From positions 26,726 through 85,100 of the forward strand of contig NZ_JAAHGH010000014.1 of NCBI RefSeq assembly GCF_010672525.1: a stretch of 58,375 bases of DNA. The letters are read 5' to 3'. The first letter of the stretch is position 1; each line of letters opens with the position of its first letter. This document shows, piece by piece, positions 1 to 58,375 of the stretch. The stretch is from Okeania sp. SIO2B3. Its GTDB lineage: Bacteria; Cyanobacteriota; Cyanobacteriia; Cyanobacteriales; Microcoleaceae. The translations under genes were made by a program, and so were the position numbers. The notes below the pieces were generated by a model. It was not told the DNA's origin and searched no databases. It worked only from the letters and a program-made list of their open reading frames with translations.

Positions 1-524
1 GATATTTCCCAACCAGGGAATAGTTCGGGAATGCTCAATATATCATCTTCTTTAAGTTCAATGGGTTCTCCTGTGGGGCGATAAATTATTACTGTTTCTT
101 CATCGGGATCGATTAATATTGCGACTTGCACCCCCAATTCAATATATTTTAGGAGTTTCTTTTTCAGAGGTGCAACTCTATCGCTTTGAGATTTGATTTC
201 TACTGCTAGATCGGGTACCATTTCTGCAAAGTAGCGGATGCTTCGTGGCAAGCGATCAGCTTTGACAAAAGAAACATCTGGTGCTTTGAGGTTGCTATCA
301 GGTAAGATAAAACCACCAGCAGAGTCAAATACTCGCCCCAGACGACGGGGGTTTATCCAAGCATAAAGGGAAGCGCCTAAACGCATAGTTATTTCGCTCG
401 AAACGATATCTGATGGACCCATAACTGATATTTTTCCACCTTCTAATTCTAATTGATAATCTAAACCAGCTTCGTTGAATAGCGTTTGTACTATTTCTAA
501 GTCTTTGATGGTGACATCCGACAT
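1..524 (-). CDS. Uma2-family endonuclease-like protein (partial, copy 1)
   Basis: This copy runs off the left edge of the window; its 174 visible codons start at an ATG at 524 and contain no stop. It is almost identical to the complete neighbour at 732-1298. Uma2 (DUF820) proteins have a PD-(D/E)XK nuclease-like fold and are abundant in cyanobacteria, usually with unknown cellular role. The core is visible as APDVSF followed by PDLAVEIKSQ and a KKKLLKYIELGV segment. Residues about 44-57 differ clearly from copy 2 (SSEITMRLGASLYAW against SSEVGVRLISSLYGW), while most other differences are silent. The missing C-terminus lies outside the window, so its integrity is unknown. Confidence 0.85.
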   Translation of the reverse strand, partial: MSDVTIKDLEIVQTLFNEAGLDYQLELEGGKISVMGPSDIVSSEITMRLGASLYAWINPRRLGRVFDSAGGFILPDSNLKAPDVSFVKADRLPRSIRYFAEMVPDLAVEIKSQSDRVAPLKKKLLKYIELGVQVAILIDPDEETVIIYRPTGEPIELKEDDILSIPELFPGWEI

Positions 525-731
525 ATTTCCTCAGCAATTATTATGATGGTAGGTTGATTTATATTTTAGCAGAAGATGCTACATATTGAAGTCAGGCAGC
601 AAGTGACTATCCAGAGTTTGCTTGGTTCTTAGTTGAGGAAGGTATTGATTCCTTTTTTGTGTAGAAACGAGCGATCGCTCTTTTTGTTAAATATAGATTC
701 TATGTAGTAAAAAGGAACGATATTGGTCGAT

Positions 732-1298
732 CTATTCTTCCTCAGCAAAGACGGGCGGCCAAAGTTCGGAAATTGATATTTCCCAACCAGGGAATAGTTC
801 GGGAATGCTCAATATATCATCTTCTTTAAGTTCAATGGGTTCTCCTGTGGGGCGATAAATTATTACTGTTTCTTCATCGGGATCGATTAATATTGCGACT
901 TGCACCCCCAATTCAATATATTTTAGGAGTTTCTTTTTCAGAGGTGCAACTCTATCGCTTTGAGATTTGATTTCTACTGCTAGATCGGGTACCATTTCTG
1001 CAAAGTAGCGGATGCTTCGTGGCAAGCGATCAGCTTTGACAAAAGATACGTCTGGTGCTTTGAGATTGCTATCGGGTAAAATAAAACCACCAGCAGAGTC
1101 GAATACCCGCCCCAGACGACGGGGGTTTATCCACCCATAAAGGGAAGAAATTAAACGAACTCCTACTTCGCTCGAAACAATATCTGATGGACCCATAACT
1201 GATATTTTTCCACCTTCTAATTCTAATTGATAATCTAAACCAGCTTCGTTGAATAGCGTTTGCACTATTTCTAAGTCTTTGATGGTGACATCCGACAT
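732..1298 (-). CDS. Uma2-family endonuclease-like protein (copy 2)
   Basis: This is a complete 188-residue protein, the usual length for Uma2/DUF820. The restriction-endonuclease-like core shows APDVSF, then PDLAVEIKSQSDR, which supplies the D...E-x-K catalytic pattern, and an IDPDEETVIIYRP strand typical of the family. The start is the ATG at 1298. The gene is the downstream unit of a tandem duplication with period 774 bp; the region upstream of the start is duplicated too. The substrate is unknown. Such genes are scattered and often multicopy in cyanobacteria, and a link to mobile DNA or defence is only a suggestion. Family assignment is secure; function is not. Confidence 0.88.
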   Translation of the reverse strand: MSDVTIKDLEIVQTLFNEAGLDYQLELEGGKISVMGPSDIVSSEVGVRLISSLYGWINPRRLGRVFDSAGGFILPDSNLKAPDVSFVKADRLPRSIRYFAEMVPDLAVEIKSQSDRVAPLKKKLLKYIELGVQVAILIDPDEETVIIYRPTGEPIELKEDDILSIPELFPGWEISISELWPPVFAEEE

Positions 1299-1785
1299 AT
1301 TTCTTCTGATTATATGATGATAGGTTGATTTATATTTTAGCAGAAGATGCTACATATTGAAGTCAGGCAGCAAGTGACTATCCAGAGTTTGCTTGGTTCT
1401 TAGTTGAGGAAGGTATTGACTGTACACTCTCAAAAAAATTTTTTGTATACATCAGTGAAAACTAGGTAAATTGATATCAATTTAATCAAAAAAATCAGTA
1501 TTTTTGTGTAAGATTTGTTTTTTTTATTGTCTATTTTTACTTTAGATATTTAAGTATCAGGTTGAATAAACCCTGCATATTATAACCCTTTATTGACTAA
1601 ACATAACTACTGTTATTACAGAAGAATTACTTAAATTTTCAAATTTAAGCGATTAAAAGTTTCTGCCTGACTAGGTTAGCAAAAAATCTAGATTCACCAA
1701 TCAAAAATAATTGACATTGTAGTGTTATAGTGAATATCAATTAGTTCAAATAAGTTTCCAGTTAATTGGTCGATCCAAATTAATT
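1299..1785. other. Intergenic, duplicated flank then AT-rich
   Basis: The first 120 bp are the duplicated upstream flank of the Uma2 gene. The rest is AT-rich and presumably carries the promoter of the NERD-helicase gene. A TTGACA at about 1712 is present, but no convincing -10 box at normal spacing was found. No gene is seen. Confidence 0.5.
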
Positions 1786-3651
1786 ATGGCGCAAATTATT
1801 CCTGACAGGATTCCAGCAAAAGCTAGTGCTGGTGAAAAACGGTTGTATAATATTTTATCTAGGCTACCTGATGATTTCTCGGTTTGGTATGAACCTGATA
1901 TTAATGGGCGTTATCCTGATTTTATAATTTTATCTCCTGATTTTGGAGTGTTAATAATTGAGGTGAAAGGATGGTATTTTAATTCTATTTTGAAGGCTAG
2001 TTCATACTCTTTTGAAATTAAATGGAAGCAAGATGGTAGAGAAATAAATAAAACAGAAAAATCTCCCTTGATTCAAGGAAGAGATTATCTCTTAGAACTT
2101 ATTAATCAACTGCAAAAACGCCAGATTTTGACTCATAGATCGGGTAATTATCAAGGAAAATTATCTTTTCCTCATAGTGTTGGGGCGGTGATGTCTAATA
2201 TAACTTATAAAAAAGCATCTGAATATCAACTTGACCAACAAATATTACCAATAAAAAAAGTAATTTATAGAGATAAATTATTAAACTGGGAAGAAGGAAA
2301 AGTACCAAATGAGATAATTATTCAACGTTTAAAAAAAATGTTTAAATTTCAATTTGAGTTTCCCAAACTAACACCAGATCAAATTACGGATATCAAAGGT
2401 TCTATCTATCCTGAAATTGTAATTGGAGAGCAAAAAACTGATGCTGGTACTATCTTAAAAACACTTGATTTTCAACAAGAAACTTTAGCCAAAAGCATTG
2501 GAGATGGTCATAGGATTTTCTTTGGTGTTGCCGGGTCAGGAAAAACATTACTATTAATTTCCAGGGCAAAATCTTTAGTTAACCATAACCATAATTATAA
2601 AATTTTGGTTGTTTGTTACAATGTCAGTCTTGCAGCTTATTTACGCTCGATTTTACATCAAGATTCACAAAATCCCCAATATCAAAATATAGAGGTTACT
2701 AATTTTCATAACTGGGCTAATTCAATTATTGGTTATTCAGAAAATACACAACGTGAAAACTATGATGAATTTATCGCCGAGGCAACTTTAAAACAACTAT
2801 CGAACTATTCAATTGAGCAAAAATATGATGCTATTTTAATTGATGAAGCTCATACTTTTGTGCCTAGTTGGTTTAAATGTTGTGTTAGTGCTTTAAAAGA
2901 TAGTGAAAATGGGGATTTAATGATTGTTGCTGATGGTAATCAAGGTTTTTATCAACGTAGTAAATTTATATGGAAAAATGTAGGAGTTAAAGCACAAGGT
3001 CGAACAATTAGCAAAAATTTTGATTTAGATAAAAACTATCGCAATACACAACAAATATTATTAGCAGCTTCAGGAATTTTAAAACCAATAAATGATAGAG
3101 TTAATCCATCATCAGAAGAGCAAGAAATAAGTTTTCCTCTAATAAAACCTACACAAGCATTGAGAGAAGGAGAAATTCCTCAATTACATATAGCTAGCAA
3201 TTCAGAACAGGAAGACAAAAGTATAATTCAAACTATTCAAAAACTTCATAAATCAGGATTAGATTTTAATGAAATAGCAATTATTTACCGCTATAACACT
3301 AGGCTAAAATCAATCATTTCCATGATGAATCAATATGATATACCCACTTATTGGGTTAGTAAAGATAGGAAAAGTAAAGCAAAGTATAATCTCAATTTAA
3401 AAGGAGTGAGAATAATCACTTTTGAATCATCTCTAGGATTGGAATTTAAAGCAGTTTTATTAATTTGGTTAGAACAATTTGATGACTGTATAGGAAAAAA
3501 TAAAAGTGATGCTGAAATATTAGCAAGGAGAAAAATATATGTTGGGATGACTCGCGCTCAAGAATATTTACATTTATTCTCTAACAAAAATGCCAAAATT
3601 ATTCCAGAATTAGTTAATGGCAATCATTTTAATATTATTAATGAGGGTTAA
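1786..3651 (+). CDS. NERD-domain superfamily 1 helicase (UvrD-like)
   Basis: This 621-residue protein joins an N-terminal NERD nuclease-related domain to a UvrD/Rep-type superfamily 1 motor. The NERD signature is near residues 35-65 (YPDFIILSPDFGVLIIEVKG; the D...E-x-K pattern is intact). Helicase motifs follow in order: Walker A GVAGSGKT near 248-255, Walker B ILIDEAH near 349-355, DKNYRNTQ near 416, the motif V region FESSLGLEFKAVLL near 546 and motif VI YVGMTRAQEYLHL near 585. Such proteins probably process nucleic acid with ATP hydrolysis. The next gene starts 5 bp after the stop, so the two form an operon. A role in phage defence or repair is possible but inferred. Confidence 0.88.
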   Translation: MAQIIPDRIPAKASAGEKRLYNILSRLPDDFSVWYEPDINGRYPDFIILSPDFGVLIIEVKGWYFNSILKASSYSFEIKWKQDGREINKTEKSPLIQGRDYLLELINQLQKRQILTHRSGNYQGKLSFPHSVGAVMSNITYKKASEYQLDQQILPIKKVIYRDKLLNWEEGKVPNEIIIQRLKKMFKFQFEFPKLTPDQITDIKGSIYPEIVIGEQKTDAGTILKTLDFQQETLAKSIGDGHRIFFGVAGSGKTLLLISRAKSLVNHNHNYKILVVCYNVSLAAYLRSILHQDSQNPQYQNIEVTNFHNWANSIIGYSENTQRENYDEFIAEATLKQLSNYSIEQKYDAILIDEAHTFVPSWFKCCVSALKDSENGDLMIVADGNQGFYQRSKFIWKNVGVKAQGRTISKNFDLDKNYRNTQQILLAASGILKPINDRVNPSSEEQEISFPLIKPTQALREGEIPQLHIASNSEQEDKSIIQTIQKLHKSGLDFNEIAIIYRYNTRLKSIISMMNQYDIPTYWVSKDRKSKAKYNLNLKGVRIITFESSLGLEFKAVLLIWLEQFDDCIGKNKSDAEILARRKIYVGMTRAQEYLHLFSNKNAKIIPELVNGNHFNIINEG

Positions 3652-3656
3652 AAAAA

Positions 3657-4919
3657 ATGTCTAATAATCTAATTGAACAAGCTCAACAATTTTTAAAACA
3701 GGAAAACTTTCCCGCCGCAGGCAAAATTTTTCGTAAATTGTGGGAAGAAGAAAATAATAGCTATGCTGCAAGTCGTTATTTATCTTGTTTACGGAAAGCA
3801 GGATATCCTGGTGCTGCCATCAGACAAGGAAAAAAAGCTAAGGAACAATTTCCCGATAACAATTATATTAAAAATGAATTGATTTGGGCTTATTATGACA
3901 AGCATATTAAGAATTTTTCAGAAGCAGCACACATAGATAAGTTGATAGAACCAGCTATCAATATTTTAAGTCATCAACCAGATAAATTGCCTAAAGAATT
4001 AACAGTTATGGCTGTGGTTAAATTAGCAAAACAAAAAGATGAGTGGCAGATAGTATCAGAATGGTGTGATAAATTAGAGCCACAAACTATAGATAACACC
4101 ACAATTAATGGTAAAGGAAAATCTAAACAAGAACAATGGTTTTTTGCTAAAGTTAAAAGTTTAATTGAATTAAAATTATGGCAAGAAGCTCGCTCTTGGG
4201 CATTAAAAGCCGCCAAATTTTATCCCAGAGAAATTCATTTTTATCGTTGGGCAGCTTTAGCTTTGAAAGGTGATGGAGAAGTAGAAAAAGCTATTAATGA
4301 ATTAGAAAATATTATTTTAAAGCCAAGGATAGAATGGTATATATTGCAAGATTTAGCAAATTGTTATTCTTGTTTAAACCAACTAGATAAAGCCATAATA
4401 TTTAGTTGTCGTGCTGCTTTAGCATCAGGAGAATATAAAGCAAAAGTTACTCTATACATGAATATTGCTCAACTAAGTTTAGATACAGGAAATATAGAAA
4501 TAGCTGTCAGAAATATTGAACTATCTAAAGCTATTCGCGAACAGGAAGGATGGAAAATTAAGCAAGATTTACAACAGCTAGACTCTCAAATATACCAAGA
4601 ATTAGAAAAATCTCAAAAGACTGTTGAACTTGAAAGTAAAAATATTAATTACCTACTTAAATTATGTCAAAAAGACTGGAAAAAACAGGCTTATTTCAAT
4701 CTGCCTCAAGAAAGTGGAATGATTAATTATTTACCCCAAGATAAATCTCATGGTTTTGTAATTACTGATGATGGTAAACGAATTTTCTTTTTACAAAAAG
4801 ATTTACCACCTTATTTGAGAAAAGAAAAGCTAAAAGTAGATTTTAATTTAGAAAAAAATTGGGATAGAAAACAGCAAAAAATATCATTTAAAGCTGTTAA
4901 TTTTTCTGCCTGTTTTTAA
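3657..4919 (+). CDS. TPR protein with C-terminal cold-shock-like domain
   Basis: This 420-residue protein is mostly helical hairpins of TPR type (for example FPAAGKIFRKLWEEE and the paired helices at about residues 170-260). Its last 65 residues (about 352-416) read as an OB-fold cold-shock-like domain: GMINYLPQDKSHGFVI, then RIFFLQKDLP, then KLKVDFNL and ISFKAVNF, the order of a CSD with its glycine-rich first strand and final A-V-N strand. A ribosome-binding GAGGG lies inside the end of the helicase gene. Translational coupling suggests the protein works with the helicase, perhaps as a scaffold or nucleic-acid-binding partner. The TPR call is good; the CSD call is probable; function is unknown. 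Confidence 0.75.
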   Translation: MSNNLIEQAQQFLKQENFPAAGKIFRKLWEEENNSYAASRYLSCLRKAGYPGAAIRQGKKAKEQFPDNNYIKNELIWAYYDKHIKNFSEAAHIDKLIEPAINILSHQPDKLPKELTVMAVVKLAKQKDEWQIVSEWCDKLEPQTIDNTTINGKGKSKQEQWFFAKVKSLIELKLWQEARSWALKAAKFYPREIHFYRWAALALKGDGEVEKAINELENIILKPRIEWYILQDLANCYSCLNQLDKAIIFSCRAALASGEYKAKVTLYMNIAQLSLDTGNIEIAVRNIELSKAIREQEGWKIKQDLQQLDSQIYQELEKSQKTVELESKNINYLLKLCQKDWKKQAYFNLPQESGMINYLPQDKSHGFVITDDGKRIFFLQKDLPPYLRKEKLKVDFNLEKNWDRKQQKISFKAVNFSACF

Positions 4920-4981
4920 TAACCTATAATAACCAGTTGATAACAGTTATTTTAATACTGTTGATAGCCCCAAATATTTTT

Positions 4982-5006
4982 GTAGGGACGTTCCATAGAA
5001 CGTCCT
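4982..5006. repeat. GTAGGGACGTT palindromic repeat, copy 1
   Basis: An imperfect palindrome, GTAGGGACGTTCC-at-AGAACGTCCTA. Relatives are at 27908-27935 and 55531-55558. It sits between convergent genes, where it could also act as a transcript-end hairpin. Confidence 0.7.
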
Positions 5007-5044
5007 ATTTTCGGAGATATCTAGTAGTAATAATTAATCATCAA

Positions 5045-6517
5045 CTACATCTTCACAGTCACAGTCTTAGTCTCTGTATACTGCTGTAAACCATACTCTC
5101 CCAACTCCCGACCAATACCAGACTGCTTAAAACCACCAAACGGTGCAGCAGCATCAAACACATGATAACAATTTATCCAAACTGTACCAGCACGAACAGC
5201 ATGAGCCACAGCATGAGCCTTACCTATATCCCGCGTCCACACTCCAGCAGCCAGACCATATATCGTATCATTCGCCCGTTGCACCAATTCATCAATATCC
5301 TTAAACTTAATGATGCTCATCACCGGACCAAAAATTTCTTCTCTGGCAATTTTCATCCCATCCTGCACATCAGCAAATACAGTAGGTGCAATAAAATAAC
5401 CGCGATCGCCAACTCTTGCCCCACCACATAACATCTGGGCACCATCCTGTTGACCAGACTCAATATAACTCATTACTTTATTAAACTGTTCTTCATCTAC
5501 CTGGGGTCCCTGTTCAGTTCTAGTCGCAAATGGGTCGCCCACCATCCGGCGTTTTGCTCGTTCCACACTCTTAGCAACAAACTCGTCATAACATTTCTCT
5601 TCCACAAATAAACGAGAACCCGCATTGCAACACTGACCTTGGTTAAAGAACAAACCAAAATGCGCTCCTTCAATAGCAGCATCCATATCCGCATCTGCAA
5701 ACACAATATTCGGACTCTTGCCACCGAGTTCTAAAGTCACCCGCTTTAAGTTACTCTTTGCAGCAGCTTCCATAATTAAATGACCTACTTCGGTCGAACC
5801 AGTGAAAGCAACTTTATCAATATCGTTATGGTGGGAAATGGCAGCACCAGCAGTTGGGCCATAACCAGACAAAATATTGACTACACCAGGAGGAAAACCA
5901 GCTTCCACCGCTAACTCTCCTACCCGAAAAGCTGACAATGGTGTTTGTTCGGCTGTTTTCATTACTAATGTATTACCCATTGCCAATGCTGGAGCAAGTT
6001 TCCAAGCTTGCATTAATAATGGGAAGTTCCAGGGAATGATTTGACCGACTACTCCCACTGGTTCGTGGCGGGTGTAGCAAAAGTAGGAACCATTGATAGG
6101 GATAGTTTTGCCTTGAACTTTGTCCGCCCAGCCGGCGTAGTAGCGATAACAGGCGATGGATAAACGTAAGTCTGCATTGAGAGAGTCATTGAGTGGCTTA
6201 CCATTATCTAGGGTTTCCAGTCTTGCCAACTCTTCTATATTTTGTTCCATCAAATCTGCTAACTTGTATAGAAGTTCCCCTCGTTTAGTAGCGGACATTT
6301 TTGGCCAGTCACCACTGGTAAATGCTTTGCGAGCTGCTATTACAGCTTTGTCTACATCAGGTGCATCTGCTTCCGCAACGTCACAAATTACTTCTCCTGT
6401 TGTCGGGTTAATTGTTTCAAAGCGCTTGCCGGAAACACTTTCTACCCACTCGTTATTAATTAATAGTTTGGTGGGGCCGATTTTAACTTGTTGCTCTGGT
6501 CTTGTCGCTATTACCAT
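5045..6517 (-). CDS. NAD(P)-dependent aldehyde dehydrogenase
   Basis: A 490-residue class 1/2-like aldehyde dehydrogenase, which oxidises an aldehyde to a carboxylate with NAD(P)+. It shows the Rossmann-fold segment [10 protein letters not shown], the coenzyme glycine motif FTGSTEVG, the general-base glutamate in LELGGKSPN, the catalytic cysteine in [10 protein letters not shown] and the EEIFGPV signature. The ATG at 6517 is preferred over an upstream GTG at 6532, because AGGA lies at ideal spacing before the ATG while the GTG lies in that ribosome-binding site. Substrate cannot be read from sequence; retinal, betaine and general aldehydes are all compatible with the family. It stands alone, convergent with the TPR gene. 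Confidence 0.93.
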
Positions 6518-7427
6518 AAACTTTTTCCTCACTTTGTTGTGAATATAACCTTTCTACCTCTTGGTAGTCTTGTGTCTAAAAAACTTTAGATATTTTTAAG
6601 AATACTAGGAGGCTTTTTTGCACTAAATGATGAAAAGAGTCAGTGCAGATAGCATTTCTGTATGTCGGCAAGTCCTACCAACAACCTCAAAAAATGGGGT
6701 TGCACATTATGGAATGATATTGCCAAAAATTAGTTGAGAATTTGACTCGAAAAAACCTAATATAGTCATTCTAGAAATTCTTAAATCCAAAATTATGTTC
6801 ATCAAAAATGTCAAATCATTCGTCACTGTGCAACACCCAAAAAATAGTAGTAATATCTCATTTATACTTAAATTGGGAGCGGCAAGTTATAGGACTGTGC
6901 GCAGGCAACAGCTCCGGAAGGGGGAATAAATTGCCGATAACATAAGACTTTTAGCTCTTTGGCCTCTCCTGCAATTTGTAAATATACCAGCGCTCATTGC
7001 TATATCAACATTGTTAGGACTTACGCATAAATTTTTTCTCATACTAAAGACATAGGTGTTAATTCCTGTGCTTTTTTTGTTAAGAGTTTCCATCAATATT
7101 TATAGCAGAAGGAAAAAGCAAGAAGGAAGAAGGAAAAAATTCACGTTGTCTGAATTTTAAGCTTTTGATATATCCGTACCCTTTGTTTTTACTGCTATAT
7201 CTATTCCACTATCAGTAAATAGATTTGCTCTCTCAATTACAGCAGTTTTGGAGTTCATGAGGTACAAAATTTTAGGACTTTAGGGAGTAGGGAGTAGGGA
7301 AAAAAAAGATTAATTTTAAAACTGTACCTCACGCTTCCTAAAAAGTGCTGTAAATATAAATAAGTGTAGTGTATTATATAGATGTAAAAATTAATAAATA
7401 GCCAACTACTTATCCATAATATAAACT
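6518..7427. other. Intergenic, no confident gene
   Basis: This long gap contains a lone TTAGGACTTACGCA near 7014-7027, which matches the ends of the small inverted-repeat element at 28061-28152. It also has heptamer repeats (GGAAGAA near 7115-7137, GGGAGTA near 7282-7299). The weak minus-strand frame at 6887-7096 has no recognisable family. Upstream of the VOC gene only AT-rich DNA is seen. Confidence 0.5.
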
Positions 7428-7787
7428 ATGCAAATAACTCAACCCCTTCATATTGCTCTATTAGTTTCAAAACTCGAAAAAGCCGAACATTTCTATGGTC
7501 AAATTCTCCAACTCCCAAAAGTAGACCGCTCCCTTAATTTTCCTGGTACTTGGTATCAAGTAGGCAACTTCCAAATACATCTGATAGTATCAGAAATAAT
7601 CCCCGATCTAGTTAACTCAGAAAAATTAGGTAGAAACCGACATTTAGCATTTTCTGTAGTTGATATAGATACTGCAAAATCACAACTATTAGCCAATAAT
7701 TGCCCTATTCAAATGAGTGCGTCAGGTAGAGCTGCATTATTTACCCAAGATCCAGATGGTAATATTATAGAATTAAGTCAACAATAA
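7428..7787 (+). CDS. VOC (glyoxalase/bleomycin-resistance fold) protein
   Basis: A 119-residue single-domain member of the vicinal oxygen chelate superfamily. It shows the beta-alpha-beta-beta-beta pattern: LHIALLVSKLEKAEHFYGQI at the start, a central NRHLAFSVVDID strand and the C-terminal DPDGNIIELSQQ signature. Metal-ligand candidates are His8 and the terminal Glu; a central His (RHLAF) is also present. VOC proteins include glyoxalases, dioxygenases and resistance proteins, and the reaction cannot be assigned. The recombinase gene starts 8 bp downstream, so they are probably cotranscribed. Confidence 0.85.
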   Translation: MQITQPLHIALLVSKLEKAEHFYGQILQLPKVDRSLNFPGTWYQVGNFQIHLIVSEIIPDLVNSEKLGRNRHLAFSVVDIDTAKSQLLANNCPIQMSASGRAALFTQDPDGNIIELSQQ

Positions 7788-7795
7788 GATAACCT

Positions 7796-9106
7796 GTGAG
7801 AATTATTGCCTATTCATATACAAACCCCCTGTTTGAAACTGCCCCAGACCCCACAACTTGGGGGTGGGAAGTTGACCATATTTATCACGACTTAGGCGAT
7901 CGCCAACAACTCCAACAACTCCTACTCGACTGTCAAACTCAAACAGTTAATTATCTGTTAATTCGTAAACTTGAAGAATTAGGAGACTCTGTAGAAGAAG
8001 TATGCGATCGCCTGAACAAACTCGAATCTCTCAACATCCAAATTATTCCCCTCGACTCAGATATCAACATCAACCCCGACTCACCAAGCAAAACCTCGCC
8101 AAGTAAAATAGACCTACTCAGACTCCTCAACCAAATTCGCCAAAACCAGCACAGTCGCAAAATTCGCACTGCTCACGCTCGCAACCGCATCAAAGCCATA
8201 CCCCCACCAGGTAAAGCACCCTATGGATATCGCCGAGGTAAAGACCGTTACACCCTTGACAGAAGTGCTGCTCCCGTTGTTAAAGAGTTCTTTGAAAACT
8301 TCCTTCTGTTTGCTTCCTTGCGCGGTGCTGTGCGCCATATTCAGAAAAAATACGGCAAAAAAATCTCCGTTACCACTGGACGACGTTGGTTAACCAACCC
8401 CGTTTATCGCGGTGACTTACAATATCAAAATAATGAAGTCATCTCCAATACTCATCTTCCCATAATTTCTAGAGAAGAAGCTGCTCAAGTCGAACGTTTG
8501 CTCCGACGTAACCGCCGAATGCCACCCCGCACTGCCAGCGCCCCCCATTCTCTAGCCGGTTTAGTTGTCTGCACAGAATGTCAGTCTCCAATGATTACGG
8601 CAAAAGTGACTACTTTTCGCAAAGAGAAAGAATATCTTTATTTGCGTCCCAAAAGTTGTTCCCGCAAACCAAAATGTAAAGCTTTAAATTATCAACAAAT
8701 TTTGGCACAAACTATAGAAATAATTTGTCGAGATTTACCATCGGCGATCGTTGCTTTAGAAATGCCAAATATGGATGGAATTAAGAGTACAATTAAACAG
8801 ACTATTTCTGAGAAACAAGACATTCTTTTGCAGCTACCAAATCTCACGGCAAATGGCATTTTTGACCAAGAAACTGCCGAACTCCGCACCTACAAAATTA
8901 GAACAGAAATTTATCAATTACAAAGTCAACTTAACCAGTTACCACCGGTCAATTTATTAGAGACTGCCAAAGCGGTTTGCATAACCCAATTTTGGTGGGA
9001 TTTATCAGAGTCAGAAAGGAGATTTTACTTACGCGAATTTATTAGTAGGATAGAAATTATTCGTCAAGATTTAGATTGGCATTTACAAGTTATTTTTATT
9101 TTTTAG
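7796..9106 (+). CDS. Large serine recombinase-like protein, degenerate catalytic domain
   Basis: This 436-residue protein has the large serine recombinase layout (resolvase-like N-domain, recombinase domain, zinc ribbon, coiled coil) and resembles cyanobacterial XisF-type proteins. The recombinase domain is at about 140-235 (PPPGKAPYGYRRG, TNPVYRGDLQY) and the Cys4 zinc ribbon at about 259-292 (CTECQSPM...SCSRKPKC), followed by a helical C-terminus. The N-terminus starts IIAYSYTNP where active enzymes have YxRVS, so the nucleophilic serine is not visible at the expected place. It may bind DNA without cutting. The GTG start at 7796 is 8 bp after the VOC stop. It is not adjacent to nif genes or an obvious element boundary. 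Confidence 0.8.
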   Translation: MRIIAYSYTNPLFETAPDPTTWGWEVDHIYHDLGDRQQLQQLLLDCQTQTVNYLLIRKLEELGDSVEEVCDRLNKLESLNIQIIPLDSDININPDSPSKTSPSKIDLLRLLNQIRQNQHSRKIRTAHARNRIKAIPPPGKAPYGYRRGKDRYTLDRSAAPVVKEFFENFLLFASLRGAVRHIQKKYGKKISVTTGRRWLTNPVYRGDLQYQNNEVISNTHLPIISREEAAQVERLLRRNRRMPPRTASAPHSLAGLVVCTECQSPMITAKVTTFRKEKEYLYLRPKSCSRKPKCKALNYQQILAQTIEIICRDLPSAIVALEMPNMDGIKSTIKQTISEKQDILLQLPNLTANGIFDQETAELRTYKIRTEIYQLQSQLNQLPPVNLLETAKAVCITQFWWDLSESERRFYLREFISRIEIIRQDLDWHLQVIFIF

Positions 9107-9608
9107 AAGGAAGAAGGAAGAGGGAAGAAGGAAGAAGTAAAAATCCGGACATGATATACTTAAAAATAGCTGCTCCAGTTAATTTTAGATATTTATATCT
9201 ATCTTTTTTTCAATATTTATCTCCTATTTATTTTTTAGCGTTGGTAATTTGAGGTATAATATCAAATCCGCCTAATTGCACATAGATCCAATAACGTCAT
9301 AATCAGGATTTTAAGCTATTAGACATCTCCAATAATAAAAAATCAAATCAATTGTTATACATAAATTATCAATTATTCCCCTCCTGGGAGGGGGAGGGGC
9401 TAGGGGTGGGTTGACTCATAAATAATTAAGATTAATATCATACACGCGCTTTACCGAAAAATTGTGGTTGAAAGCCTCCCCACTGCCATTTTCAGGGGAT
9501 AAAAAGAAAAATTTTCCTTTTAGTCAATCCTATCTGTTTTAAAGAAGAGGTAATTATTAATTATTAATTATTGAACAACGTCCTATTTTTTAATTCTATA
9601 AATATTTT
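9107..9608. other. Intergenic repeat cluster (STRR, family A, family D)
   Basis: The stretch begins with a GGAAGAA heptamer run directly after the recombinase stop (9104-9141). A family-A end (TAGACATCTCC) lies at 9320, leading into a C/G-rich patch at about 9378-9410 of a kind that recurs near 20802, 42105 and 44573. A family-D repeat follows at about 9450-9578. No gene is seen. Confidence 0.6.
9450..9578 (+). repeat. Family-D interspersed repeat, copy 1
   Basis: It starts TTACCGAAAAATTGTGG, passes through AAAGCCTCCCC and an AT-rich middle, and ends GAGGTAATTATTAATTATT. Relatives are at 22701-22836 (reversed, inside xisH), 25404-25545, 42345-42455, about 52075-52165 and, reversed, 25250-25350. 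Confidence 0.65.
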
Positions 9609-11054
9609 CTAATAAATTAAACCAGAAATGCCCCCCATAGATATAGCTATACCACTAATTAGCCAACCCAATATTTTTTTTAATCCTTCTAAATAAGTAA
9701 TTGATTGACTAACTGAGGTTTTATTTGTTTGTTCTTGACCCCAACCAATAGGTAATTCTAAATTATCTAATGCTGCATTTACCTGATTTTGAATCTCCCC
9801 TATTTCTAACTCATTTGGATTAGAATTATTATTGATTAATTCCTGGGAATAACTATTAATTGTCGCCCGCATCAAAAAATCTTTTGATAAATTATCAACT
9901 ATATTTAATGTATTAATATTGGCAGCTATAGCAATAGTAACGCCAATCAAAAAAGCAACTCCTTTAGCATTACGCTTATAAACACCAGCCGCTCTTTCCA
10001 TTTTACTATCGAACCATCTCTCAATTTCTTTCTGAAACTGATGTAAAGCATTACCTGTTGCTGAAATTTTTGTTGTCGCTTGTTTTGCTAAAATATATAA
10101 ACTTTTTTGTAAAGATTCAGGCAATAATTCAATCATTTCAATAGCTTTTTGGTGAATTTCCTTCTTATTATTTTGCAAATCTGTTTGCGCAGCTTTTCCC
10201 ATTTCCATTATCTCTCTCAAAAACTTGAATAAATTAGAGGAGCTTGGTTCCATTTTAGTTACTAAAACTTTTCTTTCATGGGGATTTTTTAATACTTGTT
10301 TGACTAAATTTATTTGGCTATTAAATTCTTTACTATCTTTATCTGGCAAAATTTCTAGAGATTTTTCTGTGTATAAATCTAGCTTATTTAAAGTTCTATC
10401 TAATGTTAAATCAAGATTTGCCAAATTGTTTTGATAATCCTGAATATTTTGATTCAACTCTTGATGCAAATTCTCAAATTCAGCCTGAATCTTTTTCTGC
10501 TGACTGCTATCTTCTATCTTCAATTTATCTAATATTTTCTCGATCTTTACCAAAATATTATCGGTAAAATCTCTTAATTTATCCTCACTAATCATTTGCA
10601 TTAATTCTTGCAGCTTCAAAGTATCAATTAAGCTGGCAGCAAATGTATCTGACGGGATATGAGAAGGAGCAGTTTTTTCTGCATCAAAAATATTATTAAT
10701 TCCACCTACAGCTCGACTTAAATTACCAACCACATGAATTATTTTCCGAAATACTCTTTCTAATGGACCTTTGCCACCACTATAGTTAAGGTTTTTAATT
10801 AATTGATTTTGATACAGAGATTTAGTTAGCTTTTGCACTTTTTCAATTTCTGTACTAGATTTAGAATTATTTTTGTTGATATGAGTTTCACCAGCAATTA
10901 ACTCTTCAATTGATTTTTTTAAATGGGTGGCTCGCCATTGCAAAATTATTGTCAAAATTGATTGAATTTCACTAGCTAGTACACTAAAAATCAGATAAAT
11001 AAAAAAGCGTTGCTGAATGGTAATGATTTTTAGACTAAGATCAACGTAAAACAT
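9609..11054 (-). CDS. Multi-span membrane protein, 5' end rebuilt by MITE insertion
   Basis: As it stands this is a 481-residue protein. An N-terminal hydrophobic segment (FFIYLIFSVLASEIQSIL) is followed by a long helical, coiled-coil-like cytoplasmic region. Then comes WFDSKMERAAGVYKRNAKG leading into a membrane pair (FLIGVTIAIAANINTLNIV), and finally a C-terminal span. The WFD..M.R..G.YKR motif before a span is familiar from an uncharacterised bacterial membrane family; function is unknown. Its true start was probably the ATG at 11153. A 100-bp element at 11006-11105 now separates the first 16 codons from the rest, adds an in-frame TAA and supplies the ATG at 11054. Joining residue I16 to YLIFSV restores a smooth frame. 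Whether the product is still made is unknown. Confidence 0.75.
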   Translation of the reverse strand: MFYVDLSLKIITIQQRFFIYLIFSVLASEIQSILTIILQWRATHLKKSIEELIAGETHINKNNSKSSTEIEKVQKLTKSLYQNQLIKNLNYSGGKGPLERVFRKIIHVVGNLSRAVGGINNIFDAEKTAPSHIPSDTFAASLIDTLKLQELMQMISEDKLRDFTDNILVKIEKILDKLKIEDSSQQKKIQAEFENLHQELNQNIQDYQNNLANLDLTLDRTLNKLDLYTEKSLEILPDKDSKEFNSQINLVKQVLKNPHERKVLVTKMEPSSSNLFKFLREIMEMGKAAQTDLQNNKKEIHQKAIEMIELLPESLQKSLYILAKQATTKISATGNALHQFQKEIERWFDSKMERAAGVYKRNAKGVAFLIGVTIAIAANINTLNIVDNLSKDFLMRATINSYSQELINNNSNPNELEIGEIQNQVNAALDNLELPIGWGQEQTNKTSVSQSITYLEGLKKILGWLISGIAISMGGISGLIY

Positions 11055-11105
11055 AAGTGTTTCAATTTTACCTTCAGCTACTTACCATTACATTTCAGCA
11101 ACGCC
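11006..11105. mobile_element. 100-bp MITE with 8-bp target duplication
   Basis: Terminal inverted repeats read AGCGTTGCTGAATGGTAATG from the left and GGCGTTGCTGAAATGTAATG from the right. The direct repeat AATAAAAA flanks both sides (10998-11005 and 11106-11113). It encodes no transposase. The 108 bp added (element plus one target copy) is a multiple of three, so the downstream frame is unshifted. Confidence 0.9.
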
Positions 11106-11153
11106 AATAAAAATTAAACCAATGGCAATATCTAAAATTACAGGTAAGTTCAT
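11106..11153 (-). pseudogene. Orphaned first 16 codons of the 9609-11054 gene
   Basis: On the minus strand, an ATG at 11153 opens MNLPVILDIAIGLIFI, a hydrophobic start that continues in phase with YLIFSVLASEI on the far side of the MITE. Reading directly into the MITE gives GVAEM and then TAA. This supports 11153 as the ancestral start codon. Confidence 0.75.
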
Positions 11154-11560
11154 ATTAATTTGATTGATTTGATAGAAGGAAGAAGGAAGGAGGAAAAAAT
11201 GGATGGGAACTCAAACCCCAACCAATTGTAAACACCATTTTTTGAGAATATTACTATCTTTAAAACTACTACTAAATTTTATTAACACAATTCTCCTAGT
11301 ATAAATATTTGCTAGTGGTTTACAAGTCGTGATATCCTCAAAAAAAGTCAAGTATTCCAGGGAATACAATTTCCTTGAAACTAAGAATTTAAGGTATTTT
11401 CTGTTCTCTGTTCCTTGTTCCCCGTTCCCTATCTCTACTCTAAATAACTACATCTACAGGACTACCAAATATTTAACCATTATTTGATTTTTTGTAGCAC
11501 TTTCTCCTCATAAAAATAGGTTCATTGCGATAGAAAAAGTTGTTTCTTTTTCTCCTCAGA
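11154..11560. other. Intergenic, no gene seen
   Basis: It contains a short GGAAGAA heptamer run near 11175-11196 and a pyrimidine-rich stretch near 11402-11440. No ORF or hairpin is convincing. Confidence 0.5.
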
Positions 11561-12250
11561 CTATTGTTCGCTTTCGTGGCGATCGCCTTTTAATTCAGTA
11601 GTATAGAGGCCAACTAATCTAGAAATAAAAACAGCAGGATACATTAAACCTACAATCGCTTCTGAAGTAGCTAAGGTCATAGCAAATTTATTAATGGGTA
11701 GAATATCTCCATAGCCTAAAGTTGTTAATGTTGTAAAACTGTAGTAAAAAAGTTGATAATCACTTTCCGCATCTAATAATGATGAACTTTGAAATGCTCC
11801 TGGATCGATTGCTAAGATAACATTATATAAGCTAAACCATAAAAAGCCGAAAAGTAAGAAGATGGAAATTCCTCCATTAATTACATCAGCATCGACTCTG
11901 GTTTGAGTGAAAATATGACTTCCTATAGCGATAATAGCTAAACATATAAAACCAGAATAGGATAGGTAGGTTAATAAGGTTGTAGTTTCAATGAGAATTG
12001 AATTATTGCTGAAGTAAATGCCATGAGAAAAAAAACAGATAAACGCCAATATCCTTAATAAAAGCACCCATTTTTTAGGAATATACAAAGTTTTAATTAC
12101 TAAAAGATTAGTCATAAGAAATCCCGCACTAAGAACTAAAGAACCGAAAAAATTAGTCGATAGAGGAAATAGTAAAAATAGTAAAATTAAATCAAATAAT
12201 AGTTGAGTAAATATCGTTTTTTTGTAATATAAGGTTTTGATTGTATTCAT
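11561..12250 (-). CDS. Potassium channel protein (two-pore-helix ion channel family)
   Basis: This 229-residue integral membrane protein has about six hydrophobic spans. Near residues 175-185 the pore loop TLTTLGYGDILPI carries the GYGD K+ selectivity filter, with a span on either side. It should sit in the plasma membrane and conduct K+. The C-terminus is short and charged with no RCK or cyclic-nucleotide domain, so gating is not evident. AGGAGC precedes the ATG at good spacing. Voltage-sensor arginines are not obvious. It stands alone between long intergenic regions. Confidence 0.87.
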   Translation of the reverse strand: MNTIKTLYYKKTIFTQLLFDLILLFLLFPLSTNFFGSLVLSAGFLMTNLLVIKTLYIPKKWVLLLRILAFICFFSHGIYFSNNSILIETTTLLTYLSYSGFICLAIIAIGSHIFTQTRVDADVINGGISIFLLFGFLWFSLYNVILAIDPGAFQSSSLLDAESDYQLFYYSFTTLTTLGYGDILPINKFAMTLATSEAIVGLMYPAVFISRLVGLYTTELKGDRHESEQ

Positions 12251-12934
12251 ATATTTGTTGCTCCTAAGACTGGCAAATAATTATTGGTAATGAAATAGAG
12301 CTAAACGGCGGTCATTTTTATTCTTGTTCCACCAATTAAAGACTACATCAAGCTATTTTATATACTATATTTTTTCTGGTAGTCTATTTGATATTAACTA
12401 TTGTACATTCTAATGATTGATATAATTTACTATACTATATTTTTTGAGAGTACAGTTTTCCTTGTTAATTACTAAACCAAGGGAAACTACAGAATTACCT
12501 ATTGGCTTTTTTGGACAAATCACTCAAATTTATTACTCTTGGTTTGTGAAGTTTAGATATTAAATATTGAAAATTATTTATAGTTTAGGATAATGCTAAA
12601 AAAATCAGGTCTCAAACCTTCCATGTAAGCATTCAGCCATCAGAACTCAGCCAGCCTCCGCAGGAGGAACTGCGAACTTCAGCTATTGCTTCTTTTTAGT
12701 TCTAGATCAAAGCTTTACTAATTGAGTGAGAATTAAATTTTAGTATAAAAGCTGGCTGAATACAGTCTATATATTAAAATCCCATCACAAGAGCTGAGAG
12801 CTGACAGCTAATAGCTGTTTGCGCAGCATTCCGCAGGAAATGCTTACCCTTCCATTTTAAGGAGATAAAAAAAATCTGCTCTAATTTTAAGTAATCATTA
12901 TTGTTATTCTAATTTTGACTTTTTCATTGAATAA
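12251..12934. other. Intergenic, short palindromic patches
   Basis: GC-richer patches occur near 12650-12675 (CCTCCGCAGGAGG palindrome) and 12790-12850 (GCAGCATTCCGCAGGAAATGC). Both are typical dispersed cyanobacterial repeat debris. The rest is AT-rich. No gene is seen. Confidence 0.5.
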
Positions 12935-14620
12935 ATGTTTAATAAAATTTTCACCAACAAAAATACCCATATAGATTTACTTATAACTGCCAGCTTATTA
13001 TTAGCAGCATTATTACTATTTTCTACTAACTTAGACACATTACCTTTGCGAGACTGGGATGAAGGAATAGTCGCTCAAGTAGCTAGAGAAATAACCAGAA
13101 AAAATTGGAATTGGCTTTATCCAACTATCAATAATACTCCCTATTTGAATAAACCACCATTAGTACATTGGTCGATCGCTTTTGTCTACAATATCGCCGG
13201 AGTAACTGAATTAACCGCACGTTTATTCCCTGCTTTATTCACAACATTCTCTGTACCCTTAATTTATAGTATTGCCAGAGAATTATTTCGCCCCCGCACC
13301 CCCGCCATTTTCTCTGCTTTAGTCTACTTAACTTTATTGCCAGTTGTGCGACATGGACGTTTAGCAATGTTAGATGGAGCAGTACTTTGTTTCTTTCTAC
13401 TAATGATTTGGTGCGTATTACGATCGCGTCGTAACCTCCGTTATTCTCTAGCTATTGGCCTGAGTTTTGCCCTACTTTCCCTCACAAAAGGAATTATTTT
13501 AGGATTACTTTTAGGAGCGATCGCTTTTTTCTTCCTCTTATGGGATACTCCCCGACTATTACGTTGTAAATATTTTTGGGGCGGTATCTTACTCGGGATG
13601 CTCCCAGTATTTCTGTGGTACACAGCTCAATTTTTCCATTACGGAATAGAATTTTTCCATGCCAACTTTTTCCATCAATCTCTCAAACGTATTTGGCAAC
13701 CCGTAGGCAGTCACGATGGACCTATTTGGTATTACTTATTGGAAATTCTAGAATCTACTTTCCCCTGGCAACTTTTCTGGTTTCCCGGAATATATCTGAG
13801 TTGGAAAAATCGGAATCTCAGTTGGGGAAAATTAGTTTTGGTCTGGAGCGGAATATATTTATTAGCTATTTCCCTGATGAATACCAAACTCCCCTGGTAT
13901 GTATTGCCTATTTATCCCGCTTTTTCCCTAGCTGTCGGTACTTATCTGACAGAAATTTGGCATCAATTTCCAGTAGATTTGGGATACTTTCGGTTTCCAA
14001 TTTATCAATATCCTCATACTCAAGGTGAGAATAAAAAACATCCTAAAGGTATCCCCACTATTTATCACCGTCTAGTAGTAGCCATTTTTGCACTCCTCGC
14101 CTTACTAACTTGGGTTACTTGGCTTTACTCCAGCGGTATTTTTCATCTGGGAGAGGAAAATCAGACAAAACTAGATTTGTACTTACGGTTAATCTCAATA
14201 ACTATTGCCTTAACAATGACAATAGCAACCATATTATTAAACCAACAAGACCGTCAATTTTTGCCAATCTTGATTTGGGGAACATATCTTTCACTCCTAC
14301 TCCTGGTTAACTCCCCTCATTGGAACTGGGAATTACAAGAAGACTATCCAGTCAAACCAGTCGGAGAAATGATTCAGAAATATACACCCCCCGGTCAGAT
14401 AATTTACTCCTTCGATACCAAAGACCGCCCCTCTTTAAACTTTTATAGCGATCGCCTCATCAAGCGTGTCGGACCACAAAAAATTCAACAACAATGGCAG
14501 AGTGAGTCTCAACTATATCTATTAGTTCAAGAATCAAATTTGGATAACCTTACTCTAGAAAATTTGAAAGTTTTGAATACCACTAAAGGATGGGCGTTAG
14601 TCAGGAGAGAAGTTTATTAA
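12935..14620 (+). CDS. GT39/ArnT-like membrane glycosyltransferase
   Basis: A 561-residue polytopic membrane protein of the ArnT/PMT-like GT-C superfamily, which transfers sugars from lipid-linked donors on the outer face of the plasma membrane. The first extracytoplasmic loop has DWDEGIVAQVAREI, with the conserved acidic pair after the first span, then NKPPLVHW, the family signature. About ten further hydrophobic segments follow (for example AIGLSFALLSLTKGIILGLL). The C-terminal 90 residues form a soluble domain (IIYSFDTKDRPSLNFYSDRL). Acceptor and donor cannot be inferred; lipid or cell-surface glycosylation is likely. The start is the ATG at 12935. Confidence 0.88.
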   Translation: MFNKIFTNKNTHIDLLITASLLLAALLLFSTNLDTLPLRDWDEGIVAQVAREITRKNWNWLYPTINNTPYLNKPPLVHWSIAFVYNIAGVTELTARLFPALFTTFSVPLIYSIARELFRPRTPAIFSALVYLTLLPVVRHGRLAMLDGAVLCFFLLMIWCVLRSRRNLRYSLAIGLSFALLSLTKGIILGLLLGAIAFFFLLWDTPRLLRCKYFWGGILLGMLPVFLWYTAQFFHYGIEFFHANFFHQSLKRIWQPVGSHDGPIWYYLLEILESTFPWQLFWFPGIYLSWKNRNLSWGKLVLVWSGIYLLAISLMNTKLPWYVLPIYPAFSLAVGTYLTEIWHQFPVDLGYFRFPIYQYPHTQGENKKHPKGIPTIYHRLVVAIFALLALLTWVTWLYSSGIFHLGEENQTKLDLYLRLISITIALTMTIATILLNQQDRQFLPILIWGTYLSLLLLVNSPHWNWELQEDYPVKPVGEMIQKYTPPGQIIYSFDTKDRPSLNFYSDRLIKRVGPQKIQQQWQSESQLYLLVQESNLDNLTLENLKVLNTTKGWALVRREVY

Positions 14621-14640
14621 TGGATAATGGATAATGGATA

Positions 14641-14910
14641 ATTAGGGTTTGCTGATTAATTAGGGCTTGCTGATTAAATCGAAAAGCATTAACTGATATT
14701 GCTTTTAGGCAATTTATGTCTGGAAAAAGTATGAGCTTTTCAGTTTTTGAGGTTAAAAAAGTGAGGATTTTCGGGTAGCACGGCCGAAAAATCACTCTGA
14801 CTATTTTTTTGGCCAGTGACTCTGTAATTCCCATTGCTTCTACGTCCTAACTACTCTCTACTGCCTACTCCCTACCCTCACAAAAAGACTTTTTCAGCAA
14901 ACCCTGATTA
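14641..14910. mobile_element. Family-B MITE-like element, copy 1
   Basis: It begins ATTAGGGTTTGCTGATT and ends TTTTTCAGCAAACCCTGATTA. A second nested start (AATTAGGGCTTGCTGATT) is at 14659. The interior matches the copy at 44268-44523 in reverse orientation (AAAATCACTCTGACTATTTTTT). There is no coding capacity. Confidence 0.75.
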
Positions 14911-15090
14911 TCAGAGCATTGAAAAATAAAGGTTTTAGCCTCGTGAGATTCCAAAAAAGTGCCCTTGTTTTAGTCTAAAACGTTCAAAAAGTTAGCATTT
15001 TGGGCAAATCAAAGACAGAAAAATTGAGTGACAACTCTTACTTCTACCTCCTCTAAATTCCCCGTTTCTCCTGACTCCTGACTTCTAAAT

Positions 15091-15298
15091 AATTAGGACT
15101 TGCTGATTAAATATCACGCGCATTTACTGATATTGGTTTTAACCTTTTTGGGTCTGAAATACCTTGGCTTTCAGCTATTAATGCTCAAAAATTTACCATT
15201 TTAGGCAAAAGTTTGGCAAAAAAAAATTACTTTCCTGCTCATTTACTCCCCCGCTCTCCTACTGCTTAAAAAAGACTTTTGAGCGCAAGTCCTAATTA
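15091..15298. mobile_element. Family-B MITE-like element, copy 2
   Basis: The ends are AATTAGGACTTGCTGATTAA and AAGTCCTAATT. The interior is only partly similar to the other copies. It lies just downstream of the GNAT stop codon. Confidence 0.65.
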
Positions 15299-15307
15299 AG
15301 ATTAGTA

Positions 15308-15970
15308 TCATATAAGTGTTTCATCAACGCCGAAAACTTTTTCCATCAAAATACAGCTTTCATGCTCCTTAATTCCCTCAAATACTTTGACTCCTTTATA
15401 TTCAAAAGTCTGATAATTTAGAGAAGCTCTATCCTCAAACCCATACTTCCGAAAAATGTGCTGCGATATCTTTCCACTAGCTTCTACTATTGCTGTGGAA
15501 AATCCTGCTTGAGCTGCCATCTTGAGATTATTTTCAACTAATTTATCACCAATCTTTCTGCCTCTATATTTTTCTCTAGCTCCCAAGAACAAAACATGAA
15601 ATATATTGCTATTAACTACTTTTTTTTCCATCTCATACTTCTGATGTAGTTCTTTTAAAACTTGGGAAAAAACGTCAAATTTTTGAGGAATATTTTTGAG
15701 TATTTCTTCGTCTGACTCATTTGATAAATGATCTGAAATAATAAACCCTGCTACTTCTGAAGTAACAGAATCTTTGGCAATATGAGAGAATCCTTCTGCT
15801 ACAGCTTTTTGGCAAATTTTCTCAGCAAGGGGGTAAAAGTCACTAGGAGCAACTTTAAGCAAGCTGAACATAGGTTCTGAACTAGGAAATACATCAACTA
15901 AACAATTAATAGTTTGTTCTAAATCTTTTTCCTGTAAAATCTCATATACAATTTCATTTTCTTCTAACAT
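15308..15970 (-). CDS. GNAT family N-acetyltransferase
   Basis: A 220-residue GCN5-related acetyltransferase. The acetyl-CoA-binding motif A is HVLFLGAREKYRGRKIGDKL, where RGRKIG is the Q/R-x-x-G-x-G/A equivalent, followed by NNLKMAAQAGFSTAIVEASG and a terminal HIFRKYGFE helix-strand typical of the fold. The N-terminal half is longer than a minimal GNAT and may define substrate choice. The substrate is unknown. The ATG at 15970 is the only good start. It is monocistronic and flanked by a family-B element. Confidence 0.85.
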   Translation of the reverse strand: MLEENEIVYEILQEKDLEQTINCLVDVFPSSEPMFSLLKVAPSDFYPLAEKICQKAVAEGFSHIAKDSVTSEVAGFIISDHLSNESDEEILKNIPQKFDVFSQVLKELHQKYEMEKKVVNSNIFHVLFLGAREKYRGRKIGDKLVENNLKMAAQAGFSTAIVEASGKISQHIFRKYGFEDRASLNYQTFEYKGVKVFEGIKEHESCILMEKVFGVDETLI

Positions 15971-16224
15971 GAGTATATTAATTTCTAAAACTAACTTTAT
16001 TTAGCCCTTAATTATGCAGTTAGTCTCCACTTCCTATCAGAAAAGGATTTTAGGAGTTCCTGATCAGGGATAGCTTAAAAGGGGAAATTATTGACCTTAT
16101 TTATTGGTCAACTGGGGTGCTGAAAACTGTTTGGGTTATAAGACGCGAAGTTTCAGGTCGTTGACTATACATAAGCAATTAAACCTTCTTCCTTCTTCCT
16201 TCTTCCTTCTTCCTTCTTCAATAA

Positions 16225-16623
16225 CTACTGACCATTTTTATTATTCAAAACCTCTTTCTCTTGCACCGACTCTAATACCCCATCAAACATACCCAATTGA
16301 AAATCAAACTTACTTAGACAAGCGATCGCTCCTCCAAACAATATGACACTTCCGAGCGCCACAACTATTGGTAAATACTGCCTGCTCAAATCACGACGTA
16401 ATCTCGCTAGAGGTCTACTTTGCCTTCTCAGCATTTGTCCAATATCTAGCTGTTGGAGAGCCAGAGGGTCTCTGACATAATGGCCACTCCAACTAATTAC
16501 CAGATGGGAATGACAATACGGACAAGTAAATAGCCCATTAAATATTTCTAGTGGTTGTGTCGCACTAGAGCGATGACAAATTGGGCAGGTAACAGAATGA
16601 CTCTTAGATGTGGGAGCGCTCAT
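16225..16623 (-). CDS. Zinc-ribbon protein with one membrane segment
   Basis: A 132-residue protein. The N-terminal half carries two CxxC pairs (VTCPICHR and FTCPYCHSHL), a zinc ribbon. A basic stretch (RRQSRPLARLRRDLSR) precedes one transmembrane helix, YLPIVVALGSVILFGGAIAC. The basic residues suggest the ribbon faces the cytoplasm. The ATG at 16623 is preferred; an upstream TTG at 16641 is less likely. No function is recognised. The GGAAGAA-type repeat at 16189-16219 lies just past its stop. Confidence 0.7.
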   Translation of the reverse strand: MSAPTSKSHSVTCPICHRSSATQPLEIFNGLFTCPYCHSHLVISWSGHYVRDPLALQQLDIGQMLRRQSRPLARLRRDLSRQYLPIVVALGSVILFGGAIACLSKFDFQLGMFDGVLESVQEKEVLNNKNGQ

Positions 16624-16750
16624 ATTTAAATTTTTATTCAATCAACGAAATTGTTAACTACTCACCTAGATGAGTTTTTCGATCTGCAATTTTGATTATC
16701 TTGCCTATTCTTTTCTAGTTTAGCCTTAATTTCTATTCCATTAAAGTGAG

Positions 16751-17554
16751 CTATTCACGAAAATTATCAATCTTCCATTTTTGGAGATAGCCTAGTTGTT
16801 TACCATAGGTAAAATTGTATTGCAAGGGGGTAATTGTAATATATTTTTCACGCATTGCCTGGACATCTGTTGGTAACTTTTCTACTGAGGAGTGGTCGTT
16901 GGTTTCTTCCACATCTTCCTGTACCTCTCCAGCTAACCAGTAATAAGTTTTGCCTCGTGGATCGACCCGTTTTTCAAATATATCTGTATAGCGACGAATT
17001 CCTTGACGGGTAATTTTTACCCCTGCTATTTCTGTTTCTTTAACTGCCGGAATATTTACATTTAGCAACATGGGATTAGCTAAAGGTTCATTTTCAATTT
17101 TATTCACCAAATCTTGAGCAAAATTTACAGCAACTTCAAAGTTTCTAGAAGTATAACTACCAAGACTAAAAGCAATACTAGGAATGTTTTGAACAACTCC
17201 TTCCATCGCAGCAGAAACTGTACCGGAATATAAAATATCTGTTCCTAAATTGGGACCATGATTAATTCCTGCTAATACTAAATCTGGCTGAGTTTCTAGT
17301 AAGGCAAATAAAGCTAGTTTTACACAGTCAGCAGGAGTCCCAGAGCAGGCCCAAGCTGTGACGGTGTCATCAAAAATTGACTTGACTATTTCTGCCCGAA
17401 TAGGTTGATGTAATGTTAAACCATGACCCGTAGCTGAACGTTCTTTGTCAGGACAAACTACAACAACTTCATGGCCTACTGCTGCTAAACCATTAGCCAA
17501 ACTCCGGATACCTTCTGCAAAAATGCCATCGTCGTTACTTATTAATAGTTTCAT
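16751..17554 (-). CDS. surE: 5'/3'-nucleotidase SurE
   Basis: A 267-residue SurE, which dephosphorylates nucleoside monophosphates. The start is placed at [10 protein letters not shown] (ATG at 17554), because the metal-binding SNDDG must lie near the N-terminus; an upstream in-frame ATG at 17602 would add 16 unrelated residues. Other signatures are [26 protein letters not shown] and [14 protein letters not shown] (metal-binding Asn), all in order. The C-terminal extension with [13 protein letters not shown] is standard. It is probably cytoplasmic and monocistronic. Confidence 0.95.
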
Positions 17555-18033
17555 TTTTGAAAAATAAAAAAGATTGAAGCAAGAATTATTCGCCAAACAC
17601 AATTTTATGACGGAAAGTTGAAGAGTGGAGCCATTTGGGACTAATTATTTTAGATTTTAGATAAATCTTGATAAAGCTACGAAAAACTTCATTGACAAAT
17701 TTTGTTGGTAGGAGTTATGAGCAAAGGTATAAAAAACCTCGACAAATGAAGAGTAGTATTTTTTGGGTTAATTCTTATGTGGATTGAGTTGTTGAAAGAT
17801 GGTTTTTCATCTTTGCATGGTACCCCACATACGCACCTCCAAGAATCGTTGTTAGCGAAGCTTTGCGTTAGCAAAACCCTGATTATGTCGTTGAATTGCG
17901 TATGTGCCTTGTGTAGTAAGGGTTTGAGCCTTGTCATTTTGGCAAATTTTGCCTTGTTGACATTTTAATCAAAGGGGGTGCGTATATTGGGGGGTCTGGA
18001 ACCCTTGCTCTGTGGGGCTTCTAGATCGTAGCT
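17555..18033. other. Intergenic, probable CRISPR leader side
   Basis: It contains GGCAAATTTTGCC (17941-17953) and a separated inverted repeat, ATACGCACCTCC at 17829-17840 and GGGGGTGCGTAT at 17974-17985. A TTGACA at 17956-17961 could be part of a leader promoter, although no -10 box sits at standard spacing. The array direction deduced from the repeat places the leader here. The frames at 17689-17937 and 17777-17968 have no family resemblance. Confidence 0.5.
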
Positions 18034-18439
18034 CTTTCCCAAACCAAATCCCTACTTAGGGATTGAAACCTTCACGATGGTGCCAGGAGGCGGACTTGAA
18101 CCGCCGACACGACTTTCCCAAACCAAATCCCTACTTAGGGATTGAAACTAGAAACTAGAGAAAAAACTAGAGCGGAAATTTTTTTCTCTTTCCCAAACCA
18201 AATCCCTACTTAGGGATTGAAACTTCTGTATCAAAGATTTTAGTGCTGAAAGTTATAAACTTTCCCAAACCAAATCCCTACTTAGGGATTGAAACATTTT
18301 CTTCCTTGCGGCTTCTTGCAAAGTAATCTCACTTTCCCAAACCAAATCCCTACTTAGGGATTGAAACTAAAAGTATCTCCATGAGATTTTATAGAGATTC
18401 TGTCTTTCCCAAACCAAATCCCTACTTAGGGATTGAAAC
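18034..18439 (+). CRISPR. CRISPR array, 6 repeats and 5 spacers, no cas genes nearby
   Basis: Six identical 36-nt repeats start at 18034, 18113, 18188, 18260, 18332 and 18404. Each begins CTTTCCCAAACC, contains the perfect hairpin AATCCCTA-CT-TAGGGATT and ends in ATTGAAAC. That terminus is the usual 5' handle of type I/III crRNAs and implies rightward transcription. Spacers are 43, 39, 36, 36 and 36 nt. Spacer 1 (18070-18112) is the antisense of a tRNA 3' half; see findings. No cas gene is in the window, so the array is either orphan or served in trans. Uniform repeats, including the last, suggest recent or active maintenance. Confidence 0.97.
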
Positions 18440-18561
18440 TATTTTTCTGCTAATTTTGATTGTTATTGCCTTTTTACTCTCCTAAACCAAGGTTAGCGCC
18501 TTGATCTGCTTCATCCTGATAAGCACCCGAAAAAAAAAGCCCGGCCGACTCAAAAATCAGG

Positions 18562-18590
18562 TTGAACTTTCACAAAAAATCAGATACAAT
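18562..18590 (+). promoter_or_regulatory. Promoter copy 1 of pheS leader
   Basis: TTGAAC and TACAAT with a 17-nt spacer. It drives a leader that has lost the start codon. Confidence 0.75.
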
Positions 18591-18756
18591 ACTTATATTG
18601 GGAGTCACTCGCCCCTAAGCATGACTAATTATTCAACTAAAAAAGATTCTATTACTAAACCACAAAAAAAATAACAAATCATATTGTTGTTAACACCTCG
18701 ACCAACTACATCCTGGGAAGCACCCGAAAAAAAGCCCAGCCGACTCAAAAATCGGG

Positions 18757-18785
18757 TTGAACTTTCACAAAAAATCAGATACAAT
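18757..18785 (+). promoter_or_regulatory. Promoter copy 2, before truncated pheS
   Basis: TTGAAC and TACAAT with a 17-nt spacer, identical to copy 1. It lies 92 bp upstream of the truncated pheS start. Confidence 0.78.
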
Positions 18786-18876
18786 ACTTATATTGGGAGT
18801 CACTCGCCCCTAAGCATGACTAATTATTCAACTAAAAAAGATTCTATTACTAAACCACAAAATAAAATAACAAACC

Positions 18877-18990
18877 ATGGCAACTCAACTAACAGAAATA
18901 GAAACCCAACTAACAGAACTACGCCAAACAGCGACAGAAGTGATCGCCACAACAAAAACCTTGAAAAATCCACACCAGACTCGTACTTAG
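18877..18990 (+). pseudogene. Truncated pheS 5' fragment
   Basis: [20 protein letters not shown] matches the real PheS N-terminus almost exactly. The reading frame diverges after TTKTLKN and stops at 18988, giving 37 codons. It has the same leader and promoter as pheS. It is either a dead duplication product or a small translated fragment. Confidence 0.85.
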
Positions 18991-19158
18991 GCTTGAACTT
19001 TTGCAATACTTACATATTAGGGCTAGAGCAAAACTACAAACAAAGCGATCGCCACAACAGAAAACCTTGAAAAACTGACACAAAACTATAGTTAAAATCC
19101 TCACCACTCTCATCCTGCCAAGCACCAAAAAAAAAGCCCGGCCGATTCAAAAATCAAG

Positions 19159-19187
19159 TTGAACTTTAACAAAAAGTCAGATACAAT
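19159..19187 (+). promoter_or_regulatory. Promoter copy 3, proximal to pheS
   Basis: TTGAAC, 17-nt spacer, TACAAT; about 91 bp upstream of the pheS ATG. The leader contains a 12-codon upstream ORF (ATG at 19218, MTNYSTKKDSIY). It has no Phe codon, so a classical Phe attenuator is not supported. Confidence 0.78.
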
Positions 19188-19278
19188 AGTTACATTGGGA
19201 TTCACTCGCCCCTACGCATGACTAATTATTCAACTAAAAAAGATTCTATATACTAAAGCACAAACAAAATAACAAACC

Positions 19279-20280
19279 ATGGCAACTGAAATGACAGAAA
19301 TAGAAACCCAACTAACAGAACTACGCCAAACAGCAACAGAAGCGATCGCCACAACAGAAAACCTAGAAAAACTAGAAGAACTAAGAATTAACTACCTGGG
19401 CAAAAAAGGCCAAGTATCCAAAATCCTCGGAGGTATGGGCAAACTCAGCCCAGAAGAACGACCAAAAGTAGGAGCGATCGCCAACCAAGTCAAACAAGCC
19501 ATCCAGAGCAACCTAGACCAAAAACGGACAAACCTCAAAACAGCAGAAATAGCAGCCAAACTCCAAGCCGAAACCCTAGACGTATCAATGCCAGGAGTAT
19601 ATCGTCCCCAAGGAAAAATCCATCCCCTCAACAACCTCATAGACCGTGCCCTGGACATATTCATTGGCTTAGGCTACACCGTCGCCACGGGTCCAGAAAT
19701 GGAAACCGACTACTACAACTTTGAAGCCTTAAACACACCACCAGACCACCCTGCCAGAGATATGCAAGACACCTTCTACCTACCAGACGGTAACTTAATG
19801 CGGACCCATACCTCTTCAGTGCAGATCCGTTATATGAAAAACCACGAACCCCCCATTCGAGTCATAGCTCCCGGTCGTGTTTATCGACGGGACACAGTAG
19901 ATGCCACCCACGCAGCAGTATTCCATCAACTAGAACTATTAGCAGTAGACGAAGGACTAAGATTTTCAGACCTCAAAGGAACTATCAAAGAATTCCTCAG
20001 ACAAATGTTTGGAGACCTACCCATTCGTTTCCGTGCCAGCTATTTCCCATTCACCGAACCCTCAGCAGAAGTAGATTTGCAGTGGAATGGCAAATGGTTA
20101 GAAGTATTAGGTTGTGGAATGGTAGACCCCAATGTATTAGAAGCAGTAGGTTATGATTCGGAAAAATATACAGGTTTTGCCGCAGGTTTTGGCGTAGAAA
20201 GATTTGCCATGGTGTTGCATCAAATAGATGACATTCGGCGAGTTTATGCCAGCGACTTACGTTTTTTGCAGCAGTTTTAA
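19279..20280 (+). CDS. pheS: Phenylalanyl-tRNA synthetase alpha subunit
   Basis: A 333-residue class II synthetase alpha chain that charges tRNA-Phe as an (alpha-beta)2 tetramer with PheT. The N-terminal coiled coil (to about residue 85) is followed by the catalytic core. Visible core elements are [16 protein letters not shown], the motif 2 region [20 protein letters not shown] and motif 3 [18 protein letters not shown]. Length is normal. The ATG at 19279 is supported by the matching truncated copy at 18877. pheT is not in the window, which is normal for cyanobacteria. Three tandem promoter-leader copies lie upstream, and the nearby CRISPR array contains a spacer against tRNA-Phe, the substrate of this enzyme. 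Confidence 0.97.
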
Positions 20281-20971
20281 ATAGCTATCAGCATTTCAGC
20301 TATCAGCTTTCAGCTATTGGTAGTAGACTGACACGCCTAAAAATGTAGGTTGGGTTGTAGCTTGCACACCAAGTAGCGGTACGGCAGTGTTAGCGGAGCT
20401 TCCCGGAGGGAAACCCAAAAAAACCTTACTAATGTTGGGTTTATCCCAATGGACAAGCTGGCGCTAACGGTTCCTCAACCCAACCTACACCTAATGCAGC
20501 ATTTTAGATGAAACGGTCTAGTAACTTCAGTAGTCCAGTAGGGTGTGTTAGCGACAGCGTAACGCACCATTGAATATGTGTCAGTCCACTACTGAAATAA
20601 TGGTTGATTTTACACCTAATGCACCGGGTGCTGTGGGATGAGGTTTTAGTAATACCAATTCCTAAAAGTATTGCTATACTTGGGCAAGACTTCAGTTGTT
20701 AACTGATCGGTACAAGCAAAACCACTTTTTTGCTAATTTCAGCTAAGGTAATGTTAATTATTCTTATGTTTGCTTCTCCCTCACTCCCCCACTCCCCTAT
20801 TTCCCCTCCTGGGAGGGGTTAGGGGTGGGTCCCCTACTCAACAAAATGTAGAAAAGTTTTTGAGAAATGGTATAACGTACCTGCGTAAGTTCTATATCCT
20901 AGTATATGTTGGGTTTCGTTCCTCAACCCAACCTACTGAGTTTGAAATTACTTTTAAATTTTGACAAAAAT
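20281..20971. other. Intergenic, nested dispersed repeats
   Basis: A block at 20321-20596 is bounded by inverted TAGTAGACTGACAC and GTGTCAGTCCACTA. Inside are a GTAGGTTGGGTT...AACCCAACCTAC repeat (20345-20488) and a GGTGTGTTAGC...GTAACGCACC palindrome near 20541-20569. A family-C element follows at 20651-20873, then another AACCCAACCTAC unit at about 20907-20936. No gene is seen. Confidence 0.6.
20651..20873. mobile_element. Family-C MITE-like element, copy 1
   Basis: The left end is AATACCAATTCC and the right end GAAATGGTAT. The interior shares TGCTATACTT, ACTTCAGTTRTTAA, TTTTTGCTAATTT, AATGTTAATTATTCT and GAAAAGTTTTTGAGAA with the copy at 37117-37311. Confidence 0.75.
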
Positions 20972-21652
20972 ATGCGTCAACCAGTGGCATTGCTAACATT
21001 AATATTAATGATCGCCCTCGGTGTTCCCAAAAGAGCGATCGCTACAACCATTAAAATAGCTCAAACATCTCAAGAAACTGCTAGTTTATGTCGTCAAGTT
21101 AATGACGAACAAGGTTTAATCGTTCAAAAAAGACCAACCCCAAACTCTCCTACAGTAGGGACTGTAGATGCAAATCAACAAGTGAAATTAATAGAAGGTT
21201 ATCGCAATATTAGAGGTCCAGCGGGTCGAACTTGGGTAGAAATTACTGCTCCTATTTCCGGGTTTGTGTCTAGGGGTTTTCCAGGCAATGAAAATAATTT
21301 AATAGAATGTTCTGAAGTAGCTACAGAAACTCCAACGGAACCTTCTGGTCAAAATACTTCTGTTGATAATTTGCCTACAGAAACACCGTCTCCTACAGAG
21401 TCCACATCACAAGTAGATCGAAATTTATGTCGTCAAATTGATAGTAAAAAAGCACCACGGGGTTTAGCAGTACGGACAAATGCTACTAGACGATCCGAAT
21501 ATAAAGGAAAAGTTCCTGTTGATAGTGAGCTTACCCTTGTGGAAAATTATCGTTTAATTCCCGACCGAAATGGAGAAAAACGTAAGTGGGTAGAAATTAC
21601 TTCTCCTCTGTCTGGGTTTGTTTCTGCTGGTAATTTAGTTGAGTGTGATTAA
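20972..21652 (+). CDS. Secreted protein with two bacterial SH3 domains
   Basis: A 226-residue protein with a signal peptide (MRQPVALLTLILMIALGVP, then an AxA-like site before TTIKIAQ). It has two SH3b repeats of similar design, each opening LCRQ and ending EIT/S-P-x-SGFVS: about residues 40-115 and 150-225. A Thr/Pro/Ser-rich linker joins them. SH3b domains commonly bind cell-wall peptides, so a periplasmic or surface role is likely; no enzymatic domain is present. The start is set at the ATG at 20972 because upstream in-frame codons come from an AACCCAACCTAC repeat. Confidence 0.8.
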   Translation: MRQPVALLTLILMIALGVPKRAIATTIKIAQTSQETASLCRQVNDEQGLIVQKRPTPNSPTVGTVDANQQVKLIEGYRNIRGPAGRTWVEITAPISGFVSRGFPGNENNLIECSEVATETPTEPSGQNTSVDNLPTETPSPTESTSQVDRNLCRQIDSKKAPRGLAVRTNATRRSEYKGKVPVDSELTLVENYRLIPDRNGEKRKWVEITSPLSGFVSAGNLVECD

Positions 21653-22029
21653 GGGGGAAGTGGGGGAGTGGGGGAGTGAGGGAGTAGGGAAAGAAAGCTT
21701 CAAAGGGAAAAGGTTTTTTGATCACTAATTATCCGGACATTACATTGCACAACTTTTGAGCTTCAATATAACCCAAACTCTCTTTATTCAGAGGCAAATA
21801 CGTTAGTATTGTTAATCAACCAATCAAAAAAAATAGAAATAAATAACTGTACGAAAAACATCCATTGCTTCAGTAAAAGTCTTCAAAGATTTATGTCTTC
21901 ATTGCCTGTTGTACCAAGAGCGAAAAAAGAATGCTGAAAAATAGCGGTTCCAGTTAATTTTAGATAGTTATTTCTATCGTTTTGCCCTTTTTTTCAAAAT
22001 TAACCCCTTCTTCCTTCTTCCTTCTACCA
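21653..22029. other. Intergenic with STRR heptamers
   Basis: G-rich runs of the GGGGGAGT type at 21652-21690 follow the SH3 gene, and TTCCTTC heptamers lie at 22008-22026 before the xisI remnant. AT-rich DNA lies between. No gene is seen. Confidence 0.5.
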
Positions 22030-22365
22030 TTAATTCACTGCAAATTCTGTCAAAGGTCGCACTTCTGGCGGATGAAAACCTAATACAATTTTATTTTTAG
22101 GAATACCTGCCATAACTAAATCTAACGCAATTCCATCTTCTAATCCATCTTCGTGAATCCAGATTTTCTCATTAATAATTTCCCAGTGAACCACACAACC
22201 ATGAACTCTTTTTCCTTTTAAATATCCTACTGTTAATAATAAATAGTTTTTGTGGTCTTCACCAACAATAAACTTTCGTTCTCAGTTGCCGTAAGCATAA
22301 GGTAAATTAGCATATTCTCCCAAAATTTCAGTAATGATTTGATGATAATTATTTATGGTATCCAT
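22030..22365 (-). pseudogene. xisI: XisI-like protein, one nonsense codon
   Basis: Read from the ATG at 22365, the frame gives MDTINNYHQIITEILGEYAN, then YAYGN, a TGA at codon 28, and an uninterrupted family-like remainder (ERKFIVGEDHKNYLLLTVGY, VVHWEIINEKIWIHEDGLED, IPKNKIVLGFHPPEVRPLTE) to a TAA at 22030. The total of 111 residues is the standard XisI length. XisI was named as a controlling factor for fdxN-element excision in Anabaena; most relatives are solitary xisH-xisI pairs of unknown role. It overlaps the end of xisH by 13 nt, as expected for the pair. A TGG-to-TGA change is the simplest explanation. Confidence 0.85.
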
Positions 22366-22899
22366 TGATAAATAACCTCCTGTTTAGCATCAAAAGTTAT
22401 TAAACTCAGCCGTTGATTTTTTAATAATATTTGACCAATAGGCTCAGTAAAAAACTCCTCGAAAATACTTTATGTAATTGCTAAATATAGTAACCGCTCC
22501 GGTTCAATATCTTTTATAATATCGTAGTATAAAATATATTGACCTAATGCTTTTTCTAAGTCATTTACTCGCGATAAACTGGTAAAACTTTTAATCTCCA
22601 CAGCAATTTTTTTCAAACCCTTTTCAGCAGAAAGTAATTTGTCAGCTCCCAAATCAAAAAACAAATCTCTTTTTCCAATACTCAAAATATAGGGGTCGTT
22701 ATTCAACAATGAATAATTAATAATTAATAATTAATAATTACCTCTCCTTGAAAAGAAGAGGATTGACAAAGAGATGAAAATTTTTCTTTATTATCCCCTT
22801 AAAAGGGGAGGCTTTAAACCACAATTTTTCGGTAATCGTCCATCCATCCTTAATCAAGGCATTTTTTACTATATCGTGATAGAAGTCTTTAGCTGGCAT
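22353..22899 (-). pseudogene. xisH: XisH-like protein, split by a repeat and a nonsense codon
   Basis: From the ATG at 22899: MPAKDFYHDIVKNALIKDGW then TIT, the conserved XisH start. A family-D repeat of about 130 bp (22701-22830) interrupts the gene. Homology resumes in another frame at NDPYILSIGKRDLFFDLGAD and continues through KIAVEIKSF, the PD-(D/E)XK-like core, to YLAIT. There a TAA at about 22470-22472 replaces a sense codon before SIFEEFFTEPIGQILLKNQR and the native end QEVIYQWIP. So it has two independent lesions. XisH proteins are nuclease-fold partners of XisI. The gene cannot make the full protein. Confidence 0.87.
22701..22830 (-). mobile_element. Family-D repeat inserted in xisH
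   Basis: On the minus strand it runs from GAAAAATTGTGG, through AAAGCCTCCCC and GAGAGGTAATTATTAATT, to TTGTTGAAT. The adjacent xisH bases ATTACC match the usual repeat start TTACC, so the exact left boundary is ambiguous. It is one of at least five related copies in this window. Confidence 0.75.
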
Positions 22900-22949
22900 T
22901 CATCTTTACTCCTGAATCTTTAAACCAACTTTTTCAACTATTATAATAC

Positions 22950-23290
22950 AGTAGGTTGGATTAAGCAGTAGCGCAACCCAAAACATACAATATGATAGAG
23001 TTACATATTTTTGGGATGAATTGTAAGCTTGGAGAAAAAACAAGTTAAAAGTATTAAATATGAGATTTATCTATTTCAAAAAAGATTCATTCTTTGATTC
23101 AGCAACCCAACAAATACAATATGATTATTTGGTTTCCTTACTCAATCCAACCTACAAAGTTCCAGTTATAATACAGTAGTTTGGGTTAAGCGATATAGCT
23201 GCCGCTAGGCTCCGCCAACGCGTAACCCAACAAATACAATATTATTGTTGGGTTTCCTTCCTCAACCCAACCTACAAAGTTCCAGTTTTT
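22950..23290. repeat. AACCCAACCTAC repeat cluster
   Basis: Three partial copies of a repeat with AACCCAA, CAATATGAT or CAATATTAT, then GGTTTCCTTxCTCAA and CCAACCTAC, each flanked by CAAAGTTCCAGTT or CAGTAGGTTGG. One copy includes CCGCTAGGCTCCGCC. The same unit occurs at 20345-20488 and about 20907-20936. No gene is seen from 22900 to 23398. Confidence 0.65.
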
Positions 23291-23398
23291 TATTATAAAT
23301 ATTTAACCGAACATAATATTAGATCGACGATGATTTTATAGTGCTTATTGCTAAAAATAAAATCTCATTAATCTACAAAAAATGTAAATATTGCTGCT

Positions 23399-23914
23399 TT
23401 ATTTTTTATATTTTCTGCGTCGAGGAGTAAGTTCAGGTTTTGGAGGTTCATAAGATTTTAAAACTTTATCCCCAGTCAAAATTTCCACTTCAAATCCTAA
23501 CTCAACATAATAGTCAAAAATCCGTTTAATTGTAGCATCTCCTAATGCAAGTCCTTGACTAGCAAAATTCGGAAATTCATCAGCTAAATCCTTCAAATTT
23601 TCTGCATCCCATAACTTTGACTGCTCTGTAAATGCTGCCCAAGGAGTTTGATTATCTGCAGTTAGTTTCATCAAATTTCCTAATTCTTTAGCTATTTCAT
23701 AACGCTTACTATTTGCTTGAGCAATATGATTACCTGTTTAAATAATTGTGGCTAAAGGTAAAACAAAAATAGTCTTTGCTTTCTCCTCTTTTTCCAAGAT
23801 TTCATAGACTTTAATCTTATCCCATTTATTATCTTCAGAACCACAAGTTTCCTTTCCTGGCACACCCAAATAAACACAGAGAATTGAAGTACCAATAATT
23901 AGCACTTTTTTCAT
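23399..23914 (-). pseudogene. PIN-like nuclease partner of the ATPase, nonsense codon
   Basis: The frame starts at the ATG at 23914 (MKKVLIIGTSILCVYLGVPG) and runs 172 codons to 23399, with a single TAA at codon 59 (23738-23740) between FVLPLATII and TGNHIAQANSKRYEIAKEL. The layout resembles a PIN-domain nuclease: an early beta strand with TS, a mid-protein acidic residue expected exactly at the stop (GAA to TAA), and a late GLALGDATIKRIFD. The first catalytic Asp expected before TS is Gly8 here. It starts 5 bp after the ATPase stop, so it was the second gene of an operon. The PIN assignment is inference from motif order; that it is broken is seen directly. Confidence 0.7.
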
Positions 23915-23919
23915 ACTTT

Positions 23920-25178
23920 CTAATCTGCTTTGAGACTCTTCTCAATCAAACCCTTACTAGCAATTTTCCCTAAAGTTCCTGATGCCATTAACTTCGGTAA
24001 ATCTTCAATATCCTCTAAAGGAATTAACTGACTTTCTCCAGTTTGTTTATCTCGATAAGTCACCATCACAAAAGGAATAAATTTTGGAATTAGTTCATCT
24101 AATAAAGCAGAATTATGGGTTGTAACTAAAACATCAATTTGGCGTTGCTCGCCAATTTCTCTTAACATTTGTAATAGTAATCCAGCACGAGAAGGATGCA
24201 AACCATTATCTACTTCTTCTATAACAATTAAACTTTTTTCTGGCTGAGTTAACATAGCTGTTAAAATTGCCAAAAATCGCAAAGTTCCATCAGACATTCC
24301 ACGAGCATCAACTATCATTGGTTGTTGATTAGGATGCCAGATTTCTTCACAGTAAAGCATGGCATCGCTGCCTAGTCTTCCTACAGTTTCAGCCCAAACT
24401 TTTCGCATATCTCCTTCTGGTAATTTTGCCAGGTATTTTAATAAATATTCTTCTACTTCCGTTTTCTGTTTTTCTGGTAATGCTGCTAAAACTCCGGCAA
24501 TATTAGAACCATCTCTTTCTAACTTTTTGATAGAGGTGAATAATTCCGTATTTGAGAAGGTATAGGATTGAAAATAAAAATATTTTTGAGGATATTTGGT
24601 ACTATACTTTCGGCAAGCATCATTTGATTAACATTATCAAATTCATAGAAAGGAGTCTGTGTTTTAGAACGACCCAACCAAGGATTAGAAGTGGGATAAA
24701 GTTTTTCAATATATTCTTTCTCTTTTTTTGAAATATTCAAGTATATTTGACCATTTTTTCCAAGATTGAAGGAGATAAAAGAAAGTTGCTGAAATGAATT
24801 ACTATCTGAGAGTTTTTGACTATCAATTAATGTTAAAGATTCATCTATTACCTGTATATTAGGTTGAGTTTCTATAGTAATTTTATAAAGATAATCACCC
24901 GCTTCATCCTTCCCATCTACTAACACTTGAAAACTAAATTTTGTGTCAGGTTTTCTAACTGCCCATTCAACCCCACCTCTAATACCTGAAGTAAAGCGAT
25001 CGCCTGTTAATACTGCTTCTACTGAAGTACCTTGCATAATACTATTCAAAAAATCCAAAGCATCAACAACATTAGATTTTCCACTAGCATTAGTACCAAT
25101 TAAAACTGTTAAAGGGTCAATATATAATTCCGCATAACGGAAACTTTTCCAATTTTCTAAAGTTATTTGTTTTAGCAT
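23920..25178 (-). pseudogene. AAA_21/OLD-like ATPase, frameshifted
   Basis: The ATPase starts at MLKQITLENWKSFRYAEL (ATG 25178, preceded by GGAG). Walker A is GTNASGKSN (about residues 26-34). The first frame ends at YSPLSKS and TAG (24519). The second frame picks up at KLERDGSNIAGVLAALPEKQ and carries the signature MSDGTLRFLAIL, Walker B SLIVIEEVDNGLHPS and the H-loop VTTHNSALLDEL. Adding one base to the A5 run (24524-24528 on the plus strand) restores one frame of about 420 residues. Such SMC-like ATPases commonly pair with nucleases in defence modules. The lesion could be real or a homopolymer sequencing error. Confidence 0.85.
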
Positions 25179-26121
25179 CAGACTTCTCCGAAAAAGATAT
25201 AGATTTTTTGCGGGAGTAGGCAACAGGCAATTTCAGTTATCAGTTATCAGTACCTCTGCAATAAGGAGGCTTGACATCAGGAATAGTCTATTTTTTTTAT
25301 CCCTTTAAAAAGGGAAGCTTTAGACCAATTTTAAAAAAAATTTTACGAATAGTAAGAGGAATAAAAATATTTTACAGGATATGTCATTTGACAAAAAGGA
25401 TGATTTACCGAATAATTAATAATTCTGGTTGAAAGCCTCCCCTTTTAAGGGAAAAAAAGTGCTAGGATATTTCCTTATATTCAATTCCGTAACGGTTTTA
25501 ACCAGAGGTAATTATACATTATCCATTATTCATTATCCATTAATGAAGACCTAAAAAATGGTATTTATATCATGTCCGTTTGTATCGTTTGTGTAAACCC
25601 AAGCATGAATATATGAATATATATAGGAAATTTAAGTTTTTTCTTGCTCTTAACTTTAGCCTTCCTGCCTCCTCCCTCTTCCTTCTTCCTTCCTCCTTCT
25701 TCCTTCTTCCTTCTTCCTTGCCTTAGCTATACAATAACCATGCTACCGGACATGATATTAAGCCATTTATTCTGACTCCTGAATCCTGACTCATAATAAA
25801 TATCCTAGCTATTTGTAGCAAACATTTATTAATTAGGTTTTATCCCACAATTTTTCGGTAATATATGTTGACAAAAAAGACACAAAAAATGTTTTTTTAT
25901 GGTGAATCTTTCTTCCCAAAACTTGCTATAATTAAAAGGTTTATTGATTTTTCACCAGATGCCTATTAGACATCTCCAACAATTAAAAATAAAATCAATT
26001 ATAGGCATAAATCATCAATTATTTTCCCCTATTTTCTATTCCCTTTTTTCTGGAGATGTCTATTAGACTTTCCACCTAAAACCTAAAACCCACTACCCAC
26101 TACCTAACACCTAACACCTTT
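25179..26121. other. Intergenic repeat graveyard
   Basis: In order it contains a reversed family-D relative (about 25250-25350), a family-D copy (25404-25545), TTCCTTC heptamers (25675-25718), an isolated family-D end (about 25849-25863) and a family-A element (25967-26062). A run of CCTAACACC and CCCACTACC units then leads to the transporter stop. No gene is seen. Confidence 0.6.
25967..26062. mobile_element. Family-A MITE-like element, copy 2
   Basis: It is bounded by TAGACATCTCC and GGAGATGTCTA. The interior has CAATTAAAAATAAAATCAAT and AAATCATCAATTATT. The same family is at 38512-38616 and 57438-57542, and a left end lies at 9320. Confidence 0.85.
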
Positions 26122-27516
26122 TTATTCTTTTCTTTCTCTCAATTTCAACAAAATTTCATCATGTACTTCCCGTGTAATAGGATATAAATAAGCCAACAAT
26201 AATCCAACAATTAAAAACACAGTAGGCAACGGACCAATTGCCACCCGAATTGCCAAAAGTGCAGACTCCGGTTGAATAGGTGGAGTCTCCCCAGGAACAC
26301 TTTCAATAAACCCAGCAACATCCAAAGCTACCCCTACCAAAAACAATCCAATAGCTAACCCTACCTTCTGCAAAAAAACCATAAAAGAATAAAAAATTCC
26401 CTCCCTTCTTTGCCCAGTATTTAACTCATCCAAATCAATAACATCAGGAATCATAGACCAAGGAACTAAATAAGCAGTTGATACTCCAAAACCAGCCATT
26501 ATTGCCAATAAATACAATAAACTAACTTGTTCAGGTTGAATAAAAAATAACCCACCCTGAGCAATTATCCACAAACAAACACCCATAAAATAAACAGCTT
26601 TCTTCCCCAGTTTTTTACTAACAAAACTCCAAACAAATAACATAGTTAAAGAAGTACCTTGAACAGCGATCGCCACTTGAGGAAAAGTCGCTTCTGGTAA
26701 CCCCATCCAATTAATTACAAAATAAGGCAAAATCGAAGCCGTTAGTTGCACCCCCAACCAAGAACACAGATAAATACCAATCACAAATAAAAACGGACCG
26801 TTATTAAAAGCTACCCGAATTTGTTCAACAATAGGTAAATTAGTATTATTATCTTCCTCCTGTTTTTTACTAGCAGAAAGCGTCCGTTTACGAGTTCCAA
26901 AAAAACACCAATAAATAGGTAAAACAGAAATTACTGCACAGACAATACCCAAAACTATATATTGTTGAATAGGATTATCTGGGAAAAGAGAAAAAATTAA
27001 TTGAGCAAGAACCAAAGAAAAAATACTACCACCAATAGAAAAAGCAAATCTGAAACTATTTAAACTTGTTCGTTCATGGTAATTTTGTGTTAACTCTGGA
27101 GTTAGAGCAGCATAGGGAAGATTAACAACTGTATAAGCAATATTAAATAAAATAGCAATTATCACATAGTACCAAAATAAAAAAGACTGATTCGTACTAG
27201 GAACTATCCACTGCAAAAAAAATAAAATCCCAAAAGGAATAGCACCAAAAACCATCCAAGGATAACGTCTACCCCAAGGATGAACAGTGCGATCGCTCAT
27301 CACTCCAATTATCGGGTCATTAATAGCATCAGAAATTTTACCAATCATCAAAATACTACCCGCAATACCAGCAGGTAAACCAGCAACATTAGTAAAGAAA
27401 AATAATAAGAAAAATACCTGGATATTAACACACATTGCTGGACCTAGATCGCCAGCACCATAAGCTAATTTAGTCCAGAAGTTAAGTTTTTCAGTTTGAG
27501 GGGAAAAGTTATTCAT
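26122..27516 (-). CDS. GPH-family sugar/cation symporter (MFS)
   Basis: A 464-residue transporter with 12 predicted spans. The glycoside-pentoside-hexuronide (MelB-like) signature is clear: LAYGAGDLGPAM at the start, then ISDAINDPIIGVMSDRT, HPWGRRYPWMVFGAIPFGIL and VNLPYAALTPELTQNYHERT. The second half opens after a hydrophilic loop (GTRKRTLSASKKQEEDNN). It should move a sugar or related solute across the plasma membrane with a cation; the solute is unknown. The ATG at 27516 fits. It is monocistronic, flanked by repeats on both sides. Confidence 0.9.
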   Translation of the reverse strand: MNNFSPQTEKLNFWTKLAYGAGDLGPAMCVNIQVFFLLFFFTNVAGLPAGIAGSILMIGKISDAINDPIIGVMSDRTVHPWGRRYPWMVFGAIPFGILFFLQWIVPSTNQSFLFWYYVIIAILFNIAYTVVNLPYAALTPELTQNYHERTSLNSFRFAFSIGGSIFSLVLAQLIFSLFPDNPIQQYIVLGIVCAVISVLPIYWCFFGTRKRTLSASKKQEEDNNTNLPIVEQIRVAFNNGPFLFVIGIYLCSWLGVQLTASILPYFVINWMGLPEATFPQVAIAVQGTSLTMLFVWSFVSKKLGKKAVYFMGVCLWIIAQGGLFFIQPEQVSLLYLLAIMAGFGVSTAYLVPWSMIPDVIDLDELNTGQRREGIFYSFMVFLQKVGLAIGLFLVGVALDVAGFIESVPGETPPIQPESALLAIRVAIGPLPTVFLIVGLLLAYLYPITREVHDEILLKLRERKE

Positions 27517-27550
27517 AAGATATCTCCAAAAAATAGGGAGTAGAAAGTTT

Positions 27551-27750
27551 TAATTAGGGTTTGCTGAAAAAGTCTTTTTTAAGGAGTAGGGGAGCGGGGG
27601 AGTAGGGGAGAATTTTTTTGCCCAACTATGCGCTAAAAGTGCTAACTTTTTGAGAATGAAGAGCTGAAAACCATGTACTTTTTCAATACCTAAAAAGACT
27701 AAAACCTTTATATGGTAATTATTTTAGATTTAATCAGCAAACCCTAATTA
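27551..27750. mobile_element. Family-B MITE-like element, copy 3
   Basis: The ends are TAATTAGGGTTTGCTGAAAA and TTTAATCAGCAAACCCTAAT. The interior has GCCCAACTATGCGC and TGCTAACTTTTTGAG, shared with 44518-44800 and in part with 42029-42342. At 200 bp it is the most compact intact copy. Confidence 0.85.
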
Positions 27751-27808
27751 ACATACAGCAAATTCCAAGTATATGAAGTACAGATATTAATAATTAAATC
27801 CTATCAGT

Positions 27809-27825
27809 GCGAGCATCTTGCTCGC
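27809..27825. repeat. GCGAGCA-TCT-TGCTCGC hairpin
   Basis: A perfect 7-bp stem with a 3-nt loop, of the dispersed cyanobacterial type. It is isolated in the intergenic region. Confidence 0.6.
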
Positions 27826-27907
27826 GTAGGTGTAACTCATCAAAGTGGAATACGCTGTAAAATACAGATATTTTGGCTTATAGCGGTTTCCATTTGGGTA
27901 GACCACA

Positions 27908-27935
27908 GTAGGGACGTTCCATGGAACATACCTAC
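27908..27935. repeat. GTAGGGACGTT palindromic repeat, copy 2
   Basis: GTAGGGACGTTCCATGGAAC followed by ATACCTAC. It is slightly decayed on the right arm compared with 55531-55558. Confidence 0.65.
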
Positions 27936-28060
27936 AAGGTTTGATGTGTGAAGATATGGTTAATCAATTTGAAAACCGCTGTAAAAGCAGAGGGCACAAG
28001 TTTTGTAGTTTACCTTTGTGAAAACCTTTATAAAGACTCAAAACTTAGGTTTAATATAAT

Positions 28061-28152
28061 AGGACCTACGCACGAGATACAAAAAAGTAGTATTTGAGAT
28101 TGTTTCCCTGTCGGTCGCTTCGGACGGAAATACGTTCTACTGCATAAGTCCT
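28061..28152. mobile_element. 92-bp MITE with AGGACYTAYGCA ends
   Basis: The termini are AGGACCTACGCA and TGCATAAGTCCT, inverted with 10 of 12 matches, and sit between TAATAAT-like flanks. A solitary TTAGGACTTACGCA at about 7014-7027 looks like another end of the same family. There is no coding capacity. Confidence 0.7.
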
Positions 28153-28319
28153 AATAATAGATATCTCCAGAAAATAGGGAATAAGGAACAGGAAGAAATG
28201 TTTGAATATTTATGGATAAGAACTTGAGTAAAAGCACTAATACCAAAACGTTTTCAAATTCAGCTATAACCCTTCTGCCTTCTGCCTTCTTCCTTCTTCC
28301 TTCTTCCTTCTTCCTTACT

Positions 28320-30164
28320 TCAAAAACTAAAATCAATCAACCACAGCGCCAAAACCCCCAATACACCAACCCCTATCAAAATAGTAAGCACATAAGATTG
28401 ACCTTTACCAGACACCCCATACTTCAAACCCTCCCCACTAAAAATCGTTGCCAAGCCAACTAAATTAACAACTCCATCAACAATATAACGGTCAACCCAA
28501 GCATTTAACCTGGAAATTTGGGTAACTGCAAATACCACAGTTACATTGTAGAAGCGATCAATATAGAAATCATAAGCAAGCAAATCTTGAACAAAACGCA
28601 AAGGAGCATATATTGGTCGAGACCAACTTCTACCTAACTCCATCATGCTACCAAAAATAACACCAATCAAACCAGACGCAACTAACAAAATGACAACCGC
28701 TAAATTAATATAACCCCAGTCAGGTAATAGTGATAACCGTTGCATCATTATCGGTGTCAGTAAAGTAATGATAATTAAAGATACCATAGGCACAGCCATC
28801 GGCCAGGGAACTTCTGGTGCGCGTTTCGTTTTCGGCTGAGATTCACCTAAGAACACCAAACGGTAAACACGGGTTAAGTTTAAAGCAGTCAAGAAATTAA
28901 CAAATAGCAAAACAGGTACTACCCAAGGATCGATAATCCAAAACACATCCAAACCTTGTCGTAGCGCCCAGAAACCCCCTAAAGGTAATAACCCTATTAA
29001 ACCAGCAGTGCCTACTAAAAAAGAACTTGTAGTAACTGGCATTCGAGACCACAACCCCCCCATCTCTGTAAGGTCTTGGCTATTAGTAGTTAATATTACA
29101 CCCCCAGCACTCATAAATAATAGTGCTTTAGCAATGCAATGAGCCAACAGTAATAGCAAGCCAAAACCAGTCCATTGTGTACCAACAGAAATAAACACTA
29201 AACCCAGGTAAGCGCTAGTAGAATGAGACAAAGCACGCTTCAGGTCAATTTGAGCCAGAGCAACTAGAGAAGCTCCGATCGCCGTTACAGTTCCGATCGC
29301 CACTAATACATCTAGAGCTATAGGCGCAATAATTAAAATCGGCTGCATTTGGATCAGTACATAAGCTCCAATGGCAACTACCACAGTGTTCCGCAAAATC
29401 GAAGCTGGATTTGGCCCTTCCATGGCCTCATCCAACCATAGATGCAGAGGAAATTGAGCGCATTTACCTATTGGCCCCGCAATCAAAGCCAATCCTAACA
29501 AATTACCTGTAATAGGAGAAAGTTCTACTCTTTCAGCCCATTCATATAAATCGCTAAAATTCATACTTCCAGCCAAAGCTGATATAGCAACTACTCCCAT
29601 AAGTAGTAAAACATCTCCCACCCGCTTCGTTAAAAAAGCATCTCTAGCTGCTGTAACGACCAGGGGTTGAGCATACCAGAAACCTACTAACAAATAAGTA
29701 GAAAGAGTCAGCATTTCCAGCAAAGCATAGGAAATGAACAAAGAGTCGCTAATTGTTAAGCCACTCATTGCTGCCTCAAAAAATCCCATTAGTCCAAAAA
29801 ATCTGGCTAATGCCCAATCCTTTTCTAAATATCCCAAGGCATAAAGTTGGGCTAATAGACTGAAACCCGTCACAACATCCATTGCTCCAACGGTTACAGA
29901 TGAGATATTAAAGGCAAAAGATAAGTTGAGGTCTGCCGTTTGTAGCCAGTTGAATATGATTTCTCGTGGTTCTTGGCTCCAGACAGCTTGATAAACAATG
30001 GAGCCATGAATAAAGGCCACTAAAGTCATCAAGATATTAAAATAAGCTGCTGGCCGTGGTCCCGTGCGTTGGATCATCCCTGTTGACCAGGGTATAGTCA
30101 AAATTGCTCCAACTAAGCCATAAAAAGGTATCCACCAACAGTTTTCAGTCAGAAATTCTATCAT
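28320..30164 (-). CDS. ndhF: NAD(P)H dehydrogenase subunit NdhF, CO2-uptake type (probably NdhF4)
   Basis: A 614-residue polytopic NuoL/ND5-like proton-pumping subunit. The core antiporter motifs are present: PLHLWLDEAMEGPNPASILR, LAQIDLKRALSHSTSAYLGL and LLAHCIAKALLFMSAGGVI. A lateral helix leads to the last span near the C-terminus. It belongs to the CO2-uptake variants of NDH-1 (NDH-1MS) in the thylakoid. Placing it as NdhF4 rests on its divergent position next to ccmK, as remembered for other beta-cyanobacteria, not on phylogeny. ndhD4 and cupB/chpX, its usual partners, are not downstream: the gene is followed by STRR heptamers, a MITE and the GPH transporter. Confidence 0.88.
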   Translation of the reverse strand: MIEFLTENCWWIPFYGLVGAILTIPWSTGMIQRTGPRPAAYFNILMTLVAFIHGSIVYQAVWSQEPREIIFNWLQTADLNLSFAFNISSVTVGAMDVVTGFSLLAQLYALGYLEKDWALARFFGLMGFFEAAMSGLTISDSLFISYALLEMLTLSTYLLVGFWYAQPLVVTAARDAFLTKRVGDVLLLMGVVAISALAGSMNFSDLYEWAERVELSPITGNLLGLALIAGPIGKCAQFPLHLWLDEAMEGPNPASILRNTVVVAIGAYVLIQMQPILIIAPIALDVLVAIGTVTAIGASLVALAQIDLKRALSHSTSAYLGLVFISVGTQWTGFGLLLLLAHCIAKALLFMSAGGVILTTNSQDLTEMGGLWSRMPVTTSSFLVGTAGLIGLLPLGGFWALRQGLDVFWIIDPWVVPVLLFVNFLTALNLTRVYRLVFLGESQPKTKRAPEVPWPMAVPMVSLIIITLLTPIMMQRLSLLPDWGYINLAVVILLVASGLIGVIFGSMMELGRSWSRPIYAPLRFVQDLLAYDFYIDRFYNVTVVFAVTQISRLNAWVDRYIVDGVVNLVGLATIFSGEGLKYGVSGKGQSYVLTILIGVGVLGVLALWLIDFSF

Positions 30165-30557
30165 TTATTATTTATTTACCTTTACTGTTAAAAATAAATA
30201 TATATTATTAACATAGGTTCTACTTATTAGTGAGTATATATACTGATTTTTTTCTGCTTACGGAGGTTGGTTTCAAAAGTAATAAAAAAAAATTTAGGAT
30301 TGGTCTGTGGAGGTTGAGGATCGCTGAATTCATAATTAAGTCCAAAGATTTCAATCTTAGGAAATTTATTTTTCTATATAGCTGCAATTATGAATTATGA
30401 TGATAGTTGCTATTGTCAACGATGCCATGTTTCTCTATGCTAAAATTATAGCATTTGATAGATTTAATCATAATAATGGGAATTCCCTTGAAAACTATCT
30501 GGAGACAACACTGGCCTCAATGCTTAAGTTAACTATTGGTCAATAGGAGAAAAAAAA
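30165..30557. promoter_or_regulatory. Divergent ndhF-ccmK control region
   Basis: This 393-bp AT-rich region must hold promoters for both ndhF (left) and the ccm cluster (right). An AGGAGA ribosome-binding site lies at 30546-30551 before ccmK. LysR-type regulators (NdhR/CmpR) control such genes in other cyanobacteria, but no binding site could be assigned by eye. Confidence 0.5.
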
Positions 30558-30869
30558 ATGCCAATTGCGGTAGGAATGATTGAAACTAGAGGATTTCCAG
30601 CAGTAGTAGAAGCTGCTGATGCGATGGTTAAAGCGGCTAGAGTTACTCTGGTAGGTTACGAAAAAATTGGTAGTGCTCGTGTAACAGTAATTGTCCGAGG
30701 AGATGTATCGGAAGTACAAGCTTCTGTTGCTGCAGGTATAGAATCAGCCAAACGAGTTAACGGTGGAGAGGTAGTATCAACTCATATCATTGCTCGTCCC
30801 CACGAAAACTTAGAATATGTATTGCCAATTCGATATACTGAGGAAGTCGATCAGTTCCGAACTTATTAG
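30558..30869 (+). CDS. ccmK2: Carboxysome shell protein CcmK (CcmK2-like)
   Basis: A 103-residue single BMC-domain hexamer protein that tiles the facets of the beta-carboxysome shell. It shows [20 protein letters not shown], the pore region [14 protein letters not shown] and [16 protein letters not shown]. The short tail ending EEVDQFRTY matches the CcmK2 form. The pore loop reads KIGSA, where the next paralogue has KIGSG, a small change beside the central pore. It is the first gene of the ccm cluster, preceded by a strong AGGAGA site. Assignment as K2 rests on length and tail. Confidence 0.96.
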
Positions 30870-31304
30870 TGAGAAAGACTCATTTGAGGCAGGGAGAATT
30901 ACTACAAATATTTTGACTAGAACTGTGTAGATAAAAAATTTTTTTTGCAGATAAAAGTAAAAATAATGATTAAAGTCTTAGAGCTAAGTAATTTTGCAGA
31001 TCAAAACATATACATCTGTAACTAAAAATGCTTGAGTTTCACAAGCTTTAAGATCGTGCTTTAGGTTCTGTGAGAAAAAAACACCAACTTTACCCTAAGA
31101 TTTTAGGGCAATCATTATCAAGAGATTGCCCATTCCAGGGAAAGCCTGCAAAAATTATCATCTAAAATTCTAGTAAATTTAGGAATTAATCGCTCCCCAA
31201 CTTAAGGTATTATTTGGAAAAGCAATTATTATTCCAAATAACTATAGCTAGGAAAAGTCAATACATATACAAGTAAAGTCAAAGAATATCACGGAGTAAG
31301 AATA
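30870..31304. other. ccmK2-ccmK1 spacer, nothing recognised
   Basis: 435 bp of AT-rich DNA without ORFs. A GGAG precedes the next start. Such a long gap inside a shell operon could hide a second promoter or a processing site, but no motif stands out. Confidence 0.45.
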
Positions 31305-31646
31305 ATGTCAATTGCCGTCGGGATGGTAGAAACCCTAGGCTTTCCAGCAGTCGTAGAAGCAGCAGATGCAATGGTGAAAGCTGCACGAGTCACCCTTGTT
31401 GGCTATGAAAAAATTGGTAGTGGTCGGGTAACTGTAATCATTCGCGGAGATGTATCTGAAGTACAAGCTTCAGTAGCAGCAGGAGTTGATAACGTCAAGC
31501 GGGTGAATGGAGGCCAAACAATGTCTACCCATATCATCGCTCGTCCCCATGAAAACCTAGAGTATGTTTTACCTATTCGTTATACAGAAGAAGTAGAACA
31601 ATTTCGTGACAGCACATCTTCTATTCGTCCAGTAAACAGAACATAA
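31305..31646 (+). CDS. ccmK1: Carboxysome shell protein CcmK (CcmK1-like)
   Basis: A 113-residue BMC-domain paralogue of the preceding gene with a longer C-terminal tail ([13 protein letters not shown]), the feature that separates CcmK1 from CcmK2. The core is intact: [33 protein letters not shown] and [16 protein letters not shown]. It should form hexamers, possibly mixed with CcmK2, in the shell facets. The DNA is much less similar to ccmK2 than the protein is, so the duplication is old. Confidence 0.96.
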
Positions 31647-32195
31647 CTTGATTGTGGATAGCAGGTTTTGAGATTGAACTGAAAAAGATAATTTACCTAG
31701 AAAGTGTTTCCTAGAGAAAAACAGTAGTAGATTAGTTTCCTACTTTGAAAAGCTGTATTCCTGGGAATGAGGATTTTATTATCTACAAGAGTTAAATGGA
31801 GTATACCTTCAACAGATATAATTCCATTAGTGAACTTCTGGAGTTTATTAAATCCTCAATCCTGACTGTAGAATTGTAAAATAGTTTCTGTTTTTAGTCT
31901 GATCGCTGAAAGCTGCAATTTTTCAGATGTGATAAATATCTTAAGGATGCAGCTATTAATATATCAAACCCTTCAGTGATTATTAGTCAATATTGACTGA
32001 AAGCTGAAAGGTATGTTATGGCAGTCAAGCATGACCATGACTTCCTACAGACTAGAAAAATTTGGAACTTCTGGGTAGAAGCAGGAAATATTAGTGAATA
32101 AATTCTAGCACATAATCAAACTGAGAGTGAAAAACAACTTTTGAAGTTTCAATCTAAAATCTAATATCTGAAATCATGTAATTAAATTAGAGATC
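31647..32195. other. ccmK1-ccmL spacer with a 27-codon ORF
   Basis: 549 bp. The only coding hint is an ATG at 32018 preceded by GAAAGG, opening 27 codons (MAVKHDHDFLQTRKIWNFWV and seven more) to a TAA at 32099-32101. No family is recognised, and chance is the likelier explanation. Small inverted patches (GCTGAAAGCTGCA; CTGAAAGCTGAAAG) are present. Confidence 0.35.
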
Positions 32196-32498
32196 ATGCA
32201 AATTGCCAAAGTTCGTGGCACTGTTGTTAGCACCCAAAAAGAGCCTAGTTTACAAGGAACAAAGCTACTTCTGCTGCAATTTATAGACGAAGAAGGCCAT
32301 CCACTGCCTAAATATGAAGTAGCTGCCGATAATGTCGGAGCCGGAATAGATGAATGGGTGCTGGTTAGTCGCGGCGGAGCAGCTCGTGAAATACCTCGTA
32401 GCGAACAACTGCCTATAGATGCCAGAGTAGTTGCAATTATTGACACAGTCACAGTGGACAATAGCATGATCTACGGTAAAAAAGACCAATATCGTTAA
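32196..32498 (+). CDS. ccmL: Carboxysome vertex protein CcmL
   Basis: A 100-residue BMV/EutN-family pentamer that caps the twelve vertices of the icosahedral carboxysome. Typical features are MQIAKVRGTVVSTQKEPSLQ, LLLLQFIDEEGHPLPKYEVA, DNVGAGIDEWVLVSRGGAAR and the final AIIDTVTVDN strand. Length and motif order are canonical. It lies between ccmK1 and ccmM as usual, but with unusually long spacers on both sides; the downstream spacer holds an IscB/omega-RNA remnant. Confidence 0.97.
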   Translation: MQIAKVRGTVVSTQKEPSLQGTKLLLLQFIDEEGHPLPKYEVAADNVGAGIDEWVLVSRGGAAREIPRSEQLPIDARVVAIIDTVTVDNSMIYGKKDQYR

Positions 32499-32534
32499 AC
32501 ACCTTTGAAAAACCTAGCCAAAGAAAGGACATTT

Positions 32535-32757
32535 CTAAGATTGTCTCTCAAAGGTTGCAGATCGAGTCAGTACTGACTACGTTGGCAGGTCACGACTACC
32601 GTATGCGAACTCCAACATACTCATAGTCGCTCCTGATTAAGGAAATCGTTTAATAGCGATAATCGGAAGTGGGTTTTGTACCGATAGTGTCAGAAGCATG
32701 AACAAGCCTGGCCAACATGATCGAGGAACACTTTACTGAAAAGGACTAGACACCACA
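32535..32757 (+). ncRNA. HEARO-like / IscB omega RNA
   Basis: Directly upstream of an IscB-type N-terminus lies about 220 nt without ORFs but with nested pairing. CGACTA (32593-32598) pairs with TAGTCG (32624-32629), enclosing GTATG/CATAC (32601-32605 and 32616-32620). GTGTC (32687-32691) pairs with GACAC (32749-32753), closing a domain five bases before the ATG. An RNA immediately 5' of the IscB ORF is the known arrangement for HEARO/omega RNAs. The 5' boundary is uncertain, and no covariance model was run. If it is transcribed, it would be part of the ccm mRNA or processed from it. Confidence 0.7.
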
Positions 32758-32907
32758 ATGTCTAATACTAATTACGTTTTTGTCATAGATACAAACAAAA
32801 AACCATTACAACCTTGCACACCAACTGTTGCTCGTAGGTTGCTAAATTCGGGCAGAGCTTCTGTATTTAGACGTTTTCCGTTACATTTTGTCCACAGTTG
32901 TCGATAA
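32758..32907 (+). pseudogene. iscB: IscB N-terminal remnant (RRXRR/PLMP domain only)
   Basis: 49 codons: YVFVIDTNKKPLQPCTPTVA followed by RRLLNSGRASVFRRFPLHFV and a TAA at 32905. This is the N-terminal PLMP/RRXRR domain of IscB, with PLQP for PLMP and the terminal VFRRFP intact. RuvC, bridge helix and HNH regions are absent; ccmM begins 114 bp later. It is too short to be a nuclease. It probably marks an IscB/HEARO element degraded after insertion between ccmL and ccmM. Confidence 0.82.
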
Positions 32908-33021
32908 ATGTCTAGGAAAATGCTGTCTAAAACTTAACAGTTGGATGTTGAAATCTTGAACTGCAAGACATTTACTTAAATATACCAACACCCAACATTT
33001 AGCTTAAGGAGAAAAAAAAAT

Positions 33022-35391
33022 ATGCCACACCGCAAGGAAGCGGCTCCACCGACCCCCTGGTCACAAGACTTGGCGAAGCCCAAGATTGATAAGACAGCTT
33101 ACGTTCACTACTGTTCTAACATAATTGGAGATGTTAGTGTCGGTTCCCATGTATTAGTAGCTCCCGGTACATCAATTCGTGCTGATGAAGGAACTCCCTT
33201 CTTTATCGGTGCAGGAACCAATATCCAAGATGGAGTAGTGATCCACGGCCTAGAACAAGGAAGAGTAGTAGGAGACGACAACCAACACTATTCTGTATGG
33301 ATAGGTAAAGATGTTTCTATCACTCACAAAGCTCTAATTCACGGCCCGTGCTATATCGGGGATGAGTCTTTTATCGGCTTTCGCTCTACAGTATTTAATG
33401 CCCGTATTGGTGAAGGCTGCATCGTGATGCTTCATGCTCTCATCCAAGACGTAGAAATTGCTCCTGGTAAGTATGTACCTTCAGGAGCAATTATTACAAA
33501 TCAACAGCAAGCAGACCGTTTGCCAGACGTACAACCAGCAGATCTGGAATTTAGCCATCATGTGGTGGGAATTAACGAATCTTTACGACAAGGTTATCTC
33601 TGTGCAGACAATGTCTCCTGTATTACACCTATTAAAACTGAAATGAATAGTAATTACGGTAACGGTAACGGTTACAGTTACAAATCTTCTGTAGCAACTG
33701 GCTCCCTAAGCCCAGAAGTAGTTGCTCAAGTAAGACAGCTAGTATCCCAAGGATATGATATTGGCACAGAACACGCTGATGCTCGTCGCTTCAGAACTGG
33801 TTCCTGGAAAACTTGTTCTCCAATTCAAAGTAAAAATTCCTCAGAAGTAGTAGCAGCTCTAGAAGCTTGTGTCGAAGAACACGCTGGAGAGTATGTACGT
33901 CTGTTTGGTATTGACCCCAAAGCCAAACGCCGAATTTCTCCAATTATGATTCAACGGCCTGATGGTAAAAAAATTGCTCAAAAATCGACTACTGGTAACT
34001 ATAGTGTTCCCGCTGCTTTTGGAGGTCAGTCTGCTACAACAAATACCACAGGATTAACTCCAGAAATTGCAGACCAAGTAAACTCTTTGCTATCTCAAGG
34101 ATACAAAATTAGCACTGAGTATGCCAATGAACGTCGCTTTAAAACTAGCTCTTGGCAAAATGGTCCAACTATTTCAGAAACCAGTGCCTCACAAGTATTG
34201 CCAGCTATAGAACAGTTTTTGGCAGAACATAGCGGTGAATATGTACGTTTGATAGGCGTTGACCCTGTAGCTAGGCGTCGTGTTGTAGAAACATTAGTTC
34301 AACAACCAGGCGATCGCCCAATTAAACAATCTGCTGTTGCCTCTTTCACTGCTAAAACTCCTGCAAATAGCCAAGGTAGTGTGGTCAATACAGGATTAAG
34401 TCAGGAAGTTTTAACTCAAGTAGGTTCACTATTTAATCAAGGACATCGCATCGGCATAGAACACGCTAATGCACGTCGCTTTAAGACTAGCTCTTGGCAG
34501 AGCGCTCCCATATCCGCACAGACTACTGCACAAGCAATAGATGAATTAGAAGCAGCTTTGGCACAGTATAGTGGGGAATATGTACGCTTAATTGGTGTCG
34601 ATCCTGCTGCCAAACGTCGGGTGTTGGAAGTATTAATTCAGGAACCAAATGGCAAACGCCAAGGAGTTACATCTAATGGAGCAGGCAATAGTAAGCCTCC
34701 TATTTATAATACTGCTCAAACCAGTTTGTCGAGTCAAGGTAGTGCAGTCAATACAGGATTAAGTCAGGAAGTTTTAGCTCAAGTAGGTTCACTATTTAAT
34801 CAAGGACATCGCATCGGCATAGAACACGCTAATGCACGTCGCTTTAAGACTAGCTCTTGGCAGAGTGCTCCCATTTCGGCACAGACTACTGCACAAGCAA
34901 TAGAGGAATTAGAAGCAGCTTTGACACAGTATAGCGGGGAATATGTACGTTTAATTGGTGTTGATACCGCAGCCAAACGTCGGGTGTTAGAAGTATTAAT
35001 TCAGGAGCCAAATGGCAAACGCCAAGTAGTTCCTACCGCTCAAGCTACAACTTCTAATGGAGTAGGTAATAGTTATCAACCATATAGTAGTGTTACAGCT
35101 ACTGCTAGTACCCAGAAGCTAACTCAAGAGGTTGTAGAACAGGTTCGCTCTTTGATTGCGAGTGGCTACAAAATAGGTACAGAGTATGCAGACCAACGCC
35201 GTTTCAAGACCAGTTCTTGGAAAACTGATACTCAAATTAATGGCAAACGTGATGCTGATGTTTTCCCAGCTATTGAGGAAACTCTAGCTCAACACGAGGG
35301 AGAATATGTCCGCTTAATTGGTATCGATCCTCAAGCTAAACGCCGTGTTTTAGAAATGATTATTCAGCAACCTAACGGTAAAGCGAAGTAA
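33022..35391 (+). CDS. ccmM: Carboxysome scaffold CcmM with gamma-carbonic anhydrase domain and five SSUL repeats
   Basis: A 789-residue organiser of the beta-carboxysome. Residues 1-210 form the left-handed beta-helix gamma-CA domain, with zinc-ligand histidines at 75, 102 and 107 and the cysteine pair C194/C200 known to activate the Thermosynechococcus enzyme, so it is probably catalytic. Five Rubisco-small-subunit-like (SSUL) domains follow (about 225-310, 345-430, 450-540, 570-660 and 695-785), each with RRFxTxSW and GEYVRLxG(I/V)D. Three to five is the usual range. Repeats 3 and 4 are nearly identical, also at DNA level. Met208 (ATG 33643) is a candidate internal start for the short form that crosslinks Rubisco. 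AAGGAGA precedes the main ATG. Confidence 0.97.
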
Positions 35392-35492
35392 AGAAAAAAC
35401 CAAAAAGTCAAAAGTAACAACTTTTTTGAACTTTAGACCAAAAAGTAAGGTCAATATCCTCGCCTTTTCAGAGGATGAAAAGCGGTCTAGGG

Positions 35493-35513
35493 ATGGCGAG
35501 GAAACCTCGCCAT
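35493..35513 (+). terminator. Hairpin after ccmM
   Basis: ATGGCGAGG-AAA-CCTCGCCAT forms a perfect 9-bp stem about 100 bp after the ccmM stop. No T-tract follows, so it is a weak terminator candidate or a processing/stability element between ccmM and ccmN. Confidence 0.45.
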
Positions 35514-35579
35514 ATCCATGAGACCAAGAGAAAGTCAATTTCAGTATTTTCTTGCCTCCCTATTGCATGAGGTACTGTT

Positions 35580-35745
35580 AACGAAGTCAGAAGTCAGAAG
35601 TCAGAAGTCAGAAGTTATTTTTGTAACGGGGATTTGAGCAAGGCTCCAAAAATATTGCGCCCTAAAAGGCGGGGTTGTGCGACCCATATTATTTTCATAA
35701 CTGATAACTGATAACTGATAACTGATAACTGATAACTGAAATGGC
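35580..35745 (+). repeat. Composite STRR element in the ccmM-ccmN gap
   Basis: It starts with AGTCAGA heptamers (35585-35613), continues through a core with GTTATTTTTGTAACGGG and GGCGGGGTTGTGCGACCCA, and ends in CTGATAA heptamers (35701-35739). The same three-part composite recurs at 51925-52231. Confidence 0.8.
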
Positions 35746-35787
35746 TTTCAGTCGGATATTTGAAAGGAGTTTTATGGAGCAGTATTT

Positions 35788-37008
35788 ATGCAGTTTACAC
35801 CACTACAACCAATTGAAAATACTGAGCCTTTTGTTAGTGGTGATGTAAAAATTGAGCCGAATGTGGCGATCGCATCTGGCGTCATTCTCCAAGCTGCTGC
35901 TGATTGTCAGATAGTTATTGCTACAGGAGTTTGTATTGGTATGGGGGTTATTCTCCATGCTTACCAGGGCAATATTGAAGTCGAGTCAGGAGTCACCATT
36001 GGTGCAGGAGTGTTAGTCGTTGGTAAGAGTAAGATAGGGGCTAATGCCTGTATTGGTTCAGTGACAACAATTATAGAACATGATGTTGAACCAAATCAAG
36101 TTGTACCACCGACTTCTATTATAGGAGAGTCTGGACGACAAATCTTAGGAAATTCTACTACAGCTCTATCTCAAACAGTTTTAACACCACAAATAACAAC
36201 TACTACTAACAGCAATGATGATTTTTCAGTAGACCGGGAATTAGGAAGCAGTTCTGAATTGAGTGAGGAAGAAATCTCTCAAAAGAGTACTTTTAATGAT
36301 CCAGATAATCATCAAGAATTAGGCAGTAATTCTGAATTGAATGAAGAAAATCTCTCTCAGAAGAGTACTTTTAATTATCCAGTTAATCTTCCAGTTAATA
36401 ATCAGGAATTAAGCAGTAGTTCTGAATTGAGTGAGGAAGAAATCTCTCAAAAGAGTACTTTTAATTATCCAGTTAATAATCAGGAATTAGGCAGTAGTTC
36501 TGAATTGAGTGAGGAAGAAATCTCTCAAAAGAGTACTTTTAATTATCCAGATAATAATCAGGAATTAGGCAGTAGTTCTGAATTGAGTGAAGAAAATATT
36601 GCTCAGAAAAGTACTTTTAATTATCCAGATAATAATCAGGAATTAGGCAGTAGTTATGAATTGGATGAAGAAAATATTGCTCAGAAAAGTACTTTTAATT
36701 ATCCAGTTAATAATCAAGGACTAAACAGTAATTATCAATTTTTCAAAAAAACTGAACCTGAAAATGATAATTCTAATGCCCTTGTTAATCAAGAATTAAC
36801 AAATACTTCTTCATCACCAGACCAAGAAAAAACTCAAAATGAAGAAGAAACTCAAAATAAAATTGAGCAGGCTAAAACTAAACTACAAGAAGAAGCACCT
36901 GAAACCACAAAAACTCCAATCTACGGACAAGATCATGTAAATAGGATGATGAAAACTTTATTTCCTCATAAAAATTCTCTTAGCTCTCATCCCGATGAAG
37001 AAGATTAG
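35788..37008 (+). CDS. ccmN: Carboxysome adaptor CcmN with expanded repetitive linker
   Basis: A 406-residue CcmN, much longer than usual because of its linker. Residues 1-120 are a left-handed beta helix (hexapeptide repeats such as VTIGAGVLVVG and KIGANACIGSV) that binds CcmM. The C-terminus carries the encapsulation peptide IYGQDHVNRMMKTLFPH (about residues 378-394), which recruits shell CcmK. Between them, residues about 150-315 contain six or seven degenerate copies of a 26-residue acidic repeat (NNQELGSSSELSEEEISQ then KSTFNYPV), encoded by a minisatellite of about 78 bp. The repeats are absent from described CcmN linkers known to me. They should lengthen the tether between core and shell. 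Confidence 0.93.
   Translation: MQFTPLQPIENTEPFVSGDVKIEPNVAIASGVILQAAADCQIVIATGVCIGMGVILHAYQGNIEVESGVTIGAGVLVVGKSKIGANACIGSVTTIIEHDVEPNQVVPPTSIIGESGRQILGNSTTALSQTVLTPQITTTTNSNDDFSVDRELGSSSELSEEEISQKSTFNDPDNHQELGSNSELNEENLSQKSTFNYPVNLPVNNQELSSSSELSEEEISQKSTFNYPVNNQELGSSSELSEEEISQKSTFNYPDNNQELGSSSELSEENIAQKSTFNYPDNNQELGSSYELDEENIAQKSTFNYPVNNQGLNSNYQFFKKTEPENDNSNALVNQELTNTSSSPDQEKTQNEEETQNKIEQAKTKLQEEAPETTKTPIYGQDHVNRMMKTLFPHKNSLSSHPDEED
36238..36730 (+). repeat. About 78-bp minisatellite within ccmN
   Basis: Units contain GAATTGAGTGARGAAGAAAT and AAAAGAGTACTTTTAAT, then TATCCAGTTAATAATCAGG. Period is 72-84 bp with small in-frame indels. All copies keep frame. Confidence 0.88.
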
Positions 37009-37116
37009 ACAACTAATAGCAAGAACAGAAACACAGAGGCGGCAGATGCCGAAAGCCATAGCAATTTTTGTTACTGTTTATTAATGCTAGTTGAGATATA
37101 CTAAACAATATGATTT

Positions 37117-37311
37117 ATACCAATTTTCATGCATTAATGCTATACTTAGGTAGGACTTCAGTTATTAAGTAATTAACACAGGTTGAACACCTTTTTGCTA
37201 ATTTAAGCAAATTTAATGTTAATTATTCTGATGTTTACTTCTCCCCCGCTCCCCTACTCCCCTACTCCCCAGTTCAAAACAATTTAGAAAAGTTTTTGAG
37301 AACATGGTATT
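37117..37311. mobile_element. Family-C MITE-like element in the ccmN-ccmO gap
   Basis: The left end is ATACCAATTTTC and the right end AACATGGTAT. The interior matches 20651-20873 (TGCTATACTTAGG, AATGTTAATTATTCTGATG, GAAAAGTTTTTGAGAA). The rest of the 37009-37643 gap is AT-rich with no gene seen. Confidence 0.78.
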
Positions 37312-37643
37312 AGGGCAGCATATTTTTAGCAGATAAACAGTGATTGGATGGTTGACAATATAACTATTTTTTGATAATAGAGGGCTTGCTAATTTCAAAA
37401 AAAATATAATATAATTTGATAAACCTAGAGACCTAACTGATAAAACTTGACTCTCATTCAGGGACAAAAAATTATTTAAAGTCTCTTTGTCTTTTTCAAG
37501 TGAAGTCTAATCAGATAAACTATATTAATTTATATTTTTGATTTCATATAAAAATTTCCTGAAGTAGCTCTAAAGACCATCAGCTAGAATTTTGAAGAGA
37601 GTTTAGGTGGGTTCACTGCTACGCCGAAATAAAGAGGTAGAAA

Positions 37644-38423
37644 ATGAAAATACAAACCCACAATAACCATAACCTAGAATCTCTTGAATCCCCAATCAAC
37701 TTTGGAGATTCAGCTCTTGGTTTAATCACAACTCGGAGTTTTCCTGCCATAGTTGGTACTGCTGATATGATGCTGAAGTCATCTGGAGTTATTCTGGTAG
37801 GATACGAAAAAATTGGTAGTGGATATTGTACTGCAGTAGTGCGCGGTGGTGTTGCTGATGTTCGTTTAGCAATAGACTCTGGAGCAGAAACAGCCAAAGA
37901 ATTTGGACAACTGATTTCTCATACTGTGATTCCTCGACCTTTAGCTAATTTAGAAGCTGTACTACCTATTGGCAGTCTTTTATTTCAATTGTCTCAAGGT
38001 AGAGTATCAGCTCAGTTTAAAAATAAGGCAGTGGGTCTAATAGAAACTAAAGGTTTTCCTGCAATGGTGGGAGCTTGTGACGCAATGCTCAAAGCTGGCG
38101 ATGTACAGTTGACTTCTTATGAAACTACAGGCGCAGGTTTTTGTACTGCTATTGTCCGAGGTTCGGTTTCTAATGTGGCAGTGGCAGTGGAAGCTGGAAT
38201 GCACGAAGCAGAAAGAATTGGAGATTTAAATGCTGTAATGGTAATTCCTAGAGCATTGGATGATTTAGAAAGAACATTACCTGTAGCTACTTATTTAATT
38301 GAAGAAAAATCTGAACCTCTACGTCTGCCATTGGCAATTACAGAAAAGGAAAAGGAGCTTGTGAGATTACCAGATTTTTCTCAACTTCCTGTACCTATGA
38401 AAGAAGAGGTTAAGGATAAATAA
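37644..38423 (+). CDS. ccmO: Carboxysome shell protein CcmO (tandem BMC domains)
   Basis: A 259-residue protein with two fused BMC domains, about residues 25-115 and 127-220, each starting with GLI(T/E)T(R/K)(S/G)FPA and containing the pore-lining segment [10 protein letters not shown] or YETTGAGFC. Tandem BMC proteins form pseudohexameric trimers that close the shell, probably at edges. The N-terminal 24 residues and the C-terminal 40 residues lie outside the domains. It is the last gene of the cluster, separated from ccmN by a MITE-bearing 635-bp gap, so it may have its own promoter. Confidence 0.94.
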   Translation: MKIQTHNNHNLESLESPINFGDSALGLITTRSFPAIVGTADMMLKSSGVILVGYEKIGSGYCTAVVRGGVADVRLAIDSGAETAKEFGQLISHTVIPRPLANLEAVLPIGSLLFQLSQGRVSAQFKNKAVGLIETKGFPAMVGACDAMLKAGDVQLTSYETTGAGFCTAIVRGSVSNVAVAVEAGMHEAERIGDLNAVMVIPRALDDLERTLPVATYLIEEKSEPLRLPLAITEKEKELVRLPDFSQLPVPMKEEVKDK

Positions 38424-38511
38424 TATATTTTAGTTAGGTGCTTAAAGTCAAAAGTAGCGGACTGACAAAGTTAAAACTGGGCAATGGCAAAATTTCACCA
38501 CTTTTTTCTAA

Positions 38512-38616
38512 TAGACATCTCCAAAAATCAAAAATAAAATCAATTCTCACACAGAAATTATCAATTATTTCTCCCTACTGCCTACTGCCTACTCCCTCTT
38601 TTGGAGGAGATGTCTA
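38512..38616. mobile_element. Family-A MITE-like element, copy 3
   Basis: It runs from TAGACATCTCC to GGAGATGTCTA, 105 bp. The middle is CAAAAATAAAATCAAT, AAATTATCAATTATT and CTACTGCCT repeats. It is a close match to 57438-57542. Confidence 0.88.
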
Positions 38617-38684
38617 ATGCAAAATTCAAGGAGTGGCATTATTAATCTCTAAATTCCCCCCAGCAGATAAAACCTTTGAAAATT

Positions 38685-38915
38685 TTATTTGTAGAAAGAT
38701 TTTCCTGGTTCGATAACTCCTTTTTCTTGTAAGGTATCGTTAATAGCATCCAACATACCAATATCTTGAAGGGTTGCCTTTCCAGTTAATGCTCTACGTA
38801 AAGTCATGTAGAAAGTCATTTCACCTAGGGCAATTTCATCTTTTTTTGCACTTCCCTCAATTATAGATTTTGCATAATCATTCAATTTCTTCTCAATGAA
38901 ATCAGATAGTTCCAT
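38685..38915 (-). CDS. Small uncharacterised protein (76 residues)
   Basis: MELSDFIEKKLNDYAKSIIE begins a fully helical-looking acidic protein with no signal or membrane segment. The sequence is well behaved (no low complexity, good codon periodicity) and the ATG has an AGGAAAA site upstream, so it is probably real. I do not recognise a family. It is convergent with ccmO and monocistronic. Confidence 0.6.
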   Translation of the reverse strand: MELSDFIEKKLNDYAKSIIEGSAKKDEIALGEMTFYMTLRRALTGKATLQDIGMLDAINDTLQEKGVIEPGKSFYK

Positions 38916-39281
38916 TTGTTTTTCCTTCTGTTACAAGTTATCAATCTTAATATGATACTACTTTTAGTGAAATAATCATATATATATTTTTTTTGATTAA
39001 ATATCTCCAGGAATAAGTTTGAGACTACTGGCGCGTCAAGCTTAACAAGCTATCAGCGCTTCCCTGCGGGATGCTACGCAAACAGCTAAAATCGGCGGGT
39101 TTGACATCCCCCAAGCTTATTTGAAAAAGGGCGTGGTGTGCGTTGATGGAGGTTTGTAGACGCGGAGCGGCTTCTCTTGAGAATCCCCCATCATACGCCT
39201 TGAGAGCTGACCGCTGACTGTCTGAGTGCTATTTCAACTGTGTCGGTCTACTACTAGACCTTCTAGGGTCAAGCTAAAATA
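38916..39281. other. Intergenic with GC-rich palindromic debris
   Basis: A GC-rich block at 39030-39215 includes AGCGCTTCCCTGCGGGATGC and a possible long imperfect hairpin (GGGCGTGGTGTGCGTTGATG against CCCCCATCATACGCC). Its layout recalls IS200/IS605 right-end debris, but no coding remnant supports this. Confidence 0.4.
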
Positions 39282-41642
39282 TTAAACAAACGCACCACCG
39301 TTCCTACGAGTAACACCAATTACAGAAGGTCTTGGCGGTAGCAAACCATTAAAACTACCTCCAGGGTTACCTACGTACCCTGTATTACTAGGCCAATTAC
39401 TACCACGAGGTACACTTCGCTGCTGAGTGAATAAACTTGTGCCATCCAAACTTAACATTTCAATATCCCGACCTAGTTGAACTCCATCTCCAATAGGTGC
39501 GCTTTCCCCAGGATGCTGTACAGCTAATAGTAGAGTCTCATCTACATTTCCATTTCTGATAAAGTATGGTCCAGTCATTTCGCAACGAGGAGGACCATAA
39601 GCAAAAGGTACAACTAATCCAGCATTCGGTCCAACAACAGGGATATAGAACAACCAGTTGTTACCAAATACCCCTGTTAGGCTAGAAACATTTCCAGTAG
39701 CAGTATGGTCAATATCTCTTAGCTCTCCAGCAGCACCAGTTCGGAAACCATTATGATTACTGGTAGACATATCTGTTACACCCCAGATATTACCCAGAGT
39801 ATCAATTTCTAGGTTATCCACATTAGCAAAACCTGCACCGTTAATAGCACCATCTTCTCCGCTTTGCTCAAAAACTGACCAACTAAAGGTGAGACTTGTA
39901 GCATCGCTGTTCGTTTCAATAATTCGGTACAGACCGCCAAATTGTTGAACGGCATTAATATCTGCTGAGTATTTACTCACAACAAATATTCTGGAATCTG
40001 GATATCCATCTCCACCAGGTGCATTATCTGTATAGGCAATAAATACACTTCCATCACCAGGGTGAACTTCCACATCTTCAGGACGAGAAGTAGGAGTAGC
40101 TCCTACTAAATTAGCAGCTAAGAAAGCATCACATAAAATAGCGCCTTGGCTAGTGTAAAAATCTCCTAGAGTCCTTCCCTGATAATTAGATAATACGCTT
40201 TCATTTGTCAGGTCTACAATGAAAGACCCACCATCCTGTTCTGCTCCAGGAATACCAGCACGTTGAGGTAGGCGAATTCGGCCATCTCTTTGAGCTTCAC
40301 CAAAAGCGTTTAATTCAGCTTGAGCAATCTCGCTTGGTGATAGAGGATTAGTGGGAGTGCTAGGAACTAAGGGTATCCACTGACCAGAACCATCAGGATT
40401 TAATCGTGCAGCATAAAGGGTCCCACTCTCAAATAATTGGCTATTATTTGGGTCAGTAGGATTAGAAACTATACCACTACTCACAAATTTCCAAGTGTGG
40501 CCACCACGACGGTCATCTCCCATATATGCTACTAATGGTCTGCCTGCTTCTACTCTAAATGCAATATTTTCATGGCGGAAACGACCTAAAGCTGTATGTT
40601 TCCTGTTTGGGAAACTTGGGTCTGCTGGAGAAATTTCTACCATCCAGCCATACTTTTCACCGACTAAACCAAAGATAAAACCTATCTCTTGATCTTCATC
40701 ATAACCAGTTTGAGTACCGTTAGGTAATACGCCTTCTGTAACGCTACCTTGGAAGTTTTCTTCAGCAGTCAAGATTGTGCCCCAAGGAGTTGTACCACCA
40801 GAACAGTTGAATGCTGTACCAATGATTCTATTACCTAGTCCATCAGAACTTAGAGGAAATACATCAGTAGCAGCAGGTCCAGTACCTATTAAGAAGTTTT
40901 GGTCTCCAGTCTGATAGCTAGCTGAACCCCAAGATGTAACGCTTTGATAACCATCTGAACGTTCAGAGTTAATTCCTAGTCCAGATAAGAGGTGTACTCG
41001 ACGGTTAGCATCATCTGCGACAGTAGCATAACGACCATTACCGCCTTTAGTGATACGGACAATAGACCCACCTTGGTTATAAGCAAATTCCCCACGGGTG
41101 AAGGAGCTCTCTTGAGATAAATCTAAACCTAGTACAAGTTGGTCTGTTGTGGGGAAACCAGCTAGGTCATCACCGCCTAGTAATGAGGATATGGGATAAG
41201 AGACATACTCATGGTTAACCCATAGGTAGCCATCATCAGGATTACCATTAATAGGGATAAAGCTTACATAGTCGCAGTTATAACCAAAGTATTCTTCTGG
41301 GTTAGGAAATACGCGATCGCCCCAACTAACTATTACGTACCTTTCATATTCGGGGGGTACTATGACATCATCGAAGTATTGATAGGATTGTAGTGCTACA
41401 TCTACACCTGCTTCTATAGTACCTCCTTCTCCACCTATTCCTAAAGGTACAAAGCTAGGGTTATTTTCATAAGCTTCTAAAGGATGTGCCAGTTTTAGTG
41501 GTGTGAAACTCAGACCCCCGGTTTGAGCTTGAGCTATTTCGGAGTTACTACCTAAAAAATTGCCAATTTTTGGTGATAGTGCTGTCGCTGCTGCACTACA
41601 TCCGAAAAACATTAATAGTTTTCTACGAGTTAGTCTGGACAT
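39282..41642 (-). CDS. phoX: PhoX-type alkaline phosphatase (DUF839), Tat-exported
   Basis: A 786-residue PhoX-family phosphomonoesterase that releases phosphate from organic esters outside the cytoplasm using Ca2+ and Fe3+. The N-terminus is a twin-arginine signal, SRLTRRKLLMFFGCSAAATA, cleaved near IAQAQ. The body shows NCDYVSFIPINGNPDDGYLW and VNHEYVSYP, then the central FNCSGGTTPWGTILTAEENF and VEVHPGDGSVFIAYTDN, all typical of the family. Length is as expected for cyanobacterial PhoX. Phosphate control by a Pho box is likely, but no 8-bp direct repeats were recognised upstream. It stands alone. Confidence 0.9.
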   Translation of the reverse strand: MSRLTRRKLLMFFGCSAAATALSPKIGNFLGSNSEIAQAQTGGLSFTPLKLAHPLEAYENNPSFVPLGIGGEGGTIEAGVDVALQSYQYFDDVIVPPEYERYVIVSWGDRVFPNPEEYFGYNCDYVSFIPINGNPDDGYLWVNHEYVSYPISSLLGGDDLAGFPTTDQLVLGLDLSQESSFTRGEFAYNQGGSIVRITKGGNGRYATVADDANRRVHLLSGLGINSERSDGYQSVTSWGSASYQTGDQNFLIGTGPAATDVFPLSSDGLGNRIIGTAFNCSGGTTPWGTILTAEENFQGSVTEGVLPNGTQTGYDEDQEIGFIFGLVGEKYGWMVEISPADPSFPNRKHTALGRFRHENIAFRVEAGRPLVAYMGDDRRGGHTWKFVSSGIVSNPTDPNNSQLFESGTLYAARLNPDGSGQWIPLVPSTPTNPLSPSEIAQAELNAFGEAQRDGRIRLPQRAGIPGAEQDGGSFIVDLTNESVLSNYQGRTLGDFYTSQGAILCDAFLAANLVGATPTSRPEDVEVHPGDGSVFIAYTDNAPGGDGYPDSRIFVVSKYSADINAVQQFGGLYRIIETNSDATSLTFSWSVFEQSGEDGAINGAGFANVDNLEIDTLGNIWGVTDMSTSNHNGFRTGAAGELRDIDHTATGNVSSLTGVFGNNWLFYIPVVGPNAGLVVPFAYGPPRCEMTGPYFIRNGNVDETLLLAVQHPGESAPIGDGVQLGRDIEMLSLDGTSLFTQQRSVPRGSNWPSNTGYVGNPGGSFNGLLPPRPSVIGVTRRNGGAFV

Positions 41643-42028
41643 AAAATTTTATTGAGTTCTCTTCTGTGCAAGAGGTGGTAGATTACGGTTTCTAAATCTA
41701 TTGCTAGCAGTATTTTTTACCTAGAAATTGTGTTTATATAGTTGTTTTTTTTATACTGCCTTCAGAAGTTTACCTAAACAAATTTATAGTTAGTTTATTG
41801 TTTGTTTAAGTTTGGTTAAAGTCTTGTTTAATTTTTGGTTAATTGATTTAATTGAGCAAGTATTGGGAAGATATTTGATTATATTTTCTTTCAATTTTAT
41901 CGAGTGATTAAAGTTATATGGAGTCTAATTATTGAACTTAATTGAAGAAGGTTTTAGTTATTGAGGAGAGAATGAATTTGAGCAATTATTTAGCCAGTAA
42001 GTGTATATTATTCTGATGTTTACCTAAT

Positions 42029-42342
42029 AATTAGGATTTGCTAAATCAGTCTTTTAGTAGGGGTAGGAGACAACCCACTCCTAACACCTCCCAACCCACT
42101 CCTAACACCTCCCAACCCACCCCTAGCCCCTCCTAGGAGGGGAGAGGGAGACAGGAGAAATAGGAATGAGCTAGGAGGTAGGAGTAAGAATTTTCCCAAG
42201 ATTGTTATGCCCAACTATGCGCCTAAAATACGCTTCTTTTTGACTGTTTTAGACTGAAACAGGCGCACTTTTTCCGACACTAAAAAAGCACTTGTATTTA
42301 TATGTTAATGCTTTTAGATTTAATCAGCAGAGTAATAATTAA
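42029..42342. mobile_element. Family-B MITE-like element, copy 4
   Basis: The left end AATTAGGATTTGCT is decayed; the right end is TTTAGATTTAATCAGCAGAG. The core GCCCAACTATGCGCCTAAAA is shared with 27551-27750 and 44518-44800. Confidence 0.75.
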
Positions 42343-42344
42343 GA

Positions 42345-42455
42345 TTTAAAGCCTTTCCTTTATTTAAAAGAGAAATAATAAAAATTTTTCCTTTGAGTAA
42401 ATCCTCTCCTTGAAAAGAAGAGGTAATTATTAATTATTAATTATTAATTGTTGAA
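42345..42455 (+). repeat. Family-D interspersed repeat
   Basis: It shares TTTAAAGCC, AAAAATTTTTCCTTTGAGT, CCTTGAAAAGAAGAGGTAAT and TATTAATTATTAATT with the xisH insertion. Confidence 0.65.
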
Positions 42456-42468
42456 TACTTTCCTGCTA

Positions 42469-43020
42469 TTAATCATCTATTTCGGAGTCTTCTTCATCAG
42501 AAGGAAATATTGGAGGTTTAGATGTAGGTGGTGTGGGAGATTTTTTTGAAGGCTGAGGAACTATAGGTTGAGTATTGGGTGATGGTGGAGGTGGGGCTGG
42601 AATTTGAGGAGAAGAGTCAGGAGTTTGAGGTTGAGTTTTGGGTGTATCTTGATTATCATTATCAAATTTTAGTAAATATTTGGCATCGGCAAAATATCTA
42701 GTCAAATTGTCAATTTCTGCATTTTTTTGCCATTCAGCACGAGATATTTTTGAACGTAGAATAGGTACTATTTGACTCTGACGCTCTCCTAATATAGTGA
42801 TAGTAATTTCTGTGATTTCGGGATTATTTTTAAATTCTTGATTGATTGTATTTTTGGCTAAATTTTCTGCTTTTTCTACAAGACTTTTATAAGAGTTATT
42901 ATTATTAGAGTCAATCAAAAGGCTGGTATTTTTGGTAGAAGCTAAGATGGTTTTATTTGTAGTTAAGATACTAGCTAATATTAAGACTGTACTCCAGAAA
43001 ATACGATAATATAAATTCAT
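42469..43020 (-). CDS. Secreted protein with proline-rich tail, function unknown
   Basis: A 183-residue protein. An N-terminal hydrophobic segment (YRIFWSTVLILASILTTN) acts as signal peptide or anchor. A globular middle (residues about 45-120) contains ITEITITILGERQSQIVPIL, with a beta-strand pattern. The last 60 residues are rich in Pro, Ser, Thr and Gln (IPAPPPPSPNTQPIVPQPSK) and end in an acidic cluster. The tail suggests a cell-wall-spanning linker. I do not recognise the family. The ATG at 43020 fits. Confidence 0.65.
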   Translation of the reverse strand: MNLYYRIFWSTVLILASILTTNKTILASTKNTSLLIDSNNNNSYKSLVEKAENLAKNTINQEFKNNPEITEITITILGERQSQIVPILRSKISRAEWQKNAEIDNLTRYFADAKYLLKFDNDNQDTPKTQPQTPDSSPQIPAPPPPSPNTQPIVPQPSKKSPTPPTSKPPIFPSDEEDSEIDD

Positions 43021-43542
43021 TGAGTTAAGTTTTTTTCAATCTGTAAAAAAAAATCTTTGTTAAGAGTAACAGATAATAATTAAAATCAATTTAAGTTTTG
43101 GTTAAAGATTTATTATAATTATATTTATGTATTTTAATTGACAATTTTTAGGCAGGCGATCGCTAATCAAATATTCTTAAAATTCAGTATTTAAGCATAT
43201 TTTTTATGCCCTACTCCCTCCTCCCTACTTACAAATTTTCAACTAATTTTGCACAGGTAGTGATAATTATTTTAGGTATAGCAATTGTATTTTTATGAAA
43301 CTAAGCTATGGAGAGGGATGATTTTAGTTATTTATTCCTCCAGTAATTATTCTCAGTAAAAATTCATAGTTAACTAAGACAAGAATAATTTGAGCATGAT
43401 ATTTTATAATTTATTCACATTAAAAGTTTGGTTATGAGTTATTGAAGAAGGAATAAAAAATCAGTAAAGTCGGGAAACTTCATCAAGACATTTAGGGAAA
43501 ATATTCAGAAATATTCATGGATTTTTTCGGTAATATTTAGAA
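43021..43542. other. Intergenic, no gene seen
   Basis: AT-rich, with one HIP1 core (GCGATCGC near 43158) and a short CTACTCCCTCCTCCCTACT pyrimidine tract near 43210. Confidence 0.5.
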
Positions 43543-44274
43543 ATGAATATATTTAGAAATACTCATGCCCAGAGAAAATTCAAAAAACTTTGCAAGTTTT
43601 TTTTGTTATTTCTTGTAGTTATAAGCTTAATTATTGTAGCCAAATATTTTAACCTACCGGAACTTTTAAAAAATATATTAATCTGGATTGAAAATCTAGG
43701 TATTTGGAGTCCGATCGCTTTCATAATTATTTATAATTTAGCTACCTTACTATTAATTCCTGGTTTGGTTTTAACTATAGGAGGAGGAGTAATATTTGGA
43801 GTTATCTGGGGAGCTATTTATGTTTTTTTTGCTTCAACTTTAGGCGCTACAATAGCTTTTATTATCGGACGGTATATATCTCGCGATTGGGTTTACCAAC
43901 AATTACATCAACATCCAAAATTTCAAGTCGTCAATCTAGCTGTGCTTAAAGAAGGATTTAAAATTGTTTTTTTAACTAGACTTTGTCCTTTATTTCCTTT
44001 TAATCTTTTGAATTACGCTTTTGGTGTCATGCAGGTTTCTTTAAAAGATTATATTTTGGGTTCTTTAGGGATGATTCCAGGAACAATAATGTATGTTTAT
44101 ATTGGTTCTATAATAGGAGATATTACTTTAATTGGTACGTCTCAACAACCCACAAATTTTACTGTAGAAGTAACTAAATGGATAATTAATATTGTTGGTT
44201 TAATTTCCACAGTTTTAGTAACTATTTATTTAACCCGACTAGCGAAAAAGGCTTTAGAAGAAAGTATTAATTAG
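43543..44274 (+). CDS. TVP38/TMEM64 family membrane protein (DedA-like fold)
   Basis: A 243-residue protein with about six hydrophobic segments. The VTT/SNARE-associated domain spans about 60-185: PGLVLTIGGGVIFGVIWGAI, then GATIAFIIGRYISRDWV, FLTRLCPLFPFNLLNYAFGV and LGMIPGTIMYVYIGS. Members of this family probably flip or transport lipids or small ions across the membrane. The stop codon TAG is contributed by the family-B element starting at 44268 (AGTATTAATTAGGG), so the native C-terminus may have been altered by a few residues. Confidence 0.88.
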   Translation: MNIFRNTHAQRKFKKLCKFFLLFLVVISLIIVAKYFNLPELLKNILIWIENLGIWSPIAFIIIYNLATLLLIPGLVLTIGGGVIFGVIWGAIYVFFASTLGATIAFIIGRYISRDWVYQQLHQHPKFQVVNLAVLKEGFKIVFLTRLCPLFPFNLLNYAFGVMQVSLKDYILGSLGMIPGTIMYVYIGSIIGDITLIGTSQQPTNFTVEVTKWIINIVGLISTVLVTIYLTRLAKKALEESIN

Positions 44275-44523
44275 GGTTTGCTGAAAAAGTCTTTTTGCTG
44301 GGTTAGGGAGTAGGGAGTAGGGAGTAGTTAGGGCGTAGAATAAATGGGAATTACAGAGTCAGTGGCAAAAAAAATAGTCAGAGTGATTTTTCGGCTTTTG
44401 CTTCAGTGAAAATCCTCACTTTTTTCACAATAGCTTGTGAAAAGCTCATACTTTTTCCAGACATAAATTGCCTCAAAGCAATATCAGTCAATGCTTTGAT
44501 ATTTAATCAGCAGAGCAATAATT
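44268..44523. mobile_element. Family-B MITE-like element, copy 5
   Basis: TAATTAGGGTTTGCTGAAAA on the left, ATTTAATCAGCAGAGCAATA on the right. The interior matches 14641-14910 reversed (GGAATTACAGAGTCAGTGGC). It supplies the TVP38 stop codon. Confidence 0.8.
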
Positions 44524-44800
44524 AGGGTTTGCGCTTCACTAGTCTTATGGGTGAGGGTAGGAGACAGGAGACAACCCACCCCTAGCCCCTCCCAGGAGGG
44601 GAGGGGAAGACAGGAGAAAAGGCTCGGGAGCGAGGAGGTAGGAGTAAGAATTGTAAGAATGATTTTTCTGCCCAACTATGCGCCTAAAATACTAACTTTT
44701 TAAGCATAAAAAGCTGAAAAATTTGCACTTTTTTCGATCCCAAAAAGACACTTGCCTTTATATGTCAATACTTTTAGATTTAATCAGCAAACCCTAATTA
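44518..44800. mobile_element. Family-B MITE-like element, copy 6
   Basis: Placed head to tail with copy 5, sharing AATTAGGG at the junction. The core GCCCAACTATGCGCCTAAAA and right end AATCAGCAAACCCTAATTA match 27551-27750. A run of TTAATTA units follows to the gatB stop. Confidence 0.8.
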
Positions 44801-44839
44801 TTAATTATTAATTATTAATTATTAATTATTAATTAATAT

Positions 44840-46324
44840 TTACCCTTCTAACTTCTTAGAAATTAATTGATTTGTCATCTTTGGATCGGCACGTCCTTGA
44901 GTTTTCTTCATCACTTGCCCAACAAAGAAACCTTTAAGTTTAGTTCTACCACCACGATATTTTTCTAACTCTTCTGGATGTGCTGCTAAAACTTCATCAA
45001 TAATTGCTTCTATTGCATTAGTATCTGATATTTGAATCAAACCTTTTTTCTCAACTAATTCTTTAGGAGAACCACCTTTTGATAATAATTCTGGCAGAAT
45101 ATCCTTAGCAATTTTGCCACTGATAGTACCATCTTCAATAATTGTAGTTAGCTCGGCCAGATTTTCTGGTTTAAGGCCAATATCAGTGATGCTAATTTTT
45201 TCATTTTTCAAATAAGCAGTAATATCCCCCATTACCCAGTTAGCAGCTTGTTTTGCATTTCCTCCCGCTGCAACTGTTGCTTCAAAATATTCTGCTACTT
45301 TGCGGTCATCAGTAAGCACGCGAGTATCATAAGCAGATAAACCTAAGTGACTCTCATAACGATGACGTTTTTGTGCAGGTAACTCTGGTAATTCTACTTT
45401 CCAAGCATCTAACTGCTGAGTCGAAACTTCAATAGGTGGAATATCAGGTTCAGGAAAATAACGATAATCACTAGAACCCTCCTTAACCCTCATACTAATA
45501 GTAAGTTGAGAACCCTCTTCCCAGAGTCTAGTTTCTTGAACAATTTTTTCCCCTGCTTCAATAGCTTCAGTTTGCCGTTGAATTTCATATTCGATCGCTC
45601 GTTGTATAGCACTAAAGGAATTCATATTTTTGATTTCTACCTTTGTACCAAACTTTTTTTGGCCCACAGGTCGTACAGAAACATTCACATCGCATCGTAG
45701 AGAACCTTCCTGCATATTACCATCGCTCACACCAAGGTAGCGGACAATTCGCTGTAGCTCTTGAGCATATTCTGCAGCTTCTAGTCCAGAACGTATATCC
45801 GGTTCTGATACAATTTCTACTAATGGTACACCTGCACGATTATAGTCCACCATTGAATAGGTTGACCCAGATAGGCGATCGCTTCCTCCATGGACTAACT
45901 TACCTGCATCTTCTTCCATGTGTAGTCTGGTAATGCCGATTTTTTTGCGGGTTGCAGTGCCATCTTCTTCTACTATTTCTATTTCTAGCCAACCATTTTC
46001 GGCAATGGGTAGGTCATACTGAGAAATCTGATAATTTTTGGGTAAGTCAGGGTAGAAATATTGTTTACGGTCAAATTTACTATAGGGTGCTATTTGACAA
46101 TTGAGGGCCAGTCCTGCTTTTACCGCATATTCTAGAACTTTTTGATTAAGTACGGGTAATACTCCAGGCATTCCCATACATATTGGGTCAATATTGCTAT
46201 TTGGTGGGGCACCGAATTCTGTGGATGAAGCGGAGAAAATTTTGGTTTGGGTACTAAGTTGACAATGGGTTTCTAGACCAATAATTGCTTCATACTCTGT
46301 TTTTACTTGTACAGTTGTAGTCAT
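44840..46324 (-). CDS. gatB: Asp/Glu-tRNA amidotransferase subunit B
   Basis: A 494-residue GatB, the kinase-like amidating subunit of GatCAB that converts Glu-tRNA-Gln (and Asp-tRNA-Asn) to the amide forms, an essential route in cyanobacteria. Signatures: [51 protein letters not shown] and [17 protein letters not shown]. The C-terminal YqeY-like tRNA-binding domain ends [20 protein letters not shown]. Length is normal and the ATG at 46324 is clear. It is monocistronic here; gatA and gatC are not in the window. Confidence 0.97.
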
Positions 46325-47554
46325 AGATTTTTGAATTAAGTCAAAAGTTAACTAGCGGTCAGCATTTCAGCATTTTCCGTACCGGAATGCTCCGCAAACA
46401 GCTATCAGCTTTTTGACCTTGGGTTTATACCCCGGCAACTAATACGCTGGATAGTTGAGTCGGGGTTGATATCCCCAAGGCATAAAAAAAAGTCCTAATG
46501 CTGACCGCTGACATCTAACTGCTGACTGCTATTGAAAATTTAAAGGTACATTAGTTCTAGTTTACAGCGAGCCGAATTTTTCATCGGATAATTGCCAACT
46601 AACTTCTAATTTTTGACTTCTGACTGATTGATGTCTGAGGGAGTAGTGGACTGACACACCTTAAATGGTGCAAATGGTGGATTAGATGTTGAGTGTGGGG
46701 AGAGTGGGAAGTGTGGAAAGTGTGGGAAGTGTGGGAAGTGTGGAAAGTGTGGAAAGTGTGGGGAGTGTGGGGAGTGTGGGGAGTGTGGGAAGCACAGGAT
46801 CTTAAAAAAATATAGGGTTGTAAATATTCTCGCTACGACAAAGAATTAGCCCTGGGAGGGTGGGGGGATAAAGACACCTAGAAACAAAAATAAGAGTTCA
46901 CGGTTTTAGCTGTATCAGTCTAGTAGGTGGAAAGAATTGATAAATAATAGTGCGATATATTAATTTGATTTCTTATTTAGATGTCTCAAATATACAAATA
47001 TTCTTTTGGACATTTTTCAACTACAACCGTTAATTCAATACTATTGTTGGTATACTTTTTATCATTCTCTTGCAGGACCATTAAGCTAAGAATCATTTAG
47101 ATTTGATATTTTCTCTCTCCCACCTTATGAGAAGCTCTTATTTCTCAGTTTGTCATGTGGAATTTTCCACATCGGCGATCGCTTGAGATCCTCTGTAAGA
47201 AGCTCACCGTTAACATAGTTATGCGCCAGCTTTTAGCGTTGGTGGTATTCCGATAGGAAAGCTCTGGGCCAGCAAAACGACCGCTTGCGTCTGTCTCATA
47301 GGTTGTCAAAAAATTGTATTGGAAATAGACATTGATATGGATGTAAAAGTTTCACCTTTTTTCCTGTTATTTTTTATTCTTCATTCTTCCTGGTCATTAT
47401 TAAGCTGTACAGTTAAAGTTAAAAGTATGACTAACTTTAATATAATATCGTAAATAGATCAATCCGGTAAAAGACTAAACTAAGTGGTAAAATCAGAAAG
47501 TATATTTTTAACATTTATCCAGAACTTTTGCAGTTCGTAACATAAGGGGAAAAT
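46325..47554. other. Long intergenic region (1.2 kb)
   Basis: Contents: palindromic debris (46360-46500), a 9-bp minisatellite (46690-46792), then plain AT-rich sequence with a GC-richer patch at about 47160-47300 that includes one HIP1 site. No ORF over 60 codons and no recognisable RNA was found. The last 100 bp should hold the promoter of the coiled-coil/OmpA/GTPase cluster. Confidence 0.5.
46690..46792 (+). repeat. 9-bp minisatellite, unit RRAGTGTGG
   Basis: About 11 units, for example GAAGTGTGG, AAAGTGTGG and GGAGTGTGG, strongly purine-biased on this strand. Confidence 0.85.
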
Positions 47555-48154
47555 ATGGCCGAATTAAGCAAAGAAGAAATGCGTGAGAGACTAGGAAATA
47601 TTGACAAAATTCGTGATATAATCTTTGGTTCTAAGCTCAGAGAGTACGAAAATCGTTTTGAAAAGCTAGAATCAGAATTATCTTTAGCGAAACAAGAAAC
47701 TAAAAATCAAATAGAACAGGTTAAAAGTGTTTTTTCTACGGAACTTCAGGCTAAAGTAGATTCTATAGAGAAAAAGATTAGTAATATTAATTTGAATATT
47801 CAAAATACTCAAGAAGATGTTGTTGAAACTAAGCAACAAATTGAGCGAGTAAATCGCAAAATTCTTACGACTAAAGAAGCATTAAATGAAATTATTGATC
47901 ATCAAACAAGTTCTCTACGGGAAGATTTATCACAAACAAGAGAGAAATTACAGAATGATGTTAGTTATTTGAAAACCCAAATATTTGAAGAACTTGAAAA
48001 GCGCTTTTCTTTACTTAATGATGTGAAAGTATCACGGGACGACTTAGCAGAAATTATGTTTGAAGTTGGCATGAGAATGAAAAAAACTGAGTTTGTCAGT
48101 GAACTCAAAAAAGCAGCAGATAAAGATTTAGAAAAAGAGCTTTTAACATCATAA
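47555..48154 (+). CDS. Coiled-coil protein, first gene of OmpA/GTPase cluster
   Basis: A 199-residue soluble protein, almost wholly coiled coil from about residue 25 to 170 (heptad pattern in YENRFEKLESELSLAKQETK and QTREKLQNDVSYLKTQIFEE). The short N-terminal stretch KIRDIIFGSKLREYENRFEK resembles ETLQNILFGSQLARLIRKL in the next protein, suggesting a common docking motif. The C-terminal segment (SRDDLAEIMFEVGMRMKKTE) looks like a small helical cap. There is no signal or membrane segment, so it is cytoplasmic. An AAGGGGA site precedes the ATG. The next gene starts 40 bp after the stop. Function unknown; it probably assembles with the OmpA-domain protein. Confidence 0.8.
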   Translation: MAELSKEEMRERLGNIDKIRDIIFGSKLREYENRFEKLESELSLAKQETKNQIEQVKSVFSTELQAKVDSIEKKISNINLNIQNTQEDVVETKQQIERVNRKILTTKEALNEIIDHQTSSLREDLSQTREKLQNDVSYLKTQIFEELEKRFSLLNDVKVSRDDLAEIMFEVGMRMKKTEFVSELKKAADKDLEKELLTS

Positions 48155-48194
48155 AAGCATCATCAATGATGATCAGATAGAGATGAGAAGATAG

Positions 48195-51100
48195 ATGGCT
48201 TACTCAAACGGAAAATCAACTAATAATTCACAAAATATAAATAATAATCAATCTGTTGAACTGAATACAGAAACGGTTGAACAGTTAAGACGCTTGCTGA
48301 ATTTATTGGCGGATTTAAACTTAGTTGATTTTACAGAAGAATCTATCACTTCTCAAAAAGATATAGATGATCGGGAAACTACTGAAGTTAATCAAACAGA
48401 AAATAATCAGAATTTAATCCATCAGAGCATCACAAAAGAACCAGAACAAAATCAGCACAATATTATTGATTTTCAGGAATCTATCACTTCTCAAAAAGAT
48501 ATAGATGATCAGGAAACTACTGAAGTTAATCAAACAGAAAATAATCAGAATTTAATCCATCAGAGCATCACAAAAGAACCAGAGCAAAATCAGCACAATA
48601 TTATTGATTTTCAGGAATCTATCACTTCTCAAAAAGATATAGATGATCAGGAAACTACTGAAGTTAATCAAACAGAAAATAATCAGAATTTAATCTATCA
48701 GGGCATCACAAAAGAACCAGAGCAAAATCAACATAATGTTATTGATTTTCAGTTAGAATTAATAGAAGAATTTATTACCTCTCAAGAAAATATAGATGAT
48801 CAGGAAACTACTGAAGTTAATCAAACAGAAAATAATCAGAATTTAATCTATCAGGGCATCACAAAAGAACCAGAGCAAAATCAACATAATGTTATTGATT
48901 TTCAGTTAGAATTAATAGAAGAATTTATTACCTCTCAAGAAAATATAGATGATCCGGAAATTACTGAAGTTAATCAAACAGAAAATAATCAGAATTCAAT
49001 CTATCAGGGCATCACAAAAGAACCAGAGTCAAATCAGCATAATGTTATTGATGTAGAAGGTAAATCTGCTAATAATCAAGGACAAGGACTAGGTATAGAA
49101 AAACAACTAATTGTCCCGCAAAAATTGTCAGAATTATCAGATAATCGCCAAGAATATGATACAGAGCTAGAAGCATTTGAAACTTTACAAAATATTTTAT
49201 TTGGTTCTCAGTTAGCTAGGTTAATTCGGAAACTAAATACTAGCCAGGGAGTAAAAAATTTTAATTCTAATCAAGATGAATTCAATAATGTACTAACTCC
49301 TTTATTATCAGAAAACTTAAATTTAGGCCAAACAGAAGCAGAAGTTATAGAGACAATTGCCCCAGTTATTGAGCAAGCTATACAAAAAAGATTTAGACAA
49401 GATCGACAAGCAATAACTTCATCATTAGCACCATTATTAGCACCTTCAATAGAAGCACAAATCAAACAAGAACCTCAAGTAATAGCAGATGCAGTAGCAC
49501 CAATTATAGACATCATTATTACTAAAAAAACAGAGCAAGACCAGCAGTCCATAACTTCATCATTAGCACCACTATTAGCACCTTCAATAGAAACACAAAT
49601 CAAACAAGAACCTCAAGTAATAGCAGATGCAATAGCACCAATCATAGACATCATTATTACCAAAAAAGCAGAGCAAGACCAACAGGCAATTAGTGAAGTA
49701 TTAGCACCATTATTGCCAGTAGCAATTTCTGCTGCCATACAGAATTATCCCCAAGAAATTGCCAAAGCATTAGCACCAGAAATGGGAGCAGCAATTAGAG
49801 AACAAATTAGAATAGATAGGCGACAAATTTCTCAAGCATTAGCACCAGAAATGGGTAGAGCAATTAAAGATCAAATCACCTTAGAGCAAAATTCTATAGT
49901 AGATGCTTTATATCCTGTAATTGGCAGTACCATTTCTAAATATATGGCAGAAGCAATTCGAGAAATTAACGACAAAATTTCAGATACCTTTAGTTTCAAA
50001 GGAATAAGACGCAAAATTCAAGCAACTTTACAAGGAGTTTCAGAGGCAGAATTAATAATATCAGAAGTAATGATTTTTACTGTCCAAGCAGTGTTTCTCA
50101 TCCACAAAGAATCTGGCTTAGTAATTTCTGAAGTTCAACATTCTGGACGAGATAGATTGGAATCAGAAATGCTAGCAGGAATGTTAACAGCTATTCAGAG
50201 TTTTGTGAATGATTGTATTGCTCAGTCTGGAGATATTTCTGAACTAAATGAAATTGAATATGGGGATTCAAAAATCATCTTAGAAGTTGCAGGATATTGT
50301 TATTTAGCAGTAGTAATAAGAGGGCAAACAAACAAATCATTTATCAAAAAATTACGACAAGTCTTGAGTAACATTATTATTGATTATGGTAAATATATTA
50401 AAAATTTTGCAGGAGACTCTGATACTATTCCTCCCTCAATTCAGTTGTTATTAAAGTCATTAATTGAAACAGAAGATGTACAAGAAAATCAGAAATTACA
50501 AGTTTCCAAAACTCCCACTGCTTTGTTAATGGTTTGTGGATTAATTTTGGGCTTAATATTCATACCTTGGGGTATCCATCAATATTACAGTAGACTTTAT
50601 CGTGGTATTGAAGCAAGAACTAAGGAAGCTTGGTCTAATATTCCGGAGTTCGCTATTTATAGAATAGATACAAAAGTAGAGCAAGGTTCCTTAATTTTAA
50701 CTGGACAACTGCCAAATAAAAATCTACGAAATAAAGCAGCAAAAATAGCTAAAGAAGAAGCTAGTCTCTACAATTTAGAAGTAAATAATCAAATAGAAGT
50801 AAACAATCAAATAATAGCTGTGAGAAGACCTTCAGAAATCAGCGATGAGGTAGATAGACTTACAAGAGTATTAAATCAAATGGAAGGTGTGTCCATCAGC
50901 ACTGAATATGGAAAAGGTAGAGTTACAGTCAAAGGAACAGTGATGGATATGGCAGATTCTCAAATGATTATTAGTAAAATTGAGCAAGTTCCTGGAGTAC
51001 AATCAGTAATCGGCACAACTAAACTCAGCCCACTCAAACTGAAAACCCGCATCTACTTCGAGCTTGATTCAGCCCAACTTAAGCCTGTATACATAGACAC

Positions 51101-51380
51101 AATGGCCCAGATTCAAGAATTTCTTACCCAATATCCTCAAAAACATCTTAGGATAGTAGGTCATACAGATCGTACTGGCAATCCCAATATCAACGAGGAA
51201 TTGGCCCTTGAACGAGCATATACAGTCAGGGATGCTTTGGTAAAACAGGGAGTAGATGCCAGACGATTAGAAGTAACTGGACAAACAAACTCTCCTCAAG
51301 GTGTGGAGTACAATCAACCATTATTATTGAGTAGGTGCGTAACATTTGATTTGTTTGAACCAAGTGAAAAAGACAACTAG
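48195..51380 (+). CDS. Membrane-spanning OmpA/BON protein with large repetitive cytoplasmic region
   Basis: A 1061-residue protein in five parts. Residues about 49-290 are five tandem 46-54-residue Asn/Gln/Glu-rich repeats. Residues 320-600 are helical, with repeated (A/S)LAPxxxxxI units. Residues about 630-735 (VQAVFLIHKESGLVISEV, YGDSKIILEVAGYCYLAVVI) look like a longin/roadblock-type domain. A single span follows at about 775-797 (TALLMVCGLILGLIFIPWGI). The periplasmic part has two BON-like repeats and a C-terminal OmpA peptidoglycan-binding domain (IYFELDSAQLKPVYIDTMAQ, VGHTDRTGNPNINEELALER). It would connect cytoplasm to cell wall. The GTPase gene begins 8 bp after its stop. The longin-like call is inference. 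Confidence 0.82.
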   Translation: MAYSNGKSTNNSQNINNNQSVELNTETVEQLRRLLNLLADLNLVDFTEESITSQKDIDDRETTEVNQTENNQNLIHQSITKEPEQNQHNIIDFQESITSQKDIDDQETTEVNQTENNQNLIHQSITKEPEQNQHNIIDFQESITSQKDIDDQETTEVNQTENNQNLIYQGITKEPEQNQHNVIDFQLELIEEFITSQENIDDQETTEVNQTENNQNLIYQGITKEPEQNQHNVIDFQLELIEEFITSQENIDDPEITEVNQTENNQNSIYQGITKEPESNQHNVIDVEGKSANNQGQGLGIEKQLIVPQKLSELSDNRQEYDTELEAFETLQNILFGSQLARLIRKLNTSQGVKNFNSNQDEFNNVLTPLLSENLNLGQTEAEVIETIAPVIEQAIQKRFRQDRQAITSSLAPLLAPSIEAQIKQEPQVIADAVAPIIDIIITKKTEQDQQSITSSLAPLLAPSIETQIKQEPQVIADAIAPIIDIIITKKAEQDQQAISEVLAPLLPVAISAAIQNYPQEIAKALAPEMGAAIREQIRIDRRQISQALAPEMGRAIKDQITLEQNSIVDALYPVIGSTISKYMAEAIREINDKISDTFSFKGIRRKIQATLQGVSEAELIISEVMIFTVQAVFLIHKESGLVISEVQHSGRDRLESEMLAGMLTAIQSFVNDCIAQSGDISELNEIEYGDSKIILEVAGYCYLAVVIRGQTNKSFIKKLRQVLSNIIIDYGKYIKNFAGDSDTIPPSIQLLLKSLIETEDVQENQKLQVSKTPTALLMVCGLILGLIFIPWGIHQYYSRLYRGIEARTKEAWSNIPEFAIYRIDTKVEQGSLILTGQLPNKNLRNKAAKIAKEEASLYNLEVNNQIEVNNQIIAVRRPSEISDEVDRLTRVLNQMEGVSISTEYGKGRVTVKGTVMDMADSQMIISKIEQVPGVQSVIGTTKLSPLKLKTRIYFELDSAQLKPVYIDTMAQIQEFLTQYPQKHLRIVGHTDRTGNPNINEELALERAYTVRDALVKQGVDARRLEVTGQTNSPQGVEYNQPLLLSRCVTFDLFEPSEKDN
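48339..49062 (+). repeat. In-frame tandem repeat (138/162 bp) in the OmpA-domain gene
   Basis: Five units built on ITSQKDIDDQETTEVNQTEN and NQNLIHQSITKEPEQNQHN. Units 1-3 have period 138 bp; units 3-5 gain an extra LELIEEF segment (162 bp). DNA identity between neighbours is very high, so the repeat number is likely variable. Confidence 0.92.
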
Positions 51381-51388
51381 CTAGAAAT

Positions 51389-51919
51389 ATGATATCGAAA
51401 AAAATTTGTCTTGTTGGTGATTTTGGTGTGGGAAAAACTAGTCTTATTCGTAAGTTTGTCGATCGACAGTTTAGTGACCAATATCTTTCTACGGTAGGGG
51501 TAAAAATTTCTCGTAAAAAAGTTGATTTACCCAAAATAGAAGTAGAAAAAAATAATTTTTTGCAGCTATTAATTTGGGATCTAGAAGGTCATACTAAATT
51601 TAAGGCGATCGCTCCTAGTTATTTACAAGGAGCTAGTGGGGCAATAGTTGTAGCAGATGTCACTCGCCAAGAAACTATCGAAAATCTTTCGGAAAGATTA
51701 GATTTATTTTTATCAGTAAATCCTAAAAGTGTAGTTATATTGGCTTTAAATAAATCTGATTTAGTTGATGCAGAAATAATCAATCAACTATTATCAAAAT
51801 TCGAGGTTCAGGAAGATGAAAGGGTTATAGCAACATATTCTACATCGGCTAAAACTGGGGAGAATGTAGATGAGATATTTGAAAAATTATCATATAGAAT
51901 GCTGGAAAAAATAGGATGA
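51389..51919 (+). CDS. Ras/Rab-like small GTPase
   Basis: A 176-residue single-domain GTPase of eukaryotic-like Ras-superfamily type. G1 is GDFGVGKTS (residues 9-17), G2 Thr lies in YLSTVGVKI, G3 is WDLEGH (DxxG present; Glu replaces the usual Ala before Gly), G4 is NKSD and G5 is TSAK. There is no C-terminal lipidation cysteine, transmembrane segment or COR/LRR extension, so it is a stand-alone prokaryotic Ras-like protein. It follows the OmpA/BON gene by 8 bp, so they are cotranscribed. It probably acts as a molecular switch on that protein's cytoplasmic domain. The GTPase call is secure; the partner is inferred. Confidence 0.93.
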   Translation: MISKKICLVGDFGVGKTSLIRKFVDRQFSDQYLSTVGVKISRKKVDLPKIEVEKNNFLQLLIWDLEGHTKFKAIAPSYLQGASGAIVVADVTRQETIENLSERLDLFLSVNPKSVVILALNKSDLVDAEIINQLLSKFEVQEDERVIATYSTSAKTGENVDEIFEKLSYRMLEKIG

Positions 51920-51924
51920 TTAAT

Positions 51925-52231
51925 GAAGTCAGAAGTTAGAAGTCAGAAGTCAGAAGTTATTTTTGTAACGGGTATTTCAGCAACTCTCCAAAAATATTTC
52001 GCCTTAAAAGACGGGGTTGCGCGACCCAATTATTTTGATAAAATTATCTATGCAAAAATAAATAATAGAAATTACTGAGAAATTGTGGTCTAAAGTTTCC
52101 CTTTTGAAGGGGATAAAAAAAAGAGAATATTCCTGATATCAAGCCTCCTTATTGCAGAGGTACTGTTAGTGTAGTTCCTCCAGAGGAGGCTAACTGATAA
52201 CTGATAACTGATAACTGATAACTGATAACTG
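51925..52231 (+). repeat. Composite STRR element before the histidine kinase
   Basis: AGTCAGA-type heptamers (51925-51956), then a core with GTTATTTTTGTAACGGG and GACGGGGTTGCGCGACCCA, matching 35580-35745. A family-D relative (about 52075-52165) is inserted before a CTGATAA heptamer run (52193-52231). It lies between the GTPase and kinase genes. Confidence 0.8.
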
Positions 52232-52240
52232 ATAAGACCC

Positions 52241-53788
52241 ATGATTAACCTATTAAAAAAACTTTTAGCATCTCGTCAAACTGAGTATTTGATAATTAAT
52301 TCCGAGTTAAAAATTTTAGAGGTATCTTATGGGTTAAACAGATTTGCCGCTCCTCCAAAATTAGCAGTTTTAGGTGAAGATATTCGTCATAGCTTTCCAG
52401 AATTAGCAGGAGTTGAAGAATTTCTGGAGGAAGTGATTAATGGGCAGAGAGAAAGTTTTGAATATGAAGGAGTTGCTAGGTCTTTGGAAAAGAAATCTCC
52501 TCTGTATATCAATATATCTATAATTGCAGATTTTAATGAAAATATTCGAGAAAAAAACTTATTTGTATTCGTCGAAGATGTAACGGAAAAAATGGTAATG
52601 CAGCAGCAGTTAGTTCAAAATTCAAATGAATCTAATCTTTTATTAAGTTCTTTAGCTGCTTCTGAGGATTATATCAATAAAATTATTACTTCTATGGCGG
52701 ATGCTTTATTAGTAACAACAAGTTCGGGGGTAATTAAAACTGTTAACCGTGCAGCCGAAATTTTGTTTGATTATACAAAAGAAGAATTGGTAGGTCAAAA
52801 TATTTCTATGGTTATTCCCAAGGAAGAATTACTACATAAAGCACGCCAAAAATATTTATTTTTAAAAGAACAAATTTCTCAAGATGTAGAATTAATTTGT
52901 CAGAATAAAACAGGTGATAAAATTATTGTTGAACTTTCTTGTTCAGTGATTCAAACAAATGTAGAAGGAATACATAATTTTGTTTATATAGGTCGAAATA
53001 TTACAGAACGCAAAAAAGAGGAAGAGGAAATACGTCAAGCTTTAGAACAAGAACGAGATTTAAGAGAACTAAGGGGTCGTTTTTTTTCAATGGTTACTCA
53101 CGAATTTGGTAATCCTCTAAATACAGTATTATTATCTAGTCAATTACTAAGATCCTATGAATCTGAAATTACTGAAGCTGAAAAAGATCAATATTTAGTG
53201 TATATTGAAGAGTCTACACAAGAAATGCTTGAATTGCTAAATGATGTCCGATTTATTGGTAAAGCAGATGCTGGAAAACTGAAATATAAACCAGCACCTG
53301 TTGATTTGATTAAAGTCTGTTCTCATATTACTGAATCTATCAAAGTTACTGCTAGCGATAAGCATATAATAAGTTTAACAATTAACAAAAAATTCAAACA
53401 GAAATCTCCACCTAAGTCGAACAAGAATGATGCGATATTTTTCTTAATAGATGAGAAACTAATTCGGCATATCTTAAATAATTTATTATCAAATGCTATT
53501 AAGTATTCGCCTAGAGGAGGAGAGGTTAATTTTCAGTTAACTTTAAATGATCGAAGAGCTATTTTTCTGATCGAAGACAAAGGAATAGGTATTCCAGTTG
53601 AAAATCAAAAAAAATTGTTTGAATCTTTTTACAGAGCAAGTAATGTAGGTAAAATAGCAGGAACAGGATTAGGATTAGCAATTGTTAAACAGTGTGTAGA
53701 GCTTCATAGTGGAACAATAGATTTTGCAACTGAAGTAGGCAAAGGAACTACTTTCAGAGTTGAAATTCCATTACAAAGAGTATCTTGA
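52241..53788 (+). CDS. PAS-domain sensor histidine kinase
   Basis: A 515-residue soluble kinase. A first PAS-like domain (about 12-118) is followed by a clear PAS domain with PAC (about 140-262; TSSGVIKTVNRAAEILFDYT, NFVYIGRNITERKK). The dimerisation/phosphoacceptor domain carries His287 in MVTHEFGNPLN, and the HATPase domain has N (LLSNAIKYSP), G1 (IEDKGIGIP) and G2 (GTGLGLAI) boxes. The H-box reads HEFGNP rather than the usual HExRTP/HExRNP, an uncommon variant. There are no membrane segments. It is in the same orientation as the GTPase 321 bp upstream; the STRR element between them makes cotranscription uncertain. No response regulator is nearby. Confidence 0.93.
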   Translation: MINLLKKLLASRQTEYLIINSELKILEVSYGLNRFAAPPKLAVLGEDIRHSFPELAGVEEFLEEVINGQRESFEYEGVARSLEKKSPLYINISIIADFNENIREKNLFVFVEDVTEKMVMQQQLVQNSNESNLLLSSLAASEDYINKIITSMADALLVTTSSGVIKTVNRAAEILFDYTKEELVGQNISMVIPKEELLHKARQKYLFLKEQISQDVELICQNKTGDKIIVELSCSVIQTNVEGIHNFVYIGRNITERKKEEEEIRQALEQERDLRELRGRFFSMVTHEFGNPLNTVLLSSQLLRSYESEITEAEKDQYLVYIEESTQEMLELLNDVRFIGKADAGKLKYKPAPVDLIKVCSHITESIKVTASDKHIISLTINKKFKQKSPPKSNKNDAIFFLIDEKLIRHILNNLLSNAIKYSPRGGEVNFQLTLNDRRAIFLIEDKGIGIPVENQKKLFESFYRASNVGKIAGTGLGLAIVKQCVELHSGTIDFATEVGKGTTFRVEIPLQRVS

Positions 53789-53896
53789 AGGAAGAAGGAA
53801 GAAGGAAGAGGGAAGAGGGAAGAGGGAAGAGGGAAGAGGTAAGAGGTAAGGGGGAAGAAGTAAGGAAGAAGAAGTAAGGAGGAAGGAAGAAGGAAT
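53787..53896 (+). repeat. GGAAGAA/GGGAAGA heptamer tract (STRR)
   Basis: About 110 bp of nearly pure purine heptamers that begin at the kinase stop codon. It is the longest STRR tract in the window. The remaining gap to 54275 is AT-rich, with no gene seen. Confidence 0.85.
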
Positions 53897-54275
53897 AGCT
53901 TAGTACCTTAATTATCTCAAATATTTTTCAAGTAATAAGCAATAAGAAATAAAGTGAGTAAATCTATAAATTACAGATAGAAATATGATGGATACTGGTT
54001 TTTATCAAAATAAATCTCTCGTAGATTTTTTGTGGAATTTATGGGGCAATAATTGGTATTAGAGATTTGTTGTAGTGAAAAAAATTTCAGTAGTTCTCAA
54101 GATAAAAATTGTCTAGTTTTGATTAAGTTGCTAAAAATGTGGTATGCCAAGAAACGAGTTGGTGTTTGACTTATATTGATGATGAACCTTAGACAAAGGA
54201 ATGCTTTTCCCACTGTTGCCTGTTGCCTGTTACCTGCTATAGTTTTTTTAGAAAGAAAAATATACAGGAATAACT

Positions 54276-54857
54276 ATGGTTTTAACCGCTTCTACAATGC
54301 TGACATTAGCAACTCCAGCTCCAAATTTTCAGTTACAAGATGTAGTTTCCGAGCAAATCATTTCCCTATCAACATTTGAGGGAAAAAAAGCACTCTTAAT
54401 TATGTTTATTTGCCGTCATTGTCCTTTTGTGAAACACGTTCAATTAGAACTTGCTAAAATTGGAGAAGATTACGTTCCAAAAAATTTAGGAATTGTAGCT
54501 ATTAGTTCCAATGATACTGAAACTCATCCTGATGATTCTCCAGATAAACTAAAGGAAATGGCATTAGAATTAGGGTTTAATTTTCCCTACTGTTTCGATG
54601 CAACTCAAGAAGTTGCAAAATCTTATACTGCTGCTTGTACTCCAGATTTTTTCCTATTTGATGCTGATTTTAAATTAGTATATAGAGGACAATTAGATGA
54701 TAGTCGTCCTACTAATAATCAACCAGTCACAGGAAGTGATTTACGAGCAGCTTTAGATGCAGTTTTAGCAGGAAAATCTGCAGGTGAAGAACAAAAGCCA
54801 AGTATAGGTTGTAATATTAAATGGAAACCAGGTAATGAGCCATCTTATTTTGGTTAG
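54276..54857 (+). CDS. Thioredoxin-fold (AhpC/TSA-like redoxin) protein
   Basis: A 193-residue redoxin. It opens APNFQLQDVVSEQIISLSTF, then ALLIMFICRHCPFVKHV with the redox pair C46-R-H-C49, SSNDTETHPDDSPDKLKEMA and the cis-Pro region TAACTPDFFLFD. Members of this cyanobacterial family are probably thiol reductases or peroxide-related proteins in the cytoplasm; no signal peptide is present. The ATG at 54276 has an AGGAA site. A TnpB remnant begins two bases after its TAG, but the C-terminus (GNEPSYFG) looks native. Confidence 0.88.
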   Translation: MVLTASTMLTLATPAPNFQLQDVVSEQIISLSTFEGKKALLIMFICRHCPFVKHVQLELAKIGEDYVPKNLGIVAISSNDTETHPDDSPDKLKEMALELGFNFPYCFDATQEVAKSYTAACTPDFFLFDADFKLVYRGQLDDSRPTNNQPVTGSDLRAALDAVLAGKSAGEEQKPSIGCNIKWKPGNEPSYFG

Positions 54858-54859
54858 AT

Positions 54860-55012
54860 TGCGGCATAGTAATAGACCGCGACTTAAATGCGGCGATAAA
54901 TATAAAAAATAGGGCGGTAGGGCCCAGACGTCCTTAAAGCACGCCCTTGCCCGACGGGATACCGGGGCTACCAAACGAGAAGCCCACACTATAGCTGACG
55001 CTATAGTGTGGG
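54860..55012 (+). pseudogene. tnpB: TnpB C-terminal remnant with right-end hairpin (IS200/IS605-type)
   Basis: Translation from 54860 gives CGIVIDRDLNAAINIKNRAV, the last RuvC motif of TnpB (the catalytic Asp of DRDLNAA is present), then GPRRP and a premature TAA. The same frame continues to the canonical TnpB tail NEKPTL and TAG at 54992-54994. The tail overlaps a perfect hairpin, CCCACACTATAGC-TGAC-GCTATAGTGTGGG (54983-55012). Overlap of the tnpB 3' end with the transposon right end and omega-RNA scaffold is the known arrangement. Everything upstream of the last motif is missing. Sequence after about 55013 would be the guide position if the RNA were still made. Confidence 0.88.
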
Positions 55013-55078
55013 AGATATCACAATTAAAAGGGATATTTGCAGATAGTTGAGTAGGTTGTTCTATAGATTTTATTTATT

Positions 55079-55254
55079 AATACCAAATTTCAACATTTTT
55101 GCTACATCTTCTTGAGAGTAGGGGCAGAGTTTGACCGAATAAGATATCTTAAATCTTGGCAAATAAATCGTTAAAAACATTGCCGTTTATGACTTATTTT
55201 TTAATAACTGAAGTCTTGAAGAAAGTCTTGGATGATTTTTGATAATTGGTATTA
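55079..55254. mobile_element. Family-C MITE-like element, diverged copy
   Basis: The ends are AATACCAAATTTC and GATAATTGGTATT, inverted. The interior is only weakly similar to 20651-20873, so it is a possible subfamily. Confidence 0.55.
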
Positions 55255-55530
55255 AGAACAACCATAAAAAATAGATGATATATATCCCATTTACCATTAA
55301 TTAGGGTTTGCTGAAAAAGTATGAGTGGTAAGGGTAGGAGTCAGGAGGGACGGAGAATTATAGAACCAATTTAGTATCTTTGTCGGCGATTCAGTTTTTT
55401 TGTCAGGAGTCAGGAGGACAAAGTCAGGAGTCAGAAGGTGGAGGGAAGGTACAAGGGAAAAAAATACTCCTGATATCTTTTTAAATAGCTATCAAATAGC
55501 TTCTATACATAAATTCTTTCCCCCTAATCT

Positions 55531-55558
55531 ATAGGGACGTTGTATGCAACGTCCCTAC
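55531..55558. repeat. GTAGGGACGTT palindromic repeat, copy 3
   Basis: ATAGGGACGTTGTATGCAAC followed by GTCCCTAC, the most perfect of the three copies in this window. Confidence 0.75.
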
Positions 55559-55938
55559 AATTTGTAACAAACATTTATTGTGCTTGGTATGAGCTTGTTA
55601 AAATTAAACTAATACCCTGTATGAAAAAAGAATTTTACGAATAATTAAGTGTGATTATAAAGACAAGTGCAGGAGATGTCTCTTTGACAAAAAAGAGAAT
55701 TCCTACCTAAAAAATGGTACTGAAGTTTCATTCTGACTCCTGACTTCCCCTCGTGGGAGCAGTAGGGGTGGGTTGACTTCTAAGAAATACCCTAGCTATT
55801 TTTAGTAAACATTTATCAATACAGCTAAATAACTTAATCATAGATTGATTATAAAAATAGCGAAGAAGAAGAGTTAATATAGTAATAAGTTGAACATGAT
55901 AAAATGAATAACTAAGGAAGTTTCTGAGGATAATAAAA

Positions 55939-57405
55939 ATGACTATAAAATTACAAAGACCAATATTAGTAGGAGGCATCGGATTATCTCTACTGTTATG
56001 GTTATTAGATAGTGTCCAACATTCCGTGGCAGAATTTGGCGGAGCTACTATGTTAGGAATTATGGCAGCAGGTCTAGGAGTTTTGTTGTTAAAAAAACCA
56101 CAGTCTAAAACACTCCAGAGACAAACTCTAATTGCACCACCAACAAAAGAAGCAGCACAGGAAGCGATCGCTTTATCAGTTATTACTATAGATAAGGTTT
56201 TTCAGGAAATTAAAAGTACTAATAAATCTGAAAAAATTAGCCAATTACGTCAGCAAGCAACCACACTTACTAATGAACTAGAAAGAAAAGAATTAAGTAT
56301 GGTAGTGACTGGTTATCGAGGAGTAGGTAAAACTTCTTTAACTGAAATATTGAATTCTCAATGGCTATCCACTAATTCTAAAAAGTTAGAAATTAGCGAT
56401 TTAACATGGCAGGAAGAATGGATAACAAAAGATGAAAATATTCAACTTAATCCTCTTTCACCTTACGACCTCATCTTATTTGTTATTACAGGTGACTTAA
56501 CAGATTCAGAATATCAAGCATTATCAAAATTAACATCTCTCGGTCAAAGTTTTATCCTAGTTTGGAATAAACAAGACCAATATTTACCAGACCAAAAACC
56601 CCAGATATTACAGAAACTGAAAGAGACTTTATCTACTATTAACTCAGAAGAAAATTTAGTAGGAATTTCTACTAAACCTAACTCTGTTAAAGTCCGCAAA
56701 CATCAGCCAGATGGGAGTATTCAAGAATCTACAGAACAACCATTACCAGAAATATCTGGATTGATAGAAAAATTGAATCAAACATTAGAAAAAGAAACAG
56801 AAAAATTAGTCTGGGCAACTACTAAAAGAAAAGCACAAATAGTTACACTGGAAGCCAAGAGTATATTAAATCAGGTCAGGCGAGAACGTGCTATTCCGAT
56901 AATTGAACAGTATCAATGGATCGCTGCAGCAACAGCATTTGCTAATCCAGTTCCAGCTTTAGACTTATTAGCAACGGCAGCTATAAATTCTCAGTTAATA
57001 GTAGATTTAAGTGCTATATATGAGCAAAAATTTTCCCTCGAACAAGGCAAACAAGTAGCAGGAACTATTGCAGAGCTAATGCTAAAATTAGGCTTAGTAG
57101 AACTTTCGACAAAAACATTAACTACTATTCTGAAAAGTAATACTGTAACTTTTGTAGCTGGCGGTGCAGTTCAAGCTGTAAGTGCTGCTTATCTAACAAG
57201 AGTTGCAGGTATTAGTTTAGTAGAATATTTTCAAACTCAAACAAATAGTAATTCTATGAATATAGATAAATTAAGCAAAATTATACAAAGTGTATTTAGC
57301 CAAACTCAACAAAATAATTTCTTAAAATCTTTTGTAACTCAGGTAATGAGTCATATTTTGCCAGAGGAGAAAAAATCAGAAGTTGTCTCAACTCCAGCAC
57401 AATAA
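55939..57405 (+). CDS. Membrane-associated GTPase with C-terminal DUF697-like region
   Basis: A 488-residue protein. Two hydrophobic segments at the N-terminus (PILVGGIGLSLLLWLLDSV and ATMLGIMAAGLGVLLL) are followed by an Era/TrmE-like G domain: G1 GYRGVGKTS (about 126-134), a degenerate G3 region near DLTWQEEW and G4 NKQD (about 210). The G2 Thr is not obvious. The C-terminal 180 residues include AATAFANPVPALDLLATAAI and a Gly/Ala-rich helix (FVAGGAVQAVSAAYLTR), the pattern of DUF697 membrane-associated regions in cyanobacterial GTPases. It probably acts at a membrane. The biological role is unknown. It is a separate unit from the small GTPase cluster. Confidence 0.85.
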   Translation: MTIKLQRPILVGGIGLSLLLWLLDSVQHSVAEFGGATMLGIMAAGLGVLLLKKPQSKTLQRQTLIAPPTKEAAQEAIALSVITIDKVFQEIKSTNKSEKISQLRQQATTLTNELERKELSMVVTGYRGVGKTSLTEILNSQWLSTNSKKLEISDLTWQEEWITKDENIQLNPLSPYDLILFVITGDLTDSEYQALSKLTSLGQSFILVWNKQDQYLPDQKPQILQKLKETLSTINSEENLVGISTKPNSVKVRKHQPDGSIQESTEQPLPEISGLIEKLNQTLEKETEKLVWATTKRKAQIVTLEAKSILNQVRRERAIPIIEQYQWIAAATAFANPVPALDLLATAAINSQLIVDLSAIYEQKFSLEQGKQVAGTIAELMLKLGLVELSTKTLTTILKSNTVTFVAGGAVQAVSAAYLTRVAGISLVEYFQTQTNSNSMNIDKLSKIIQSVFSQTQQNNFLKSFVTQVMSHILPEEKKSEVVSTPAQ

Positions 57406-57437
57406 CATGGCAATAAATAGTAAGTGTATCTGGTAAA

Positions 57438-57542
57438 TAGACATCTCCAAAAATCAAAAATTAAATCAATTATTATCTATAAATTATCAATTATTTCTCC
57501 CTGTTCCTTGTTGCCTGTTCCCTCTTTTGGAGGAGATGTCTA
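57438..57542. mobile_element. Family-A MITE-like element, copy 4
   Basis: It runs from TAGACATCTCC to GGAGATGTCTA, 105 bp, nearly the same as 38512-38616. It sits just after the GTPase gene. Confidence 0.88.
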
Positions 57543-57550
57543 ATAATGAG

Positions 57551-58375
57551 TATATTGAGAATTTTTCAGAGGCGACTATTACCGGAAAATACGAGCAGAT
57601 ATGAACTGAGAAAAATATTTCTATATTTCCACAGATATTAATTTTGTAAAAGTTGAGAAATTAGGAAAAATTATTCAAAATATTTCCTTAATCCTCAAAA
57701 ATTTCCACAGATACTAATTTTTGGGAGAGTTGAGAAATTAGGATAAATTCTGCAATAAATAGTTAAGTACCTCTGCTGAAGAATTAGTATATTGAGAATT
57801 TTTCAGAGGCGACTATTACTGGAAAATACGAGCAGATATGAACTGAGCAAAATATTTCTATATTTCCACAGATATTAATTTTGTGAAAGTTGAGAAATTA
57901 GGAAAAATCATTCAAAATATTTCCCTAATCCTCAAAAATTTCCACAGATACTAATTTTTGTGAGAGTTGAGAAATTAGGATAAATTCTGCAATAAATAGT
58001 TAAGTACCTCTGCTGAATAATTAGTATATTGAGAATTTTTTAGGGGCAACTATTATCTGAGAAGACTAGCAGATATGAACTGAGCAAAATATTTCTATAT
58101 TTCCACAGATATTAATTTTGTGAAAGTTGAGAAATTAGGAAAAATCATTCAAAATATTTCCCTAATCCTCAAAAATTTCCACAGATACTAATTTTTGTGA
58201 GAGTTGAGAAATTAGGATAAATTCTGCAATAAATAGTTAAGTACCTCTGCTGAATAATTAGTATATTGAGAATTTTTTAGGGGCAACTATTATCTGAGAA
58301 GACTAGCAGATATGAACTGAGCAAAATATTTCTATATTTCCACAGATATTAATTTTGTGAAAGTTGAGAAATTAG
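57551..58375. repeat. 237-bp tandem repeat array, continuing beyond the window
   Basis: Units start TATATTGAGAATTTTT at 57551, 57788, 58025 and 58262, an exact 237-bp period; the fourth is cut by the window edge. Units 3 and 4 are almost identical, units 1 and 2 slightly diverged. Each unit has an internal pair of TTTCCACAGATAYTAATTTT half-repeats about 100 bp apart. Stops in every frame argue against coding. TTTCCACA resembles DnaA boxes. Confidence 0.93.

Follow-up and report, generated by a model that had tools for sequence, protein, structure and literature searches.

CRISPR targeting has been studied for HAI2 of Pectobacterium atrosepticum, an island located at tRNA-Phe (PMC3630108). As far as the available passages of that report go, its attB lies in a phenylalanine tRNA gene and the protospacer lies in the island gene eca0560, not at an att junction. 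In Eggerthella lenta, which belongs to another phylum, the predicted attP of the clade 1 prophages consists of a tRNA 3' end followed by CCA and a short trailer; the tRNA is tRNA-Leu, and the passages available describe no spacer across this attP (PMC8778435). A spacer of Pelobacter carbinolicus matches the synthetase gene hisS and, according to the available part of the source, was reportedly expressed and growth-inhibiting in a transgenic strain (PMC2923632). An RT-Cas1 of type III-B is described for Arthrospira (PMC5513706, available passages). Finally, one survey discarded seven spacers with aspecific matches, for example inside rRNAs or tRNAs (PMC8482600, available passages); as a match to a tRNA readily leads to a spacer being set aside as unspecific, records of this kind may escape notice. 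In a literature search of limited depth, no description of a spacer spanning a tRNA attP was recognised.

Here, a stretch of 58,375 nt from the cyanobacterium Okeania sp. SIO2B3 (the window) was analysed. Positions 18034-18439 contain six copies of a 36-nt repeat, without a mismatch between copies, and five spacers of 43, 39, 36, 36 and 36 nt, which is the layout of a CRISPR array (Table 1). The first spacer is the longest, as the first-pass annotation had stated. Read as its reverse complement, it joins the 3' end of tRNA-Phe to CCA and a short trailer, like the predicted attP of the Eggerthella prophages. Its putative element, which would share with HAI2 an attB in a phenylalanine tRNA gene, was not found in the collections searched. 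The theme of tRNA charging is shared with the hisS spacer of Pelobacter; however, spacer 1 matches a tRNA end and not a synthetase gene, and its handle-proximal side is foreign. As in Arthrospira, the host encodes an RT-Cas1, located near Cmr2, but the repeat of the array in the window is a different one, and no cas gene was recognised alongside this array. Spacer 1 probably belongs to a known and fairly ordinary kind, the spacers against mobile elements, and has an instructive junction.

Table 1. Positions in the window of the array, the parts of spacer 1 and the neighbouring features.
Feature	Position	Strand	Remarks
Presumed leader	17930..18033	+	5' of repeat 1; mostly common to congener G311
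CRISPR repeat 1	18034..18069	+	36 nt; presumed leader side
Spacer 1	18070..18112	+	43 nt; read as reverse complement: tRNA-Phe bases 42-73 (gene of 73 bases) + CCA + TCGTGAAG
Foreign part of spacer 1	18070..18080	+	11 nt, CTTCACGATGG; adjoins the ATTGAAAC end of the repeat; 0/11 identity with the host locus
tRNA part of spacer 1	18081..18112	-	32 nt identical to the host tRNA-Phe 3' end, minus-strand reading
Repeats 2-6 and spacers 2-5	18113..18439	+	spacers at 18149-18187, 18224-18259, 18296-18331 and 18368-18403
pheS	19279..20280	+	encodes the alpha subunit of phenylalanyl-tRNA synthetase; adjacent, but probably without a connection to spacer 1

The repeat was found nowhere else in the host (whole genome of 10.0 Mb in 249 contigs, up to three mismatches). 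Its ATTGAAAC terminus, which we take to be typical of cyanobacterial arrays, suggests that the array is read rightward; provided that this is so, spacer 1 is antisense to the tRNA-Phe 3' end, in agreement with the first-pass annotation. The promoter scan around the array gave five sites compared with 3.7 expected in shuffles, and none was a + strand promoter upstream of the array. ARAGORN detected no tRNA gene within the window, and the comparison of the window with Rfam gave no match at gathering score. Spacer 1 had also been regarded as the newest spacer; this was judged from its position, and the three imperfect repeats at the supposed leader end of the array in the congener G311 give no help on this point.

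The one gene for tRNA-Phe(GAA) that was detected in the host genome (G000:C235:17704-17776, equivalent to L005:1501-1573) was compared with spacer 1. The last 32 bases of the gene were identical to the reverse complement of the spacer (32/32, consecutive), whereas none of the 11 bases beyond the last tRNA base agreed (CCATCGTGAAG in the spacer, TTCGGCCTTGC in the host; 0/11). The match therefore stops exactly at the tRNA end and is followed by CCA and eight foreign bases. This exact run of 32 nt, the longest of spacer 1 in 30 host tRNA loci, compares with at most 14 nt in 200 mononucleotide shuffles and with 11-14 nt for spacers 2-5 in the same loci. The tRNA-Phe identity that had been assigned in the first-pass annotation is thereby confirmed, with the correction that the host acceptor strand reads GCCGGGA and not GCCAGGA. 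The description of the spacer as a tRNA 3' end with CCA also holds, but host and spacer diverge at the CCA and not after it, as the host tRNA-Phe gene encodes no CCA. In the tRNA sense, the motif TCGTG occurs twice in spacer 1, at its start and directly after the CCA (TCGTGTCGG...CCATCGTGAAG), which may be due to chance.

In the host tRNA search, 38 matches were obtained with 150 of 712 candidates scored, so that a host tRNA may be missed; a pattern search of the genome with up to two mismatches served as a cross-check for further tRNA-Phe ends. The 20-nt tRNA-Phe end occurs at two places in the host genome, namely in the gene and in spacer 1. With this single copy besides the spacer, the host tRNA-Phe site looks empty now, and no recombinase was recognised among the listed open reading frames downstream of it when their translations were read. 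According to the first-pass annotation, its reading would be refuted if no tRNA gene of the host or its mobile elements matched the spacer over its length. Taken literally, this is the case, since the full 43 nt occur once in the genome, in the array itself (up to three mismatches), and nowhere else that was searched; a split into 32 and 11 nt is, however, what an att junction predicts.

We propose with moderate confidence that spacer 1 is the memory of an integrative element, a temperate phage or a genomic island, that uses the tRNA-Phe 3' end as its att site. Among the explanations considered, this one is the best supported; a phage-borne tRNA comes second, RNA capture is possible and self-regulation is unlikely. 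The first-pass annotation had already suggested an att site, and comparison across the order gave support to it in the form of truncated tRNA-Phe copies, oriented pairs and recombinase domains. A search of 388 genomes of the order with a pattern for the T-arm and acceptor matched 132 genomes, including the host; the four congeners had one copy of this tRNA-Phe end each. For the comparison of flanks, 68 distinct copies were taken from part of these matches, so that the counts are lower bounds, and intact and truncated copies were distinguished by reading the sequences. This yielded 45 intact copies (one with Ns) and at least 21 truncated copies with non-tRNA DNA on their 5' side, the latter distributed over at least 20 of the 388 genomes; two copies cut by contig ends (G025) were dropped. 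At least 11 intact/truncated pairs shared contig and strand at a distance of up to 25 kb, and in all 11 the intact copy was located 5' and the truncated copy 3'. Eight pairs were spaced by 18-25 kb (maximum 24.7 kb), the others by 11.8, 4.1 and 0.3 kb, and one pair (G297) came from the host's own family. Outside these 11, a same-strand pair 1.13 Mb apart (G240) and an opposite-strand pair (G200) were seen. When 20 proteins near the att sites were scanned, a tyrosine recombinase domain (PF00589) was detected inside five of the 11 pairs, over the Pfam cut-off in G125, G007 and G327 and just under it in G017 and G290, and no recombinase was recognised in the other six. Genes for GH19 lysin-like proteins adjoin the intact copy in G290 and G007. 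Integration at the tRNA-Phe 3' end thus recurs within the order.

The junctions were examined in 18 intact/truncated comparisons, some of them across contigs, in which the leftward identity count ends at the first mismatch. The last 32 nt were fully identical (32/32) in 10 of the 18. Divergence set in no more than one base after the tRNA end in nine comparisons and immediately, as in spacer 1, in one; the remaining 17 shared at least one base beyond the end. The anatomy of the spacer, that is, identity to a tRNA 3' end which ends at foreign sequence, is therefore close to that of an intact/truncated tRNA-Phe junction. Exact identity extended leftward to tRNA bases 26-36 in 11 comparisons and to bases 49-52 in seven; in four of these seven (G017, G265, G067 and one G253 copy) similarity resumes past the mismatch, so that a true stop at the T-loop was seen in G297, G200 and G034 only. 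As a side observation, the tRNA-Phe islands (L119-L136, L086-L089 and L141-L158) seem to fall into two classes: in most of them the shared core reaches back to the anticodon arm (bases 26-36), in G297, G200 and G034 to the T-loop (bases 51-52).

One feature of spacer 1 fits the att-site origin less well. CCA followed none of the 68 tRNA-Phe ends read in the order, and a search of the 388 genomes for the tRNA-Phe-end pattern plus CCA matched spacer 1 itself and nothing else. A CCA-bearing arm is thus unusual for an att site of this kind, which raises the odds that the source had its CCA encoded or added to it, as in a phage tRNA gene or a mature tRNA, respectively.

If spacer 1 does derive from an integrative element, the attP of this element would hold a copied tRNA 3' end and, after it, the element's own arm CCATCGTGAAG, and a 43-nt piece spanning the attP or attL junction would have been captured as a spacer. 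Judging from the ATTGAAAC terminus of the repeat, the foreign 11 nt would be placed at the 5' handle-proximal end of the crRNA and the tRNA part would be distal. All 43 nt would then pair with the attP of an incoming element or with the attL of an occupied tRNA-Phe gene. The empty host gene would pair distally only and should be spared, since 5'-seed systems, as well as Cas10 activation in type III, depend on the 5' end of the guide. An att-junction spacer would in this way let CRISPR distinguish empty tRNA genes from occupied ones, its handle-proximal side being specific to the element and its distal side common to self.

The protospacer was searched for in collections of phages, plasmids, viral contigs (IMG/VR), genome_contigs and the genomes of the order, and no element carrying it completely was found in any of them; for this reason, the att-site origin is not regarded as proven. 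Spacer 1 gave no match in IMG/VR, neither by exact 21-mer nor by a relaxed tRNA-like pattern, none in genome_contigs, and none over its 43 nt in the 387 other genomes of the order (up to three mismatches). Against phages and plasmids, only tRNA-like partial matches were obtained (92 and 151 records, respectively), of which three phage and 21 plasmid records covered at least 80% of the spacer. Seven phage and three plasmid records fell into the bands of at least 99% identity, figures which refer to the matched pieces only, and the best full-length plasmid match among those listed reached 79.1%. Spacers 2-5, searched as 25-26-mers in IMG/VR, gave nothing. The whole array had no match in phages; of the eight plasmid records that it matched, six were tRNA-like and two were weak Nostoc matches.

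These searches bear directly on the possibility that spacer 1 was taken from a tRNA-Phe gene on a lytic or extrachromosomal phage or on a plasmid, with encoded CCA, its own trailer and no att site. We consider such a source possible, though doubtful. The CCA of the spacer argues for it, as the host tRNA-Phe gene has none and CCA is encoded in just one of 37 host tRNA genes examined (tRNA-Leu-TAA). Phages do carry tRNA-Phe genes; in a Stenotrophomonas phage, this gene shares 94.8% identity with its host counterpart in Okeania over bases 8-65. Moreover, a circular Sulfitobacter record of 46 kb (NZ_CP136687.1; L169, 28134-31165), catalogued as a plasmid and containing a phage terminase, bears a tRNA gene (tRNA-Met according to ARAGORN) whose 3' end including CCATC corresponds to spacer positions 7-38 at 93.8%; the likeness of this tRNA end, with its CCACCATC, over 32 nt indicates that such tRNA layouts exist on phage-like elements. 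However, among the listed phage matches with a spacer coverage of at least 75%, the tRNA-Phe genes are 84.8-85.7% identical, compared with 32/32 for the host gene. Furthermore, the core pattern of spacer 1 was present in no IMG/VR contig, and none of eight viral contigs found with a tRNA-like pattern ending in CCA contained a tRNA-Phe. It is even far less probable that the spacer was taken up as DNA from the chromosomal, CCA-encoding tRNA-Phe gene of another cyanobacterium: the last 32 nt do recur in many of the order's tRNA-Phe genes, but apart from the spacer neither the 43 nt (up to three mismatches) nor the tRNA-Phe end with CCA was present in any of the 388 genomes.

CCA is added to tRNAs post-transcriptionally, and the mature tRNA-Phe would therefore match the spacer over 35 nt, compared with 32 nt for the gene. 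This opens the way to an origin by RNA capture, in which reverse transcription of a mature tRNA-Phe with its CCA tail preceded the insertion and the last eight bases were acquired by template switching or untemplated addition; we regard it as improbable. The means for it exist in the cell, as the genome encodes an intact RT-Cas1 fusion (708 aa, RVT_1 and Cas1) near Cmr2, and the resulting crRNA would be complementary to the tRNA. However, the RT-Cas1 is accompanied by arrays with other repeats, and the eight last bases, which unlike the CCA do not fit a processed tRNA, require an extra step. The 221 spacers of the RT arrays, compared with a small part of the 10-Mb host genome that included the tRNA loci, had a longest match of 19 nt after filtering of the matches on both cas contigs, which also argues against RNA capture. 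The sole tie to the array in the window is a similarity of repeat ends, ATGGAAAC in the RT arrays and ATTGAAAC here, as judged by eye. In its specific form, in which template switching links a reverse-transcribed fragment of mature tRNA-Phe to the terminus of a second RNA and RT-Cas1 places the product in trans into an orphan array, this route is likewise unlikely. If it were true, RNA-derived spacers would be visible as DNA with a CCA that is absent from the gene and was added after transcription. Un-encoded CCA is also a cheap marker for finding RNA-derived spacers.

The host has two Cas1 loci, both with RT pieces and with repeats unlike that of the window. At the second one (L050:14490-18996, G000:C232), the RT-Cas1 seems to be interrupted by a group II intron, with an intron protein (RVT_1, GIIM, HNH) between the RT and Cas1 pieces. 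Among the effector genes, Cmr2 was the one identified in the host; searches for Cas3 gave weaker helicase matches and none over the cut-off, and the Cas6 model PF10040, which is insensitive, gave no match. In 14 control genomes, the Cas1 search was positive in nine, that for Cas3 in all 14 (six over the cut-off) and that for Cas6 in two. No Cas1 was detected by this search in any of the four congeners.

The first-pass annotation had also raised self-targeting or control of the tRNA, and had pointed to pheS as the next gene downstream. The presence of pheS was confirmed (PF01409, E 1.9e-99; 839 bp from the last repeat). In a regulatory role, the crRNA would bind tRNA-Phe and control phenylalanine charging in connection with the adjoining pheS. 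The complementarity over 32 nt of the gene and 35 nt of the mature tRNA, the proximity of pheS and the precedent of the Pelobacter hisS spacer speak in favour of such a role, but we consider it very unlikely. The handle-proximal end of the spacer agrees with the host locus in none of 11 positions, and no full-length host match including this end was found. A clean self-targeting spacer was rejected on the same ground, the 11 mismatches lying where the crRNA 5' end would be. In addition, the structure of a tRNA would hinder pairing with a guide.

The link to pheS is probably due to chance, and the neighbourhood looks coincidental. The congeners G311 and G294 carry an array with the same repeat upstream of pheS, and by reading, none of their spacers equals a spacer of the window; the array has therefore diversified within the genus. 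The G311 array (L075, G311:C263:94442-95494) has seven clean spacers and one position of about 470 bp between the first two repeats, and the G294 array has one spacer. Between array and pheS, the region 18532-19370, which comprises the sequence upstream of pheS and the pheS start, contains a 140-nt unit in three copies (the others 98% and 86% like the first) and a 109-nt unit in two copies that are 90% alike. As the gap between array and pheS is about 430 bp in G311 and 839 bp in the window, the pheS leader was probably duplicated in a lineage-specific event.

Further observations concern the contig of the window and the window itself. Beyond the window, at L033:6821-7155 (G000:C46:108822-109155), low-scoring matches to tRNA-Arg and tRNA-Val and a third tRNA-like match lie in tandem, possibly a mobile tRNA cluster, and a tandem array with units of about 87 bp is located at L032:14014-14806. 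Within the window, positions 33022-35391 encode a carboxysome protein, which we take to be CcmM-like, with hexapeptide repeats and five stretches resembling the RuBisCO small subunit, an ordinary architecture.
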